Assembly: GCA_943331445.1 (NCBI GenBank)
Contig: CALQLO010000013.1
Coordinates: forward strand, 1-60,217
Direction: 5' to 3'
Source of the DNA: Akkermansia muciniphila
GTDB lineage: Bacteria; Verrucomicrobiota; Verrucomicrobiia; Opitutales; UBA953
DNA: 60,217 nucleotides
The position numbers were made by a program, and so were the translations under genes. Positions 1 through 60,217 of the stretch are shown one piece after another (within the stretch, counting starts at the first letter, position 1; each line of letters starts with the position of its first letter). The notes below the pieces were generated by a model. It saw only the letters and a list, made by a program, of their open reading frames with translations. It was not told where the DNA came from and ran no database searches.

Positions 1-675
1 CCAGCTGGCGGAAGTGGTGCCATCAGCCTTGGTGAAGAAGTTCGTGCCCGTGGTCAGGGTGTCAGAGCACCAAGAGACGTGGCCGTCACCGTAGAGGATA
101 TGGCCGCCTTCCGTACCCCAAACGGAATCAGTAGCCGTAGCACCGGCCGCAGGCCAGTTACCACCGACGCCGAGACCACGGGACCAAGCAATCGGGGCGG
201 TGACATTACCCACCAGGGAGCGGGAGGTCGGCGTGTAGAGATCCCAGCCGGACTTACCCTGCGTGAGGGCGGCGGTGAAGGTGGCATTGATCGCAACCGT
301 GTTACCGGTCTTGGTGATCACGTTCTTCGGGATGGTGGTGATACCATCGGCAGCCGGATCGGCGTCGAGGAACCAGAGCTCGCCAGAATCAAGAGCGGCG
401 CCGTCGGCGAGGATGGCCGCATAACCCGAGAGGGATGTGGTCATGGTCTTGCCAGAAGCCCACGTACCGTTGGCGATGGCCTTATTGCCACCAGCCCAGT
501 TCATGTAAGCCTGGCCGATGGAACGCACCTTATTCAGGGCGCTGTTCTTCTTGGCGGAGCGCATGACGCCCTGCACGCCAGGGAAGAGCACAGCCGCGAG
601 GATGCCAATGATCGCGATAACGGTCAGCAGCTCGATGAGCGTGAAGCCTTTGCGGTTACGAACAGGAGTATTCAT
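1..675 (-). CDS. Type II pseudopilin-like protein, 3' end cut by window edge
   Basis: The reading frame is open from an ATG at 675 to the left edge (225 codons, no stop), so the C-terminus is missing. The N-terminus has the prepilin peptidase site GFTLIELL followed by a hydrophobic helix (TVIAIIGILAAVLFP), the class III signal of pseudopilins and type IV pilins. Near the edge the protein reads GGHILYGDGHVSW. A GDGH motif of this kind is common at the C-terminus of the many pseudopilin-like proteins of Verrucomicrobia and Planctomycetes. The role is probably surface or secretion related; the exact substrate is unknown. Its leader (TATACCCCCACCAAATCT) has no Shine-Dalgarno sequence. The opposite-strand frame over this region has no recognisable features. 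Confidence 0.85.
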   Translation of the reverse strand, partial: MNTPVRNRKGFTLIELLTVIAIIGILAAVLFPGVQGVMRSAKKNSALNKVRSIGQAYMNWAGGNKAIANGTWASGKTMTTSLSGYAAILADGAALDSGELWFLDADPAADGITTIPKNVITKTGNTVAINATFTAALTQGKSGWDLYTPTSRSLVGNVTAPIAWSRGLGVGGNWPAAGATATDSVWGTEGGHILYGDGHVSWCSDTLTTGTNFFTKADGTTSASW

Positions 676-746
676 AGATTTGGTGGGGGTATAGATTAGG
701 ATAGGTGGATTTGTTCCCTTGGAAAGGGTAAAAAGGCTTTTTATGA

Positions 747-2000
747 TTAATATGGCAAAGGGAAGCGGGTGGTCAGTTCGGCCACAATGCCCTGCGCTTC
801 GGCGATTTTCGCAGGATTCTGAGGGTCGGAGAGCACAATCGAGATGGCCTTAGCGATTTGCTTCATTTCCACCTCTTTCATCCCGCGTGAGGTCACGGCG
901 GGGGTGCCCACCCGAATGCCGCTAGCCTGGAAAGGACTACGGGTCTCGTCCGGCACGGTGTTCTTGTTCGTGGTGATATGCGCGGCGTCGAGCGCCAGCT
1001 GCGCATCCTTGCCCGAAACATTGGGGTGGCTCTTACGCAAATCGAGGAGGCTGAGGTGATTATCCGTGCCGCCACTGATCAAACCGAAGCCGAGCTTCAC
1101 GAGCTCATCCGCCAGCGCGCGCGAATTGGCAACGACCTGCTGAGCGTATTCCTTAAATTCAGGGGTCGCACACTGGGCGAAGCAAACCGCCTTGGCCGCG
1201 ATGACATGCTCAAGCGGCCCACCCTGCGCACCCGGGAAGACAGAGGAGTCAATCGCCTTGGCGTGCTCGGCCTTGCACAGAATCAGGCCGCCGCGCGGAC
1301 CGCGCAGGGTCTTGTGCGTTGTGGTGGTGACGAAGTCAGCATACGGCACCGGCGAAGGATGCACACCAGCGGCCACAAGCCCGGCGATGTGGGCAATATC
1401 GGCGAGCAGGAGCGCACCGTTCTCCTTGGCAATCTTGCCGAAACGGGCGAAGTCAATTTCGCGGGCGTAAGCGGAGGCGCCAACCGTGATCATCTTAGGC
1501 TGCTCGCGCTTAGCCATCTCCTCGACTTCGTCGTAGTTGATGCGCCCATCGGCACCGACTCCGTAATGGACGACGGTGTAGAGTTTGCCCGAGAAGTTGG
1601 CCGCATTGCCGTGCGTGAGGTGCCCGCCGTGCGATAGATTCATCGTCAGGATCTTGTCACCTGGCTTGATGGTAGCGAAATAGACCGCGGCATTGGCCTG
1701 ACTGCCGGAGTGCGGCTGGACATTTGCGTGGTCAGCACCGAAAAGCGCCTTGGCGCGATCGATGGCCAGCTGCTCGATCTGGTCGACATTCTCGCAGCCA
1801 CCATACCAGCGCTTACCGGGGTAACCTTCCGCATACTTGTTCGTCAGGATGCTGCCCTGGGCTTCCATGATGGCCGGAAGGGTGAAATTCTCCGAGGCAA
1901 TCAACTCAAGGTGCGTCTGCTGACGCTTGAGCTCGGCCTTGATGAGGCGGTCGATCTCGGGATCAAGTTGCGCGAGAGGGATACGGCGAATGGCGGTCAT
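747..2000 (-). CDS. glyA: Serine hydroxymethyltransferase
   Basis: PLP enzyme that converts serine and tetrahydrofolate to glycine and methylene-tetrahydrofolate in the cytoplasm. It has 417 residues, the usual bacterial length. The N-terminal LIASENF, the glycine-rich GSQAN near 99-103, the HGGHLTHG stretch, and [14 protein letters not shown] with the PLP lysine at about K230 are all present. It is the last gene of a minus-strand run purD, phosphatase, rpiB, glyA. It starts 60 nt after the rpiB stop, and no Shine-Dalgarno motif precedes the ATG. Together with purD it links glycine and one-carbon supply to purine synthesis. Identification is secure. Confidence 0.97.
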
Positions 2001-2060
2001 GGTAGGATTGAGGAAAGGGCAAATCGTGTAAGGAATCGTGGCAACGGCAAATCGGCAGGG

Positions 2061-2510
2061 TTATCCACATGAGGACTCCATCTTGTCCACGCGCCGGGAA
2101 TGGCGTCCTGCTTCGAATTCAGCCGCCAGGAAGGCCTCCGTACAGGCGACGGCGGTAGCGAGGTCGACATACTTGGCCCCGAAGCAGAGGACGTTGGCGT
2201 CATTATGGCGGCGACTCAGGTCAGCCGCATCGACGCTCTGTACCAAAGCGGCCCGGATACCGGCGACTTTATTGGCGGCAATGGAGATGCCGATACCGGT
2301 CGTGCAGACAAGGATACCGAAGCGGGCCCGCCCCGCGACCACATCGGCGCCAACCGCATGGGCGTAATCGGGATAGTCGCACGAGGCTTCGGTCTCCGTG
2401 CCACGGTCAAGAATCGTATGCCCTTTCGCCTTCAAGGCCTCGATCAGACCGCGGCGCAGGGCGAGTCCGCCGTGATCGCTGCCGAATGAAAGAGTGAGCG
2501 GGCTAGTCAT
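2061..2510 (-). CDS. rpiB: Ribose-5-phosphate isomerase B
   Basis: Interconverts ribose 5-phosphate and ribulose 5-phosphate in the pentose phosphate pathway. It has 149 residues, typical of the RpiB/LacAB family. The N-terminal GSDHGGLALR contains the conserved Asp-His pair, and CTTGIGISIAANK carries the catalytic cysteine and the anion-binding loop, followed by RAAL and the RRHNDANVLCFG block. The ATG overlaps the stop of the upstream phosphatase gene by 4 nt, which suggests translational coupling. A ribose isomerase beside purD and glyA fits supply of ribose phosphate and glycine for purines. The last about 10 residues (RVDKMESSCG) are not part of the conserved core. Confidence 0.95.
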   Translation of the reverse strand: MTSPLTLSFGSDHGGLALRRGLIEALKAKGHTILDRGTETEASCDYPDYAHAVGADVVAGRARFGILVCTTGIGISIAANKVAGIRAALVQSVDAADLSRRHNDANVLCFGAKYVDLATAVACTEAFLAAEFEAGRHSRRVDKMESSCG

Positions 2511-2998
2511 CGTGGAAGATTCTGACGCAGAAACTCCACCATCGCGGGAATGGCTTCAACCATGGAATCACGGCAATCCTCGTAATCCCGATAACCACCA
2601 CCGAAGGGATCGACGATGTCCCGGGGGACATCGTCGGGCAAAACATCACGGAGGAGTAAGACCAACTCGGGCAATGGCTCGAAGCGGGCATGCAGGGCGG
2701 CGAGGTGTGACTCGGTCATCCCAAAGATAATGGCGCTCCGATCAACGTCCGCCTGCGTCAGCAGCCGACTCCGGTGCGCGCCCAAGCCCAAGCCGATCCG
2801 CTCCATCGCTTTGACAGAATGAGGCGAAGCCGTCTGGCCTTCCTGAGCCGCCAAGCCAAACGAAGCCACCTTGAGTCGCTCCAGCCCCTGCCCTCTCTTA
2901 CTTAAGGCCGCCATTAACAAGGCTTCGGCCATCGGGCTGCGACAGGTATTTCCTGTGCAGACAAACGTGACGGTGTCTCGCTCGACGGCCATGGGCAC
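2507..2998 (-). CDS. Low-molecular-weight phosphatase, YwlE-like (possible protein-arginine phosphatase)
   Basis: 163-residue protein of the low-molecular-weight tyrosine phosphatase fold. The P-loop CTGNTCRSPMAE begins at C14 (nucleophile), and the general-acid Asp lies in DPFGGG near residue 130. In this family a Thr at the fifth P-loop position (CTGNTCR rather than CxGNICR) marks the YwlE arginine phosphatases; T18 occupies that place here. The gene order phosphatase-rpiB-(x)-glyA is also that of the Bacillus ywlE-ywlF-ywlG-glyA region, which supports the assignment. No McsB-type arginine kinase is visible in the window, so the substrate remains open. M3 (2992) is an alternative start. Overlaps rpiB by 4 nt. 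Confidence 0.85.
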   Translation of the reverse strand: MPMAVERDTVTFVCTGNTCRSPMAEALLMAALSKRGQGLERLKVASFGLAAQEGQTASPHSVKAMERIGLGLGAHRSRLLTQADVDRSAIIFGMTESHLAALHARFEPLPELVLLLRDVLPDDVPRDIVDPFGGGYRDYEDCRDSMVEAIPAMVEFLRQNLPR

Positions 2999-3030
2999 AA
3001 GATGAGGGATATGTCCCTCGGTTCAAGAGT

Positions 3031-4329
3031 TCAAAGCACCCCGTCGCGCCGCAGCTGACGATACCCAATATCTCGACGGTAGTGACACCCCTCGAACTTG
3101 ACCTGCGGAACCACGGAATATGCCCGTTGGGCCGCCTCTTGGAGGGTGGCACCATGGGCCACAACCCCCAGGACACGCCCGCCCGCCGTCACGACCCGAC
3201 CATCGGCCTGGCGTTTAGTACCGCCATGCACGATATCCACCCCCGGCGGAAGGCTTGCGGGCAAAGTAATCACGTCGCCCTTGCGAATCTCCCCAGGATA
3301 GCCACCAGCAGCGAGCACGATGATAATCGTCGCACCCGGCCGGAGCTTCACCGAGGCGGAACGGAATCGCCCCAAGGCGATGTCCTCCATGATCTGCACG
3401 GGGTCTGTCTCCAAGGAAGGCATGAGCACCTGACACTCCGGATCGCCGAAACGCACATTGTATTCCACCACCCGTGGGCCCGTGGCCGTAACCATGATCC
3501 CGACATAAAGCGTGCCCCGGTAATCCATCCCGTCGGCCTTAAGCCCGCGCAATGTCGGCACGATGATTTCCGCGCGCAGCCGACGTTCGACTTCGGGCGT
3601 GACCACGGTGGTCGGCGCATACGCGCCCATGCCGCCCGTATTCAAACCGGTATCGCCTTCGCCTACCCGCTTGTGGTCCTGACTCGGAGGCAACATCAAG
3701 TATTCTTCGCCGCAGACCATCAGCATGATCGAAGCCTCTTCGCCCTGCATAAATTCCTCGATGACGACTTCGTCGCCGGAAGTGCCGAAAATCTTCGCCT
3801 GCATCATATCGCGTAAAGCCGCTTCGGCTTCGGCGTGCGTCGTCGCGATGACGACACCCTTCCCCGCAGCCAACCCGGAGGCCTTGATGACGATCGGTAC
3901 AGGCTGCTGTCGCACATACGCCAACGCCGGCTCGAGTTGACGAAAAGTCTCGGAAGCGGCCGTGGGCACCTTGTGCCGCACCATGAAGTCCTTACTAAAA
4001 GCCTTACTGGCCTCGAGCCGGGCGCCAGCCGCCAAAGGGCCATAAGCGGGGATACCCGCCGCCTCGAGCACGTCTACCACGCCTGCAGCCAACGGGACTT
4101 CCGGGCCGACGATGACAAAGTTAGATCCCGTCCGGCGAACCAGGTCGAGGACGGCGACGGGGTTGGCCGCATCAATCTCCAGGCATTCCGCCTCAAGGGC
4201 CATGCCGCCATTACCCGGTGCCACCCGGACCTTCGCCACGCGCGGACTGCGCAGGCAGGCCTTGAGCAGCGAATGCTCGCGGCCACCTGAGCCAAGGATG
4301 AGAACTTCGAGTTTACCCTGCGTTGCCAT
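3031..4329 (-). CDS. purD: Phosphoribosylamine-glycine ligase
   Basis: ATP-grasp enzyme of purine synthesis that joins phosphoribosylamine and glycine to give GAR. It has 432 residues, full length. The N-terminal GSGGREHSL, the ATP-grasp stretch IVIKASGLAAGKGVVIA, the signature MGAYAP, and RFGDPECQVLMP, which holds the metal ligands, are all visible. It is the first gene of the minus-strand set with the phosphatase, rpiB and glyA; glyA supplies glycine, so the grouping makes metabolic sense. The ATG at 4329 is preceded by CCCTACTGTGAGCC, with no Shine-Dalgarno sequence. tRNA-Leu lies 80 nt upstream on the same strand. Confidence 0.97.
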   Translation of the reverse strand: MATQGKLEVLILGSGGREHSLLKACLRSPRVAKVRVAPGNGGMALEAECLEIDAANPVAVLDLVRRTGSNFVIVGPEVPLAAGVVDVLEAAGIPAYGPLAAGARLEASKAFSKDFMVRHKVPTAASETFRQLEPALAYVRQQPVPIVIKASGLAAGKGVVIATTHAEAEAALRDMMQAKIFGTSGDEVVIEEFMQGEEASIMLMVCGEEYLMLPPSQDHKRVGEGDTGLNTGGMGAYAPTTVVTPEVERRLRAEIIVPTLRGLKADGMDYRGTLYVGIMVTATGPRVVEYNVRFGDPECQVLMPSLETDPVQIMEDIALGRFRSASVKLRPGATIIIVLAAGGYPGEIRKGDVITLPASLPPGVDIVHGGTKRQADGRVVTAGGRVLGVVAHGATLQEAAQRAYSVVPQVKFEGCHYRRDIGYRQLRRDGVL

Positions 4330-4409
4330 GGCTCACAGTAGGGCCGCACCCAGCGAATATGTGAACCAAAAACAGGGCCGGCCCGTTTCCAGGCCGACCC
4401 ATCCTAAAT

Positions 4410-4493
4410 TGGTGCTCAGGCCGGGACTTGAACCCGGACACCTTGCGGCACATGCACCTCAAGCATGCGTGTCTGCCATTCCACCACCTGAGC
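4410..4493 (-). tRNA. tRNA-Leu (anticodon GAG)
   Basis: Class II tRNA with acceptor GCTCAGG (5' end at 4493) pairing with CCTGAGC, discriminator A, and an encoded CCA (4410-4412). The anticodon stem CATGC/GCATG closes the loop TTGAGGT, giving anticodon GAG (plus strand ctc at 4458-4460). A long variable arm (TGCCGCAAGGTG) and a T-arm with GTTCAAGTC are present. GAG reads CUC and CUU leucine codons. Confidence 0.95.
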
Positions 4494-4597
4494 AATAAAG
4501 GAAGGTGCACGCTGGAACACCCGGCGGACGGTGCAAGAAAAAAGCGATTGTGCTGATGCTTGCCAATCGGCCATCTTTCCCAACGCTCATCCCTTCA

Positions 4598-6049
4598 ATG
4601 TCCTCCGACCCGGCCGAAAACAACCCTCCTCAGGAAAAGTCCTTCGAACTGGACCTCTCCTCTCTTGGTTTTGGCCCCAAGTGGGTCAGCGGCCCTTCTG
4701 AGAAGGTAAGCTCCGGCAGCGGTGCCCCCCGCCGTGATGGCGATCGCCCTCGTTTCCGTGATGGCCCGGGCGGCGACCGTCGCGGCCCTCCCCGCGATGG
4801 ACAAAGTCGCGGCCCTCGTCGTGACGGACCCGGTGGTCCTGGCGGCCCCCGCCGCGATGGACCTGGCGGCCCTCGTCGTGACGATCGCCAAGGCGACTCT
4901 CGTGGACCCTCTCGCTGGCAGGACGAAGCACCCGCCTTCCGCCCAGTGGTCGCTAGCGCCTTTTTCCCTGACGACGCCAAATTCGAACTGCTCGGCGGTG
5001 CGATGAAGAAGAGCAAGATGACCTACGAACTTTTCGAGGTCGCCCGTCTCATCCTCGATAAAGAAGATCGTCTCTCCATCGTGGTACGCCATCTCGATGC
5101 GGACACGCGTCCGGACGCACAGCTCGCCGTCTCCATTCCTGACGGCCATCCTTTCCTCACGGAAGCCGAAGCCGTCACGCACGTGATGTCCCGCCACCTC
5201 GACAAGTTCTTTGACGTAGTCGAAGTGGAAGTCGAAGCCCCGAAGGGCTCTTTCCTCATGGTCGCGAAATGCTCGCAGACCGGCAAGTTGCTCGGGGCTC
5301 CGACGCACCATAGCTATCAGCGCAATCTCCGCGAACACCACGCCCGCCATTGCCCCAACGTGCCTTTCGACAGTTTCAAAGGCCGCCTCGAGATGGTCCG
5401 CGAACAGGAGCAAATTGATGCCTGGTTAAAGTCAATGTCCTCGCGCAGCGAATACGCCCCCAAGGATCGCAAGGAAGGCGAACCCGAACGCCTTGAGTCC
5501 CTCGACGCTGCCCGTGGCTTCCTCCAGGCCTTCCGTAAGGACCTCGTGGTCAAGACCCACCCGTGGGTCCGCTTCGCCGGTCGCCTACTCGAAGAGCTCA
5601 ATCCCGGCCCGCTGCGCGATTCCGTCCGCTTCGCCCTCGAACAGCAACGCGCCTTCCCCCTCGATACCGCCAACGGTATTCGTGGCCGCCTCCGCAAGGA
5701 AGGTTTTCACCTTTATAAGAAGGGCTCGAAGGGCATCACCTACGCTTGCTCCGTCCGTCGCCGCTGCCGCGACCCGAAAGCCGCCTTCAGCGATCCGATG
5801 GCCAAGCTCTTCGACGCACTCGACCGCAAGCCGGCCCAACAGGCAAAGGATCTCGTACTCGCCCTCGCCGGCGAGAACGCCGCAGACGCCGCCAAGACGC
5901 AGGTACTCACCGATCTCTCGTTCCTCATCGGCGAAGGCTACATCGCCAATCTCCCGGATGGTCGTCTCTTCGCCCAGCCTATCCTGAGCAGTCAGGCCCA
6001 GGCCAAGGAAGAAGCCGCCAACGACGACTCCACCGAAGAGAGCAAGTAA
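4598..6049 (+). CDS. Arg/Gly-rich N-terminus protein of unknown function
   Basis: About 483 residues from the ATG at 4598 (MSSDPAENN). The frame stays open upstream to 4505, but that part looks non-coding and lies beside the tRNA. Residues about 40-105 are low complexity, with repeated RRDG, GPGG and DRRG units that look like an RNA-binding RGG-type tail. The remainder is well ordered, with charged helices, an EMVREQEQIDAWLKSM segment, and a basic stretch RLRKEGFHLYKKGSKG followed by RRRCRD. No signal peptide or membrane helix is visible, so it is probably cytoplasmic. I do not recognise a named family; nucleic-acid or ribosome binding is a guess from composition. A strong terminator follows at once. 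Confidence 0.75.
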   Translation: MSSDPAENNPPQEKSFELDLSSLGFGPKWVSGPSEKVSSGSGAPRRDGDRPRFRDGPGGDRRGPPRDGQSRGPRRDGPGGPGGPRRDGPGGPRRDDRQGDSRGPSRWQDEAPAFRPVVASAFFPDDAKFELLGGAMKKSKMTYELFEVARLILDKEDRLSIVVRHLDADTRPDAQLAVSIPDGHPFLTEAEAVTHVMSRHLDKFFDVVEVEVEAPKGSFLMVAKCSQTGKLLGAPTHHSYQRNLREHHARHCPNVPFDSFKGRLEMVREQEQIDAWLKSMSSRSEYAPKDRKEGEPERLESLDAARGFLQAFRKDLVVKTHPWVRFAGRLLEELNPGPLRDSVRFALEQQRAFPLDTANGIRGRLRKEGFHLYKKGSKGITYACSVRRRCRDPKAAFSDPMAKLFDALDRKPAQQAKDLVLALAGENAADAAKTQVLTDLSFLIGEGYIANLPDGRLFAQPILSSQAQAKEEAANDDSTEESK

Positions 6050-6077
6050 GCGCGAAGGCGCTTACGGCTCAAGACAA

Positions 6078-6108
6078 GGGCAGCACCGCGTGCTGCCCTT
6101 CTTTATTT
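6078..6108 (+). terminator. Rho-independent terminator after the Arg/Gly-rich gene
   Basis: Perfect 9-bp stem GGGCAGCAC/GTGCTGCCC with loop CGC at 6078-6098, followed by TTCTTTATTT. It lies 29 nt after the stop of the plus-strand gene. Confidence 0.85.
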
Positions 6109-6157
6109 GGTAGGGCTGACACCCTTGGTCAGCCGGGCATTTAGGTAGGGGCGCCAC
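6109..6157. repeat. Intergenic palindromic element, copy A
   Basis: Contains GGTAGGGCTGAC, then ACCCTTG and GTCAGCC, forming a 7-bp hairpin (6114-6134). The hairpin sequence recurs almost exactly at 12739-12761. The right part, AGGTAGGGGCGCCAC (6143-6157), is identical to the start of the element at 57146. It sits between the terminator of the plus-strand gene and the converging glycosyltransferase gene. Confidence 0.6.
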
Positions 6158-6163
6158 TGCCCG

Positions 6164-6895
6164 TTATTTCCAATTCTCGGCAATCCACGGCGTTGGCAAC
6201 ACGCGGCGATACCATTTACCACTGCGGCCGACGAGCGCATCCGGCGGATTGGGCAAGCCATGGAAAACGACGATCTTGGCGGCGTCTGGAATCTCGGGGG
6301 TCTGCCAAAGCGAGAATGGAAAATACTTCACGCAATGCCTCTTGAAGCTGCGACACCAGGTCTCAGGCCAGTAACTCACCTTCCCTTGAGCGCTCAGGTG
6401 AGCCGTCAGGAACTCCTGTTCGTTGCGATGGCGTTGACGCACAGCTTCAAGGTTGGCCCGGAAGTACTCTAAGACGTCCGGATACGTGCCCGCACGCCAG
6501 CGATAGACGGAAGAGTTGCCAGTGTAATCACCCTTCTGCCAATCGCGGATAATCAAAAAGTCCCCCGGCTGCTCGAAGAACGAATTCATCGAGCCGACGA
6601 TGACGATGTCGATGTCCAGGAAAAGGATATCGCCCTTAAGTTCTGGGCCGCCGGGAGCGGTCAACGCAGGCGAAAACGAAACGAGCTTAGTCCAACCACG
6701 CTCGGGCGCACCCGCCGGCAGCTCTAGGCTGGGAATCGAAAATGTCTCGATGCCCTCATTAAGGCCGGTCCGATTATCCGTCAGGCAAACAAACCGATGC
6801 GGAATGGTCAGATGACGCCGCACCATTGAGTGAAGACGGTTCACGTACTCGGGGCCGTACTTCGTGCCCCACTTCATGCAAAGGATAGTCGCCAT
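6164..6895 (-). CDS. GT-A type glycosyltransferase
   Basis: About 243 residues from MATILCMKWGTKYG; an upstream ATG at 6907 would add four residues. The motif GDILFLDIDIVIVG contains a D-x-D pair followed by hydrophobic residues, the metal and nucleotide-sugar site of GT-A enzymes. Upstream are a Rossmann-like start and RFVCLTDN, as in family 8/32-like transferases. The later NSSVYRWRAG and NEQEFLTAHL segments fit acceptor-site regions of these families. There is no signal peptide or membrane helix, so it is probably a cytoplasmic enzyme. Donor and acceptor cannot be told. It stands alone on the minus strand, with a small plus-strand gene starting 96 nt upstream. Confidence 0.75.
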   Translation of the reverse strand: MATILCMKWGTKYGPEYVNRLHSMVRRHLTIPHRFVCLTDNRTGLNEGIETFSIPSLELPAGAPERGWTKLVSFSPALTAPGGPELKGDILFLDIDIVIVGSMNSFFEQPGDFLIIRDWQKGDYTGNSSVYRWRAGTYPDVLEYFRANLEAVRQRHRNEQEFLTAHLSAQGKVSYWPETWCRSFKRHCVKYFPFSLWQTPEIPDAAKIVVFHGLPNPPDALVGRSGKWYRRVLPTPWIAENWK

Positions 6896-6991
6896 GCTGG
6901 GGCGCATCGTGCGGAAAGTACTCCCTTGCTCCAGCCTGATTCACACCCCCCTTGCGAACAGCCGAGCCCTGGGCACAATGAGCCCATCCCC

Positions 6992-7168
6992 ATGAGCGAC
7001 GATTACGATGGCGACCAAGATCTCGACGATAAGGTTCAGGACGAGGTCGAGGACTACCTAAGCGACGTGTACCCTGGGCTCGATGCCAATGATGCCCAAA
7101 ATCAGCCCCGCCGTAGCGGCTGCCTACTCATCCTCGCGCTCCCCTTGCTGAGTATCTGGCTTTGGTAG
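6992..7168 (+). CDS. Small acidic protein with C-terminal hydrophobic tail
   Basis: 58 residues from the ATG at 6992. The first 40 residues are strongly acidic (DDYDGDQDLDDKVQDEVEDY), then PRRSG and a hydrophobic C-terminal stretch CLLILALPLLSIWLW, which would suit a tail-anchored or inner-membrane peptide with positive charges on the cytoplasmic side. The frame is open further upstream, but that part overlaps the 5' end of the opposing glycosyltransferase and is compositionally odd. No family recognised. The acidic-then-basic-then-hydrophobic layout makes it more likely real than random, but only comparison with relatives can confirm it. Confidence 0.5.
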   Translation: MSDDYDGDQDLDDKVQDEVEDYLSDVYPGLDANDAQNQPRRSGCLLILALPLLSIWLW

Positions 7169-7210
7169 GCCCGATGCGACCTTGACGCTTCTCGCGCAAC
7201 GAGCCGGCCC

Positions 7211-8716
7211 TCAAATCCCGTCCTTATAAAAACCCGGGGTCCATACCCAGTTGGGGTCATGTAGGTAACGGAGGGACTCCGCGACGGTTAAACCCGTCTC
7301 CGCCATGGCACGATGCTTGGCCCGCGTGCGCAGCCACTCCTCGCGCAGAGCCTCTCCCGCTCGATCCATTCGGCCGTGCGGCACACCCATGGCGACCAAC
7401 TTCAGCCAGAAGCCCTGCAGTTGGAAAACACTTTGAGCCGGCTTCAGTAATTCCACTTCCGCACAAAAAGTCGGCCCGTTCTCGCGATAGAAATCGACGA
7501 TCTTCTGGGCGCCATGCAAGGCCGTATGCTCCCGGCAGTGGCGCCAAAAAGGTGTATCCAGTCGTTGGTTGAAACGGTAATGAACCGCGAGGAAGTCCCG
7601 GATTTCATCCCAGAGCCGGCCGCAGAACTGATCCGTGAGCGCGCGCATGGTATCACTCTCCTTCAGGCCACTCTCCCGAAAGGCCGTGGTCAGCATGCGA
7701 CATTCGTTTGCGATACAGAGCAATGACGTGGCCTCGAGGGGCTCAACAAATCCAGCCGCATTACCCAAGGCAAAGACATTGCCGACCCACTGGCGGGCAT
7801 AGCGACCCGACACGAAAGGCACCACCCGAGTAGGGCCGAGCTTGGGGTTCTTCCGCCGGAACTCGGCTTCCGCCTCGGCATCAGTGATGAATTTAGAGCT
7901 GTAGACATAACCCCGATTAATCCGCGTCGGGTGCTCAATCTGCCAGGCCCACCCAGCATCCATGGTCTCGGCAATGGTGTAGGGCAGAATCGGCTCCGCA
8001 CCACGCTCCCAACCACCAACCACAGCTTTATCACAGAAAAGTGAGTCCGCGTAACTGATGAAAGGCGTGCCCATCGCTTTACCGATCAATTCAGCGCGAA
8101 AGCCAGAGGCATCCACGAAGAAGTCAGCCGGCAGACGACGGCCATCCTTCAAATGCAAGGCCTGGATCCGTCCATCCGCCTTTTCGACCGTCGCCATGTC
8201 GCCGTCGATGACTTCGATGCCCAGCTTTGCCGCCAGCGTCTCGAGCCACGCCACCAACTCCGCATTTTCAATATGGTAGCCGATGGTCGGCTGGACCCGC
8301 GGCCAGGGACCAGCCGAATTCCGCAGGAAAACTTTGTCCTGAGCCATCAGCGAAGTCGCGAGGTCGACATCCGTTAAGGCCTCATCGCAGACAAAACCGA
8401 TGGGCATGTCCGACTGGCCGAGCCGCTGGCGTAAGGCACTGGTAAAACTGAAATTATAATCCTGTTTTCCCCAGAGGAACTTAATGCCCAGTTTCAGCGA
8501 TGGCTTCACGGCCCGATAGAATTCCGCTGGCGGCACCCCAAGATGCCCGTGAATAAAGTTCAGTAAATCCGGCGTACTGCCTTCGCCGACGCCAATGATA
8601 CCAAGTCCAGGACTCCGCACCAGCTGGACGCGCAGCGACGGGTGGTGCGTCTTCAGGCTGGCTGCCATGAAGAAACCGGCGGTGCCTCCGCCGAGGATGA
8701 GGACATCCTGAATCAT
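7211..8716 (-). CDS. Tryptophan-halogenase-family FAD-dependent protein
   Basis: 501 residues, the usual length of the family. FAD-binding GGGTAG lies at residues 9-14, with GVGEGSTPDLL at 43-52 and a lysine-bearing KLGIKF stretch at 75-80 where the halogenase catalytic Lys is expected. The family motif WxWxIP is seen as WAWQIE at 256-261, with the final Pro replaced by Glu. FVEPLEAT at 323-330 matches the region of the catalytic Glu. Family members halogenate indoles or other aromatic compounds using reduced flavin; many environmental relatives have unknown substrates. No flavin reductase, peptide synthetase or other biosynthetic gene is nearby, so the substrate is unknown. Confidence 0.85.
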   Translation of the reverse strand: MIQDVLILGGGTAGFFMAASLKTHHPSLRVQLVRSPGLGIIGVGEGSTPDLLNFIHGHLGVPPAEFYRAVKPSLKLGIKFLWGKQDYNFSFTSALRQRLGQSDMPIGFVCDEALTDVDLATSLMAQDKVFLRNSAGPWPRVQPTIGYHIENAELVAWLETLAAKLGIEVIDGDMATVEKADGRIQALHLKDGRRLPADFFVDASGFRAELIGKAMGTPFISYADSLFCDKAVVGGWERGAEPILPYTIAETMDAGWAWQIEHPTRINRGYVYSSKFITDAEAEAEFRRKNPKLGPTRVVPFVSGRYARQWVGNVFALGNAAGFVEPLEATSLLCIANECRMLTTAFRESGLKESDTMRALTDQFCGRLWDEIRDFLAVHYRFNQRLDTPFWRHCREHTALHGAQKIVDFYRENGPTFCAEVELLKPAQSVFQLQGFWLKLVAMGVPHGRMDRAGEALREEWLRTRAKHRAMAETGLTVAESLRYLHDPNWVWTPGFYKDGI

Positions 8717-8837
8717 AAGGGTAAGCCCTCGGGGTAAGGGCTATCCCGAAAATGTCGGGGGGCGGACCGAGGTCAAGCCCCTCAAACAATAAATACGTTG
8801 TAGAAGGTTTACCCCAGCCAAGAACCTGTGGAAAACC

Positions 8838-11800
8838 CTATTTTAGGGAGCGCAACCAGGCCACGAGATCGAGTAACTCTTGCTCGGAGAACATGGCATC
8901 CAGCCCCGAAGGCATCAGACTGGTGGTAAGTTGCGTCGTCGCGGCAATGGCTTCCTGCGGGAGCAGGCGCTTCTGGCCGGAGGCCTCCACGATGGTCACC
9001 CCTTCGGCGGAGCGCCCTTTGATCAACCCCAGCACGCTCGTGCCGTCCGTCATCTGGAAGGAATTAAGATCGTAATCGCGCGCGATGTTGTTGCTCGGGA
9101 AAAGGATGCTCTCGATGAGTTCGCGTTCGCCGCGAATGCCACCGATTTTGGAGAGGTTCGGTCCGACTTCGTTCCCGACATTGCCAATCCGGTGACAAGC
9201 AATGCAGGCGCCCTTCCCGGCCTCAAAGTTGCGCTTACCGTTGGCGGCATCGCCTTTCTTGGCGGCAGCGAGTGCCAGCGCACCCATTCGCTCCTTCTTG
9301 GCATCATTGGCGACCAGCGCCGCATCAAAGGAAGGCTCGAGGATTTCATAAACCTCCCGAGGCAAGAAGCCGAAAGCCTTGCGCACGAGATCCGGGCTGA
9401 AGGTGCCGAGTAACGGCGACTGAGAAAAGGCCGTGGCAATTTTCCTGCCGAGCGCCGCGTTCACGTTTTTATAAACCGATGGCAGCGCGAGAGCCACGAG
9501 TAGCTCGTTCTGCTCCAGCGGCCCGGTCGTGGGCAAGATAGCTAGATACGCATCCCACTGCTCTGCCGACAACTGGGTATTCGCCAGCCGAGTCGCCGCA
9601 TCCATCCGCAGGCCTGGACTCGCGGGATCCACAAGGAGTTCGGTGAGCAACTTAAAGGCTGGTGCACTGAGCGTACTTCCGCTGCTCGACAGCGCCAAGA
9701 GCGCCTTGAGCCGGAGCGTCGATGGCTTCGAAGCGTCCGCAGCCAAGGCATTCAGCTGGGCATCATACCGTCTATCCTTCACGCGGGCGAGCGCATCGAG
9801 CAGGAGCGGTGACGCCCCCTTGACGAGCATGCCCTCGAGGGGCTCAGCCCAAAGCTTGGCCTCCACTTTGCCGGCCTGTCCGGCGATCGCCCGCAAGGCA
9901 GCCTGCCGTACCGTATTCTTAGAATGCGTGAGCATCACGGCAATGACCTTGGCAATGCCAGGCTTGCCAGCGAGCGTCGTGGAGAATTTCTCCAGGGCGG
10001 CGACTTGCGTGTGCGAAGGACTCGCATCCTTCAGCCACGCCTCGAAAACGGGGTCCAGTAATTTATCGGCGGCGGGAGCCTTAATCAGGGCGAGGTAAGC
10101 ATTCCGCGCGAGCCCGAGATTCTCGGAGTCCGTCTTGGTCACAGCGAATTTTAGCACCTCGGCATAGTCGGCCTCCTTGCTCCGGGTCTGTGACACGATG
10201 CGCAACAGGCGAGCCTGGGCCGTCTCATCTTTGACCGCGACGAGGTCGGCAGCCGTGAAGCCAGCGAGCCGTATCCCCGCAGTGAGAATGGCATGCTCCA
10301 ACATCTGATCCGCCTCACGTGGAAGCAGCCCACGGACGGCCTCCGTGACCACCGCAGACTTAGTCTCACGGAAGGTCAGGCCTTCGAGCCCACGGCGGAC
10401 CACGGCCTGGTCAGCGGAGGAGAGTTGGGCCAGCAGCTCGGCGTCGACCTTGGGTTTGGCCATCTCCAAGGGTTTGTGCGCGGCCCGTAAGGCGGCATGC
10501 GTGGCTTTGCCTTCCGCGGTGCGGCGGATACGGTAAATCATCCCGGGGACGTTCACGCCGTTGAGCAAACTGGCCGGGCAGTGTGAATACCAGGTGCCGG
10601 TGTCGAAGACGATTAGGGATCCATCGATGTCCTCCATGACGTCGGTTAGGTGGGCACCCTTGCGATCGACGGTGAAGAATTCGTGCTCTGTCGTCCGGTA
10701 ACCTGCCCCCTCCTTCTGCATCTCATACCTGAAGACTTTCTGGGAATTATACATCGAGACCATGAGCTCGAGATTGGCGGGGTCGGCCGCCCAAGGCTGT
10801 CCTTCAACCGCCAACGGGTTCGCGTTCTTCCAGAAGATGCAACCGCTGGGGACCATGTGTCCGAGTTCGCGCAGGATGGGCATTCGCTCATGCGTACGAG
10901 GAAGGTTCTCAATGATGCGCAGGAAGTCCGGACGCTCGTAGACGCCGCCGATCTGCCATTGCATGAGGGTATCCACGCGGGGGCTGCCGAAATAAAGATT
11001 GGTGGTGCCGATCAACTCGCCAGTCGGCGTGAAGTCGAGACCAGTAGGGTTGTCCGCACAACCGAGCGAGTGCCAGCGGACGTCGGAGCCATCCGGCTTC
11101 ATCGACCAGATACCGCTGTTGAGTCCTTCGTGGACGAGCGTGCCGTCCGGCTGTTTGATATTATGACCCTTGCGACCGTGCGTCCAATAGAGACGGCCGT
11201 CAGGGTGAAGACGCGGGCCGTGGCAATCCGCACTGTTGGCGGTCCACTGGAAACCGCCGATGATCAGCTCGCGTTTATCCGCAACGCCATCGCCATCCGT
11301 GTCTGTAAATTTCCAAACACCCGGCGTATCCGTCACATAGAGACTGCCGTTAAGAAAATAAGCCCCCTTGGGGTAGGCGAGTTTATCCGCGAAGACGGTG
11401 CTGTGCTCGTAGATGCCGTCGCCGTCCCGGTCCTCCAGCAGGAGGATCCGGTTCGGGAGGACAGTTTCGAATTTCTTCGGGCTCCAATTTACGCCAGCTG
11501 AGTCACCTACAAAGAGGCGACCTCGGTCATCGACGCATCCCATGGTGGGATTGGCTACCATTGGAGAGGTGGCGGCGACGACCATTTCAAAACCCCGTGG
11601 GAGCTTATACTTCGGAGCGGCCTGCGCGACCTGCTCAGGGGTAAGATCCATGACGACAGGGCGGGAGGCGTAGGCGGGGATCACCTCGCCATCCCCATGC
11701 GGATGAGCAGCGGGCTTGGCCGCGCCCCACTTCTCCTTAAAAGCTCCGAGCGGAAAGAGTTCGTAGCGGCGCACGAACATCTCCGCGGCTTCGACCTGTA

Positions 11801-12608
11801 GCAGAATACGCCCCTGGCTGGGCTTACACTCGAAGGCTTCATTCACTTTCACGCCGTTCACGAAATACTGAAGCATGTCGCCCTTGGCGATGATTTCAAA
11901 ACGTGTCCATTCGCCATAAGGCGACTCCACGTCGTCCTTACCGCGGAAGCCCTTGACGTCTTTCCAGTTGGCGGCGCGGTGCTGCCAGTTCAGGCGACCG
12001 GTCGTCATCGTGCGGCGGGGAGCGCCGGGCGACCAGATGGTCTGCTTGTTGGCATCAATGCCGGCTTCGGCGCTGATCGAGGAGGTGAGCACAGTTCCGT
12101 CGGCAAGTTTCGGGGAGAGGACGAGAATATCGCCTACGCCGCCTTCAATAATCTGCGCCTCGATGCTCGCCATCCAGCTGCCACCCATGGTGCCCTGGGG
12201 GCCAAAACAATGAACAAGAATGCCATTGTCGCGCGAAGCCTTCTCGCGCTTGCCCCAGGTCTTTTCACCCCACTTGAACTCGATCACGAGATGGTAGTCC
12301 TTGAAGCTGTCGACGGTCGTCATGCCGCCGTAACCATTCCCGCTGACGTGGAACATGCCGTCGGCATCGAACTTGAAGACGTTTTTAGCGTCATCATGAA
12401 TGTCAGCCTTCGGGTTAATATGATACTCCATCTTTCCTTGGCGGATAAGATCGAGGAGGTTGACTTTCTGGGTGACTGCCTGCGCGACCGGTTCGGGCGG
12501 TAGGACAATCTTAGCAACCGGCTCTTTGTCCGCGGCCGCCAATCCGGCAAAGGATAGCAACGCTGACGCCAAGACGGCGAGGGTTTGGGGTTTCATGGGG
12601 AAAGACAT
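8838..12608 (-). CDS. Secreted DUF1080 / PVC-type propeller / HEAT / cytochrome c fusion protein
   Basis: 1256 residues. A Sec signal begins at MKPQTLAVLASALLSFAGLAAA (the ATG at 12596 gives the more typical signal; 12608 is the longest start). Residues about 45-285 are a DUF1080 (3-keto-disaccharide hydrolase-like) jelly roll. About 330-690 is the PVC-type dehydrogenase-like beta-propeller with LPRGFEMVVAA and repeated DRDGDGIYE/DTDGDGVADK metal-like loops. About 720-1090 is a helical HEAT-like region. The C-terminus is the Pirellula/Verrucomicrobium-type heme domain with CIACH (C1135, C1138, H1139). The architecture suggests periplasmic oxidation or binding of sugars with electron transfer through heme. 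The substrate is unknown, and it appears monocistronic. Confidence 0.88.
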   Translation of the reverse strand: MSFPMKPQTLAVLASALLSFAGLAAADKEPVAKIVLPPEPVAQAVTQKVNLLDLIRQGKMEYHINPKADIHDDAKNVFKFDADGMFHVSGNGYGGMTTVDSFKDYHLVIEFKWGEKTWGKREKASRDNGILVHCFGPQGTMGGSWMASIEAQIIEGGVGDILVLSPKLADGTVLTSSISAEAGIDANKQTIWSPGAPRRTMTTGRLNWQHRAANWKDVKGFRGKDDVESPYGEWTRFEIIAKGDMLQYFVNGVKVNEAFECKPSQGRILLQVEAAEMFVRRYELFPLGAFKEKWGAAKPAAHPHGDGEVIPAYASRPVVMDLTPEQVAQAAPKYKLPRGFEMVVAATSPMVANPTMGCVDDRGRLFVGDSAGVNWSPKKFETVLPNRILLLEDRDGDGIYEHSTVFADKLAYPKGAYFLNGSLYVTDTPGVWKFTDTDGDGVADKRELIIGGFQWTANSADCHGPRLHPDGRLYWTHGRKGHNIKQPDGTLVHEGLNSGIWSMKPDGSDVRWHSLGCADNPTGLDFTPTGELIGTTNLYFGSPRVDTLMQWQIGGVYERPDFLRIIENLPRTHERMPILRELGHMVPSGCIFWKNANPLAVEGQPWAADPANLELMVSMYNSQKVFRYEMQKEGAGYRTTEHEFFTVDRKGAHLTDVMEDIDGSLIVFDTGTWYSHCPASLLNGVNVPGMIYRIRRTAEGKATHAALRAAHKPLEMAKPKVDAELLAQLSSADQAVVRRGLEGLTFRETKSAVVTEAVRGLLPREADQMLEHAILTAGIRLAGFTAADLVAVKDETAQARLLRIVSQTRSKEADYAEVLKFAVTKTDSENLGLARNAYLALIKAPAADKLLDPVFEAWLKDASPSHTQVAALEKFSTTLAGKPGIAKVIAVMLTHSKNTVRQAALRAIAGQAGKVEAKLWAEPLEGMLVKGASPLLLDALARVKDRRYDAQLNALAADASKPSTLRLKALLALSSSGSTLSAPAFKLLTELLVDPASPGLRMDAATRLANTQLSAEQWDAYLAILPTTGPLEQNELLVALALPSVYKNVNAALGRKIATAFSQSPLLGTFSPDLVRKAFGFLPREVYEILEPSFDAALVANDAKKERMGALALAAAKKGDAANGKRNFEAGKGACIACHRIGNVGNEVGPNLSKIGGIRGERELIESILFPSNNIARDYDLNSFQMTDGTSVLGLIKGRSAEGVTIVEASGQKRLLPQEAIAATTQLTTSLMPSGLDAMFSEQELLDLVAWLRSLK

Positions 12609-12738
12609 GGACTGAGAAGTGGCGGCTATGTTCCCAACCGCCGTCGCTACTTCAACACATTCACATCTATTGAGCGGAATATGTCATTATCGGAGCGGAA
12701 AAGGACCAAGAGGTAACTGGGGCTATGTTATCTTGGTC

Positions 12739-12785
12739 GGGCTGACCACCCTTGGTCAGCCGCGGTTGAGCGAGGTCGCTCAACC
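12739..12785. repeat. Two adjacent perfect hairpins, palindromic element copy B
   Basis: First hairpin: GGCTGACCA/TGGTCAGCC, 9 bp, 12740-12761. Second hairpin: GGTTGAGCGA/TCGCTCAACC, 10 bp with a GG loop, 12764-12785. The first is the same sequence as the 6114-6134 hairpin apart from one inserted C. It lies in the 235-bp gap between the DUF1080-fusion gene and the serine hydrolase; apart from these hairpins I see nothing in that gap. There is no T-run, so it is not an ordinary terminator. Confidence 0.6.
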
Positions 12786-12843
12786 CTGCCTGAGCCAGCT
12801 AACCGCTAACAGCCCGCCGCCATCACCCACCCGGCGCTCCCTC

Positions 12844-13959
12844 TTACTTGCCGCTAAATTCTTTGAGGGCCCACTTCCTGTACTCACCCTGAGCCTGACC
12901 GCCCTTACCGGGGAAGCCTTGGTGCTGGACCATCCAGACAATTACCAAGCCGTCTTTGGTCCGAACTTCCATATTCGTCGCCTGAGCACCGCCGTGACCG
13001 AAGGAATCCGGACCGACGGAGAGGCCGAGCCCATAACTGTCCTTAAGCTCCTTCGGGGTCTGCCGAGTAGAAAGTTCCTTCAGTGCCGCTGCCGTCAGGT
13101 AACGACGTCCGTCGAGTTCGCCCCCATTGAGCAACATTCGGCAGAAAGTTGAGACATCCTTCGCGGTGGAGAACAGGCCACCCGCCGGCATCGGGAAACG
13201 CGTCACGTGATCGGTTAAGTCGGCCTTCATTTGGCCTAGGCCACCCAAGGTGAGTTTCTGCTTCGAGGCATCCGGCTTATAGGTCTTAGCTAAGCGCGAG
13301 ACCTGCTCGGCGTTAGGCCAGAAGGTCGTGTCCTTCATACCCAGAGGCCCAAACAGACGCTTATCCATAAAGTCTTCGTAGGCCTGCCCACTCACGACCT
13401 CGAGCACGCGGGCCGCGGTATTAATACCGGCGTTCGAATACTGGTATTTCGTGCCAGGCTGCGTGACGAGCGGTGCCTGGGCATAAGATTTTACCGCCTC
13501 AGCGAGGGGCAAGCCATCCAGTGTGGGCTTTTCAACGGCCGAAGCGAAAGGCAAACCACTCACGTGGGATAACAAATCGCGGATGGTGATGGAGCGATTG
13601 CGTTCGACGGGAGCATCCTTCCCCGTGCCGACTTTCTGATTCTTGAACTCCGGAAGGTATTTCTCGACCGGATCATTCAGGGAAAGTTTACCTTCATCGA
13701 CGAGCATCATGACCGCAGCGGCGGTGATACCCTTCGATTGAGAGGCGATCCAGAAGAGCGTATTCTCCTGCATCGGCTTCTTCGCATTGATATCCGCAAA
13801 TCCGGCCGTGGTGATATTCAGTACCTTATCCTTGTTGGCCACGAGTGCCACCGCCCCAGCCAATTCCTCCTTCTGCACGAACGCATCAAGGACGGACTCG
13901 GCAAAACTGACGATGGGCGAGCACGCCAAAGCGGCGAGCAACAGGATGCGGGGGATCAT
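12844..13959 (-). CDS. Secreted serine hydrolase, class C beta-lactamase family
   Basis: 371 residues with a Sec signal (ILLLAALACSPIVSFA). Catalytic motifs: SQSK at S73-K76 (SxxK), YSN at 174-176, and HGG at 322-324 in the place of KTG. This is the esterase, DD-peptidase and beta-lactamase-like family (PF00144). HGG instead of KTG is frequent in esterase-type members, so true beta-lactamase activity is not implied. It lies 43 nt downstream of the DUF1552 gene on the same strand and may be the last gene of the GntR-DUF1592-DUF1552 set, perhaps removing ester groups from an external substrate (inference). Confidence 0.88.
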   Translation of the reverse strand: MIPRILLLAALACSPIVSFAESVLDAFVQKEELAGAVALVANKDKVLNITTAGFADINAKKPMQENTLFWIASQSKGITAAAVMMLVDEGKLSLNDPVEKYLPEFKNQKVGTGKDAPVERNRSITIRDLLSHVSGLPFASAVEKPTLDGLPLAEAVKSYAQAPLVTQPGTKYQYSNAGINTAARVLEVVSGQAYEDFMDKRLFGPLGMKDTTFWPNAEQVSRLAKTYKPDASKQKLTLGGLGQMKADLTDHVTRFPMPAGGLFSTAKDVSTFCRMLLNGGELDGRRYLTAAALKELSTRQTPKELKDSYGLGLSVGPDSFGHGGAQATNMEVRTKDGLVIVWMVQHQGFPGKGGQAQGEYRKWALKEFSGK

Positions 13960-14002
13960 GCCCCTAAAACACCATTCACCGGACCCGGTTGCGATAAAAA
14001 AC

Positions 14003-15334
14003 TCAAACCTCCTCGAGCATCTTCTTGGCGTCGCCGAAGGCCTTCGGGCGGACTTCCATCTTATCCATCATGGACATGAAAAGCCGGCAGAGCTGCCGCT
14101 CAGGCTTATCCTTATAATCCAAGACGCGCCCACCTTTGATCCGCCCGCCGGCACCGCCCAGCATCACCACGGGGAGCTGGTCGTTATCGTGCTTCGCCCC
14201 AGCCATCATACTCGAGCAATGCATGATCATCGAGTTATCGAGGAGCGTCCGCGGGCCTTCTTGAATGGAATCCATCTTCCGAGCCAGGTAGGCGACCTGC
14301 TCCATAAAGAATTGGTTGATCTTCAGCCAATCCTTGCCGTCGGAGTGCGACAAGAGGTGGTGAATCATGTAATCGATACCATTACCGGGCTGCTGCACGG
14401 AAGTGATGTTCGGGAAACGCATCGCGCTGTGATCGTTATTCAACTTGAGCGTGGAGACGCGCGTGGTGTCCGTCTGGAAGCCGAGGACCATAATGTCGCA
14501 CATGAGCCGCATATGCTCCGCGATGTCCTGCGGAATCCCGTCAGCCGGACGCTTCATATTCGGCTTATCGAGCGTCGGGCGCCAGCCCTGTAATTCCCCG
14601 CGCTTACCGGCTGATTCGATCCGTTTCTCAACGTCGCGTACCGAATCCAGATACTCATCAAGTTTCTGCTTATCCGTCTGACTCACTTTGCGGCGTAAGT
14701 CACTGGCCTCGCCGAGGACGGCATCCAACACGCTGCGATCACCTGGGGTGATGTCGTCCTTGAAGAGACGGTCAAAAGCGAGCGCGGGATAGATTTCCAA
14801 CGGGGTCGGGGCGGTCGGCGAACTCCAAGAGATGTGCGAACTGTACAACATCGAGTAGTTCTTGTGCACCCCCGGGAAAGAGCGCTCGCACGCCAGCACC
14901 AAGCTGGGAACCTTGGTGGAGCGCCCGTACGTCTGGGCCACCATCTGATCGAAACTCGTGCCGGAGCGGATCTCGCCGCCCGCAGTGATGGGGGCGCCAG
15001 AAAGTAGATTACCTGTCTGCGAACTGTGGATATTCCCTTTGCGGGCTTCCTCGTGATAAAGACCGCGGACAAAAAGCATCTTCGATCGAAAATCCTTCAA
15101 CGGCGCGAGCACCTGGCCGAGCTCCATGTCCTTGCCCTCCCCTTTCGCCCACCATTCCTTGGAGTGGAAGCCGTTACCGGAAAATAGCACCGCCACGCGC
15201 ACCGGAGCTTCGCTCGCCGGGCGACCCTTCTTAGGCTCGTCGCCCCAGACATTCGCAGACTCCAGCCACGGCAACGCCATCGTGACGCCCATGCCGCGAA
15301 GAAAGGTTCGGCGGCTTAATTGGTATTTATTCAT
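14003..15334 (-). CDS. DUF1552 domain protein, Tat-exported
   Basis: 443 residues. The N-terminus LSRRTFLRGMGVTMALPWLE is a twin-arginine signal (SRRTFL), so the protein is folded before export. The rest fits DUF1552, a secreted family abundant in Planctomycetes and Verrucomicrobia and almost always encoded beside a DUF1592-type cytochrome. It has alkaline-phosphatase-superfamily-like traits, for example SNMIMHCSSMM-like and HDNDQLPVVMLG stretches. The biochemical function is unknown. It starts 8 nt after the DUF1592 gene, so the two are surely cotranscribed. The leader is pyrimidine-rich (CTGAACCCCCTT), with no Shine-Dalgarno sequence. Confidence 0.88.
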   Translation of the reverse strand: MNKYQLSRRTFLRGMGVTMALPWLESANVWGDEPKKGRPASEAPVRVAVLFSGNGFHSKEWWAKGEGKDMELGQVLAPLKDFRSKMLFVRGLYHEEARKGNIHSSQTGNLLSGAPITAGGEIRSGTSFDQMVAQTYGRSTKVPSLVLACERSFPGVHKNYSMLYSSHISWSSPTAPTPLEIYPALAFDRLFKDDITPGDRSVLDAVLGEASDLRRKVSQTDKQKLDEYLDSVRDVEKRIESAGKRGELQGWRPTLDKPNMKRPADGIPQDIAEHMRLMCDIMVLGFQTDTTRVSTLKLNNDHSAMRFPNITSVQQPGNGIDYMIHHLLSHSDGKDWLKINQFFMEQVAYLARKMDSIQEGPRTLLDNSMIMHCSSMMAGAKHDNDQLPVVMLGGAGGRIKGGRVLDYKDKPERQLCRLFMSMMDKMEVRPKAFGDAKKMLEEV

Positions 15335-15342
15335 AAGGGGGT

Positions 15343-18300
15343 TCAGGGGTTGAGTTTAAAATCACGTCCGCGCACTTCACGGAACTGCGGGCTGAGCACG
15401 ATGAGTTCGAGCCCCCCGCCGACCTGACCTTCACCCGTTTTAATCCGATGCACCATGGCGTCAACCAACGGCTTATCGGAAAGCTGGACGGCACGACCCA
15501 AAGCGTAGCCGAGTAGCTTGCGACTGAACTGGCGCAGAAAATCATCCTGTCTTTGCTGTAGAAGGTAATCCCGCAGGCCGCTCAGACCATCGACAGCAAC
15601 CCCGCCTGGCAGGATGGCGTGCGTATCGATGGCTAACCCGGCTGCATCCTGAGAGCGGGCGCGGCCAATGGCGTCAAAGCCTTCCAAGGCGAAGCCAAAT
15701 GGGTCGATGCGTTCGTGACACCGGGCGCAGACTGGGTCGTTGCTGTGCTTGGCAATCAGCTGTCGCTCGGTGAGCCCTTGCGGGGCGGTCTCCGGAAGGA
15801 GGGGGACGCCTTTGGGCGGACGTGGTAGTTTATCGCCGAGCAAGACTTCGCTGAGCCAGTTGCCTCGCAGGATGGGGCTGGTGCGCGAAGCGCCGCTCTG
15901 CTTGGCGAGCGTGGCCGCAAAGGCCAGGACGCCCCCGCGCCCCTGGGCACGCGCCCCATCGAAGCGTTGCCACTCTTCGGAAGTAATTTTGAGCCCGTAA
16001 TGACGAGCCAGCGGTCCGTTCACGAACACGTGGTCGGCGTCAATCAATGAAAGCACCCGCCGATCCTGCTGGAAGAGGTCCGTGAAGAAACGCTCGGCCT
16101 CCTCCTGCATGGCGCCGCGCACCGATACGAACGTCGGGAAGTGTCGCTCGCTCTTCTCGTCCAGCGTCGCGACATCGCGGATATGCAGCCACTGGCAGCC
16201 GAACTCGCGGGCCAGCCGTGAGACCTTGTCGTCCTTGATCATCCGGCGCAGCTGCATCGTCAGCACGGCCGGCTCATGCAGTTTACCCTCAGTGGCGAGT
16301 GCGCGTAGTTCGGCATCCGGAGCGGACGACCAAAGGAAAAAACTGAGTCGGGTAGCCAGCTCCCAGTCATTGACCGGAGCGGCCTTCTCCCCAACCGCGG
16401 CGCTCTCGCCCCGGTAAAGGAAAGCGGAGGAGACCAGCACCCGCGAGATCAGCATGCGGAGGGCGGCATCGTGCGAAAGCTCTTGCTTACGGAGGTCTTG
16501 GTAGAGGCCACGCAGTTGCTGGGCTTCGCTGGCCTTGAGCGGGCGACGCCAAGCATCGGCGGCCAGACGCACTAAGGCTTCAACCTGGGCAGGCTCGGCA
16601 GCGAGCAACTGACGTCGGAACTCCGCGGCATGTCGCAGGGTCGGCTCCCGTAACGGCTCAAAGGCCTTGGGGTTGGCGTCCTGGGTCGCGAATTGGTAGA
16701 GTGACTCAAAGGCCTCGACCTGGAGGAGCGCGTCTTGACTGATGAAATGGAGCTCCGACCACAGTCGGTCCAACTCGGCGATCGCTGCATCGTCCAACAT
16801 CAGGCGACGCAAAACCTCGTCCTCGCGATAGAATAACGTGAGCGTAACAACCTCATCCACCGGAACAATCCTGGCATAGCACAGAGCCGACGGGAAAATC
16901 GCCCGAAACTCTTCGGCCGAGCGGTAGAGTTCTTTTTGCGCCAGGCCATCCTTAGTGACGAGAATCGGGGCATTGAAACCCATGGCACCCTCTCCATCGC
17001 TCCACAGGCCGCCCTTGTTCCGGTTCACCGGCGCACCGGTGGCAACCAAGGCACCCGTTAGACCGGGCGATGCTCCGAGCACGCGAACCTGCACGCGATC
17101 GGACGGCGATGCCGTCGATGCCAGACGACAACTTACCATAAAAGCCGCTTCCTTCGGCAGACCAGAGGGCAAGCTTACCGCGAGGGTGGCCATCGATCCC
17201 GCTGACTCGGCCGCGGGCAAGGCAATCACGACATCGGGCTTACCCTTCACCACCACGCGTGGGTTCTCCCAAATCACCGGAATGGGCGTCGCCCTTGCGG
17301 GCAGAGTACTTGCGGTCAAATAGAGCCGGGGCTCTGCACCGCTAGGCACAGTGACGCGAAACTCCTCGCTCGTCACCACTGGGTCTACGGGGAGTTGCCA
17401 ACTTTTAGGTCCATTGAGCTTCCCAATGTGCCCCACGGCACCGAAGCGCCAAAGCGAACCCTGCCATGCGGTGATCGTGGCGACCAAGCTGGGTACATCG
17501 GCCGGGCCAGCCTTGCGCCAGGGTGCGCGGACCTGCTCGAGGAAAAGCGAGGGCGACTCTTCGTTCAGCACTTCCCAGAGCTTCGCGAGATACTTCGCAT
17601 TCAGTCCCAACTCTTGGGCGACCTGTGCCACGGTGCGTTGCTTAGTTCGTAATGCTTCGCGGTGCGTAATCGTCGCAAGTAGATACTTATCCAGAGGCAG
17701 GCGACCATCGCCGGACACCGCGACCGCAATACCCTGCACGCGCAAAGTGGTGGCGGGACCGGCTGAACTATACCGAGCGTAGAAGGCCTTGATGGCCGCG
17801 ATTTTTTCGTTGGTCCAATCGCGCTTGGCCGTCTTCTCCGAGAAGCTGATGCCGTCTGGAAGCAACACGGCGTGTTGGGAAATCTCTTTCGCTGCGTCGA
17901 GGTATTTGGCAAGCAGCCCTGGTGACATCACCAAAGCGGCACCGACATTCGTGAAGCCTTCGCCGGCTGAGCCATCCACTGGGAATTCCCGGGCGGGGTC
18001 GAGCGTGGCCACACCCGTTAAATCACGCACCGCATAGGTATATTCAGAATTAGCCAGGCGGCGGAGCACGACTGGGCCGGGGTCGCCGGCGCTAGCGAGG
18101 GCGATCTCATCGAGCGTCGCGCGCGTCCAACCCAGTAGCGCCTGCCTGGAGGCCGCCGCAAGTGGCTTCTCCTTCTTCGGCGGCATCTCACCGCTGGCAA
18201 CCTGCTCGAGCACAGACTCCCACACCTTCGGGGCGCGACGGATGTCTGCAACCGTCGCAAAACGCTCCAAGTCTAGGTCACCCTTTTGCTTCTTGGTCGA

Positions 18301-18417
18301 ATGGCAATTAAGGCACGACTCCTTCAATGCCGGTAAAACCTTGTCCGTATAATCATCGGCGCGCGCGCCAGCGATTATCGCACCCCAAGCCAGACCATAA
18401 AGGACGACTGATCTCAT
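15343..18417 (-). CDS. DUF1592-type secreted multi-domain cytochrome
   Basis: About 1024 residues from the ATG at 18417. That start is chosen because it opens a clean signal peptide (MRSVVLYGLAWGAIIAGARA) and overlaps the upstream GntR stop as ATGA. A first heme motif CLNCH follows the signal (Planctomycete cytochrome type), and a second CxxCH, CARCH, lies near the C-terminus within DPVCARCHERIDPFGFALEG, typical of DUF1588. In between are the DUF1587, DUF1592 and DUF1595-type regions, ending with a DUF1585-like tail. It probably acts in the periplasm as an electron-transfer partner of the DUF1552 protein. The substrate is unknown. A frame extending 14 codons upstream would run into the regulator gene and is rejected. 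Confidence 0.9.
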   Translation of the reverse strand: MRSVVLYGLAWGAIIAGARADDYTDKVLPALKESCLNCHSTKKQKGDLDLERFATVADIRRAPKVWESVLEQVASGEMPPKKEKPLAAASRQALLGWTRATLDEIALASAGDPGPVVLRRLANSEYTYAVRDLTGVATLDPAREFPVDGSAGEGFTNVGAALVMSPGLLAKYLDAAKEISQHAVLLPDGISFSEKTAKRDWTNEKIAAIKAFYARYSSAGPATTLRVQGIAVAVSGDGRLPLDKYLLATITHREALRTKQRTVAQVAQELGLNAKYLAKLWEVLNEESPSLFLEQVRAPWRKAGPADVPSLVATITAWQGSLWRFGAVGHIGKLNGPKSWQLPVDPVVTSEEFRVTVPSGAEPRLYLTASTLPARATPIPVIWENPRVVVKGKPDVVIALPAAESAGSMATLAVSLPSGLPKEAAFMVSCRLASTASPSDRVQVRVLGASPGLTGALVATGAPVNRNKGGLWSDGEGAMGFNAPILVTKDGLAQKELYRSAEEFRAIFPSALCYARIVPVDEVVTLTLFYREDEVLRRLMLDDAAIAELDRLWSELHFISQDALLQVEAFESLYQFATQDANPKAFEPLREPTLRHAAEFRRQLLAAEPAQVEALVRLAADAWRRPLKASEAQQLRGLYQDLRKQELSHDAALRMLISRVLVSSAFLYRGESAAVGEKAAPVNDWELATRLSFFLWSSAPDAELRALATEGKLHEPAVLTMQLRRMIKDDKVSRLAREFGCQWLHIRDVATLDEKSERHFPTFVSVRGAMQEEAERFFTDLFQQDRRVLSLIDADHVFVNGPLARHYGLKITSEEWQRFDGARAQGRGGVLAFAATLAKQSGASRTSPILRGNWLSEVLLGDKLPRPPKGVPLLPETAPQGLTERQLIAKHSNDPVCARCHERIDPFGFALEGFDAIGRARSQDAAGLAIDTHAILPGGVAVDGLSGLRDYLLQQRQDDFLRQFSRKLLGYALGRAVQLSDKPLVDAMVHRIKTGEGQVGGGLELIVLSPQFREVRGRDFKLNP

Positions 18418-19082
18418 TTTTGCGTCTCCCTCTCGCCGGACGGCAGCCAGCTCTTCCATCCATTAATGTGATCACGCAGCAATCGTTCGGCGGCCACTGG
18501 TGATTCTTTCCGCAGCACGGACAGGAGTAATCGGTGAGCCACCACCGTCTCTTCACGGGTGCCACGCGTCTGCCACTGGTGCTGGCGATGGAGGCGGGAA
18601 AGCCATAGTTCGAGTTCAGAGCGGAGTGAAAGCCAGAGTTTCAACAGACGAGTATTCCCCGAAGCCCGCATGATAAGTTCATGGAATTCTAAATCGAGGC
18701 GGGTAATCTCCTCCATCGACTTCGCCCGCGCCGTGGCGGCGATGTTGGCCTCGAAGTCCGCAGGGTCCGTGCGCACATGGGATGCGGCGAGGCGGGCGGC
18801 CATCGGCTCTAGCGTGAGTCGCAATGCAAACAGTTCCTCGAAATCCGCGTTGGTCAGTTCTCGGACGAAAGCACGGCCCGTCGGACTAAAGACCACCAGC
18901 CCTTCCCTTTCCAAGGCGAACAGGGCTTCGCGCACGGGCACGCGGCTGACGCCAAGGCGAACGGCGACGGCGGACTCGGCAAGGAGATCGCCCGGGGCTA
19001 ATTCCCCGCGCAGGATCTCCTGCCGCAAGCGGGCAGTCGTGGATTCTGTACGGAGTACGGGCGGGCGAGCGGGGCGACTCAT
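18414..19082 (-). CDS. GntR-family regulator, FadR/FCD type
   Basis: 222 residues. The winged helix-turn-helix spans about 18-70 (RLRQEILRGELAPGDLL, then SRVPVREALFALEREGLV), and a helical FCD effector domain spans about 85-205 with the FELHEL-like metal-site region (DLEFHELIMRASGN). Members sense small carboxylic acids or sugars and usually repress adjacent genes. Its stop overlaps the ATG of the DUF1592 cytochrome gene, so regulator and target are translationally coupled. A perfect palindrome abuts its start codon (19083-19094), which suggests autorepression of the whole operon. The ligand cannot be inferred. Confidence 0.92.
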   Translation of the reverse strand: MSRPARPPVLRTESTTARLRQEILRGELAPGDLLAESAVAVRLGVSRVPVREALFALEREGLVVFSPTGRAFVRELTNADFEELFALRLTLEPMAARLAASHVRTDPADFEANIAATARAKSMEEITRLDLEFHELIMRASGNTRLLKLWLSLRSELELWLSRLHRQHQWQTRGTREETVVAHRLLLSVLRKESPVAAERLLRDHINGWKSWLPSGERETQK

Positions 19083-19094
19083 ACGGTATACCGT
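19083..19094. promoter_or_regulatory. Putative GntR operator, 12-bp perfect palindrome
   Basis: ACGGTATACCGT lies directly before the regulator's ATG. The core GGTATACC has the GT...AC half-site spacing common to FCD-type GntR operators. On the minus strand a weak promoter (TTTACA at 19114-19119, 16-bp spacer, TAAACG at 19092-19097) would overlap it, so binding would block transcription. The palindrome is seen; the role is inferred. Confidence 0.6.
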
Positions 19095-19183
19095 TTAGGA
19101 TTTCGCCGAACGATGTAAAGCCGGAAAGGACGGACAGAGTATTTAGGGTAGAAAATTAAGTGCTAATCTGCTGACTATTTTCC

Positions 19184-20062
19184 GTGAAGCCCAGCCCGCT
19201 CCGTCCGCTCATCATCAGCATGGCAATCATGCTCGGCCTGCTTGGAGGCACGATGATCGTCCGCCAGATGATTCAAGAAGCCCAGGAAATGGAGCAGCAG
19301 AACCGATTACGCCAGCAATCCACGGTACTACGTATGAAAGAAATGGAGGCCGAAGCCGCTGCCCTGAAAGCGAAAAACCTTCGAGAGAACGAGCTCCGCC
19401 TACGCGCCAACGAGCAACGTAAGGCCGAGGCCGCGGCCCAACAGGAAAAGACGAGCGCCGCCCGTAAGGCCGACCTGGCGACGCGCCGCCGAATCTCCGT
19501 CAAACCGGCCGTGCAAGCCTTATTCACCAAGGCCGAAAACGGCGACCCCGAAGCGCAATACCTCGCGGGAATTCTCCGCCGATCCGGCCTCGGGGCAATG
19601 GGTACTTTCAATCCTGACGGTACGCCAAACGCACTCTATCCACAGGTGCTCTACCCTGTCCTCGGCGAAAACCTGAGCCGCCCGAAACCCGCTGGCCTCC
19701 TCTTCGTCGATCTGCCCGAGCTTACGCCAGATGAAGCGGCGGCGCACCGCTGGTTCCTACGCGCCGCCCTCCAAGGCCACGGCGGCGCTCAAGTCGAATT
19801 GGCACGCGACTGCTCCTTCACGGGACCGTATTACGATCGCACCGAAGCCTTAAAGTGGTATCTGCTTTCCGAGGCCCTGTATGTCGACGCCACTGGCTTG
19901 ATTCACAGCAACCGTTACATGGATGACACGGGTGCGATGCACATGGCCAAAACACCGGCGGGCGGGCGTCATTATATTCCAGGAGGTCTGGCGAACGCGC
20001 CGGAGATGGCCGAGGCTACGCAACGCGCGGCGGCGTTTAAGCCCAAGAAGGAATCACCCTAG
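19184..20062 (+). CDS. Membrane-anchored coiled-coil protein with Sel1-like repeats
   Basis: 292 residues from a GTG at 19184; the ATG at 19220 is an alternative. A single N-terminal membrane segment (LIISMAIMLGLLGGTMIV) is followed by a long charged coiled coil (about 30-95, rich in Glu, Arg, Ala). A Sel1/TPR-like region follows, with GDPEAQYLAGILRR near 120-135 and AAAHRWFLRAALQGHGGAQVELARD near 190-215. Sel1 repeats bind partner proteins. Topology suggests most of the protein is periplasmic or cytoplasmic behind one anchor; this is unresolved. It is divergent from the GntR gene with a 101-bp gap. A second Sel1 protein lies at 21110. Confidence 0.8.
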   Translation: MKPSPLRPLIISMAIMLGLLGGTMIVRQMIQEAQEMEQQNRLRQQSTVLRMKEMEAEAAALKAKNLRENELRLRANEQRKAEAAAQQEKTSAARKADLATRRRISVKPAVQALFTKAENGDPEAQYLAGILRRSGLGAMGTFNPDGTPNALYPQVLYPVLGENLSRPKPAGLLFVDLPELTPDEAAAHRWFLRAALQGHGGAQVELARDCSFTGPYYDRTEALKWYLLSEALYVDATGLIHSNRYMDDTGAMHMAKTPAGGRHYIPGGLANAPEMAEATQRAAAFKPKKESP

Positions 20063-20120
20063 ATAAACACCCTAGCAGTCATTCTTTGCCAGTGGGACGG
20101 ACGTGCTGAATATCAATCAT

Positions 20121-20354
20121 ATGTCCCTCCGACTGATACCATCGCAACTGCTTAACAGCGACACGACCAAACCTTACGCACGCCTGCTCAATGTTCGCCT
20201 GCAATCTGGCCAGTGCTACCTGCTCAGTTCTGAGCTCTGGAATCTTTTACCGTCCGATGACCCCGTCGTCTCCGTGGTCAATGCCAACAACCGGCCGATC
20301 TTCGCACCCGTCGAGCGCATCGAGCCCCCGGTGGGATCGCTGAGTCGGAGTTAA
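20121..20354 (+). CDS. Small hypothetical protein
   Basis: 77 residues from the ATG at 20121 (MSLRLIPSQLLN); a GTG at 20103 would add six residues. The sequence contains YARLLNVRLQSGQCYLLSSELWNLLP and a Pro-rich end, and could form a small beta-rich domain. No family recognised. It follows the Sel1-like gene by 58 nt on the same strand and may be cotranscribed with it. A weak hairpin with a T-run follows. The fit into the gap and normal composition make it plausible but unproven. Confidence 0.5.
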   Translation: MSLRLIPSQLLNSDTTKPYARLLNVRLQSGQCYLLSSELWNLLPSDDPVVSVVNANNRPIFAPVERIEPPVGSLSRS

Positions 20355-20361
20355 ACTCGCG

Positions 20362-20382
20362 CAGCCGCAGGCTGATCATTTT
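20362..20382 (+). terminator. Weak terminator-like hairpin
   Basis: Stem CAGCC/GGCTG (5 bp, loop GCA) at 20362-20374, followed by ATCATTTT. It lies between the converging small gene and the acyltransferase, overlapping the end of the latter. Confidence 0.35.
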
Positions 20383-20975
20383 CCTGCCAAAGCCACGACC
20401 TTCACCTTCAAGGCGTTGGTCTCCGCCTTGACCTCACCCATTGGGACATACGGTGTACCGATCAAAATGGTGACCCCGGTGCGGTAAAACGGCCACAGTA
20501 AGAATAGCAGGATGTTCTGCACAGTAATGGAGAACTTACTGATCCATCGCCCAGGGTAAGTACCGTATCGAAAATAAACGGGCACCACGGGTACGGCTGC
20601 TTGCTGTGCGATCCGGATAGCTCCGGTCTTAAAAGGTAATTCATTTTCGCTCCGGGCTTCCACGAGTCCCGTCGGGCAAATTGCCACCGGCTCACCTCGG
20701 CGCAACAGCGTCACGGCGTCATCAATCGAGACTTGAACGAAGCCTTTTCGCGTGGCCCAGCGTTTGAGGAAGGGGAAAGTAAAAACCTCCGGATGCACGA
20801 GGAGGCGGGCCGACGGACAAATCAAAGTGAACAACCAGACATCCCGGTAGCTGGCATGATTCGCGCAGAGCAGTGCCGCACCCTTCGGCACTTCGCCCAC
20901 CACCTTAACCTTGCCCACCGCCAACCAAGTCAAGAAACGGGCGGGCTGAGGAATCAGGACAACCGGAGCAGTCAT
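20376..20975 (-). CDS. PlsC-like 1-acylglycerol-3-phosphate acyltransferase family protein
   Basis: 199 residues. The catalytic H-x4-D motif is NHASYRD (H40, D45), and the second block that normally reads FPEGTRS is ICPTGLVEARS here. A hydrophobic segment near 150-165 (LLFLLWPF) suits membrane association on the cytoplasmic face. Members transfer acyl chains to lysophosphatidic acid or other lysolipids. The altered FPEG block (CPTG) suggests a divergent substrate. It stands alone on the minus strand between two plus-strand genes. Confidence 0.82.
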   Translation of the reverse strand: MTAPVVLIPQPARFLTWLAVGKVKVVGEVPKGAALLCANHASYRDVWLFTLICPSARLLVHPEVFTFPFLKRWATRKGFVQVSIDDAVTLLRRGEPVAICPTGLVEARSENELPFKTGAIRIAQQAAVPVVPVYFRYGTYPGRWISKFSITVQNILLFLLWPFYRTGVTILIGTPYVPMGEVKAETNALKVKVVALAGK

Positions 20976-21109
20976 GGCATCTACCCTGCCCTTTGCATCT
21001 GGACACGCAACCCTGCGTGTCAGCTCACCGCTGCGGCCTGATTGGCCTGCATGCAGTACCTGAAACTCCTCCCTCGCTCCCGGGGTTCCATGAGTGACCC
21101 TCCCAGAAC

Positions 21110-21712
21110 ATGAAGCTACTCATTTGGACTACCCTTCTTTGCTTATCGGCTGCGCTCTCCGCCCAACAGACCCCGGCCACGGAGCGCACCTTCCAGCAAT
21201 ATAAAGCCGAGGCTGAGAAAGGTGACCTAGCGGCCATTCATAAACTCGGCTGGTGCTACGAACGCGGCTTCGGCACGAACCGTAATCTTCCTGAATCTAT
21301 CCGTTGGTATCGACGGGCGGCGGAAGAAGGCCACGCCGCTTCGCAGGAGGCCCTCGGTGAAGCCTACCTCCACGGCGAGGGCGTGCCCGTCGAGCACCTT
21401 GAGGCTGTCAAATGGCTGACTAAAGCCGCCCTCCAAGGACGCGGGAACGCACAGTTCGAACTCGCGGAGTATTACGCCGGCGGCCTGCAATACGTGAACT
21501 CAAAATACATCGAGGCCTACGCCTGGGCTCACCTATTTGCCAAGACCGAGCCCAAGGCCGCCAAAGCGCCACGCCATGAAGCCTTTGTGAAGTCGATCGA
21601 CAATCAGCTCGTCGACAAACTCATGCTCGCCGATGCGAAGAAGCGCCTAGCCGAACTTGAGAAAGAATTGGCCGCCAACCTCGCCCCGAAGACCAAGGCC
21701 GCCAAGAAGTAA
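21110..21712 (+). CDS. Secreted Sel1-repeat protein
   Basis: 200 residues with a Sec signal MKLLIWTTLLCLSAALSA. At least two clear Sel1 repeats follow: GDLAAIHKLGWCYERGFGTNR with its ESIRWYRRAAEEGH continuation, and ASQEALGEAYLHGEGVPVE with EAVKWLTKAALQGR. A third, degenerate repeat is AQFELAEYYAGGLQYVN. The C-terminus is a Lys-rich charged helix ending KTKAAKK. It probably mediates protein contacts in the periplasm. It follows the PlsC-like gene, which is read in the opposite direction, by 134 nt. It shares its type, though not close sequence, with the protein at 19184. Confidence 0.85.
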   Translation: MKLLIWTTLLCLSAALSAQQTPATERTFQQYKAEAEKGDLAAIHKLGWCYERGFGTNRNLPESIRWYRRAAEEGHAASQEALGEAYLHGEGVPVEHLEAVKWLTKAALQGRGNAQFELAEYYAGGLQYVNSKYIEAYAWAHLFAKTEPKAAKAPRHEAFVKSIDNQLVDKLMLADAKKRLAELEKELAANLAPKTKAAKK

Positions 21713-21767
21713 GCCAAATTACGCCATCCGCCAACGAGCCTTACTTTTTCATTTTAACCTGGACGAC

Positions 21768-22763
21768 TTAGCGGCGCATACTCGGCTCATTCACCAGAAC
21801 TTTGGATTTCTCCGTCCGCCCAGTCGCCAAAGCCATTGCCTTGGAAATTCGCCCCATGAGTTCGTAGCGTCGGGCATACAAAGCCCGCTTATTCGGCTTA
21901 ATCTCGCTCCGCTCCTTTCGCCGGGGCGAAAGGGGAAGTTCATACCATCCGGCCTCAATGGGCGTGCCTCCGGATTCAATCCAAAGCTGATCGTAACTGA
22001 AACTTATCCGATTCCAGCGCGTCTTGATGAGGTGTTTCACATGACTCATGTGCGCGGCGTCTCCCACGCCCAGGATGCGCACGACGCCGCGCGAAGCCAG
22101 ATACCACTGCAGGGCCATCACGGCGAGGGCCTTGGGTCGCAAGCCATGCATCGCTTTGGTGGAAGATTTAATCGTGGCCGGAGAAGCCCCGTCGCCACCC
22201 TGCACCCCACCCACATAGGCAACTAATCCTGCGGCCGTCTCTTCGTACGAAAATGCGATCGAGGCGAGCTCGCCGCCATGACGCTCGCAGACGATGGAAA
22301 GGGAGAGTTCGCCCTCCCGCTTAAATCTCTGCTGGTGATTAATTTCAATGACGACGTCGCCCTCGTCCTCACCCAGCGCCTCCATTGCGAGCACCAAGTT
22401 CGCCCGGCGGACGAAGACATCACGCTCGAGCCCCGCCTCATTGCGGATTCGGCCGTAGGTTTCTTTCAGCACTTTAAGGCGCCGCGAGGCCGTCCAATCC
22501 TTATGGATGTAACCGCGCAACGGCTTATACCAGACCAACCGGTCGGCATCACGAAAGGCTTCGTTACCGGGACTATTCAAAAAACGCACCCACGCACTAA
22601 AAGTCGTGTGTTCGGCGAAGGCGTAAATTGATCTCCAGAAGCTGGTACGGTTCCGGTAGTAGGAAGACCTTTCTGTCGCCATGAGCCGCTTGGTCGTCTG
22701 CCAACAGAAACCGAAACAAGCCAGGCGCCCAGTAGGACCCATTCCTTCACTTATTTGTGACAT
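21768..22763 (-). CDS. DUF535 (VirK/YbjX family) protein
   Basis: About 331 residues from the ATG at 22763 (MSQISEGMG). The frame continues to an ATG at 22802 and a TTG at 22817, but that part is AT-rich and looks like promoter. The core matches DUF535: the block GLRPKALAVMALQWYLASRGVVRILGV (split here as GLRPKALAVMALQWYLA and SRGVVRILGV), then HMSHVKHL, RISFSYDQLWIESGG, and a basic YARRYELM near the end. Family members include VirK of Shigella and YbjX; the biochemical role is not known. The stretch 22764-22925 upstream holds no gene and is AT-rich. Confidence 0.8.
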   Translation of the reverse strand: MSQISEGMGPTGRLACFGFCWQTTKRLMATERSSYYRNRTSFWRSIYAFAEHTTFSAWVRFLNSPGNEAFRDADRLVWYKPLRGYIHKDWTASRRLKVLKETYGRIRNEAGLERDVFVRRANLVLAMEALGEDEGDVVIEINHQQRFKREGELSLSIVCERHGGELASIAFSYEETAAGLVAYVGGVQGGDGASPATIKSSTKAMHGLRPKALAVMALQWYLASRGVVRILGVGDAAHMSHVKHLIKTRWNRISFSYDQLWIESGGTPIEAGWYELPLSPRRKERSEIKPNKRALYARRYELMGRISKAMALATGRTEKSKVLVNEPSMRR

Positions 22764-22925
22764 CCTCGAAATAAACCACCCTGTTTGGCATAAATAAAAC
22801 ATAAAGTGTCGTTTCAACGATAGTTTTTACGTTGTCCATGTACAAATAACCCCAAAAAAAGCCAAATTACCCTAGATTACTTCGCCCAAGAGCAGATTGG
22901 CTAATCCGTGAGACAAGTAGATCCA

Positions 22926-23277
22926 GGAAAGGAAGGGATTGATTCCGCTGCGCTTCAGGCCTCCGGCCCGATGCCTGCGGCATCGCCTGCTCGGCCTTGC
23001 GGCCTTCGCCGAACCCGCGGGTTCTCATCCCTCGGGCGGGCTTCTTTCCAGCTCCTTAACTTAACCGGAAAGGTAAGTCTTTGGGTGGGAATTAAATTGG
23101 CGGAGAGGAAGGGATTGATTCCGCTGCGCTTCAGGCCTCCGGCCCGATGCCTGCGGCATCGCCTGCTCGGCCTTGCGGCCTTCGCCGAACCCGCGGGTCC
23201 TCATCCCTCGGGCGGGCTTCTTTCCAGCTCCTTAACTTAACCGGAAAGGTAAGTCTTTGGGTGGGAATTAAATTGGC
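22926..23277 (-). repeat. Two tandem 176-bp repeats carrying copies of the tRNA-Ser 3' end
   Basis: Unit 1 is 22926-23101 and unit 2 is 23102-23277, at an exact offset of 176. Counted from 22931, the two copies differ at one base (23023 t, 23199 c). The 3' terminal 19 nt of tRNA-Ser, including CCA (23274-23292), recurs exactly at 23098-23116, and a 15-nt degenerate form is at 22926-22940. On the tRNA strand each unit can form GGCC-GCAA-GGCC, CGATGCC-GCA-GGCATCG and GGCC-GGA-GGCC hairpins. The single change falls in the GAACC/GGTTC stem and keeps pairing as G-U. Since 176 is not a multiple of three, the copies are not in one reading frame. The layout resembles the rtT repeats after E. coli tyrT. 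Confidence 0.9.
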
Positions 23278-23361
23278 GGAGAGGAAGGGATTCGAACCCC
23301 CGGTACCTTGCGGTACGCCTGATTTCAAGTCAGGTGCAATCGACCACTCTGCCACCTCTCC
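23274..23361 (-). tRNA. tRNA-Ser (anticodon UGA)
   Basis: Class II tRNA. Acceptor GGAGAGG (5' end 23361) pairs with CCTCTCC, discriminator G, encoded CCA at 23274-23276. Anticodon stem CCTGA/TCAGG closes the loop CTTGAAA, giving anticodon TGA. The long variable arm GTACCGCAAGGTAC and a T-arm with GGGTTCGAATCCC are present. Its 3' 19 nt is repeated downstream in the 176-bp units. Confidence 0.96.
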
Positions 23362-23471
23362 GTAAAGAGGAGTCAAATCAGCCTAGGGTCTTCCCTCAAG
23401 CCCTTTCGGAGTCTTACCCTTGGGCTTTCTCCTGCTTTCCCATCGGCCGAGAAAATGTTCATGCCTGCCCG

Positions 23472-24617
23472 ATGAGCACCAGCGAGCGCGTCGAGGAAAT
23501 CGACGGTCCATACGGCCCCTTCGCCATCGGCGAGCGCGCCATCCAAAGGCTATGGGCTTCCGGCGAAGTCCGCGGCCCAATGGCCGCGGCGTCCGGCGCC
23601 AAAATTGAGATCCTCAACCAGGGTGACTGGAATCGCGGAGCTGGCCCGGACTTCCTCGGCGCGGAGATCCTTGTCGACGGACGGCGGGTGCGCGGCGACA
23701 TCGAGATTCACCTGCGATGTGCCGACTGGCATGCACACGGCCACGAAAGTGATCCGAATTTCACCAACGTCATCCTTCATGCCGTCCTCCTCCCCGGCAC
23801 CAAGGACGTCACCACCGCCTCCGGCCATCGACCTGAAACCATCGTACTACTCCCGCACCTCCCACGCGATTTGGAGGATCTCGCCGAAGAGGACGCTCTA
23901 CTCGAGCTGCGCGGCCGGGCCGGCGAAGTGGCCCGCCGCGTGCTCGCCGCGGAAAGCCATCTCGCACTCGGACTCAAACGTCGGGCGCTCGAGCGTTTCC
24001 GTGCGAAGACCAAGCACGCCCGCAACCGTATCCGCGAAGTGGGATGGGATGCCGCTTGCCACGAACTATTCGTGGAATCCCTCGGCCTAGGCGGGAATCG
24101 CGCACCGATGTCCGAACTCGCGCGCACCCATTCTCCAGAGCAGATGCTGGTGCTCGGGCTCGATACGCTTTACATGGAAAAGTGCGGTCGCTGGAGGCTG
24201 CGCGGATTACGCCCCGCCGGACATCCCTATCGTCGCCTCGCCCAATACATGGAACTCAATCGACGACGCCCAGACTGGCGGCGCCACCTGCGGGCCTGGG
24301 CGCTCACCTTAAAGACGAATCCTCTACCCTCCTGCCGTCGCCGATTGATTGACGAAACTTTTTGCTGCATCCTGCCCGATGGGCGAGCGGACACCCTCTG
24401 CATCAATGCGCTCTTCCCCTTACTCCAAGAAACTAAGATCACCCTCGACCGCACGTGGCTCGAATGGCCCCCTGGAAATCATCCCGATGATATTCAGGAA
24501 GCGCGCGCCCTCCTCGGCCTCCAGGGCTCGGCTCGAAACTGGGAAGTCCAAGGCATTCTGGACGTCCTCCGGCGCAGCCAAGCCAACGCTACCCCGGGAA
24601 ATAGCGTCATATCCTAA
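23472..24617 (+). CDS. DUF2851 family protein
   Basis: 381 residues from the ATG at 23472 (MSTSERVEE); the frame is open further upstream into tRNA-Ser and that part is rejected. The conserved DUF2851 block is clear: IEILNQGDWNRGAGPDFLGAEI, then GDIEIHLRCADWHAHGHESDPNF and NVILHAVL. Later GLGGNR and YMEKCGRWRLRGLRPAGHP also match the family. DUF2851 proteins are found in Bacteroidota, Verrucomicrobiota and others and have no known function; the GDIEIHL core with its many acidic and His residues could bind metal. It starts 110 nt from tRNA-Ser, divergently, with leader GCCTGCCCG and no Shine-Dalgarno sequence. Confidence 0.88.
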   Translation: MSTSERVEEIDGPYGPFAIGERAIQRLWASGEVRGPMAAASGAKIEILNQGDWNRGAGPDFLGAEILVDGRRVRGDIEIHLRCADWHAHGHESDPNFTNVILHAVLLPGTKDVTTASGHRPETIVLLPHLPRDLEDLAEEDALLELRGRAGEVARRVLAAESHLALGLKRRALERFRAKTKHARNRIREVGWDAACHELFVESLGLGGNRAPMSELARTHSPEQMLVLGLDTLYMEKCGRWRLRGLRPAGHPYRRLAQYMELNRRRPDWRRHLRAWALTLKTNPLPSCRRRLIDETFCCILPDGRADTLCINALFPLLQETKITLDRTWLEWPPGNHPDDIQEARALLGLQGSARNWEVQGILDVLRRSQANATPGNSVIS

Positions 24618-24687
24618 GGAATTGCCCCCAGTAATTATGCACCCCGCCTCCGTTGACAGGCCCGGTGGGCTGTCTCATAATTCTGAT

Positions 24688-25329
24688 ATGACCCCGCTCC
24701 CCGCTTCCACGTTAGCAATTTTCCTGCTGGCGATGTCCCTCCCCGTGGCCGGCTCCGCTGCTTCCACGGTCGCTTCCCCCGCCGATCACCTGCTAGGCAG
24801 CACCGTCAAGACCCCCTCGCCCCAACCGCCGACTGGTGGCGATAACGGTGTCGTCGATGATTGGGACGAACAAGAAGACACCCTACTCGACCGGGCCATC
24901 AAACTCCTCGAAGTCGCGGAAGTCGCGCCAACCGTGAAGGACCTGAACGAAGCCATCAAGGACCTCAGTGTCGCCGAAGACATGGAAGAACAGGAAATCC
25001 ATCCGCGCGAAGTGAAGGAACCCAAAGGCCCCCGCGGCCCCGCTGGCCCCCGCAAGCCCACCTCCTCCCGCCCGCGCAAGGTCAAAGAAGACCACGACGA
25101 AATCATCAAGCAGGAGAAGAACGCCATCCAACTCGTCCAGGAGGCCGTCGTTGCCCTCAAGTCGAACAACCGTGCCAAGGTCACCGAGAATGTTGAAGCT
25201 GCTTTACTCGCCATCAAGAAGGCGGACCAACTGAACGAAGACGAAGATCCGAACGAAACTACGGAAGCCGTCAAGGCCGCCCGCACCGCCGCTGGCGCCA
25301 CAGCCCCGGCAAAGCCTCGCAAGAAGTAA
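24688..25329 (+). CDS. Secreted, highly charged hypothetical protein
   Basis: 213 residues from the ATG at 24688, chosen because it opens a signal peptide (LPASTLAIFLLAMSLPVAGSAAS). The mature part is very charged: an acidic helix region, a short collagen-like GPRGPAGPRKP patch near 113-123, then basic SRPRKVKEDHDE and two helical segments, ending in an Ala/Lys tail. No family recognised. It lies 70 nt after the DUF2851 gene on the same strand and ends before a strong bidirectional terminator. It could be a periplasmic structural or nucleic-acid-interacting protein; that is only a composition-based guess. Confidence 0.75.
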   Translation: MTPLPASTLAIFLLAMSLPVAGSAASTVASPADHLLGSTVKTPSPQPPTGGDNGVVDDWDEQEDTLLDRAIKLLEVAEVAPTVKDLNEAIKDLSVAEDMEEQEIHPREVKEPKGPRGPAGPRKPTSSRPRKVKEDHDEIIKQEKNAIQLVQEAVVALKSNNRAKVTENVEAALLAIKKADQLNEDEDPNETTEAVKAARTAAGATAPAKPRKK

Positions 25330-25346
25330 GCGGCACAAGCTACTCA

Positions 25347-25376
25347 ACAAAAAGGCCCCTCTCCGGGGCCTTTTTC
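25347..25376. terminator. Bidirectional terminator between converging genes
   Basis: Stem GGCCCC/GGGGCC (25354-25370) with a T-run on the right and an A-run on the left, so it can serve the plus-strand secreted protein and the minus-strand sufS/dcw transcript. Confidence 0.88.
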
Positions 25377-25396
25377 TTTGGCAGGGTTAGCCGCAC

Positions 25397-26617
25397 TCAG
25401 GCCATCATTTTCCGCGCCTTCTCAAGCGAGTCGGCCAGGCGGTCCACTTCCTCAAGCGTATTGTAAAACGCAAATGAGGCACGGGCGGTACCACTGAGCC
25501 CGTAATGCTTCATCAGCGGCATACAGCAATGGTGTCCGGTGCGGATGGCGATGCCGTCCGCATCGAGTAACGTCCCGATGTCATGCGGATGGCCGCCAAC
25601 GATATTGAAAGAGATCACGGCGACTTTCTCGGTCGCCTCGCCCACGATGGTCAGGCCTTTGATGGCCTTGAGTCGCTCCGTCGCGGCGGCGAGGAGCCTC
25701 TGCTCATGCGCGTGTGCGGCCGTCTGGATGGGCATGACGTATTCCAGCGCGACGCCGAGGGCGATGGCCCCAGAGATATCCGGCGTACCGGCTTCGAATC
25801 GCTCGGGCGCCTCACGGAAAGTGGTGCCGGCAAAGTCGACCTTCCGGATCATGTCGCCGCCGAATTGGTAAGGCGGCATGGCGTCGAGTAGTTCCGGACG
25901 ACCCCAAAGCACGCCGATGCCGGTCGGGCCGAAGGTCTTATGTCCGGAGAAAGCGTAGAAGTCACAACCGAGCGCCGGAACGTCGACCTTAAAGTGCGCG
26001 GCGGCTTGGCACCCGTCGATGAGCACCACGGCACCGGCAGCCTTGGCGAGGCGAGTCATCTCGGCGGCGGGATTGACCGTACCGAGGGCATTGGAGACGT
26101 GGGCGAAGGCGACGAGCTTGGTGCGGGCAGATAGCAGTCCTTTAAAGGCCACGAGATCCACTTCGCCGCGCGGTGTAACGGGCGCGACGATAACCTTGGC
26201 CCCCGTCCGCTCGGCAATGACCTGCCATGGGACGATGTTCGCGTGGTGCTCGAGATGCGTGAGCAGAATCTCATCGCCGGCCTTAAGATTGGCGCGACCC
26301 CAGCATTCGGCGACGAGGTTAATACCCTCGGTGGCACCGCGCACAAAGATGCAACCGCGGGCTTCCTTGAGCCCGAGAAATTTTGCCACCGAGGCACGGG
26401 CAGCCTCGTACGCCGTGGTGGCTTCCTCGCTCAGCAGATGGACGCCACGGTGGACGTTGGCATTCTGCTCGGAGTAATAGCGTTCCAGGGCCTTAATCAC
26501 CACCGACGGCTTCTGGGAAGTAGCGGCGTTATCAAGGTAGGTCAGCGGACGACCACGCACGGAGCGTCCCAGGATCGGGAAGTCCTGTCGGATGCCAGTG
26601 ATGTCGAACGCGGACAT
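25397..26617 (-). CDS. sufS: Cysteine desulfurase, SufS type
   Basis: 406 residues. PLP enzyme that takes sulfur from cysteine for iron-sulfur cluster assembly. The PLP lysine is in FSGHKTFGPTGIGVLWG, the persulfide-forming cysteine in RTGHHCCMPLM, and the typical N-terminus YLDNAATSQKP is present. Class II spacing and length fit SufS or CsdA rather than IscS. No other suf gene is in the window. It lies 47 nt after ftsZ on the same strand with no terminator between, so it probably sits at the tail of the dcw transcript, an unusual partner for division genes. Confidence 0.95.
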   Translation of the reverse strand: MSAFDITGIRQDFPILGRSVRGRPLTYLDNAATSQKPSVVIKALERYYSEQNANVHRGVHLLSEEATTAYEAARASVAKFLGLKEARGCIFVRGATEGINLVAECWGRANLKAGDEILLTHLEHHANIVPWQVIAERTGAKVIVAPVTPRGEVDLVAFKGLLSARTKLVAFAHVSNALGTVNPAAEMTRLAKAAGAVVLIDGCQAAAHFKVDVPALGCDFYAFSGHKTFGPTGIGVLWGRPELLDAMPPYQFGGDMIRKVDFAGTTFREAPERFEAGTPDISGAIALGVALEYVMPIQTAAHAHEQRLLAAATERLKAIKGLTIVGEATEKVAVISFNIVGGHPHDIGTLLDADGIAIRTGHHCCMPLMKHYGLSGTARASFAFYNTLEEVDRLADSLEKARKMMA

Positions 26618-26664
26618 GAGGCCGAACTTAAGTGGACTGCGCTGGGGCGCAACCGGGAAGCGAA

Positions 26665-27795
26665 TTAGGGAGAGGTTGGTAGCCGGACCGCCTTGCGGAT
26701 ATAAGCAGGTACATCGACATCCTGTCCGTCGATGAAGGTCATCGGCGTGCCGCCGAACAGGCCGCGGCGCATGGACTCCTCCGTCGCAAACTCGAAGACC
26801 GGCTGGGAAGGGTCAGTCTCTTTGCCCCCCTTCTTCGTCTTCGCGGGAACTTTGGGGGCGGGTAAAGATGCACCGAGCACGGATACCTCGATGCGCTCTC
26901 CCAGGGAGGCGTCGACTCGGGCGCAAATGATCGTCGACGTCTCGCCGCCGAAGCGCGTACGGATGGCCGCCACGGCCTCGAAGGCTTCCGTGGTCGTGAG
27001 CGAGGTGCCGCCAGCGACATGCACGAAAAGTGAAGCGACCTTGGTGACCGCGCCGGGGCCATGCGCCAGCGGGCAATCGCAAGCGGCGCGCGCGGCCTTC
27101 ATTGCCGCGCCTTCACCCTGCCCGACGCCATAAGCGTAAAGCGTCGGAGAACCCGGCGTGGAAAGGATGGAACGCAACGCGGAAGGGTCGACCGCGATGA
27201 GCGCACCTGGAGCAAACGCACTCGCGATACCGCGCAGGGCGCCACCCACCCAGGCGTCGGCGGCGGCGAAAGATTCCGAAAGAGGTGCATCCGATGCCAC
27301 CTGCTGCAGCAGCAAGTCATTGTGGACGACCACGAGCCCATGACATTTCTGCCCGAGCAAAACCGTCGCATCATTCGCCTGACGCATCCGGCGTTCGCCC
27401 TCATGCGAGAAAGGCATCGTCGCAAAAGCGAGCACTGTCGCACCCGTTTCCGCCGCCAAAGAAGCCACGACCGAGGCCGCACCGCTACCGGTTCCGCCAC
27501 CGAGGCCGGTAACCAAGACCACGATAGGCACTCCCGTAAATAGGCGGCGCAAGGGCGTCTCTTCGGATTCAGCGGAGGCCAGCCCAAGGGCTGCTTCGCC
27601 GCCCGTGCCCATCCCGCGCGTCTGGGCCCGTCCGAGCTGCACCACTTGGGCGCCCACGATGGCCTGCAAAGCCCGCGCATCCGTGTCGAGCAGCGCTACC
27701 CCAATTTCCGCAGGTAGCTGGGCGGAGAGACGCGTCACCATGGAGCACCCCGCGCCACCGAGGCCGACGAGTAAAATGGAGGGAGTGGCACTCAT
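26665..27795 (-). CDS. ftsZ: FtsZ-type tubulin GTPase with altered catalytic loop
   Basis: 376 residues from the ATG at 27795, which lies 1 nt after the ftsA stop; a longer frame would run into ftsA. The GTP-binding parts are FtsZ-like: LLVGLGGAG at 8-15, LLDTDARAL at 35-43, RGMGTGG at 60-66, the tubulin signature GGGTGSG at 99-105, PFSHEGERR at 128-136, and HNDLLL at 158-163. The C-terminal VDVPAYIRK resembles the tail peptide that binds FtsA. The T7 synergy loop is abnormal: IAVDPSALR (200-208) aligns with E. coli MNVDFADVR, so N207 and D212 are replaced by Ala and only D209 is kept. Since T7 completes the GTPase site of the next subunit, hydrolysis should be weak or absent. It is divergent but clearly in the ftsZ position. 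Confidence 0.9.
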   Translation of the reverse strand: MSATPSILLVGLGGAGCSMVTRLSAQLPAEIGVALLDTDARALQAIVGAQVVQLGRAQTRGMGTGGEAALGLASAESEETPLRRLFTGVPIVVLVTGLGGGTGSGAASVVASLAAETGATVLAFATMPFSHEGERRMRQANDATVLLGQKCHGLVVVHNDLLLQQVASDAPLSESFAAADAWVGGALRGIASAFAPGALIAVDPSALRSILSTPGSPTLYAYGVGQGEGAAMKAARAACDCPLAHGPGAVTKVASLFVHVAGGTSLTTTEAFEAVAAIRTRFGGETSTIICARVDASLGERIEVSVLGASLPAPKVPAKTKKGGKETDPSQPVFEFATEESMRRGLFGGTPMTFIDGQDVDVPAYIRKAVRLPTSP

Positions 27796-27796
27796 C

Positions 27797-29032
27797 TTAG
27801 AAGCGGAACAGGTCCTTGAGCGTGGCCAAGAAACCCCGAGGGCGACGGACGGCCGGCGGTGCATCCGTGATGGCGGCGGCCATGAGCCCGACGACACCCG
27901 CATACTCTGGCTTACGCAGGGACTCGTTCTCGAAATTCGGGATACCGACGCGCGCCGTCAGCCCGGTCACGAGCTGCACCGCTTCGACAGCGTCGGCAAG
28001 ATTGGCCGAGCCACCCGTGAGAATGACCCCGGAAGGAATCATTTGTTGGTCCAGCTTCACGGCATGGCCCGGGAAAATGTGTTCGAGGTGGCGCAGGACA
28101 TCCTTGCGGACGAAATCCAATGTCTCCTGGTAACGCAGAGAGATAACTTTGGTGATGGTGCCACGATTGAATTGCTGGTCGCCCACGCCCTTATCGCCGT
28201 CCTTCCAAATGGTCTGATTGACATCGTTATCACGATGTACCGCCGAGCCAAAACGCTGTTTGAGATCCTCGGAGGTCTCGCGACTGATACGCAGGGCGAC
28301 ACTGAGATCATTGGTCATGTGTTCGCCGCCGACCGGAATCGAACCGGCGCAAAGGATATGTTCCTTGTAGTAGAGAATCCAATCGGTCGTCCCCGCGCCC
28401 ATGTCGATCACCAGCACCCCGCCCTGCTTGTCGGCGTCGCTGGCGGTCGCACAAGCCGCGGCGTGCGAAGCGAGGATGAAATCGCGCACCTTGATGCTCA
28501 TACCATTCACCATCCCTACGCGCATGCGCATGTTACCCTCTTCCATCGTTACTCGCCAGAAATTCACCTCAAGGCGCTTGCCAGCCATCCCGACGGGGTT
28601 GGTGACCGCCCGGCCATCAAGCATCGTTGGCTGACGCATGTATAGAAGCGTAGAGCGACCCGCCGGCGGCTCGAGGCGCTTGGCGGAGGAAATGGCATCG
28701 GCCACATCCTTCGCGGTGACTTTGCCATCATGGGCCGGCACCGCCACGAAACCCTTCACGCGCTCGCCTTCGGCGGCCGGCCCGGAAAGGGAAAGGTAAA
28801 TCTGCTCCACGGCTCGGCCGGAACCGCGTTCGATATCATTCACCACCTCATGCACGCATTGCGTGAGCTTCTCGAGATCCGTGACCGTGCCCTTGACCAC
28901 GCCGTCGGTCCGACGTTCGCTGAAACTAAGCATGCGGGCTTTGCCGTCGATAATCTGGCCGAGCAGGCTGGCAGTCTTATGCGTGCCGATATCGATGACG
29001 GCGATCAGAGAGGGAAGGGACTTAGGGGTCAT
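27797..29032 (-). CDS. ftsA: Cell division protein FtsA
   Basis: 411 residues, actin-fold ATPase that tethers FtsZ to the membrane. The start SLIAVIDIGTHKTASLLGQ is the phosphate-1 loop, VLVIDMGAGTTDWILY is phosphate-2, and VILTGGSANLADAVEAV is the adenosine motif. The SHS2 (1C) domain is in the expected place after the first 80 residues. The C-terminal RGFLATLKDLFRF is an amphipathic membrane-targeting helix as in other FtsA proteins. Its ATG overlaps the ftsQ stop (ATGA at 29029-29032), and ftsZ follows after 1 nt. An intact FtsA beside a divergent FtsZ suggests the pair coevolved. Confidence 0.95.
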   Translation of the reverse strand: MTPKSLPSLIAVIDIGTHKTASLLGQIIDGKARMLSFSERRTDGVVKGTVTDLEKLTQCVHEVVNDIERGSGRAVEQIYLSLSGPAAEGERVKGFVAVPAHDGKVTAKDVADAISSAKRLEPPAGRSTLLYMRQPTMLDGRAVTNPVGMAGKRLEVNFWRVTMEEGNMRMRVGMVNGMSIKVRDFILASHAAACATASDADKQGGVLVIDMGAGTTDWILYYKEHILCAGSIPVGGEHMTNDLSVALRISRETSEDLKQRFGSAVHRDNDVNQTIWKDGDKGVGDQQFNRGTITKVISLRYQETLDFVRKDVLRHLEHIFPGHAVKLDQQMIPSGVILTGGSANLADAVEAVQLVTGLTARVGIPNFENESLRKPEYAGVVGLMAAAITDAPPAVRRPRGFLATLKDLFRF

Positions 29033-30000
29033 CGGGAAGTAGCGGGTACGAGGCGGGGTTCGGGGACGGGCTGGGAAGAGGTTCGATTCTGGATCGAAAG
29101 TTTGAGCACATACGCTGGGGCGGTGGAACCCGGGCGGCGGAGCAACTCATCGACATTAATGCGCGAGAGGAGTGAGAGTTCGTTACGCCAATTGGCGGTG
29201 GAGAAGACAATCTCCACCAAGGCAGGCCGATCGAGCGGCTGCCCACCTTGACGCACGATTACCCGCAAGTTAGAGCCCGGAGTATCCTCCTGTGCCCCGA
29301 AACAATCGCGGAGCGAAAGCGCCGACCACTGTTTGTAGAGGTTCGGATAACTGGTGCGGACAGCGAATAAAAATGGCGCCGCAATCTCGATGCCCTCAAT
29401 GGACATATGATCATCTGAACCGATGGAGTGGAACTGCTGAATCTCTGGCAAATTGCGAATCGCCTGCTCCGGGTAACCCGCCCCAGCGAAAGTCTGGCCA
29501 TCGGAAGCGATTAATCGTACCACGATCGCTCCACCCTTCTCCGGCGTCATTGCGACCTTGGCCACGGCGAGTCGTTCGCGGAGTGCCACCTCGAGTGTGC
29601 CATCGGGGCGACGGCGCACATCGGCGGCGAGTACCTGATTATCCGATTCAAGGTCGGCCTTAATCGAGCGAATGTCCCGGGCAAAGCCCTGGGGGCCATT
29701 GGTGACGACCTTCTGCACAAAACCCGCGGTCAAGAAACCATCGGTCTTAAAGCGAAGCGCACCCGTGCCGGGAGCGTCCGTCGTCGAACTGCCGATGGCC
29801 CAAAAGACGAGTGCGGCGACACCCACGAAAAATAACAACGCGAGCACCGTCGGTAATTTTGAGCGAACGGCCCGCTTCCGCCCGATATTCCCTTCGGGCA
29901 CGCGGCTGACCTCCTGGGGCACTAGCGTCCGCCAATCGCGGTTCTCGTTACCAAGGAAAGCGTCGCGGCGCTTACGGAAGAGTTGATCGAAGAATCCCAT
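29029..30000 (-). CDS. ftsQ: Cell division protein FtsQ/DivIB (assigned mainly by position)
   Basis: 323 residues. A basic cytoplasmic tail of about 48 residues, one membrane helix (TVLALLFFVGVAALVFWAIG, 51-70), and a large periplasmic part. The region GFLTAGFVQKVV to PDGTLEVALRERLAVAKV resembles a POTRA/FtsQ beta-domain start (the ...LRERxAxA pattern is common in FtsQ). Overall similarity is low, as usual for FtsQ. The position between ddl and ftsA is the canonical one and is the main evidence. It should bridge early and late divisome proteins. It starts 2 nt after the ddl stop and overlaps ftsA by 4 nt. Confidence 0.82.
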   Translation of the reverse strand: MGFFDQLFRKRRDAFLGNENRDWRTLVPQEVSRVPEGNIGRKRAVRSKLPTVLALLFFVGVAALVFWAIGSSTTDAPGTGALRFKTDGFLTAGFVQKVVTNGPQGFARDIRSIKADLESDNQVLAADVRRRPDGTLEVALRERLAVAKVAMTPEKGGAIVVRLIASDGQTFAGAGYPEQAIRNLPEIQQFHSIGSDDHMSIEGIEIAAPFLFAVRTSYPNLYKQWSALSLRDCFGAQEDTPGSNLRVIVRQGGQPLDRPALVEIVFSTANWRNELSLLSRINVDELLRRPGSTAPAYVLKLSIQNRTSSQPVPEPRLVPATSR

Positions 30001-30002
30001 GG

Positions 30003-30926
30003 TCAGTGGCAGTGTGGTTGGCCAGCACGCGCGAGAGCCGGAGCGGCCATGCGACGTACCAACGAAGTAAAATCGAGACCGACACAGGAAGCACTCTTCG
30101 GCATCAGGCTGGTGGCGGTCATCCCGGGCATCGTGTTGATTTCGAGGAAATAGAATCGTCCGTCCGGCTCAAGAAATACATCAGCTCGCGCAAAATCTCG
30201 GCAACCACAGGCGGCGAAGAGCCGTTCGGCCGCGCGAGCGATGGCGGCGGCCACCGGGGCTTCAAGCGGCGCCGGGAAACGATACTCGGACGACCCTTTA
30301 GTATACTTGGTCTGGTAGTCGTAGACTCCCGTGAGCGGGATGATCTCCACGATGCCCATCGCCTGGCCGTCCAGGATACCCACGGACATCTCCCGCCCCA
30401 GCAAGCGACGCTCGGCCATCCATTGCCCGGCAGCCGGCATTTCGGCCAATGCTTTGGCGACGGCGGCCTCCCCCTCTAGCATATAGAGACCCACGCTGCT
30501 CCCTTGGTCGGATGGCTTGATGACAATCTGCTGGCCCAAGGCGGCGATGAGCTCGGCGGCGGTCGGCTTGGCCGCACCTGCGAAGGCAATCTCCGGGATA
30601 GCCGGCACTTGTGCACCACGCATCGCACGCTTGGTGGCGACCTTATCCATGCAAAGACGATTGGCGGCCGACGAACAACCCGCAAAGGCAATGCCCCGGG
30701 CTTCCATCTCCGCCTGAGCGCGACCATCTTCCCCCCAACCCCCATGTAGGATGGGCAGGACGAGGTGCTTGGCTCCGTCAATCCACGCAGGCAAAACATC
30801 CGTCTCAAGTTCGACGAGACGTGCACCCGGCAGTGCCGAGGCCACCGCCTGCCCGGAGCGGAGCGAGACTTCCCGCTCGGAGGAGAGGCCGCCGCAGAGG
30901 ACGATGACTTCAAGGGCGGAAGTCAT
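30003..30926 (-). CDS. ddl: D-alanine-D-alanine ligase
   Basis: 307 residues from the ATG at 30926, which overlaps the murC/B stop as ATGA. ATP-grasp enzyme that makes the D-Ala-D-Ala end of the peptidoglycan stem. Motifs: GGLSSEREVSLRSG at the start, IVIKPSDQGSSVGLYM for ATP binding, and FYFLEINTMPGMTATSL with the metal-binding Glu/Asn. It is slightly short but in the normal range. The frame extending five codons upstream is rejected because of the coupling. The product feeds MurF, encoded in the same cluster. Confidence 0.95.
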   Translation of the reverse strand: MTSALEVIVLCGGLSSEREVSLRSGQAVASALPGARLVELETDVLPAWIDGAKHLVLPILHGGWGEDGRAQAEMEARGIAFAGCSSAANRLCMDKVATKRAMRGAQVPAIPEIAFAGAAKPTAAELIAALGQQIVIKPSDQGSSVGLYMLEGEAAVAKALAEMPAAGQWMAERRLLGREMSVGILDGQAMGIVEIIPLTGVYDYQTKYTKGSSEYRFPAPLEAPVAAAIARAAERLFAACGCRDFARADVFLEPDGRFYFLEINTMPGMTATSLMPKSASCVGLDFTSLVRRMAAPALARAGQPHCH

Positions 30927-33205
30927 AGGAGTTCCTTCCACTCATGCCCAAGGGCAATGATTTCCGGTTGTAGTTCGACCCCTTGGCGAGCCTTCACCTC
31001 CGCGCGAACCTCACGCATGAGCGCGACGAAATCGGCAGATGAAGCTGAGCCGCCATTAATTAAGAAATTAGCGTGCACCGCCGAAACGGAAGCTGGCCCC
31101 ACCGCTCGGCCCTTCAGACCGCTGGCATCAATGAGGCGACCCGCCTTGTCGCCCTCTGGATTTTTGAAGACGCAGCCAGCACTTGCCTCGCGCGGTTGCG
31201 ACTCCCGACGTTGGCGGGCCATTTCGTCCATGCGCGTGCGAATGGCGGCGGGTTCATCGCGCCCAGCGGAACGCAAGACCGCCGAGAGCACCACGGCGCC
31301 GTGCAACTGAGGGCAATCGCGGTAAAGGGCATCGAAACAATCGCGCCGAGCCGCCCGGACCTGGCCATGCGGCGAAAGCCATTCGATGGACTCGACGACA
31401 TCAAAGATCCAGCCGCCCATCGCCCCAGCATTCATCCGGAGAGAGCCGCCAATCGTGCCGGGAATACCCTCGAGAAATTCAAAGCCTTTCCAGCCCTCCC
31501 GAGCCGTGAAACCGCAGAGTTCTTTGAGACGGGCGCCACCGCCCACGCGGAGACGGCCTTCGCCCAGATCCTGCACCGAACCCCAGCGCGATGACTCAAG
31601 GTGCACGATGAGCCCATCGTAACCTTCATCCGGGACGAGCAAATTAGAACCGCGACCGATGACGAAATAACGCAGGTCGAGCTCGGCCGCGGCCCGGAGT
31701 AAGGCAACCACGTCATCGACGGAGGCAGGCTCAGCATACCACCGAGCGGCACCACCCAGACCAAGCGTCGTCCGCCGGGCTAAAGGTTCGTTCGCCCGCA
31801 AAACACATTCGGCAGAGAGGCGGCCCGCAACGAGGTCTGGCAAATCAAGTGAGAGAACCCCCGTGCCCTGCCGACGGAGAACTTTGGCATACGCTTCGGC
31901 GTCACGTTCGATATCACCGGCACCAACGAAAGCCACGACGGTGTCGCCCTCCGTGATCAAGGGCGCCAATAAGTCCGGCAACACTTGGCGATTCTCCACC
32001 AAGCGGTGCGCCGAGCCCGCGACCACGGATTCGGAACGACCACCCTCAATGACAGCTTCGCCAGCGGCGTAAACGGGAAGCACGAAAGCCTGATCAGCGA
32101 TGGAAAGCGCATCGCGGAACTCCGCGGCATACTGCCGGGTGCGCGTGTGGCGATGCGGCTGAAAAACTACCACCAATCGACCCGTATGCGTCTCGCGAAT
32201 CCACTGCAATAACGCGGCAATTTCGGTGGGGTGATGCGCATAGTCGGCAAGTACCCGTAAGCCCGTCCGCTCAAAAAGAATATCCTGGCGCCGGCGAATC
32301 CCCCGCCAGCGTGCCATCGGCTCCGCCGCCAGGTCTCCCATGATGAAATGGGTCGTTGCCAAGGCCAACGCAGCGTTCGAACGATTAAAAGTACCCGCGA
32401 CGGGCAAGTTGACCTGCCGTGCCGGGAAACGTCCACCGAGCTTCACGACCGAAGACGAGTGACCACCCTGGATGAGATCGAGGGAATAATCACCCGTGGC
32501 GCCGACCCGAATCACTGGTACCGATAGGCCTTTCGTGAGTCGCTCCAACCGATCGTTACCCGCAGGAATAATCACCGCCGAACGTGTCCGCTCAAAAAGT
32601 GCACGGAAGACACCCTCGAGCGCGGCCTCATCACGATAGTAATCGGGATGATCCCAATCCAGATTCACCGCCACGGTAACGTCAGGGGAGAAGGCACCGA
32701 TTGTCCCGTCCGATTCATCGACCTCCGCGACGACCCACGGGGAAGTCTGCGTCGCGCGGGCCGGCGGGAAAGTCGGGTCACGAAATAGCCCACCGAGGAT
32801 ATAGCCGAAATCCGCATCGGCACTGGAAAGGGCCGCGACGAGCATCCCGCAAGTAGTGGTCTTACCATGACTGCCGCAAATGGCGACGAACCGTCGGTGC
32901 GCAACCCGTTCAGCGAGTAATTCGCCGCGCCGGAGGACGCGGACATCATGAGCGGCGGCCAAATCAAGAGAGGCATGCCCAGGCTTCACCGCGCTGGAGC
33001 GACCAATCACGAGGGGTTGACGACCGGCGGCCCAAGGATCGCGCAGCAACGGAACTTCCGCGTTTGCCAACTGTAATTCCATCGGGCTACCCGTCGCATC
33101 ATCCCAACCGGAAACATCCCAGCCCTCTCCCTTGAGATAAATCGCCAACGGTCCCACGCCCATGCCACAAGCACCAAGCAGCCAGGCTGAATCACGCGTG
33201 CTCAT
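30923..33205 (-). CDS. murCB: MurC-MurB fusion: UDP-MurNAc-L-alanine ligase / UDP-GlcNAc-enolpyruvate reductase
   Basis: 760 residues. Residues 1 to about 455 are MurC: start LLGACGMGVGPLA, ATP loop CGSHGKTTTC near 110-119, ADYAHHPTEI, and VFQPHRHTRT. Residues about 460-760 are MurB: LGLGGAARWY, VIGRGSNLLVPDEG, GIPGTIGGSLRMNAGA, and HANFLIN. The enolpyruvate-reducing serine of MurB (GSxFKNP) is Cys here: SAGCVFKNP, C678. Fusion order MurC then MurB is known in Verrucomicrobia. One polypeptide would thus make UDP-MurNAc and add the first residue. It overlaps both murG and ddl by 4 nt. Confidence 0.95.
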   Translation of the reverse strand: MSTRDSAWLLGACGMGVGPLAIYLKGEGWDVSGWDDATGSPMELQLANAEVPLLRDPWAAGRQPLVIGRSSAVKPGHASLDLAAAHDVRVLRRGELLAERVAHRRFVAICGSHGKTTTCGMLVAALSSADADFGYILGGLFRDPTFPPARATQTSPWVVAEVDESDGTIGAFSPDVTVAVNLDWDHPDYYRDEAALEGVFRALFERTRSAVIIPAGNDRLERLTKGLSVPVIRVGATGDYSLDLIQGGHSSSVVKLGGRFPARQVNLPVAGTFNRSNAALALATTHFIMGDLAAEPMARWRGIRRRQDILFERTGLRVLADYAHHPTEIAALLQWIRETHTGRLVVVFQPHRHTRTRQYAAEFRDALSIADQAFVLPVYAAGEAVIEGGRSESVVAGSAHRLVENRQVLPDLLAPLITEGDTVVAFVGAGDIERDAEAYAKVLRRQGTGVLSLDLPDLVAGRLSAECVLRANEPLARRTTLGLGGAARWYAEPASVDDVVALLRAAAELDLRYFVIGRGSNLLVPDEGYDGLIVHLESSRWGSVQDLGEGRLRVGGGARLKELCGFTAREGWKGFEFLEGIPGTIGGSLRMNAGAMGGWIFDVVESIEWLSPHGQVRAARRDCFDALYRDCPQLHGAVVLSAVLRSAGRDEPAAIRTRMDEMARQRRESQPREASAGCVFKNPEGDKAGRLIDASGLKGRAVGPASVSAVHANFLINGGSASSADFVALMREVRAEVKARQGVELQPEIIALGHEWKELL

Positions 33206-34293
33206 GCGGGCAGGGGCCGGGATTTCCGGCCAGCCAAGGAGATGGTTTCGATGGCGAGTTCCTCCCAGCGGTTCGCCGCGTCGGCGAGCGCTAACGCATC
33301 GCGCATCGCGGAGAGCACGCCGTTATCACCGATACGGCTGAAAACCATCTCGGCCAGTTTTCCGAGATCAGCCTCGGCTAAAAGCACCGCCCCGCCCATC
33401 TCCGCACTCTGGACGGCATTGGCTGTTTGGTGATCATCAGCGGAACGCGGATACGGCACGAGCACCGCGGGAGTCCGGCACGTCGCCAGCTCAGCGAGCG
33501 TGCCAGCGCCCGCCCGCGTCACGGCGAGATCCGCGGCGGAATAGGCCGCTGCCATCTGGTGGCAAAATGGGATGAACTTCACGACCGACTGCGGTGTGCG
33601 CAGTTCTTCTTCGCGTCCGCCCGGGCCAGTCAGACAAAGCACGTGCACGGCGCGAGCGGAGAACTCCGCCACATGGGTCTCAACCCAGCGATTCAACGAA
33701 GCGGCTCCCTGACTACCACCCGTCACCAGTAAAAGACGCCCAGCGGGGGGCAAACCAAGCGCACGCCGCGCGGCGTCGCGGGCTTGCGGCCGGATCTCCG
33801 CCCGCACGGGATACCCTGAATCATGCTGACGATCCGCAGCAACGCCAGGGATCCGCACCCCTGACGGAAGATGAATGGATGTCGCGAACCGGGCAATCAG
33901 CCGCACCGCTTTGCCAGGATGACGATTCGCCTCATGCACCAAGACGGGCACCCCAGTTAACATACAGGCGAGCGCTGGACCTAGGCTCATGAAGCCACCG
34001 AAACAAACGAGCGCATCGGGCCGGAAGCGACGCAACTGACGCCAAGCAGACCAGACCGCACCCACTAACGCGGGGGAAAAAAGTGCTTTGGCCACGAGGC
34101 CAGGACCGAACCCCCGTCCTTTTCCCGCCACAAAAGTCAGGCGCGGATAATTGGAAATCATGCGCGCATCCACGGCCTTACTGCTGACCACCAACTGGCA
34201 CTCGTGGCCTTCGTCCGTGAGCCGCTGGGCGAGGGCGATACCTGGGGCCAGATGGCCACCCGTCCCACCACACGCCAGCAGCACGCGACTCAT
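33202..34293 (-). CDS. murG: UDP-GlcNAc:lipid I N-acetylglucosaminyltransferase
   Basis: 363 residues. Converts lipid I to lipid II on the inner face of the membrane. The start LLACGGTGGHLAPGIALAQ is the first glycine-rich loop, LLVTGGSQGAASLN the second, and AAADLAVTRAGAGTLAEL contains the UDP-binding helix, followed by VLVPYPRSADDHQTANA. This is the GT-B MurG family (GT28). The ATG overlaps the ftsW stop and the stop overlaps murC/B start. Assignment secure. Confidence 0.96.
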   Translation of the reverse strand: MSRVLLACGGTGGHLAPGIALAQRLTDEGHECQLVVSSKAVDARMISNYPRLTFVAGKGRGFGPGLVAKALFSPALVGAVWSAWRQLRRFRPDALVCFGGFMSLGPALACMLTGVPVLVHEANRHPGKAVRLIARFATSIHLPSGVRIPGVAADRQHDSGYPVRAEIRPQARDAARRALGLPPAGRLLLVTGGSQGAASLNRWVETHVAEFSARAVHVLCLTGPGGREEELRTPQSVVKFIPFCHQMAAAYSAADLAVTRAGAGTLAELATCRTPAVLVPYPRSADDHQTANAVQSAEMGGAVLLAEADLGKLAEMVFSRIGDNGVLSAMRDALALADAANRWEELAIETISLAGRKSRPLPA

Positions 34294-35504
34294 ACGCGAG
34301 CCTCCTTGGGCGTGAACGCCGGCTCCGCGGAATCACGGATGCAATTGAGCACCAAGCCCACCATGCAAGACATGATCACGAGGTTGGTCCCACCATAACT
34401 GATGAACGGGAGCGAGATACCCTTGGTCGGCAGGCATCCAGTGACGACGCCCATGTTAATCAAGGCCTGTAGTACTAAAAAGAGTGTCGCGCCCAGACAG
34501 ACGTTGAAGCGGTAAAGATCGGCGGAATGCCGCATCGCTCGATACGCCAGGATGAAAATCGTGAAATAGGTCAAGGCGACCAAACCCGTCGCGACGAGAC
34601 CGTACTCCTCGCCAATGACCGAGAAGACAAAATCTGTGTGGGCTTCCGGCAGGTAGGCCCGACCTTGGATCCCGTTGGCGGCGCCCTTCCCCGTCAAACC
34701 CCCAACGCCGAACGCGACCATTCCCTCGAAAAGCTGGTAAGCTTCATCCCCGCGCTTCTCCCAAGGCTCCAGGAAAGATGTGAACCGACGCATCCGGTTC
34801 GGCCAATTCAGGATGAGCACCGTAAGCGCCGAAAGTCCGAGCAGAAAACTCGGGATGACGTAAGACCAGCGGACTCCGGAAATGAGCATCATCACGCCGC
34901 CGACCGCGACACAGAGGAGAATCGTACCGAGATCAGGACCCAGTCCGATGAACCCTGCGATGAGCAAGATGATACCCAAAGGCTTCAGGAAACCCTCGCG
35001 GCAATCCTGCCAACCCGCCGACGTCATCACGTACGGATGCCGATCACTGAGGTGCCAGATGCGGAACTTCGTTTTCAGCGTGTGGCGTTGCATCCGCGCC
35101 AGCACATCCGATAGTACGAGGACGATCGCCAGTTTGCCGAGATCGGATGCTTGCAGGCGGAAGAAACCGAAATCAATCCAGCGCCACGAGCCATTCACCG
35201 AAACACCAATACCCGGAATCCGCGCTAAGCCCATCACCACACAAGCGGTACCGAGAATCCACCAGCGGCGCTCCCGTACCCGATCAAGATTGAGTCGATA
35301 AAAGAAATAGCCCGCACCGATGGCGATGGGGACATAAAGTAACTGGCGGTCAAACGCCGCCGTTCGGTTGCTCGAGGAAAGCGAGATCCCCGCGCTGTAC
35401 TGCACCACCAACCCAAACAAGGCCAGGCCCAAGGCCAGCACGACGATGCCCAATGAGTACCCACCCAGGGTCCCCGGACTCTCATGCTTGACCTTGATGA
35501 CCAT
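34290..35504 (-). CDS. ftsW: Septal peptidoglycan polymerase FtsW
   Basis: 404 residues, SEDS family, with about ten predicted membrane helices. Landmarks include LVVQYSAGISLSS, NGSWRWIDFGFFRLQASDLGK (here split as NGSWRWIDFGFF and RLQASDLGKLA), VAGSGLGPDLGTILLC-like GFIGLGPDLGTILL, PEAHTDFVFSVIGEEYG, and TKGISLPFISYGGTNLV near the C-terminus. These are the conserved loops of FtsW/RodA, including the acidic catalytic region. Partner of the PBP encoded by ftsI in the same cluster. It ends overlapping murG and follows the LysM gene by 20 nt. Confidence 0.95.
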   Translation of the reverse strand: MVIKVKHESPGTLGGYSLGIVVLALGLALFGLVVQYSAGISLSSSNRTAAFDRQLLYVPIAIGAGYFFYRLNLDRVRERRWWILGTACVVMGLARIPGIGVSVNGSWRWIDFGFFRLQASDLGKLAIVLVLSDVLARMQRHTLKTKFRIWHLSDRHPYVMTSAGWQDCREGFLKPLGIILLIAGFIGLGPDLGTILLCVAVGGVMMLISGVRWSYVIPSFLLGLSALTVLILNWPNRMRRFTSFLEPWEKRGDEAYQLFEGMVAFGVGGLTGKGAANGIQGRAYLPEAHTDFVFSVIGEEYGLVATGLVALTYFTIFILAYRAMRHSADLYRFNVCLGATLFLVLQALINMGVVTGCLPTKGISLPFISYGGTNLVIMSCMVGLVLNCIRDSAEPAFTPKEARV

Positions 35505-35524
35505 GACGTAAGGCGAAAGGAGGC

Positions 35525-36109
35525 TTACTTAGTGGCCGGGACCGCAGCTGCAGGCTTCGTGTCCGCGGTACCCGCTGGGTTAGTCAGCGAAATAATCTTG
35601 AGCGGGGTGAAGTTCGGGGCGGGCTCGGCGGAAACTGCAGCGGCCTTCGTTGCCGGGGCTGCACCCGTCTTGGCACCCGTTTTAGCACCGGTCTTGACTG
35701 GAGCCTTGGGCGCTCCGCCATAAGGAATGGTGAGCACTTGGCCGGGCTTAATCTCGGCATTCAACGGTAGGCGATTAGCAGTGGCGAGGGCCTGACGAGT
35801 AACCTTCTCGCGAGCCGCGATACCAGCGAGCGAGTCACCTTTGACGGCGGTGTACTTACCGCCAGGTCCGGCGAGGGTCACTGGCACGAGCTTCGTCGGC
35901 TCAGGCGTCGGAATGCGGGCCACGCCGTTGACTGGAGCCAACGTGGTACTGGCTGGGTCAGTCGCCGAGCGGGCGCCAGCAGAGAAGACGGCGGGATTAA
36001 TGGGGTCCTCGAAGCCGCTGGTGCTGCGGCAGCCGTTGACGCCGACAAGGACGGCGATGACGCAGAGGTGCACGAGCACGACGGCGGTGACTGTAATGAT
36101 AGGTCGCAT
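35525..36109 (-). CDS. LysM-domain lipoprotein-like protein within the dcw cluster
   Basis: 194 residues. An N-terminal hydrophobic helix (VTAVVLVHLCVIAVLVGVNGC) ends in VGVNGC, which could be a lipobox variant or a signal anchor. One LysM domain at about 92-135 (GKYTAVKGDSLAGIAAREKV, then LPLNAEIKPGQVLTIPYG) should bind peptidoglycan glycans. The tail is Ala/Pro/Lys rich with repeated KTGA units. It sits between murD and ftsW, where most bacteria have no extra gene. A division-site murein-binding role is inferred from position and domain only. Its leader is pyrimidine-poor, with no Shine-Dalgarno motif. Confidence 0.85.
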   Translation of the reverse strand: MRPIITVTAVVLVHLCVIAVLVGVNGCRSTSGFEDPINPAVFSAGARSATDPASTTLAPVNGVARIPTPEPTKLVPVTLAGPGGKYTAVKGDSLAGIAAREKVTRQALATANRLPLNAEIKPGQVLTIPYGGAPKAPVKTGAKTGAKTGAAPATKAAAVSAEPAPNFTPLKIISLTNPAGTADTKPAAAVPATK

Positions 36110-36156
36110 GTTAGTAGGTATGGATGGTTTGGTCTGGGTGGGTGGGTTGGTGAAAA

Positions 36157-37431
36157 TCAGGGGCGGCTCGCCAGCGAAGTGGCGGCTCGCTCAAAGACCA
36201 TGCCGCGCTCGGCATAGCCGCGGAATTGATCGAAGCTGGAAAATCCGGGACTGAGCAGAATGGCTAAAGGGCCATGGGCATCCTTAGCGGCCGCGACGAC
36301 GGCGTCCTGCAGCGTTGGGAAACATCGACTAGGTTTACCGAGTTCTTCAAAGTGGCGGTGTAACTCAGGCGCAGTCTCTCCAATCAGATAAGCGGTGTCG
36401 ATGAGCGGGGCGATGCGGCGGGCGAAACGCCCAAGGTCGCCACCCTTCCACTTGCCGCCCCCGATCCAACGGACCGGGATGCTGAATTGGGAAAGTGCCG
36501 CCTGCACGGCATGGAAGTTGGTCCCCTTGGAATCGTTCCAAAATTCTACCCCTTTACTTTCCGCGACCTTCCGCAAGCGGTGCGGCGGGAGGCGGAACAA
36601 TCGGGCGGCTTCCTCGAGATGGCGCATCGCGATGCCGCGCGCCTGCCAATACTTGACCAGAATCGCCCAGTTCTCGCGCTGCGGCCACGAATCAAACATC
36701 GAGCCGGCCGGGACGGTTTCCGCCACATCGGCACGCGTTGCAATCAACGCCTCCGCGGGGAGCTCGATTCCAAACTGACGAGCTGCCTCAACGACGGACT
36801 CCCCGACCACCAAGATGCCACCGGGCATCATGCGCTCAATCAGTTTAAATTTGGCCCGGAAGTAACTCTCCAGATCGCCGTGTCGGTCGAGATGATCCTC
36901 GTCGAAATTAGTCCACAACACCGCTTCTGGGGTAAAGTGGCGCAGGTCTTCAGACTGGAAAGAGCTGACCTCAACCACCGCGACGAAGGAACCATTGGAA
37001 ACCGTGCGTTCCAACGATGTCAGCGGCAGGCCGACATTGCCGCAGGCGATGGCATCGAGACCGGCGCGCTTGAAGGCGAAAGAGAGGAATTCCGTAATGG
37101 TCGTTTTGCCGTTCGTACCCGTGATGGCAATGGCGGGGCCCGTCCAAAGGAGCGCTCCGAAATCAAGTTCGGCGAGGCACTGCATCCCGGCGCGGCGGGC
37201 GGCGATGATCCATGGGTGCGACTGAGGGAAGCCCGGGCTGTACACCAATAAGTCATGCCGGGCGGCTTCCTCGGCACCGAACTGACGATTCTCGCCACGC
37301 TCGTCATAGATGACCGAGGCAAAGCCGGCACCCGCGAGCGATTCCGCGACCGAGCGGCCGCTGACCCCTTCACCAAAAATGGCGGCGGGGCGCGTGAGGC
37401 GCCGGCGGAGGGATTCGGGGAACTCGCTCAT
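36157..37431 (-). CDS. murD: UDP-N-acetylmuramoylalanine-D-glutamate ligase
   Basis: 424 residues from the ATG at 37431, which overlaps the mraY stop (ATGA); the frame open further upstream lies inside mraY and is rejected. Mur ligase fold: N-terminal FGEGVSGRSVAESL, ATP loop AITGTNGKTTITEF, EVSSFQ, TNFDEDHLDRH, the WNDSKGTN motif, and IGGGKWKGGDLG near the end. It adds D-Glu to UDP-MurNAc-L-Ala. It is followed after 47 nt by the LysM gene. Confidence 0.95.
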   Translation of the reverse strand: MSEFPESLRRRLTRPAAIFGEGVSGRSVAESLAGAGFASVIYDERGENRQFGAEEAARHDLLVYSPGFPQSHPWIIAARRAGMQCLAELDFGALLWTGPAIAITGTNGKTTITEFLSFAFKRAGLDAIACGNVGLPLTSLERTVSNGSFVAVVEVSSFQSEDLRHFTPEAVLWTNFDEDHLDRHGDLESYFRAKFKLIERMMPGGILVVGESVVEAARQFGIELPAEALIATRADVAETVPAGSMFDSWPQRENWAILVKYWQARGIAMRHLEEAARLFRLPPHRLRKVAESKGVEFWNDSKGTNFHAVQAALSQFSIPVRWIGGGKWKGGDLGRFARRIAPLIDTAYLIGETAPELHRHFEELGKPSRCFPTLQDAVVAAAKDAHGPLAILLSPGFSSFDQFRGYAERGMVFERAATSLASRP

Positions 37432-38561
37432 CGTAACTTCAAGGAGAGCAGGCCGAGCAGCCCGCAGAGGAAAGAGAGAATCCAGAAACGCGCCACGACC
37501 TTGGTCGCAGGCCAGCCTAACTTCTGGAAGTGGTGATGAATGGGCGTCATCAGGAACAGGCGCTTGCCACCCGTCCACTTGAAGTAGGTGACCTGCAGGA
37601 TGACGGAGACTGCCTCGAAGACAAAGACGCCGCCGACAATCGCCAGCAGGAACGGCTGGTGCATTAGGCACGCCACCGCCCCGAGACCGCCGCCAATACC
37701 GAGGGCGCCCACGTCGCCCATGTAGATTTCGGCGGGTGCCGCGTTATGCCACAGGAAGACGAGGCTGCCGCCAACAAGGGCTGAGCAGAAGACCGCGAGC
37801 TCGCCCGCGCCAGGTACGTAACTGATACGCAGGTAGGCGGAGAAATCGTGGTGACCCGCCAGATAGGCCACACTCCCGAGAATAGTCGTGGTGATCAGCA
37901 CGCAACCGATGGCCAGACCGTCTAGTCCATCCGTTAGATTCACCGCATTGGAACAGCCCACGCACACGACCATGAAGAACGCTCCCGCGACGCCGAGGCA
38001 GGCGAAGAACGGCCAGCCGAACGACTGCGCCGACCAGAGTGGACCGTTGAGGATCGGCAGCCAAATCTCGCAGAGGCTCTCCCTATACCTAGAGGGCAAG
38101 TCGCGAAAAGATGGATCAAGGAGCAGAATACCAAAGGCAATCAGGGCGACGCCAAACTGCCCCGCCAATTTCATCCGCGCAGAAATACCGTCAGCGCTGC
38201 CGTGTCGAACTTTCAGCCAATCATCGTAGAGACCAACGGCACCCATGCCGATGAGACACCAAAGCGCGGCGAGTACCAAGACGTTGAGGCGCGCCCAGAG
38301 GAGCACCGAAGGAATCATGGCCACGGCGATGATGAGCCCACCCATGGTGGGCACCTTGCCGCCCTCCTTCGCTAACTCGCCCATTAAACTGGCGGAGCGC
38401 TCCGGCTGGCGGAGACGCGAGAGCAAGGCGATGAGCCGTCCGGAAAAGAACATGCCTAGGGCCAATGACGTGAGCCCGGCCATGATTGCCCGCACGGAAA
38501 TATACTCAAAGAGACGGAAAGGCCCCCAAGTATGAACAAGTTCGCTGAGACGATAAAGCAT
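37428..38561 (-). CDS. mraY: Phospho-MurNAc-pentapeptide translocase
   Basis: 377 residues from the ATG at 38561, 1 nt after the murF stop; the longer frame is an artefact inside murF. About ten membrane helices. MraY landmarks: KEGGKVPTMGGLIIA (UDP-sugar and Mg site), GLYDDWLKV, NAVNLTDGLDGLAIG, the GDVGALGIGGGLG loop, and LMTPIHHHFQKLGW. It transfers phospho-MurNAc-pentapeptide to undecaprenyl phosphate to give lipid I, the substrate of MurG encoded in the same cluster. Secure. Confidence 0.96.
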   Translation of the reverse strand: MLYRLSELVHTWGPFRLFEYISVRAIMAGLTSLALGMFFSGRLIALLSRLRQPERSASLMGELAKEGGKVPTMGGLIIAVAMIPSVLLWARLNVLVLAALWCLIGMGAVGLYDDWLKVRHGSADGISARMKLAGQFGVALIAFGILLLDPSFRDLPSRYRESLCEIWLPILNGPLWSAQSFGWPFFACLGVAGAFFMVVCVGCSNAVNLTDGLDGLAIGCVLITTTILGSVAYLAGHHDFSAYLRISYVPGAGELAVFCSALVGGSLVFLWHNAAPAEIYMGDVGALGIGGGLGAVACLMHQPFLLAIVGGVFVFEAVSVILQVTYFKWTGGKRLFLMTPIHHHFQKLGWPATKVVARFWILSFLCGLLGLLSLKLR

Positions 38562-38562
38562 C

Positions 38563-39936
38563 CTAGTGGAAAGAAAGGGCCGCGCGGAGGGATTCAGGCA
38601 GGCCACGCTCGAGCGCGAAGGAGCGGCTACCCTTGAGAAAGATGAAGCCGCGATGGGCACGAATCCGAGTAGCGACGTCGTCGATCGAGCCCGCGGAGAA
38701 AAGCTCCACCCCGGGGAGCGCAACTCCCTGCAAGAACGCCGGCGCCTCTCCGCCGAAGGCAACCACTTGGTCGCCCGCCCGGAGAGGGAGCTGAGTTCCG
38801 CAGTCGCGGTGGAGTTGCGCCGAGGTGGCACCGAGCTCGGCCATACCGCCGAGCACGAAAAGACGAGGGGTCGCATCGCGGCGACTCAAGCGATCGAAAC
38901 AAGCGGCCGAATCCGCCAGCGAGGCCGGACTAGCATTGTAACAATCGACGTAAAAAGTCTGCCCGCCCAGCACATGCACGCTACCACGGCCGACCGGAGG
39001 CATCCAGCGGACCATGGCGGCGGCAAGCACGGGGGAGGGAATGCCGAGTTCGCGGGCCGCGACCAGTGCGAGGGCGGCGTTGCGGGCGAGACCATCGGAA
39101 ATCGGAGCCAAAGGAAAGGCCTCGCCATCCAACACCAACGAGCGTCGGCCATTCGCGTCCTGGAGGAAGCGGGCGTGCACGATTTTGGACGGCTGGACCG
39201 TGGGCGCCGCTTCACCCTCAAACTGAACGGCGATACAATGCGCCGCCTGAGCGGCAAACTCCGGCCAAGTGAGTAACGCAGCCGGCAAAATGGCCCGACC
39301 GCCGTCGGCCAACGAAGCAACTAATTCGGCTTTTTCGCGGGCGACCGCAGCGAGCGAACCTAATCCTTCAAGATGCACCGACGAGACGGCGGTGACGATT
39401 GCAAGGTCCGGACGAATCACGCCGGCGGAAACGGCCAGCTCCCCCGGCACGCTCATCCCCGCCTCAATCACAGCGAAACGATGACGCTCCGGCTCCACCC
39501 GTAGCAGCATGAGCGGTACACCAATAAGATTATTCAGGTTCGCCTCGGTGACAAAAGCCTCCGGGCCAAGTAAGGCCGCCAGCAGTTCTTTCGTCGAGGT
39601 CTTGCCGACGCTGCCGGTGATACCGATAACGCGGCCGCTGAAACGCTTCCGCCACTGTGCGGCCAGGCGACGTAAAGCGACCAGGGGATCATCGACCACG
39701 AGTTGCGGCAGGTCATCAGCCACCGGGTGAGCCACGAGAGCGGCGGCGGCCCCTTGTGCACGGGCGGCACCGAGGAAATCATGTCCATCCCGGCGTTCGG
39801 TGCGGACGGCGACGAAGATATCACCTTGGCGAAGCGCCCGCGTATCTGTCCCGAATCCGGTGACGGCGTGATCCGGGGCGACGGTCCAGCGCCCGGCAGA
39901 CCAGGTGGCTAAATCAGCAGAGGAGAAGAGAGGCAT
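38563..39936 (-). CDS. murF: UDP-MurNAc-tripeptide-D-alanyl-D-alanine ligase
   Basis: 457 residues from the ATG at 39936, which overlaps the murE stop by 1 nt (TGATG); a GTG one codon upstream is possible. It has the short N-terminal MurF domain (TGFGTDTRALRQGDIFVAVR), ATP loop GITGSVGKTSTKELLAALL, EAGMSVPGELA, and FYVDCYNASPASL (the NASP motif that binds nucleotide). Adds D-Ala-D-Ala made by Ddl. Same strand and tight packing with murE and mraY. Secure. Confidence 0.95.
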   Translation of the reverse strand: MPLFSSADLATWSAGRWTVAPDHAVTGFGTDTRALRQGDIFVAVRTERRDGHDFLGAARAQGAAAALVAHPVADDLPQLVVDDPLVALRRLAAQWRKRFSGRVIGITGSVGKTSTKELLAALLGPEAFVTEANLNNLIGVPLMLLRVEPERHRFAVIEAGMSVPGELAVSAGVIRPDLAIVTAVSSVHLEGLGSLAAVAREKAELVASLADGGRAILPAALLTWPEFAAQAAHCIAVQFEGEAAPTVQPSKIVHARFLQDANGRRSLVLDGEAFPLAPISDGLARNAALALVAARELGIPSPVLAAAMVRWMPPVGRGSVHVLGGQTFYVDCYNASPASLADSAACFDRLSRRDATPRLFVLGGMAELGATSAQLHRDCGTQLPLRAGDQVVAFGGEAPAFLQGVALPGVELFSAGSIDDVATRIRAHRGFIFLKGSRSFALERGLPESLRAALSFH

Positions 39937-41456
39937 CACGACTGGACGCCCCTCCGGAGCTCAAGGATTTCACGGACGACCTGACGATCATCAAAAGGCA
40001 CGACCGTATCGGCGAACTCCTGCGTGGTTTCGTGACCCTTCCCAGCGATCACCACACAATCACCCGCCCGTGCGGCCGCCAAAGCACCGCCGATGGCCTC
40101 GCGGCGATCAGCGACAAAAGATACCCCCGGAAGCGGGCCGAGACCTTCCCGCATGTCCGCGAAGATTTGCTCGATGCTTTCCTTGCGAGGATTGTCCGCG
40201 GTCGCCCAAGCGAGATGGGCAAGCTCCGCCACCGCCTTTGTCATCGCCGGACGCTTGCCGCGATCGCGATTACCACCGCAGCCGTAAACACAGAGCACCC
40301 GTCCTGGCGTGATACCTCGCAGCATCCGCAACGCATTGCGCAGCGCATCGTCGGTGTGGGCGTAGTCGACAAAGACCGGGAAGGATTGACCGGCTTCGAC
40401 TCGCTCCATCCGGCCAGAAACTCCCGGGAAGGATGCGAGCACCGCTGCGAGGGTCAGCGGATCGCGACCCAAGGCGGCGGCCATCGCCAGCGCGCAGAGG
40501 ATATTCGAGACATTATAGTCGCCCGGCAGACTCGTCGTGAATCGTGCCGTGCGACCTTCATGGCGGACGGTGAACACCGCGCCGCCGGTATCAAGGGCCA
40601 GATCTTGCCCCCGGAGATCGGCATCCGGAGCCAGACCGAAGGTGAGCACCCGCCCACGGCGCCGACAGGCTTCGGCGAGTATCCGGCCGCTAGGGTCATC
40701 GATATTGATCACGGAGACATCCGGCACGCTCCCGCTCCGACCATCGAATAGTGCCGTCTTCGCATCGAGATAGGCCGCCAAATCGCCGTGATAATCGACG
40801 TGATCACGGGTAAGATTCGTGAAGGCCGCGACCTGGAAATGGAAACCATGGACGCGATCTTGATGGAGCGCATGGGAGCTGACTTCCAGACAGGCCCCGA
40901 CGCAGCCGGCATCCGTCATCTGGCGGAAGAAGCCGGCTAGATCGGCGGATTCTGGAGTCGTCTTAAAAGACGGGATGGAACGTCGGCCGAGATGGTAACG
41001 CACCGTGCCCACGAGACCCCATTGCGTTCCATCCGCCTGTAAAAGATGCCGCAACAGCGTGGAGACCGTCGTCTTACCATTGGTACCCGTGACCCCAGCG
41101 AGATGCAGCGCCGCCTCAGGGTGGCCGAAGAAACGGCGCGCCACCTCCGCGAGCACTTGACGCGGATCAGCAACTTGCGCGGCGGCGACGGCGGGCAGTC
41201 CACCCACAGGTTCACCCGAAATCACGGCCGCGGCACCACGGGCGATGGCGTCGTCTAAGAAAGCGTGTCCGTTCGAACGTAGACCGGGCAGTGCGAAGAA
41301 TAGTGCACCTGGAATGATTCGACGACTATCCGTCACGATACAGGAAATGCGCGTGCCCCACTCGCCGGAACGATCGAGCACGCCGATGCCCTGAAGCAGT
41401 GAATTGAACGTCGGGCGTTCCATGGCGGCGGGCATCATCGTGGGTGATGGCATCAT
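39936..41456 (-). CDS. murE: UDP-MurNAc-L-Ala-D-Glu:meso-diaminopimelate ligase
   Basis: About 506 residues from the ATG at 41456, which overlaps the ftsI stop; ATGs at 41453 and 41423 (MERPTFNSLL) are alternatives. ATP loop VTGTNGKTTVSTLL, EVSSHALHQDRV, TNLTRDHVDYHG, and VDYAHTDDAL are present. TADNPRKE carries the DNPR motif, which in this family selects meso-diaminopimelate rather than lysine, so the wall is DAP-type. Ends with GKGHETTQ. Secure. Confidence 0.95.
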   Translation of the reverse strand: MMPSPTMMPAAMERPTFNSLLQGIGVLDRSGEWGTRISCIVTDSRRIIPGALFFALPGLRSNGHAFLDDAIARGAAAVISGEPVGGLPAVAAAQVADPRQVLAEVARRFFGHPEAALHLAGVTGTNGKTTVSTLLRHLLQADGTQWGLVGTVRYHLGRRSIPSFKTTPESADLAGFFRQMTDAGCVGACLEVSSHALHQDRVHGFHFQVAAFTNLTRDHVDYHGDLAAYLDAKTALFDGRSGSVPDVSVINIDDPSGRILAEACRRRGRVLTFGLAPDADLRGQDLALDTGGAVFTVRHEGRTARFTTSLPGDYNVSNILCALAMAAALGRDPLTLAAVLASFPGVSGRMERVEAGQSFPVFVDYAHTDDALRNALRMLRGITPGRVLCVYGCGGNRDRGKRPAMTKAVAELAHLAWATADNPRKESIEQIFADMREGLGPLPGVSFVADRREAIGGALAAARAGDCVVIAGKGHETTQEFADTVVPFDDRQVVREILELRRGVQS

Positions 41457-43249
41457 GGGCCGACACCGGCGACGGGGCCGCGAGAGACGGTGGTGGCGGG
41501 CGGGATATCGAGCCAGCGAATGCACTTCTCCGCCACATCCCGGAAAATTGGCGCGGAGACTTTGCCGCCGTAACCGACGCCCTCCCCTTGCGGCTCATCG
41601 ATGATCACCGTGATGGCGAGCTTCGGATCACCGACTGGGAAAAAGCCAGCGAAAGAGGCGACGTGGTGCGTAGAGGAATACTTTCCGTTGATGATTTTCT
41701 GCGTCGTGCCCGTCTTGCCGGCGACCTCGAAGCCCGGAATGTCCGCCGCCGGGGCCGTCCCGCCCTTACCGCAAACCGCCCGGAGAAGCGTCGCCATCTG
41801 CGAGGCAGTGGCCGCGCTGATGGCTCGCCCGCGGGAACGCGGCGCGTAGCTGAGAATCGGGGCCTTCGTCATCGGGTCTTCGACCCGCAGCACTAACTGC
41901 GGCTGCATCAGTAGGCCGTCAGCGGCCACGACGGACATGGCGAAATGCATCTGCATCGCAGTCACGCTCACGGAGTGCCCCATGGGCATACGCGAAATGG
42001 TCATCCCATCCCAGCTCTTAGGTGAATGCAAGATGCCCCCCACCTCCGCGCCGGTGATGAGCCCGGTGCTCGAACCGAAACCGAACGATTTGATGAGCGA
42101 GTAAAACTTATCTTCGCCCAGGCGTTCAGCGTAAAGCATGCCGACCTGGACGGTGCCTCGATTGGAGGACTCCCGGACGATATGGCGGATGTCAACGACC
42201 CCGAGCGCGTGCGAATCAGCCGGCAGCGAAACCATGCGACCTCGGTACGGTACACTCGTCGCACCGCAGTCGTAGACCGAGTTCGGAGTGATGAGGTGCT
42301 CTTCAAGTGCCCCGGAAATCGAAACAATCTTGAAGACCGAGCCCGGCTCATAGATATCCGAAACCGCCCGATTGCGCTGACTATCCATGGGAGCGGCCAA
42401 TGGATCAAAAAACCGGTTCAAGTCATACGTAGGCCAATTCGCGAGACCGAGGATGCGACCCGTCCGCGGCTCGCTGACAATAATGATACCTCCCTTGGGG
42501 TTATAACGGGCGGCGGCGGCGGTAAGCGCATCCTCACACGTCTTCTGAATCAGACTGTTGATAGTGAGAACGACCTTACTGCCATCGACTGGGGCGACCT
42601 CCCGCAACCGATTGCTGGTCAGTTCGCGGTGGCGTCCGTCGCGCTCGGATTCGATCCAGCCGTTCTGCCCATTGAGCAAAGAGTTCATGACCTTCTCAAT
42701 CCCGGCGGCGGGATCACCCTCCTTGTTGACGTAGCCAATCACGTGCGCCGCGAGCTGACCCTTCGGGTAATTCCGACGGTATTTCAGCTCCGCACGAAGA
42801 GCTTTAATCCCAAGTGCCTTGACGCGTTTGACGACGGTTTCATCGACTTCCTTGGCGAGTACCGTCCAGCGGATGTCATGTTCCTCGCCGTCGCTATCGA
42901 CGCGGGTCGTGGTGGCGAAAGCTTGGCTAACCTTGGCGACAGGCAAACCCAAGGCCGCGGCCACCTCAAGGGTCCGGGTTCGGTCCGCCTTGAGCAGGGA
43001 ATCAGGATCCACACCGATGTCCCAAACATCTTCGGAAACCGCGAGCAGGTTGTCTTGGCTGTCCCGGATTTCACCGCGGCGGCAGGGTTTAGTCTGAAGG
43101 ACGCGGCGCGCCTGCAGGGCTTCAGCCCGCAATCTGGGAGCGTCGACCCAATGCAACCACACCAGCCGTGAAAACACGGCAAGGAAGCAAAAGGACACGA
43201 CCCAGGCCAGCGAACGGTAGCGCATTCGCCTGGCTTGGGGGAGTGTCAT
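41453..43249 (-). CDS. ftsI: Division-specific penicillin-binding protein FtsI (PBP3 type)
   Basis: 598 residues. A short cytoplasmic tail and one membrane helix (LAWVVSFCFLAVFSRLVWLHW) start it, then the pedestal with CRRGEIRDSQDNLLA. The transpeptidase domain has SVFK at 304-307 (active Ser304), SSN at 361-363, and KTG at 512-514. No PASTA repeat is seen at the C-terminus. It cross-links septal peptidoglycan made by FtsW. The ATG overlaps the ftsL stop and the end overlaps murE, both by ATGA. Secure. Confidence 0.95.
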   Translation of the reverse strand: MTLPQARRMRYRSLAWVVSFCFLAVFSRLVWLHWVDAPRLRAEALQARRVLQTKPCRRGEIRDSQDNLLAVSEDVWDIGVDPDSLLKADRTRTLEVAAALGLPVAKVSQAFATTTRVDSDGEEHDIRWTVLAKEVDETVVKRVKALGIKALRAELKYRRNYPKGQLAAHVIGYVNKEGDPAAGIEKVMNSLLNGQNGWIESERDGRHRELTSNRLREVAPVDGSKVVLTINSLIQKTCEDALTAAAARYNPKGGIIIVSEPRTGRILGLANWPTYDLNRFFDPLAAPMDSQRNRAVSDIYEPGSVFKIVSISGALEEHLITPNSVYDCGATSVPYRGRMVSLPADSHALGVVDIRHIVRESSNRGTVQVGMLYAERLGEDKFYSLIKSFGFGSSTGLITGAEVGGILHSPKSWDGMTISRMPMGHSVSVTAMQMHFAMSVVAADGLLMQPQLVLRVEDPMTKAPILSYAPRSRGRAISAATASQMATLLRAVCGKGGTAPAADIPGFEVAGKTGTTQKIINGKYSSTHHVASFAGFFPVGDPKLAITVIIDEPQGEGVGYGGKVSAPIFRDVAEKCIRWLDIPPATTVSRGPVAGVGP

Positions 43250-43626
43250 CGCGAACTTCCGCCTCCCTGCCCCCCCGTCTGGAGGAAGGCGATTTCGCGG
43301 GCCGTCGTCCGAGGGCTAACGCTGATGAGAGGAAGATTAGACGGAACTGAGGGGAAATAACGAACCCAGACCACCTGTTCGGGGGCCGGAGGTTTTAGCG
43401 TGTCGCCGATGCGCAGTTGCAGCTGCAAGGTGTCGACGGCCTGGCTGTACTGACGACGGGTGGTATCGAGCTCCTTCTTAGATTCCGCCATCGAACGCTC
43501 CAGCCGCTGAATGCGACCGCCAATGACATCGGCCTCAACGCGCAGCTTCATGACTTGAATCGTCCCGAGGGCGAACGCGGCCACGGCGAACACCACGAAA
43601 GTGTAGGTATAGGAGCGCAGGTTCAT
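43246..43626 (-). CDS. ftsL: FtsL-like division protein
   Basis: 126 residues: short N-terminal tail, one membrane helix (TYTFVVFAVAAFALGTIQVM, 7-26), then a coiled coil with heptads (ADVIGGRIQRLERSMAESKK, about 32-75). The C-terminal part is Pro-rich. FtsL sequences are poorly conserved, so the call rests on topology, size and position between rsmH and ftsI. It should form the FtsQLB complex; no ftsB is seen here. It overlaps both neighbours by ATGA. Confidence 0.82.
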   Translation of the reverse strand: MNLRSYTYTFVVFAVAAFALGTIQVMKLRVEADVIGGRIQRLERSMAESKKELDTTRRQYSQAVDTLQLQLRIGDTLKPPAPEQVVWVRYFPSVPSNLPLISVSPRTTAREIAFLQTGGQGGGSSR

Positions 43627-44540
43627 GCGTCGATTCTCCGGATGGCCCGCAGCCGAGCGGATCGGCTGCGTGGGTTGCGAACTTGTTCCTCCTCGGAAGG
43701 CTGCACGGCTTTGCGGGTGAGTAGGTCGGCCCGCTTCACACGATCATCTTGATTGCGCGCATCATCACGATCAACCGGGCGACCGGAAACCTCGTTCATG
43801 TAGCGCTTCACCATGCGGTCCTCGAGGGAGTGAAAAGAAATGACGGCGAGCACGCCACCCGCGGTGAGTTTGCCGAAGGCCAGCGGGAGGGCATCGGCGA
43901 GCGCCCCCAACTCGTCGTTCACCGCGATACGGACACCTTGGAAAGTCCGCGTGGCGGGATGCGGACCGCGGGGGCCCGGTGCGGGCGGAGCGGCTTCGGC
44001 GACGAGTTCAGCGAAGGAGGTCGTGCGGGCGAGGCGACCGGTGCCACGGGCGGCGATGATGGCGTTGACGACTCGGTACCAGCGCGGCTCTTCTCCGTAA
44101 TCGCGCACGGCACGTTCGATCTCGGTGCGTTCAGCACGCTCGAGGAATTCGGCGGCGCTGCGACCGGTGCGCGTATCCATGCGCATATCGTTCGGCGCAT
44201 CGAAGCGGAAAGAGAAACCGCGTTCCGGGACATCCAACTGGTACGAGGACACCCCAATGTCCATCAGAACACCGTCGAATCGCCCCGGAACGCGGTCAAG
44301 GTGGCGGAAATTTTCAGAATGAAAACGGCAGCGGCCGGCATGCGCACCCGCGAGGGCGGCGAAACGCTCAGCGGCGGCCGGATCGCGATCCATCGCATCT
44401 AACGTGCAGCGCGGCGCACGGGCGAGCAGTGCGGCGGCATGACCGCCGCCGCCAAACGTGCAATCCAGGTAGGCACGACCATCCTGCGGAGCGAGAAGTG
44501 TCATGCACTCCTCTAGCAGAACTGGAACGTGGCTGGTCAT
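43623..44540 (-). CDS. rsmH: 16S rRNA m4C1402 methyltransferase
   Basis: 305 residues. The SAM loop is YLDCTFGGGGHAAALLA, followed by LDAMDRDPAA, FDGVLMDIGVSSYQLD, RGFSFRFDAPNDMRMD, VLAVISFHSLEDRMVKRYM, all standard for RsmH (MraW). It methylates the 4-amino group of C1402 of 16S rRNA at the ribosomal P site. It is in the usual dcw position after mraZ. The start is preceded by CACAGCCCCTTTCCTG, pyrimidine-rich without a Shine-Dalgarno sequence. Confidence 0.96.
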   Translation of the reverse strand: MTSHVPVLLEECMTLLAPQDGRAYLDCTFGGGGHAAALLARAPRCTLDAMDRDPAAAERFAALAGAHAGRCRFHSENFRHLDRVPGRFDGVLMDIGVSSYQLDVPERGFSFRFDAPNDMRMDTRTGRSAAEFLERAERTEIERAVRDYGEEPRWYRVVNAIIAARGTGRLARTTSFAELVAEAAPPAPGPRGPHPATRTFQGVRIAVNDELGALADALPLAFGKLTAGGVLAVISFHSLEDRMVKRYMNEVSGRPVDRDDARNQDDRVKRADLLTRKAVQPSEEEQVRNPRSRSARLRAIRRIDA

Positions 44541-44595
44541 CAGGAAAGGGGCTGTGAATAAGGTGTGAGTAGTGTAAGTAACTTATGGATACGAC

Positions 44596-45048
44596 TCACA
44601 AGCCGAGTTCGCGGAGCGCCCGCAAGGTGGCGAGGGCGGATTCGGAATCGCGATCGGCCTTGGGCGGCACGGGCGCGGAGATATGGAAGGTCGTGAAGCT
44701 TCCGCGGAACACGACATCACGCTCGAGACACGCTTCTTTCACCACATGCTCGTTGAGGGTGATGCGACCCGCTTTATCGCAGGTGACCTGGATGCTATTC
44801 GCTCCGAGCAAACTCAGGGCGTCCATCTTTACCGGATCGCTCACCGTGACCTGCGAGGCCGCATCGCGGATGCGTTCAGCCATCGACGGAGGGAAGACCA
44901 CAATCGCCCCGAGCGCCGGGTGGAACATCGCGAGGAACGTCGCGTCGTCATCGAAACGCCAAGCCGCCGGGATGGTGACACGGTTCTTCTCGTCCAGCTT
45001 TCCGTGATGGATGCCGGTGAAGAGACCGTTGTTGGCGCCAATAGACAT
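44596..45048 (-). CDS. mraZ: Transcriptional regulator MraZ
   Basis: 150 residues, two SpoVT-AbrB-like MraZ halves. The first has GIHHGKLDEKNRVTIPAAWR with the DxKxRVxIPA motif, the second TCDKAGRITLNEHVV. MraZ forms a ring that binds TGGG repeats upstream of its own gene and tunes the dcw operon. Four such repeats lie 18-52 nt before this start, so autoregulation is likely. It is the first gene of the dcw cluster. Downstream, 55 nt separate it from rsmH. Confidence 0.95.
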   Translation of the reverse strand: MSIGANNGLFTGIHHGKLDEKNRVTIPAAWRFDDDATFLAMFHPALGAIVVFPPSMAERIRDAASQVTVSDPVKMDALSLLGANSIQVTCDKAGRITLNEHVVKEACLERDVVFRGSFTTFHISAPVPPKADRDSESALATLRALRELGL

Positions 45049-45065
45049 GTCTTATGGGGAGAAGC

Positions 45066-45100
45066 CCCCAGTTCGCCCACTTTTCCCCACTCCTCCCCAC
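45066..45100 (-). promoter_or_regulatory. MraZ operator: TGGG direct repeats
   Basis: On the minus strand, GTGGGGAGGA, GTGGGGAAAA and GTGGGCGAAC follow one another (45100-45071), so TGGG recurs at exact 10-bp spacing. A fourth TGGGG begins at 45070, 9 bp on. Three TGGGN boxes at 10-bp spacing is the known MraZ-box pattern. They end 18 nt before the mraZ ATG. Confidence 0.85.
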
Positions 45101-45181
45101 TGGTCAAGATTTTACCCCCAGATCGCTCCATTTTCTTGTTCACACGGCGCCGGGATTCCTGATTAATGACTGAACTCGGTC

Positions 45182-45209
45182 GTTATAATGTGTAAGTTGC
45201 TTATAACAA
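45182..45209 (-). promoter_or_regulatory. Candidate sigma-70 promoter for the dcw cluster
   Basis: On the minus strand, TTGTTA (45209-45204), a 16-bp spacer and TATAAC (45187-45182). Transcription from about 45175 would place the MraZ boxes in the early transcribed region. The matches are good, but other promoters in this AT-rich stretch are possible. Confidence 0.5.
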
Positions 45210-45430
45210 GCAGTTTAAGATAATTAATTGCGCAACCTGGACCCAACTGGCCCTACACCGAAGGTCGCCCGCCCGCCCAGGGATCCCCCGCGCGGCCCCC
45301 ACGGGGAACTTTGTAATTACTTTTTAACTACATTTTCCGCCACCCCGGCGGCCCGGCCGGGGGCCGAAACTGTTTGCCAACAAGCCCCGGCTGTGCTTTG
45401 TCTGGGAGCACTCAACCACGACTCTTGAAT
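45210..45430. other. Gene-free part of the divergent mraZ/lipoprotein intergenic region
   Basis: The whole gap between mraZ and the lipoprotein is 382 bp (45049-45430). Besides the operator and promoter already listed it holds GC-rich palindromes, the best being CCCCGGC/GCCGGGG at 45343-45362 with a 6-nt loop and no T-run, and an AT-rich strip 45310-45336 that may contain the lipoprotein promoter. I see no open reading frame or known RNA here. Confidence 0.5.
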
Positions 45431-45859
45431 ATGAAAAACGCCCTCGCCATCGCACTCCTCGCCTCCGCCTTCGTCCTTTCCGGATGTAACACCTCGGTCG
45501 GAGTGGATAACGCCGACACCCACGAAGGCCAGTTCTCCAACGTGACCGGCACCTTGGTCACCCGCTACAGTGCTGACCCCGAAGCGGTCTTCAATTCCGT
45601 TAAGCGCACCCTCGACTCCATGCGCGGCACCCTCCGCACCGGCGAAACCGACGAACGCGGCGCCAACAAGGAGCTGATCAGCGTCACCGTCTACGCCCGC
45701 ACCGTGGGTGACCTCGAAATCAAAATCGACGTAGCCAAGGCTGAAGACGAAATCACCAAGGCCGCCTTCACCAAGGTGACCGTCAAATACGGCTTCTTCG
45801 GCAATCTTCCTGAGAGCCAGCAGATCGTCTCCAAGATCTCCTCTAACCTCCGCCGCTAA
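45431..45859 (+). CDS. Small lipoprotein, DUF3568-like
   Basis: 142 residues from the ATG at 45431 (MKNALAIALLASAFVLSGC). The lipobox LSGC predicts a lipid-modified Cys at 19. The mature part has a beta-alpha pattern, for example VTRYSADPEAVFNSVKRTL and a C-terminal VTVKYGFFGNLPESQQIVSK, like the DUF3568 family of outer-membrane-associated lipoproteins. Function unknown. It is alone on the plus strand, divergent from mraZ, and ends at a strong terminator. A frame open upstream lies in the GC-rich leader and is rejected. Confidence 0.85.
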   Translation: MKNALAIALLASAFVLSGCNTSVGVDNADTHEGQFSNVTGTLVTRYSADPEAVFNSVKRTLDSMRGTLRTGETDERGANKELISVTVYARTVGDLEIKIDVAKAEDEITKAAFTKVTVKYGFFGNLPESQQIVSKISSNLRR

Positions 45860-45884
45860 GCGACCAGGGCGGAACCGCCAAACG

Positions 45885-45924
45885 GACGCCGCCCAGCCTC
45901 TCGGCTCGGCGGCGTCGCTTTTTT
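45885..45924 (+). terminator. Terminator after the lipoprotein, just before aroC
   Basis: Stem GACGCCGCC/GGCGGCGTC (9 bp, 14-nt loop), then GC and six T. The T-run ends only 13 nt before the aroC ATG. Confidence 0.85.
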
Positions 45925-45937
45925 AACACCTTCTCAA

Positions 45938-47047
45938 ATGGGCAATATCCACGGACAAAGCTTCCGCATCACGACCTTCGGCGAAAGCCATGGCCCCGCC
46001 TTGGGCGTCATCATCGATGGCTGCCCGCCCCGCGTACCGTTCGACGCTGCCTTTCTACGCAGCGAACTCGCCCGACGTCGCCCCGGCCAAAGCGCCCTGA
46101 CCACGCAGCGCAACGAAGCGGACGACCCCGAAGTACTTTCCGGCATCTCGCACGACGGCCTCACCCTCGGCTCGCCCATCGCCATCGTGATCCGTAACGG
46201 CGACCAACGCCCGCAGGCTTACGCGGAGATGAAAGCCGCCTACCGCCCTTCCCACGCCGACTTCACTTACGATGCCAAGTACGGCATCCGCGCCATCGAA
46301 GGAGGCGGCCGTTCCTCCGCGCGCGAAACCGCCGCACGCGTCGCCGCTGGCGCCGTCGCCAAGACCGTCCTGCACCACGCCTGCGGAGCACGCATCACCG
46401 CCTGGGTGGAAAGCGTCGCCGACATCCGGATGCCGGCACCGACAAAGACACCTCTCCTGAAACAAGTCGAAGCCACGCCCACGCGTTGCCCGCACCCCGC
46501 GACGGCCGCCAAAATAGATGCCCTGATCCGCCAAGCCCGCGCCGATGGCGATTCGGTTGGTGGCGTCATCTGCTGCGTCATTGAAAATCTCCCGGCCGGC
46601 CTCGGCTCGCCGGTGTTCGATCGGTTCGAAGCTGATCTCGCCAAAGCGATGCTCTCGCTGCCAGCAACCAAGGGTTTTGAAATCGGGAGCGGTTTCGCCG
46701 GCACACTCCTGCGCGGCAGTGCACACAATGATGAATTCATCCGCAAGGGTAGCCGCATTCGCACGAAGACCAATCGCTCCGGCGGCACGCAAGGCGGCAT
46801 TACGAACGGAGAAGACGTTGTGTTCCGAATCGCTTTCAAACCGACCGCTACCGTCCTCAAACCGCAGAAGACCGTCCGACCGGACGGCAAAGCCACTGAG
46901 CTGACCGCCAAGGGTCGCCACGACCCGTGCGTCCTTCCGCGCGCCGTGCCCATCGTCGAAGCCATGGCGGCCCTCGTGGCCGTCGACCATTGGATCCGTG
47001 ATCGCGGACAGAACGCTCCCTTCGGCCGCTGCGGACGTAAGGCATGA
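45938..47047 (+). CDS. aroC: Chorismate synthase
   Basis: 369 residues. Last step of the shikimate pathway: EPSP to chorismate with reduced flavin. Family signatures: [14 protein letters not shown] near the start, [37 protein letters not shown], and [13 protein letters not shown] near 280. It begins 13 nt after a terminator T-run with no visible Shine-Dalgarno sequence (TAACACCTTCTCAA before ATG), so its mRNA must be leaderless or depend on read-through. The stop overlaps the next gene by ATGA. Confidence 0.96.
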
Positions 47048-47775
47048 CGCCCCTCATCATCATCCTCGGTCCCACGGGCTCCGGCCGGGCCGATACGGTC
47101 AAAGAATTGGTGGAGAATGCCTGGCCCGAGGGGAAGAAAATCCGCATCCTGCGCGAAGCCCGCGAAGGCGGCGAAGGCCTCGGACGATGGGCATTGGAAA
47201 AAGGTCAGGCCGAGATTCCTGCCCCTGGCGATGAAGATGCCGCCATCCTTATTACCAATGGTTCGCTCAGTGTGATCGAACAAATGGAAGCCATCCACCG
47301 GACAGTTCGCCCACTCATGCCGGACGCGGTCTGGCGAGTATCTCGCATCATCACGGTCGTCGACTGTCCACTTACCGCCAAACATAAGGCGATCGAGGAG
47401 TGGTATGGCCCCTGCATCCATTTCTCCGACGCCGTGATTATCAATCGCCGCTGGGAAGTGCCCGGGCAATGGGTGACCAAATTCCTCGAGCCGTACGAGA
47501 AAGCTTTCTACCCCTGCCTCTTCTTTAATCTCACCAAGATCGGGACCATTGCCAATCCGCCCGCGGTGATTGATGGCGAGCCGCTGCGTCTTTCGCATAT
47601 CTTCGATGATATCGACGCCGTCGACGAGATGGAGTTCGACGAGGATAATCTGCCAGATGAGCCCTTCGACTTGGTCCGTCAGGTCGACAAGTACTTCGCC
47701 CGCGACGAACTAGGCCGCCGTAATATCCTCGTGCCCGAGATCGGCGACCTACTCCGCCAGGAAGGCCGTTGCTAA
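47044..47775 (+). CDS. CobW/COG0523-like P-loop protein with degenerate motifs
   Basis: 243 residues. The start [20 protein letters not shown] is a Walker A whose Lys-Ser/Thr are replaced (GSGRAD). Later IITVVDC, then [12 protein letters not shown], match the order of the CobW G3 and G4 regions (VVDA and NKxD), but the NKxD site reads NRRW. No CxCC metal motif of CobW metallochaperones is seen. So it has the fold of a small GTPase but probably lost nucleotide hydrolysis. It is translationally coupled to aroC (4-nt overlap) and followed by an LpxL-like gene, so a chaperone or scaffold role is possible. No confident name. Confidence 0.65.
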
Positions 47776-47782
47776 GCACGCC

Positions 47783-48658
47783 ATGAGGCCGTTCATCGCG
47801 CTCTACGCCTGGCTGCTTGCCCGCCTGCCGGAATGGTTCGCGAAATTGAACGCCGCCTTTCTCGGCTGGTTCCTGTGGCGTCTACGCGGCAAACTGATTA
47901 CCCGCAATCTCACTGCCGCCTTTCCCACACGGGATGCCGCCTGGGTGAAGCGCATCGGCCAGACCTCCTGCCGGCGGACGGCCGAGATGGCACTCTATTC
48001 CATCGCCTCCCCGCTGCTATCCGAAGTCGAGATCAAGGATCGCATCCACCTCGACCCCGCCGTCAGCGAAGGCCCCGACAGCCTCCCACCAGAAGGCACC
48101 GGGACGGTCCTCTTCGTTCCGCATTTCGCACTGATGGAGATGATGACCGCCACCTGCCTACTGCGTCCCGAACTCGCCCGTCGCGAATGGGCCGTGATGT
48201 ATCGCCCCCTCGACCAGCCCTCGGCGGACCGCTGGGTACGCGAAGCGCGGGAACGTTTCGGCATGAAGCTAGTCTCGCGCCGCGACGGCTTCGGTCGTTC
48301 GATGAAAGCAGTCAAGGAGGGCAATATCGCCGCCGTCCTCTTTGATCAAAGCACCCAGAGTGGCTCGCGTATTCATTTCTTTGGCCGGGCCTGCGCCGTG
48401 ACGGACCTGCCAGGCATCATCGCCCAACGCTTCAAAGCCGCTGGGCGAATCTACTGGGCGGAACGTACTGGCTTCTGGCGTTGCCGACTCCGCATTAAAG
48501 CACTGACCGCGACGGATTCAGTCGGCCTGACGCTCGAATCCAACGCTTGGCTAGAGGCTCAATTACGCAGTGATGAAAATATCTGCGCCAGCTGGCTCTG
48601 GGCGCATGACCGGTGGAAGCACGGCGAACAAGACTACATCAAGGACCTACAGCCCTGA
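47783..48658 (+). CDS. LpxL/HtrB-like lysophospholipid or lipid A acyltransferase
   Basis: 291 residues. The HX4E catalytic motif is PHFALMEM with H114 and E119. Preceding blocks RNLTAAFP and SCRRTAEM are family-typical, and the C-terminus has CASWLWAHDRWK (the WLHRRWK-type end). An N-terminal hydrophobic segment suits membrane attachment. Members add secondary acyl chains to lipid A, so the cell probably makes lipopolysaccharide or a related lipid. It starts 7 nt after the CobW-like gene. Exact acyl chain unknown. Confidence 0.88.
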   Translation: MRPFIALYAWLLARLPEWFAKLNAAFLGWFLWRLRGKLITRNLTAAFPTRDAAWVKRIGQTSCRRTAEMALYSIASPLLSEVEIKDRIHLDPAVSEGPDSLPPEGTGTVLFVPHFALMEMMTATCLLRPELARREWAVMYRPLDQPSADRWVREARERFGMKLVSRRDGFGRSMKAVKEGNIAAVLFDQSTQSGSRIHFFGRACAVTDLPGIIAQRFKAAGRIYWAERTGFWRCRLRIKALTATDSVGLTLESNAWLEAQLRSDENICASWLWAHDRWKHGEQDYIKDLQP

Positions 48659-48670
48659 AGGTGAGCTCGC

Positions 48671-49216
48671 TTATTGCTTAGCGGCGGGCGGAGGCGGCGG
48701 GACATCCCCTTCAGGCTTACGCCCTTTCTTGCCGGGCTGACCGTCTTCCATCTTCTTGCCCTTCTCTTTGGCGAGTTCGGACCCGTATTTCTCAATCAGT
48801 CCGCGGACAAATTCCTGACGCTGCTCGGGCGTCAGCGAGGTAATCCGCGCGCGCTCCGCTTTGGCTGCTTCCGGCGAGAGGGATTTCAGGTGATGCTCAA
48901 TGGCACGGGCACCGTTGCCACCGCGTTCGCGCAACTCCTTGACGAGCTTGCGGCGTTCTTCCGGCGATGCGGTTTCAAACTTGGCGAGGTTGGCGGCAAA
49001 GTCCTTACGGGCCTCCGGCGACATGTGTTCTAATTTCTCGATGGCACCGCGGATACGCGAAAGCCGCTCCGGCGGAAGTTCGAGAATTTTGCGGATCATC
49101 TGAATCTCCTCGACGGAAGGCTCTCGGTCGGCCGGACGGAGCGCCACCTCTTTGGTCTCGGCCGCGATCGCGACGACCCCCCACGCGAAAAGGACTGATA
49201 GCACGAGCGTCTTCAT
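48671..49216 (-). CDS. Periplasmic CpxP/DUF3106-like stress protein
   Basis: 181 residues with a Sec signal (TLVLSVLFAWGVVAIAA). The mature part is helical, with repeated MSPEARKDF, ASPEERRKL, LSPEAAKAE and LTPEQRQEF, the type of repeat seen in CpxP/Spy periplasmic proteins (LTxxQ) and in DUF3106. The C-terminus is Lys- and then Pro-rich (VPPPPPAAK). It lies 1 nt after the anti-sigma-like gene, which follows an ECF sigma factor, so it may be a periplasmic sensor in that system. Confidence 0.8.
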   Translation of the reverse strand: MKTLVLSVLFAWGVVAIAAETKEVALRPADREPSVEEIQMIRKILELPPERLSRIRGAIEKLEHMSPEARKDFAANLAKFETASPEERRKLVKELRERGGNGARAIEHHLKSLSPEAAKAERARITSLTPEQRQEFVRGLIEKYGSELAKEKGKKMEDGQPGKKGRKPEGDVPPPPPAAKQ

Positions 49217-49217
49217 C

Positions 49218-49583
49218 TTAGGAGCCCGGCGTGGCGAGCACGTCCACGATGCTGGATTTCTTATCGACGACGGGCGTCAGCAGCGAGAGGTCGTCGGCTA
49301 TGCCCAGCAAATCGGCGAGCGGGCTAGATTCCTCGCGAGCGACGAGTGCAACGGTCTGCCGATTGAGACTCTCCTCGGAAGGAGACTGCAGGGTCAAAAC
49401 GGTGACCACGCAGGCGGCGGCGGCCGTGACCAAGGAGCTCCAGCGGATGACCGTCTGACGGCGGCGCTCAAGGCGGACGGCGACGATGACGCGATCGGCG
49501 AAACCAGGTACCGAGATCTCCCGGCCGGAGCTGAGCGCTGCGGAGAGATCCTTATCGAAGGGCTGGGGGTTAAAGTTATCCAT
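49218..49583 (-). CDS. Single-pass membrane protein, probable anti-sigma factor
   Basis: 121 residues. A cytoplasmic N-terminal part of about 45 residues, a membrane helix (SSLVTAAAACVVTVLTLQS) and a short periplasmic tail. The topology and the place directly after an ECF sigma gene are typical of anti-sigma factors. No zinc-binding HxxxCxxC motif is seen, so it is not of the common ZAS type. The start overlaps nothing and lies 50 nt after the sigma stop; its leader has no Shine-Dalgarno sequence. Function inferred from context. Confidence 0.7.
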   Translation of the reverse strand: MDNFNPQPFDKDLSAALSSGREISVPGFADRVIVAVRLERRRQTVIRWSSLVTAAAACVVTVLTLQSPSEESLNRQTVALVAREESSPLADLLGIADDLSLLTPVVDKKSSIVDVLATPGS

Positions 49584-49632
49584 GGCTCAGTTCATTAGGT
49601 TAAACACCGTGAAGGGGTGTAAGTTGCAGGGT

Positions 49633-50205
49633 TTAGGCAGGTCCATAAAAGTCTTTCAGTAACTCGCGGAGGCGGCTCCGGGCGCGATGTATCCAGGTTT
49701 TGACCGTGGAAACGGGCACCCCCATGATGCCAGCGATATCCTCGTAGGGGAGCTCCTGTTGCACCACCAGGAGGATGGCGGTCCGTTGTTCGGTCGGCAA
49801 CTGGGCAATGGCGCGCTGAAATGCCTCATCGAGTTCGGTCACACGGCGGGCGGAGTCGTGCCGTTGATCGCCGGGTTCCGCGGCGAATTCGAGCGCGGTA
49901 GTCGGCTTACGTCCGCGGCGGCGCCACTCGTTGAGTACCAGATTATGCGCAATATGAATGAGATAGGTACTCAGCTTGGCATCTGGTCGCCAGCGGCTGG
50001 CGGCGCGGTGGAGACGGATGAAGACCTCCATGGCCAACTCCTCCGCCGTCGCCTGCGAGCCGACCTCACCACGCATATAACCGACCAAACGTGCATGGTG
50101 GCGGTGCACGATCATGCGCAACGCATCATCATCGCCTTCGGCCACGAGCGCCATCAGTCGCTTATCGTCCTCGTCGTCCGAGAGGATCGGGTCTGGCTGC
50201 GACAT
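49633..50205 (-). CDS. ECF-type RNA polymerase sigma factor
   Basis: 190 residues, sigma region 2 at about 28-95 (HHARLVGYMRGEVGSQATAEELAMEVFIRL, with the usual TAEELxxEVF pattern) and region 4 at about 125-182 (LPTEQRTAILLVVQQELPYEDIAGIMGVPVSTVKTWIHRARSRL, read in two blocks). No region 1.1 or 3, so extracytoplasmic-function class. It leads a three-gene minus-strand set with the membrane anti-sigma and the CpxP-like protein. GGAG lies about 10 nt before the ATG, one of the few weak Shine-Dalgarno sites in the window. Confidence 0.94.
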   Translation of the reverse strand: MSQPDPILSDDEDDKRLMALVAEGDDDALRMIVHRHHARLVGYMRGEVGSQATAEELAMEVFIRLHRAASRWRPDAKLSTYLIHIAHNLVLNEWRRRGRKPTTALEFAAEPGDQRHDSARRVTELDEAFQRAIAQLPTEQRTAILLVVQQELPYEDIAGIMGVPVSTVKTWIHRARSRLRELLKDFYGPA

Positions 50206-50255
50206 CTAGGATTAAACTCCGGTAAGCAGGTGAAGTTGCATCGCCGTAGCCCCGC

Positions 50256-51206
50256 TTAGACCCCTGGGGACGGCTCAGGCCGCACGCGAACGGCAAAAAG
50301 ACGGAGGGTGCGGAGCATGAATTGCTCCAGCGCCGCCAAAGCTTGGTAGTTCAGGTCCATCCGGTGCCGGGCAGACTCCAGTAGGCTGACCGCCTCGGCG
50401 ACCTGGGTGCCGCAATCGGGGTTAGCCCGTCCGACCAAGCGCAACTTCTCCTCGAGTGAAATCAACATGCGGGCCCGAATGCCCCGGCGAATGGTCGCTT
50501 CATGGGCCTTCTCAATCTCACCCTCATCATCATCGGTGGGCGGAGGGGGCGGGGCGACCTTCAGTGCTTCTTCGATGAAGAGGTCCAGCAAGACCTCGAA
50601 GCGGGCACACAGGGCGTAAAGTGGAATAAAGACCTCCGAGACGCGAGCATTCGGGGAAGCTGGGCCTTTGACCATCCGCGTGAGGAGGCGTTCGAATTCG
50701 CGCAACCAGTCATTCCAGGATGGGTCGGCAATGACGGGCGCCTCACCCCCCAGATGGAAGCGCAAACAACGGCTGAGAATCGTCGTCATCACGCTGTAGT
50801 AATTAGTCGTCTGCAGGACGATGAGCGTTCCGGGCGGCGGCTCCTCGAGGGATTTGAGCAGACAATTCGCGGCATCCGGCGTGAAGCGATCAGGCTCATG
50901 AATCACCACGACTCGCCGACCCGTGGCGGAGCTGAGGGTGAAGGCGTGGACGACCTCCTGGGCTGTTTCTATCCTAATGCGGCGCGACAACCCACCGGGC
51001 CGGAGATTACGATAATCAGGGTGCGCAATTGGCGCGGGGTCCTCCAGATGAACGGCGGCGAGGTGTTCGGCGGCCCGCTCCAGCAAACCGGCGTCGGCAC
51101 CCGTTAGCAAAATCGCATGCGGCATGCGGCCCTCCGCGCGTGCACGGGCCAGCACCTTCAATGCCGGCAGGGCGGCGAGATCAGTGGAAGCGACGGCTGA
51201 TTTCAT
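50256..51206 (-). CDS. holB: DNA polymerase III clamp-loader delta' subunit
   Basis: 316 residues. AAA+ fold in which the Walker A is degenerate (TGADAGLLERA), as in delta'. The sensor region reads RVVVIHEPDRFTPDAANCLLKSLEEPPPG, containing the LLKSLEEPP motif shared by clamp-loader subunits, then TTNYYSVMTTILSRCLRF with the arginine-finger SRC. It overlaps the tmk 3' end by 26 nt, the conserved tmk-holB pairing. holA lies at 55964. It starts with the ATG at 51206. Confidence 0.9.
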   Translation of the reverse strand: MKSAVASTDLAALPALKVLARARAEGRMPHAILLTGADAGLLERAAEHLAAVHLEDPAPIAHPDYRNLRPGGLSRRIRIETAQEVVHAFTLSSATGRRVVVIHEPDRFTPDAANCLLKSLEEPPPGTLIVLQTTNYYSVMTTILSRCLRFHLGGEAPVIADPSWNDWLREFERLLTRMVKGPASPNARVSEVFIPLYALCARFEVLLDLFIEEALKVAPPPPPTDDDEGEIEKAHEATIRRGIRARMLISLEEKLRLVGRANPDCGTQVAEAVSLLESARHRMDLNYQALAALEQFMLRTLRLFAVRVRPEPSPGV

Positions 51207-51810
51207 TCCAAATCTCCTCCTCGATGACTTCGGCCGGATGCGAGGCGTCGACCACGAAGAACCTACCCGGCTCCTCTTTGACTAATGTATGGTAGGTCGC
51301 GCGTACCTTCTGGTGGAAAGCGGGCCCGAGGACTTCGAATCGGTCGGCGTGCCCCCGGTCACGGACCGAGGCGCGGTCCAGGCCGCGCGCCGGATCAAGG
51401 TCCAGCAGTACCGTCAGGTGCGGGCGCCGCGCCCCGCAGGCGAGGCGATTAGCCGACTCGATGAGAGCACGCTCCAACCCGCGGCCACCAGACTGATAGG
51501 CGACCGTGGAATCAATGAAGCGGTCGCAGAGCACCACCTTGCCTTCGGCCAACGCAGGGTCGATGACCTCAGCCACCAACTGGGCCCGACAGGCGGCAAA
51601 AAGTAATGCTTCCGCGGCAGGCTCAATCACTGAGCCAGGCTGTTTCAACGCATCGCGCATCTTCTCCCCGAAGACCGTGCCGCCTGGCTCGCGCAAAGAA
51701 ATCGTGACGGAGCCCTGCGCCTGCAAACGCGCCGCCAGACGAGTCAGCTGGGTTGATTTACCAGCCCCTTCTCCTCCTTCAAACGTGATGAATTTCCCGG
51801 CGATGGGCAT
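51181..51810 (-). CDS. tmk: dTMP kinase
   Basis: 209 residues from the ATG at 51810 (MPIAGKFITFEGGEGAGKST); a second ATG three codons upstream is possible. Walker A EGGEGAGKST, the substrate and lid loops with RFIDSTVAYQSGGRGLE and PHLTVLLDLDPARGL. Phosphorylates dTMP to dTDP. The 3' end overlaps holB, giving a translationally tight pair for DNA precursor and replication. Secure. Confidence 0.95.
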   Translation of the reverse strand: MPIAGKFITFEGGEGAGKSTQLTRLAARLQAQGSVTISLREPGGTVFGEKMRDALKQPGSVIEPAAEALLFAACRAQLVAEVIDPALAEGKVVLCDRFIDSTVAYQSGGRGLERALIESANRLACGARRPHLTVLLDLDPARGLDRASVRDRGHADRFEVLGPAFHQKVRATYHTLVKEEPGRFFVVDASHPAEVIEEEIWNEISRRFH

Positions 51811-51862
51811 GTCCCACAAAATGCCTCACGCTCGCCTCATGGCGAGAGGAGAAAGGGCCGGG

Positions 51863-51894
51863 CAACAAAAAGGCCTGGCGGAAAGCCAGGCCTT
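51863..51894 (-). terminator. Terminator after the FecR-domain gene
   Basis: Perfect 10-bp stem AAGGCCTGGC/GCCAGGCCTT with a 5-nt loop (51870-51894), then TTTTTGTTG on the minus strand. Confidence 0.88.
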
Positions 51895-51914
51895 GGGAAA
51901 GTTGAGCCGAGTTC

Positions 51915-53009
51915 TCAACCACCAACCGGGGTCGGATTGACGACGGGGGGGCGGTTCTTCTCTTCGACGGCACGCTGAACGTTATCCAGAATCTTCTTGG
52001 AGGCCTCGGTCAGGCCGCCGCCACCGGAAGTGGTCGAGCTAGGGCCGGAAGGAGCCCCCACCTTGCTCTCACCCCGAGCTTCTTCGCGAGACTTAGTGCC
52101 ATCCAGAAGTTCGACGCCCTTCGGCATGAACGAGCCGTTCCACACCAGGTCGACTTCGCGCGGAGCCGTGCCGACCATGTCGGAGACGGTCTTCGCAATC
52201 TCCGCCGGCAGCTTACTGGACTCGAGGGTGCTGACGACCAACTGATATTCTTCGCCCGTCAGAGGGATGATCAGAATCTTGCCCGGCACCATCGCCACGG
52301 CGCGAATCGGCAGGGTCGGCTCGGCACCCGCAGCGGGCTTGACGGGATTCACGGCCACAGGCGCTGGCTGGCCACCTGCGGGGCGCGGGACGGACATGTC
52401 GTAGGCGGTGGCCACGAGCTGGGTACCCGGCTCAATCGTGAGCGGTCCGTAATTGGAATCGGCAACGGTGGTTTCCACCTGGCCACGGATGCAACTCACC
52501 AAGGTCTGCCCCAGCGGACCCGCTGGGTGATATTCGACCTTATAAATCGTGCCGCGAATCCGAGTCATGCCCACCGGGGTGCGCACCACGTAAGAAGACA
52601 TCGCGTTGAGCTTGCGGACTTCGCCGGTGATTTTTCCGTGTAAAACTTCGAGCTCGGTGACGGAGGGGCTGGGCTCTTTCTCGAGCTTAGCATAACCGCC
52701 GGCAATGATCGCATCGGACGCGACCTGCTTAAAATTCCGGACTTCCAAGGCGGTATCGGCACTGAGCACGACAGTGGAACCATTGGAGAACGAAAGTTCG
52801 ATGGTGGAGGCGGCCCCCGCCTCGATGACGATGCCTTCCTTGAGGACGGCGCCAACGGCCAGCGGCTTCTTGGTCTTGTTGACGTCCGTGACGGTGGCGG
52901 TGCCTTGGATCTTGCCGACTTCGATCAGCCCGTTCTGCAACGCGGCGGAGGAGAAGGCAGGAAGCAAGACGACGGCAACCATTCCTAGGTGCTTTAAAAA
53001 GAAACTCAT
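51915..53009 (-). CDS. Secreted FecR-domain protein
   Basis: 364 residues with a Sec signal (MVAVVLLPAFSSA). A FecR domain spans about 30-150, with GAVLKEGIVIEAGAASTIEL, FSNGSTVVLSADTALEV and VRTPVGMTRIRGTIYKVEY. The rest has Pro-rich linkers and a Gly/Ser-rich segment before a Pro/Asn C-terminus. FecR modules bind partners at the membrane, often in signalling; here no cognate sigma gene is adjacent. A terminator follows and another lies before the start, so it is its own transcription unit. Confidence 0.88.
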   Translation of the reverse strand: MSFFLKHLGMVAVVLLPAFSSAALQNGLIEVGKIQGTATVTDVNKTKKPLAVGAVLKEGIVIEAGAASTIELSFSNGSTVVLSADTALEVRNFKQVASDAIIAGGYAKLEKEPSPSVTELEVLHGKITGEVRKLNAMSSYVVRTPVGMTRIRGTIYKVEYHPAGPLGQTLVSCIRGQVETTVADSNYGPLTIEPGTQLVATAYDMSVPRPAGGQPAPVAVNPVKPAAGAEPTLPIRAVAMVPGKILIIPLTGEEYQLVVSTLESSKLPAEIAKTVSDMVGTAPREVDLVWNGSFMPKGVELLDGTKSREEARGESKVGAPSGPSSTTSGGGGLTEASKKILDNVQRAVEEKNRPPVVNPTPVGG

Positions 53010-53063
53010 AGAGACTTGGGGGAATGAAAATCTAGACCACGGACAGAGGCTGGCAACCCGTAA

Positions 53064-53092
53064 ACAAAAAAGCCCCCATCTGGGGGCTTTTT
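53064..53092. terminator. Bidirectional terminator after pfp
   Basis: Stem AAAGCCCCC/GGGGGCTTT with loop ATCT (53069-53090), with A-run and T-run on either side, ending the minus-strand pfp transcript. Confidence 0.88.
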
Positions 53093-53111
53093 CTAAGAAA
53101 GCAGGCTTGAT

Positions 53112-54413
53112 TTAGGCCGTAACGTACTTCTCCAGACGACGCTGTACGGGCACCGCTGAAAGCTGGGCGTACTTTGGAAGTCCTTGGTCGAAAGGCAGTT
53201 GCAGTTCGCCCTGAATCAGGGGGAGTGCGTAGCGCACGAAGTCCGGGTGAATCGACATCTTGTCTTCGCCGATCCATTTCTCCGGGAAAGCCTTCACGCC
53301 GTTGGCGATTTCGTTCAAAGGGGCGAGCATGGTCTGGACCGCGTAGTTCTCCTTTTCCGAGCGGATGAGGATGACCATTTTGCCGGTTTCGCCAGCGAGG
53401 GCAGCCTTGACGGCGGCACCCCCACAAAGCTCAGCTTCATCGACGTCGGTCTTGGAAGCATTGTGCGAGGCGGCACGCTGGGTGATGCCCAACTTGGAAG
53501 AGCGGGCCTTGACGCCATCGAAACGAGATTCGACGAGGCTACGGAGGTATTCGCCCGCGCCACCGAGAACGGCGTGACCAAACGCATCCGTGCTCGAGGT
53601 GTCAGCTCCGAGGTAATTGCCCGTGGCATCCTGGACGCCTTCGGAAACGACGACGAAGCAGTGACCATTGGACTTCAATACTTCTTCGACGCGGCGAATG
53701 AAGTTGTCGGGATTGAAAGCGACTTCGGGGAGAAGAATGATGTGCGGGGCGGTGCAGCCGTAGTGGGTGTTCTTCACCGACTTGTCGTCATTCTTATCGC
53801 GACGCTGAGCGAGCACGGACGAAGCGGCGAGCCAGCCGGCGTTGCGGCCCATGACTTCGAGAATCGAGACGAAGTCGTTCTGACCCATGGCAGCGTTGTC
53901 GAGAGCGGTTTCGCGGATTGTGACACCGATGTGCTTGGCGACGGAGCCGAAGCCCGGGCAGTGGTCGGTGAGCGGCAGATCATTATCAATGGTCTTCGGC
54001 ACGCCGACGACGCGGAGCTCGTAACCGCGCTCCTTGGCGAGGTCGGAGATCTTGGCGGCGGTGTCCTGAGAGTCGTTGCCACCGATGTAGTGGAAGTAGC
54101 GGATGTTGTGGGCCTCGAAGACCTGGAGGATGCGATCGAAGTCTTCAGCCTTCTTCACCTTGTAGCGGCAAGTACCAAGGGCCGCACCGGGGGTGTGGCG
54201 GAGGGCCCGGAGCGTCTGCTGGGTTTCGGCGGCGAGATCGATGAGCTGCTCATTGAGCACGCCCTGGATGCCGTTCAATCCGCCGTAGATTTCGACGATT
54301 TCATCCTCATGCTTGAGGGCTTCAGCAATGACCCCGGCGAGGCTGGCGTTGATGACGGGGGTGGGACCGCCGCTCTGCGCGACGAGAAGATTGCCAATGA
54401 GGGGAGATGACAT
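53112..54413 (-). CDS. pfp: Phosphofructokinase, pyrophosphate-dependent type
   Basis: 433 residues. Phosphorylates fructose 6-phosphate. Catalytic signatures: GGNDSQDT at 111-118 and VPKTIDNDLPL at about 138-148. The Lys in PKTIDND (where ATP enzymes have Gly) and the Asp in GGxDS (where ATP enzymes have GGDGS) mark the pyrophosphate-using group. MGRNAGWLA and YGCTAPHIILLPEV follow. So glycolysis here would be reversible and spare ATP. The exact phosphate donor should be tested. The leader TCAACCTGTTCACTCCC lacks a Shine-Dalgarno sequence. Confidence 0.9.
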   Translation of the reverse strand: MSSPLIGNLLVAQSGGPTPVINASLAGVIAEALKHEDEIVEIYGGLNGIQGVLNEQLIDLAAETQQTLRALRHTPGAALGTCRYKVKKAEDFDRILQVFEAHNIRYFHYIGGNDSQDTAAKISDLAKERGYELRVVGVPKTIDNDLPLTDHCPGFGSVAKHIGVTIRETALDNAAMGQNDFVSILEVMGRNAGWLAASSVLAQRRDKNDDKSVKNTHYGCTAPHIILLPEVAFNPDNFIRRVEEVLKSNGHCFVVVSEGVQDATGNYLGADTSSTDAFGHAVLGGAGEYLRSLVESRFDGVKARSSKLGITQRAASHNASKTDVDEAELCGGAAVKAALAGETGKMVILIRSEKENYAVQTMLAPLNEIANGVKAFPEKWIGEDKMSIHPDFVRYALPLIQGELQLPFDQGLPKYAQLSAVPVQRRLEKYVTA

Positions 54414-54506
54414 GGGAGTGAACAGGTTGAAAAGTGGGTTGTGGGAAGCCCCACCCCCCTTGGCAACACGGAAAACCCTCCCCTACCCCTACCCCCCTCG
54501 GAAGGC

Positions 54507-55937
54507 CTACAAAATACGCCCGACCTTAACTTTCGCCGACTCAGGCACCCGCTGGGACCAGACGGCGACCTGAGCCGCAAAAGCGTCCACTTGAGCCCCA
54601 GCGGAGCCGGTCAGCTCGCCCGCCTTGGCGACAGCATCGAGCAGGACGGACTTGGGCAGGCGGAGGCGATTATCTCCCGCAAGGCGGTCCACGAGGTCAT
54701 TCCGCTCGATCTTGCCCGAGCGCAGGTCTCGAGCCACCGCAACGGCGTGCTCCTTGATAGCCTCGTGGGCCTCTTCGCGGCCGGCGCCCGCCTTAACAGC
54801 CTCCATGAGGAAAGTGGTCGTGAGTAGAAACGGGAGATAATGACGCGACTCGCGTTCAATGACCGGGCGATTGACCTCCATCTGCCCAAGCACGGTAAGG
54901 AAGGCCTCGAAGAGTCCGTCGATCGCCATGAAGGCATCCGGCAACAAGACACGGCGGACGACGGAACAAGAGACATCGCCTTCATTCCACTGATCACCGG
55001 AAAGCGAAGCAGCCATGGCGAGGTGACCACGCAGGATAACATGGAATCCGTTGATCCGCTCGCAGGTGCGGGCGTTCATCTTGTGCGGCATCGCCGAAGA
55101 GCCCACTTGGCCAGGCAGGAAGCCTTCGCTGGCGAGCTCGTGGCCGGCCATAAGGCGAAGCGTTTTAGCAAAAGACGAAGGACCGCTGGCGGCGGAGAGT
55201 AACGCGGAGACCACTTCGAGGTCCATCGAGCGGGGGTAAACCTGGCCGACGGCGTTAAGCGAATGCGGGATGCCGAGGTGCACCAGCACGCGACCTTCGA
55301 GTTGGGAGGCCTTGGCGGCATCACCGGAGAAAAGCGTCAGTTGGTCCAGCTGCGTACCGACGGCACCCTTAAGGCCGCGGGCGGCGAAAGCCCCGAGGGC
55401 GGCATCCACTTGCGCGACACCGCGCAAGCAATCTTCACCAAACATTGCCCAACGCTTACCTACCGTTGTGGGCTGGGCCGCGACATTGTGGGTACGGGCG
55501 GCGATTAATACGTCGCGGTCCGTCTGAGCGCGTCTTGCCAACGCCGCAAGGGCGGCGATGGATTTTGCCCGGATGAGCTGGAGCGAACGGAAGACCTGGA
55601 GCTGCTCCACGGATTCGGTGAGGTCACGGCTAGTCAGGCCCTTGTGCACGTGCTGGTGGCCGGCGAGGGCGCAGAACTCATCGATGCGTGCTTTGACGTC
55701 ATGGCGGGTCTCTTCCTCGCGCTTGCGGATAGCTTCGAAATCAACCTGCTCTTTGACCTTCTCGTAGGCTGCGATGGCCTCCGCCGGGATATCCAGACCG
55801 AGGTCGCGTTGGGCCTTCATGACGGCGATCCAATACTCGCGCTCGAGGACCACGCGGCCACGGGTGGACCAGATTGCCTTCATCGCTGGGGAGGCGTAGC
55901 GATCGGCGAGGACATTAGGGACGTTATCGGAATCCAT
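54507..55937 (-). CDS. purB: Adenylosuccinate lyase
   Basis: 476 residues from the ATG at 55937 (MDSDNVPNVL); a GTG at 55961 would add 8 residues and lies 2 nt past the holA stop. Fumarase superfamily; the signature GSSAMPHKMNARTCE holds the catalytic Ser loop, and THNVAAQPTTVGKRW the His region. It splits adenylosuccinate and SAICAR in purine synthesis. The subfamily is the longer PurB form that extends to about 475 residues. Purine genes purD and purB are thus both in the window but not adjacent. Confidence 0.92.
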   Translation of the reverse strand: MDSDNVPNVLADRYASPAMKAIWSTRGRVVLEREYWIAVMKAQRDLGLDIPAEAIAAYEKVKEQVDFEAIRKREEETRHDVKARIDEFCALAGHQHVHKGLTSRDLTESVEQLQVFRSLQLIRAKSIAALAALARRAQTDRDVLIAARTHNVAAQPTTVGKRWAMFGEDCLRGVAQVDAALGAFAARGLKGAVGTQLDQLTLFSGDAAKASQLEGRVLVHLGIPHSLNAVGQVYPRSMDLEVVSALLSAASGPSSFAKTLRLMAGHELASEGFLPGQVGSSAMPHKMNARTCERINGFHVILRGHLAMAASLSGDQWNEGDVSCSVVRRVLLPDAFMAIDGLFEAFLTVLGQMEVNRPVIERESRHYLPFLLTTTFLMEAVKAGAGREEAHEAIKEHAVAVARDLRSGKIERNDLVDRLAGDNRLRLPKSVLLDAVAKAGELTGSAGAQVDAFAAQVAVWSQRVPESAKVKVGRIL

Positions 55938-55963
55938 CGGAAAGTGTTCTGTTTGTATCACGC

Positions 55964-57127
55964 CTAACGCTTCACGGCAAGCGCTCGGAGAAACATCGCC
56001 CGCACCGAGGGCTCATCTAGGCCGCGATTGGAGGCATCGAAACAATCGGCGCAGGCCAACTGTAAGTCCACCAGCTCCACGAGGCTGAAACGGGCCGCGG
56101 CGGGGGCGACCTTATTGCTGACGTACCAAGGGTTCTGGGAAAAAAGATTCGCCGAAGACTTGGCGGCGGAGCCGAAGGTCGGCCCATGGCGAGAACTGGC
56201 GGTTTCGAACTGTCCCTTGGCCAGTCCGGCTTCACTCACACGAAAATCCCCCGAGTCGACGAGGCAACGGATTTGAATGAGCAGGCGGAGGCGGTTCTGC
56301 AACGCGGCCAGTAACGGGCGACTGGAAGACTCGTTGAAGAAATACCGGTCCAGGGAATCCAGCGCCCACTTGAGATCCCGCGAAGCCAGGGCCTCGATCG
56401 GCTCGAAGAAATCCCCTTCACCGAAAGGCGGCACCAAGAGCAGCACGTCGGCCTCGCGGATCGTGCCACCGGGGCCAGCGTAAGAAGCGAGCTTCTCGCA
56501 CTCGACGAGCACGAGGCGGGTAGACTGCCCCACTCGGCCGACAATCATCTCCGGCACGCCGCGGTCGAATTTCGCACCGAGCGAGCGTAGGTGTTCGGCG
56601 GCCAGCGCGAGTTGCATATCGCCTTGAGCGTCGTCCTTACTGAAAGCCGATTTCGATGCCGAGGCATGCAGGATGAATTCATCCGCGACATCCTTCAGGG
56701 CGGAGAGATCTTTACGCCGGCCATCATAAGGGGACGCCGAGATGATGATGAAGATTTCTGCGGGAGCCTCGGTCGCGGCCGCCAATACCCGGGCGAGGCT
56801 TTCTTTCACGTCGAGCGACTTAGACTGCACGGAGTCTGACACCCAATTGAGATTCCGTAGCCAGATGATGCGCTTGCCTCCGAACATGGATAGCGTCTTC
56901 ACCGAATCCACGAACTGCAGTTCAACTGGGCGGGCATCCTCGACGCGGATCATCGCGCCGGAAATAATTTCAGCCTCCGCCTCGGCTCCGGCGGCCTTCT
57001 TGGCCTGCTCGAAAAAGACCCGAGCATCCCGATCAACGAGAAACTCGTCCTTCCCGGCGACGATGGCGAAAAAACCTGGCACGCAGTTAATTTCACTCCC
57101 CGACCCCTTCTGGCAATCCTTTGTCAT
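55964..57127 (-). CDS. holA: DNA polymerase III clamp-loader delta subunit
   Basis: 387 residues from the ATG at 57127 (MTKDCQKG), preferred over 57181 because upstream sequence is non-coding repeat. The typical N-terminus FAIVAGKDEFLVDRDARVFF, the central RRKDLSALKDVADEF, and a C-terminal all-helical part (SLVELVDLQLACADCFDAS) fit HolA. It opens the sliding clamp by its conserved N-terminal domain. Divergence is high, as usual for HolA; identity rests on the overall pattern and the KDEFLVDR motif. It is followed by purB on the same strand. Confidence 0.82.
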   Translation of the reverse strand: MTKDCQKGSGSEINCVPGFFAIVAGKDEFLVDRDARVFFEQAKKAAGAEAEAEIISGAMIRVEDARPVELQFVDSVKTLSMFGGKRIIWLRNLNWVSDSVQSKSLDVKESLARVLAAATEAPAEIFIIISASPYDGRRKDLSALKDVADEFILHASASKSAFSKDDAQGDMQLALAAEHLRSLGAKFDRGVPEMIVGRVGQSTRLVLVECEKLASYAGPGGTIREADVLLLVPPFGEGDFFEPIEALASRDLKWALDSLDRYFFNESSSRPLLAALQNRLRLLIQIRCLVDSGDFRVSEAGLAKGQFETASSRHGPTFGSAAKSSANLFSQNPWYVSNKVAPAAARFSLVELVDLQLACADCFDASNRGLDEPSVRAMFLRALAVKR

Positions 57128-57145
57128 TCGCAGGCCCAAGGCCCG

Positions 57146-57235
57146 AGGTAGGGGCGCCACGGCGTGTCGTCCGTTCGCCAATGAAGAAATGAAACGGGGT
57201 GGCTTAACGGCGGGCTCGGAGAGCCCGCCCTACCT
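57146..57235. repeat. Intergenic palindromic element bounded by AGGTAGGG/CCCTACCT, 90 bp
   Basis: Left end AGGTAGGG at 57146-57153, right end CCCTACCT at 57228-57235, inverted and perfect. Inside is a 9-bp hairpin GGCGGGCTC/GAGCCCGCC with loop GGA (57209-57229). The first 15 nt equals 6143-6157. It lies between cinA and holA. No T-run, so not a standard terminator. Confidence 0.65.
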
Positions 57236-57292
57236 CAGGTATCTTCCGGCCCTCGGGTCCTCCAGCCTCAAGCCCTCCGGACTCGCCCACCC

Positions 57293-58573
57293 TCACGCTC
57301 CGTGAATCAAATCCTCGACGCGGTACTTGTTCAGCTTGCGGCGCATCCAGTCGAGCGAGGTGTTCACGGCCCGCTGCTTCACTTGGAGCCGGTCGCCCGG
57401 AATAACCACGCGGCGGGACCAGACGCCCGCCGGGGAGGCATATCCTAGATAGACCGTCCCGACTGGGTCCGCCGCCGTGCCGCCCCCCGGTCCAGCGTAA
57501 CCTGTGACGGAGAGTGCATAGTCGGAGCCAAACTTTTCAATGGTGGCGGTGGCCATGGCCACGGCACACTCAGCGGAAACCGCCCCATGCTGCGCAAGCA
57601 GGCACTCCGGAATCCCGAGCAGGCTCATCTTGGCATCGTTCGCATAACAAACCGCCGACCCCGCGAAAACCTTCGAAGCCCCGGGTACATCGGTGAAAGC
57701 ATTGGCCAGCAAGCCTCCGGTACAGGATTCCGCGAGGGCGACGGTTTTTTCCAGGCTGCGAAGTTGTTCGACGACAAGCGAGGCGAGGCAAGCGTGGCCA
57801 GTGCAGACGAAGTCATGCCCCACAGCATCGCGGACCTTGCGGGCGACATCGCATAATTGCTCGGCGGTCACGCCACTGCCCGCCGATGAGATGCGCGCAT
57901 CGACCACGCCCGTGTGCGTACCGAAAGAAAGCGCCATGCCTGGAACGAGGAACGGCCGCACGATTTCCTCCAGCGGCACGGCACCGATACCGAACGTACG
58001 CACTTGGACATACGCTTCACCCTCGCAGGCACAACCGACGCTGCGTAGCCGTGGCACGACTTGCTCGTCGAACATCGGCCGAAGTTCGAGGGAGGGGCCG
58101 GGAAGCATCACCAAGGCCTTGCCATCGCGATGCAGAAAGACGCCCGGCGCCGTACCGCGGGAGTTGGGCAGCGATTCGGCTCCGGCCGGGATGTAGCACT
58201 GGCCGAGATCCGCAGAGGAAACCTTGCGGCCAATAAGTTTGAAGCGTTCGTGCAATGCCGCCTCCGCCGCGGGCACATGTTCTAGCGTAAGACCGAGGGC
58301 CGTGGCGACGGCCTCCCGTGTGTGATCATCGGAAGTCGGGCCGATGCCACCCGTGGTGACGATTAGGTCATAGGCGCCCCAAGCGGACCCAATCTCCCGG
58401 GCGATTTCGGCCGCATCGTCGCGCACTACCACCGAACGCGTGATCGGGAGTCCGCGGCGGGCCAGATGTTCACCCAACCATAAGAGGTGGCCGTTCTCCC
58501 TGATACCATCTAACAGCTCGTCGCCCACGTTGATAACGAGGACCTGACGGGGGCGATTGGCACAGGAAAGCAT
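57293..58573 (-). CDS. cinA: CinA: competence/damage-inducible protein
   Basis: 426 residues. The N-terminal MoaB/MogA-like COG1058 domain has DLIVTTGGIGPTSDDHTREA near 88-107. The C-terminal nicotinamide-nucleotide amidase domain carries the AESCTGGLLANAFTDVPGAS block and SVTGYAGPGGGTAADPVGTVYLGY. It opens NMN to NaMN, in pyridine-nucleotide salvage, and is often linked with recA. It starts 46 nt from uvrC, divergently. The leader CTCTCCCGCAA before the ATG is pyrimidine-rich, with no Shine-Dalgarno sequence. Confidence 0.93.
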   Translation of the reverse strand: MLSCANRPRQVLVINVGDELLDGIRENGHLLWLGEHLARRGLPITRSVVVRDDAAEIAREIGSAWGAYDLIVTTGGIGPTSDDHTREAVATALGLTLEHVPAAEAALHERFKLIGRKVSSADLGQCYIPAGAESLPNSRGTAPGVFLHRDGKALVMLPGPSLELRPMFDEQVVPRLRSVGCACEGEAYVQVRTFGIGAVPLEEIVRPFLVPGMALSFGTHTGVVDARISSAGSGVTAEQLCDVARKVRDAVGHDFVCTGHACLASLVVEQLRSLEKTVALAESCTGGLLANAFTDVPGASKVFAGSAVCYANDAKMSLLGIPECLLAQHGAVSAECAVAMATATIEKFGSDYALSVTGYAGPGGGTAADPVGTVYLGYASPAGVWSRRVVIPGDRLQVKQRAVNTSLDWMRRKLNKYRVEDLIHGA

Positions 58574-58619
58574 TTGCGGGAGAGCGGGGTTCGAGCAGGG
58601 TTAAGGGCCTAGGCCAAAA

Positions 58620-60089
58620 ATGCAAACCGACCGGGAAGAACTTTCGCCCAAGGCCAAGGCCCGGCGAGCCCCCCATACCCCAGGCGTCTACCTGATGAAG
58701 GACGCTGCTGGGCTAGTCGTCTATGTCGGGAAGGCTAAAGACCTTAAAAAACGCCTGGCCTCCTATTTCGTACCCCGGCAACGCCTGACCCCCAAGGTGG
58801 CGGCCATGATGGATACGGTGGCCGATATGGAATGGCACGAGGTCCGCTCCGAGACGGAAGCCCTCCTCTTAGAGGGCAAACTGATCAAAAGGTGGCGGCC
58901 CCGCTGGAATATCCTCTTCCGCGATGACAAGCAGTTCCCGCAAGTCCGGGTCGACCTCGCCGACCCCCTGCCCAAGTTCCGCATCGTCCGCGCCCGCACC
59001 ACCGACGCCTGCCGCTATTTCGGCCCCTTTCCCCATCAACAGGCCGTCCGCCGCACGCTGAACGAAATGCGCAAGAAGTTCGGCATCCTGCTCGCCGACA
59101 GTGCCCCGCTCGCCCAACCCGATGGCACCTGGAAACTCTACGACGACGCCCGAGCCGAAATCCAGAAACACGCCAACGTCGTGACGACGGAGGAATATGC
59201 CACCCGCGTCACCGCCGCCTGCGAATTCCTCGAAGGCAAAGTCGAATCATGGAGCGAGCAGGTCGAGGCCGACATGCGTAAAGCAGCGGAAGCTCGGGAT
59301 TATGAAAAAGCCGCCAGCCTGCGAGATCTCCTCGACGCCCTCAAGCGCACGACGGAAAAATCCCGCCGCTTCCTCCGCGACAATCCCCTACCCCGCCGTG
59401 ATGAAGCCAGTGCACTCACCTCGCTCGCCGCCGCGCTCGGCCTCGAACGCCCGCCCGCCACGGCGGAGTGCTTTGATATTTCCCATATCTCGGGCACGCT
59501 CGCCGTCGCCTCAATGGTCCGCTTCGTCGACGGGCAGGCCGACAAGTCCGGCTACCGCCGCTTCAAAATCAAGACCTTCGTGGGCAATGATGACTTCCGC
59601 TCGATGCAAGAAGTCGTCGGCCGCCGCTACACGCGCCTACACGAAGAACACCGTGCGTTTCCCGAGCTCGTCATCATCGACGGGGGCCTCGGCCAGGTAC
59701 ACGCCGCCCTCGCGGCCTTCAAGGAACATGAACTCGCCCCGCCCCCGCTCATCGGCCTGGCCAAGCGTGAAGAAACCATCGTCTTCCCCGACGGCCGCGA
59801 ACTGAAGCTCCCGCGGCATGACGTCGGCCTCGCGCTGCTCATGCGCATTCGCGATGAGGCCCACCGCTTCGCCAATGATTTCAATGCCGACCTGCGCAGT
59901 CGCAAACTGCGCGAGTCGCTGCTCGACGAGATGCCTGGACTCGGACCTAAACGTAAAGACGCCCTGCTCGCGCACTTCGGTAGCATCCAGAAACTGCGCA
60001 AAGCCACCGCTGAAGAAATCGCGGAAGTCGCCGGTCTGAGCGATAAGCTGGCCGGCGAAGTGAAGGCGTATTTGGACGCGAGAGGTTGA
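58620..60089 (+). CDS. uvrC: UvrC, short form without iron-sulfur cysteines
   Basis: 489 residues, well short of the about 600 of E. coli. The GIY-YIG nuclease is at about 20-100 (TPGVYLMKDAAGLVVYVGKA), a UVR motif at about 219-253 (EQVEADMRKAAEARDYEKAA), the RNase H-like second nuclease with ECFDISHISG, DDFRSMQEVVGRRY, IDGGLGQVHAAL and RIRDEAHRFA, and a C-terminal double HhH (LDEMPGLGPKRKDALL). The catalytic acids of both incision sites look intact. Between YFGPFP and the UVR motif, where canonical UvrC has a Cys-rich CxxCxxxPC-like iron-sulfur segment, this protein reads RKKFGILLADSAPLAQPDGT with no cysteine. It is alone on the plus strand. Excision-repair incision remains the likely role. 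Confidence 0.95.
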   Translation: MQTDREELSPKAKARRAPHTPGVYLMKDAAGLVVYVGKAKDLKKRLASYFVPRQRLTPKVAAMMDTVADMEWHEVRSETEALLLEGKLIKRWRPRWNILFRDDKQFPQVRVDLADPLPKFRIVRARTTDACRYFGPFPHQQAVRRTLNEMRKKFGILLADSAPLAQPDGTWKLYDDARAEIQKHANVVTTEEYATRVTAACEFLEGKVESWSEQVEADMRKAAEARDYEKAASLRDLLDALKRTTEKSRRFLRDNPLPRRDEASALTSLAAALGLERPPATAECFDISHISGTLAVASMVRFVDGQADKSGYRRFKIKTFVGNDDFRSMQEVVGRRYTRLHEEHRAFPELVIIDGGLGQVHAALAAFKEHELAPPPLIGLAKREETIVFPDGRELKLPRHDVGLALLMRIRDEAHRFANDFNADLRSRKLRESLLDEMPGLGPKRKDALLAHFGSIQKLRKATAEEIAEVAGLSDKLAGEVKAYLDARG

Positions 60090-60119
60090 GGCCTCGATCG
60101 GCCGCCGAACGGTGGCCGC

Positions 60120-60173
60120 AGGTAGGGTCATGACTACGTCGTGACCGGGCGTGGCGTAGCCCCGCCCCTACCT
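60120..60173. repeat. Intergenic palindromic element bounded by AGGTAGGG/CCCTACCT, 54 bp
   Basis: AGGTAGGG at 60120-60127 and its exact inverse CCCTACCT at 60166-60173. Inside are imperfect hairpins, GGTCA...TGACC and GGGCG...CGCCC. Same ends as the element at 57146 and half-copy at 6143. Sits 30 nt after the uvrC stop. Nothing else is seen to the right edge. Confidence 0.65.
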
Positions 60174-60217
60174 CAGCGTTCACCATCCGGCGAACGCCCC
60201 TAACTCTGTATCGCTCA

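Follow-up and report, generated by a model that had tools for sequence, protein, structure and literature searches.

On the minus strand of the window, the 60,217-nt stretch of DNA analysed here, a tRNA-Ser(UGA) gene is followed by a 64-nt linker, a first unit, an identical linker and a second unit. The preliminary description of this DNA had reported two 176-bp tandem units behind this tRNA gene, and the sequence bears out that layout. TRF, which lists two arrays in the window, gives this one as copies at 22926-23101 and 23102-23277, with a score of 720 and 98% matches. Counted from 22926, the copies differ at two sites, 22929/23105 and 23023/23199; counted from 22931, they differ by the single base that had been described. 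The features are as follows, with scores from R1, the first of two models that we built (see below).

23274..23361, minus: tRNA-Ser(UGA), the host gene, CCA encoded (ARAGORN; Rfam tRNA)
23274..23292, minus: tRNA positions 58-76, original of the tail (exact 19-nt match)
23210..23273, minus: linker 1, 64 nt, from the CCA to the P1 5' strand
23098..23212, minus: unit 1 (P1 5' strand, hairpins, tail copy); R1 103.3 bits, unit 1 belonging to the R1 training set
23203..23209, minus: unit 1 P1 5' strand GAGGGAT; its partner is ATCCCTT in the tail copy, with one G-U
23165..23185, minus: unit 1 tandem-GA hairpin with a GCAA loop
23145..23161, minus: unit 1 hairpin with a GCA triloop
23134..23144, minus: unit 1 hairpin with a GGA triloop
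23098..23116, minus: unit 1 tail, an exact copy of tRNA positions 58-76
23034..23097, minus: linker 2, same sequence as linker 1
22922..23036, minus: unit 2; R1 91.2 bits, outside the R1 training set
23027..23033, minus: unit 2 P1 5' strand
22926..22940, minus: unit 2 tail, P1-pairing part kept, acceptor/CCA part gone (AATCCCTTCCTTTCC)

As had been described, 23098-23116 is an exact repeat of the 19 nt at 23274-23292, and 22926-22940 holds a degenerate 15-nt copy of the tail with one difference. The short hairpins noted on the tRNA strand (GCAA tetraloop, GCA triloop) are also present. The copy difference at 23023/23199 (GAGAACC vs GAGGACC, tRNA strand) had been placed in a predicted stem, and it does face GGGTTCG, with which it forms A-U or G-U; the stem is a possible one, predicted when the second copy is folded. 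Further downstream, also on the minus strand, lies a gene for a DUF535 protein (21768-22817, minus), the nearest window ORF that was tested for an integrase.

The Rfam family RtT (RF00391) matches both window copies on the tRNA strand over model positions 1-130 of 130, with 26.6 bits at 22925-23046 and 26.3 bits at 23098-23223 (unit 1) and E-values of 0.0038 and 0.0046. Neither window copy reaches the RtT gathering cut-off of 45 bits, which was reached in 3 of 20 other loci scanned, with tRNA-Gln or tRNA-Tyr as hosts. Rfam matches to sX4, ar14 and a plastid model were rejected as below cut-off; in two of them, sX4 and the plastid one, there is overlap with the tRNA itself. The sub-threshold match to sX4, a proteobacterial sRNA, spans tRNA-Ser and its trailer (23199-23371, minus); similar sX4 matches occur at further tRNA-Ser genes of the same genome.

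Relatives of the unit and their host genes

The assembly that contains the window (83 contigs) carries relatives behind tRNA-Ser(CGA) on contig C2 and tRNA-Ser(GGA) on contig C8. A further unit, on C55, has a tRNA-Ser(GCT) tail and scores 34.3 bits against RtT, above the window copies; because the tRNA-Ser(GCT) gene stands at the very end of contig C23, we infer the link between the two. In all four cases the 5' strand fits the unit's own tail: GAGGGAU/AUCCCUU for UGA, GAAGGGAU/AUCCCUUC for CGA, GGAGGGAU/AUCCCUCC for GGA and GGAUGGGAU/AUCCCAUCC for GCT. Short contigs of this genome also hold att-like copies of the tRNA-Ser(GCT) 3' end, at 4508-4536 and 6707-6735 of C55 (L028) and at 2078-2104 of C48 (L029), and one protein encoded on C55 is of the restriction/helicase kind (Mrr_cat_2, ResIII). 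Probably these are pieces of a genomic island at tRNA-Ser(GCT) that the assembly split into short contigs.

Across the class, RF00391 alone matched 8 of 188 genomes at E <= 0.1, none above the cut-off. It was too narrow for this purpose, so we built our own models. Ten units went into R1, eight from the window's class and two from E. coli; the 7-bp P1 forms in 10 of 10 of these sequences, and three of its positions are changed on both sides in some. With R1, matches at E <= 0.1 came from 32 of 38 relatives; at E <= 0.01, they came from 56 of the 286 genomes searched in the class. Weak matches to tRNA genes are counted in both tallies. Numerous matches scoring roughly 20-31 bits resemble tRNA-Ser genes or their 3' ends and were set aside. 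Matches of at least 35 bits occur in 32 of the 286 genomes (counted from the list) and make up the unit set, from which we omitted L055, a contig-end fragment, and L110 and L124, which had been fetched twice.

An exact pattern scan of the GTDB collection returned 94 stretches; among the matches listed (80 of the 94 stretches), a tRNA precedes 49 occurrences by no more than 700 nt, and the tail of 43 agrees at 16 or more of 19 positions. Pattern matches without an upstream tRNA were discarded as chance, eight of the genomes concerned having no match at E <= 0.01 to R2, our second model, built from 108 units. The four pattern matches in viral contigs, 0 of them with an upstream tRNA, were also taken as chance. 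At E <= 0.001, R2 matched 60 of 274 genomes from the class of an Oxalobacteraceae MAG, 5 of 247 from the class of a Sphingobacterium, 11 of 240 from the class of a Bradyrhizobium, 2 of 249 from the phylum of a Eubacteriales MAG and 7 of 247 from the phylum of a Deltaproteobacteria MAG. Among 24 loci inspected from the Bradyrhizobium, Eubacteriales and Deltaproteobacteria sets (the listed L329 and L341 being left out), three (L326, L339, L342) are apparent tRNA 3' ends and were rejected as units. The preliminary description had held that the lack of a transcript beyond the tRNA 3' end, together with the lack of a related unit at any other tRNA or in any other genome, would favour an ordinary repeat; we found related units both at other tRNA genes and in other genomes.

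We examined 160 matches for their hosts. Eight had been fetched twice, leaving 152 distinct units, of which 128 follow a host gene by no more than 900 nt: Ser 83, Gln 15, Tyr 10, Glu 5, His 4, Leu 3, Met 3, Pro 3, Arg 1 and tmRNA 1, the preponderance of Ser being partly due to models trained on Ser units. The Bradyrhizobium class adds Gly, Trp and Asn as hosts, the Asn tail agreeing at only 14 of 19 positions. The tmRNA host is that of Sphingobacterium arenae (L261); its 3' end recurs in the unit, which by eye is flanked on both sides by a terminator-like hairpin with a T run. Four units behind a tRNA-Gln(UUG) (L272) alternate, by eye, as A-B-A'-B', a higher-order repeat.

Tail copies, P1 and internal hairpins

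Among the 128 distinct units with a host, the tail agrees with its own host at 19 of 19 positions in 83, at 18 in 18 and at 17 in 10. In the first set of 90, the mean match was 17.98 with the own host, compared with 11.61 with tails of other isotypes. The CCA is not encoded in some Bacteroidota tRNA genes. At 13 distinct Bacteroidota loci with a later tail copy, seven unit tails lack CCA and continue like the gene, two lack CCA and continue differently, and one locus has CCA in both gene and tail. We conclude that copying of the tail from the gene is the rule. The stricter idea, that the tail always comes from the gene and never from mature tRNA, is weakened by three Sphingobacterium tRNA-Ser(UGA) loci (L148, L166, L205), where the first tail reads CCGCCA and the gene CCGCAG; these tails leave room for copying from mature tRNA, for selection or for chance.

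Mismatches are unevenly placed within the tail. Of 107 distinct tails compared, 25 carry a mismatch, with 11 mismatches at positions 58-65 and 92 at positions 66-76, a skew away from the P1 part that is partly hit selection, since the searches favour an intact P1.

The P1 5' strand (GGGAUGAG-type) pairs with tail positions 59-65 and varies with the host tRNA. In 43 units, the P1 pairs outside the search pattern averaged 2.63 of 4 with the own tail, compared with 1.76 (sd 0.115) with permuted tails, and 0 of 5000 permutations were as high; with duplicates removed (35 units), the values were 2.66 and 1.73. Among 107 non-redundant P1s, positions 59-65 are Watson-Crick in 81-95%, with several pair types at positions 63-65, and Watson-Crick pairing falls to only 53% at position 66 and 41% at position 67. 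Alignment A2 has 96.7% of P1 cells paired, with changes on both sides in five of seven pairs; its whole-structure covariation score is 0.442, against 0.119 when shuffled and at most 0.085 when slid, in an alignment that had been fitted to the model. At T-stem G-U sites (15 cases), the unit base is the Watson-Crick partner in 10, the tRNA's own base in two and another base in three, so the P1 5' strand does not simply duplicate the T-stem.

The extent of P1 is variable. By eye, pairing in some Gln-tRNA units spans the T-stem and much of the acceptor strand, and the Glu units of one genome (G035; L040, L042) have no evident P1; P1 is limited to 2 to 5 contiguous pairs in several units with Gln, His and Tyr hosts. 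Single non-Watson-Crick pairs in P1 are G-U in 8 cases, A-C in 3 and other in 13. Over positions 59-65 of the 107 P1s there are 23 G-U and 18 A-C pairs, and we regard these counts as a weak RNA signature.

Inside P1, 145 cores contain 332 triloops with stems of at least 4 pairs. GNA accounts for 193 of these, TNC (which is GNA read on the opposite strand) for 3 and other loops for 136; GNA triloops closed by C-G number 186. A tandem-GA hairpin occurs in 87 of the 145 cores, whereas shuffled cores give 24.4 and reverse complements 1 of 145, and the window units have it as CGAAGGCCGCAAGGCCGAG, with one additional A. Tandem GA in RtT has been reported by Rivas (PMC7657543, PMC8250186). From the strand-specific GNA loops and the tandem-GA motif, we conclude that the tRNA strand is the folded strand; we are less certain that it folds as RNA rather than DNA, since sense and antisense fold energies are close and the single non-Watson-Crick P1 pairs include few G-U. 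Near the 5' end, a conserved motif, GGGATGAGAACC, reads ATGAGAA in 93 of 150 units and resembles the T-arm reverse complement (GGGATTCGAACC), and GTTCG lies further inside 121 of the 150. The fold energy of the repeat in the window is unremarkable (z of -1.28 on the tRNA strand and -0.12 on the opposite strand), and for this reason the case for structure rests on comparison with relatives. Over the collected units, z is -1.51 sense and -1.16 antisense, the sense value being lower in 61 of 110. We rejected single-unit fold energy as evidence because it is uninformative.

Transcription, turnover and competing explanations

An intrinsic-terminator-like site lies in 24 of 101 first linkers, compared with 3 of 101 when each linker was shuffled once. 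A second such site follows the unit in 18 of those 24 loci, and 25 of 101 units are followed by one. A stricter scan found sites in 7 of 105 linkers, and no terminator-like site was found in the window linker. Given the 24 terminator-bearing linkers, many units would lie outside the terminated tRNA transcript, and release from the normal tRNA transcript cannot be general. Such release would fit the window and E. coli, and other loci would need read-through. The preliminary description had inferred, as one of two readings, a processed structured RNA. The structured part of that claim is supported by covariation and strand-specific motifs; processing from the normal tRNA transcript would be doubtful at about a quarter of loci, where a terminator-like site precedes the unit.

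Taken together, the best reading of these sequences is that the unit is probably a structured RNA of the RtT class, closed by the tail of its host tRNA. An RtT-type unit is a structured element behind a tRNA or tmRNA gene, on the same strand, that ends in the 3' end of that gene. We think it rather likely that the selected form is RNA, made together with the tRNA where there is no terminator, as in the window, or by read-through elsewhere. This RNA would, on balance, be freed by the tRNA 3'-processing pathway, with P1 and the tail mimicking the T-stem with the acceptor 3' strand. More tentatively, the RNA might compete for some factor specific to tRNA 3' ends. Whole units would be gained or lost, with the tRNA left intact, when tail copies recombine.

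Such gain and loss can be followed in E. coli, where copy number shifts by exact whole units. The E. coli RtT unit matched 4680 of 5426 E. coli genomes, at 1 to 9 places each; megablast detected nothing in the other 746, which suggests that the element is dispensable. In six E. coli loci that we inspected, the number of units ranges from 0 to 7. LF82 has one unit, another strain has seven, and strain AH50 has both tyrosine tRNA genes and zero units. In AH50, the sequence after the first CCA is the one that follows the tyrT-tyrV unit in MG1655, and the sequence after the second CCA is closely similar to that behind the last MG1655 unit; the AH50 sites are precise empty sites. Two more E. coli strains are unit-free, but their downstream DNA differs. 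Core identity, calculated from 46 of 159 cores from 11 genomes, is 0.95 within an array, 0.69 between tRNAs of one genome and 0.61 between genomes, for shared and different isotypes alike. Because identity is higher within genomes, units appear to spread between tRNA genes within a lineage, adapting tail and P1, and gene conversion within genomes could contribute to this similarity.

These observations could also describe a mobile DNA cassette, in which the sense strand would fold as single-stranded DNA, P1 would re-create the double-stranded tRNA 3' end and a recombinase supplied in trans would insert the unit. The greater likeness of units within one genome (0.69) than to same-isotype units elsewhere (0.61), the terminator-like sites between tRNA and unit and the precise empty sites in E. 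coli all agree with it. GNA triloops closed by C-G, which are 186 of the 332 here, are unusually stable in DNA. The E. coli unit also matched 29 of 72,556 records of a plasmid collection, and in a separate search 18 of its 9980 places in E. coli genomes were on plasmid records. However, all 29 records are typed non-mobilizable and several are chromosome-sized, the window array had zero matches in the plasmid and phage collections, and the only phage record that matched the E. coli unit is labelled Salmonella. The unit has no visible recombinase, its tail begins at A58 rather than at or before T54 as in att-like copies, a unit integrating with a foreign tail would disrupt the host tRNA, and the likeness within genomes could also come from gene conversion. 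RtT RNA, moreover, exists in E. coli and relatives. We consider this cassette improbable. The same grade applies to a tRNA-generic selfish cassette that would move among tRNA and tmRNA genes, always taking a new tail, with the GGGAUGAGAACC segment, which is close to the T-arm reverse complement (GGGAUUCGAACC), as its guide. If that idea were true, the guide would recognise tRNA 3' ends and the host tRNA would never be broken.

Neutral upkeep is an unlikely explanation as well. Unequal recombination would hold the tail identical to the tRNA, template switching within the imperfect palindrome would preserve the complementarity of the P1 5' strand to the tail, and the unit would have no function. 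This would suit the 0.95 identity of tandem copies at one tRNA, the range of 0 to 7 units among the six E. coli loci, the 175-bp rtT VNTR tabulated for Salmonella Paratyphi A and Typhi (PMC2658671) and the mainly Watson-Crick corrections in P1. It leaves unexplained a core that recurs across phyla with strand-specific GNA loops and the tandem-GA motif, and also why tail mismatches spare the P1 part (11 vs 92, a partly search-biased count).

We also considered whether the unit mainly provides the tRNA operon with a back-up transcription terminator or a 3'-processing spacer, with the RNA as a by-product. Enterobacterial rtT-like elements are among BIME attenuator candidates (PMC2965389), rttR is listed as REP-containing (PMC12306157), and terminator-like sites stand behind 25 of 101 units. 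However, 24 of 101 loci already have a terminator-like site ahead of the unit, and termination needs no co-variation with the host tRNA, which makes this role quite unlikely.

The 3' ends of tRNAs are integrase targets, and integrase elements occur at the same ends. In five of 12 extended loci (L305, L309, L310, L315, L316), an att-like copy before the unit starts at or before T54, unlike the unit tails, which start at A58; the other seven have no exact second copy besides the tRNA itself. Two loci (L309, L315) have an insert between tRNA and unit. In L315 (G033:C73:28100-48000), Phage_integrase and G2P-like replication genes lie in the region 409-5380 between tRNA-Tyr and the unit, possibly a filamentous prophage. 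Because of such inserts, some units stand apart from any tRNA; in extended loci without one, no cause of the separation was seen. At L080, a short ORF with a GIY-YIG domain (1109-1378) lies between tRNA-Ser(GGA) and the unit, and we dropped it as a candidate tied to units because it has no relative in the fetched loci. The other reading in the preliminary description was a scar of repeated integration. A scar of this kind, left by tyrosine-integrase elements, or a minimal remnant of them, could appeal to the L315 element and to the att-like tRNA-Ser(GCT) ends on two short contigs of the window's genome, but it is very improbable because att-like copies and tails start at different positions in those five loci, the direct repeat of the unit does not qualify as an att core, the unit sits beyond the att-like copy like a resident, and its core is conserved with no integrase inside.

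Since the 1991 rtT paper, RtT has reportedly been a little-understood product of one E. coli operon. This curiosity, known mainly from E. coli, now seems to be widespread, with units following many different tRNA genes, and one tmRNA gene, in several phyla. If one element follows many tRNAs and tmRNA and co-evolves with them, its function becomes approachable by comparison and simple deletions; the hosts, the empty sites, the copy-number variants and a compensatory-mutation test are at hand for that purpose.

Comparison with known systems

E. coli MG1655 has four units, every one ending in AATCCTTCCCCCACCACCA. Behind tyrV, the CCA of the first unit is precisely where the annotated RttR ncRNA stops, and RefSeq notes of RtT that it is 'processed from tyrT transcript'. 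The window and E. coli RtT/rttR have in common the site behind a tRNA, tandem units, P1 with the tail, internal GNA hairpins and a 19-nt tRNA tail starting at A58; the repeat spacing is 176 bp in the window and 178 bp between the MG1655 tails behind tyrV. They differ in host tRNA, phylum and linker, and the window copies score 26 bits against a cut-off of 45. R1, trained on units from both the window's class and E. coli, gives both high scores. The likeness to tyrT/rtT drawn in the preliminary description thus holds up: the two sets of units share one architecture and fit one model, and RtT matches the window copies at full length and below cut-off. By predicted architecture, though not by Rfam score, the window element is of the RtT kind.

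Tyrosine-integrase islands also use tRNA 3' ends and carry direct repeats of them. They differ in that they bear genes and, in the loci examined here, their att-like copies start at or before T54 and they sit between tRNA and unit. To our knowledge, the rrA, rrB and rrF RNAs have no link to tRNA tails, and we liken them to the units by description, not by sequence. They are made in E. coli rRNA operons by read-through between dual terminators (PMC8144298), and such read-through of a first terminator is what terminator-preceded units would require.

RtT-family RNAs have been seen in other bacteria. An RtT sRNA of Thioalkalivibrio is reported to be upregulated in the cold (PMC8092127), and Arrc20 and Arrc21 of Actinobacillus pleuropneumoniae gave Northern signals (PMC4986893). 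Like our units, these Pasteurellaceae RNAs are RtT at non-Tyr tRNA genes, and theirs were detected as RNA; they are placed upstream of Asn and Lys tRNA genes (PMC4986893). Compared by description only, the passages available from that source mention neither a host-tail rule nor P1 co-variation (PMC4986893). In a literature largely without subscription journals, we found no paper stating a general tRNA-tail class. Taken together, we conclude that RtT at non-Tyr tRNAs was already known, from Pasteurellaceae (PMC4986893), and that the new elements are the breadth of hosts and phyla, the rule that each tail is that of its own host, the co-variation of P1 with the tail, and the tmRNA case.
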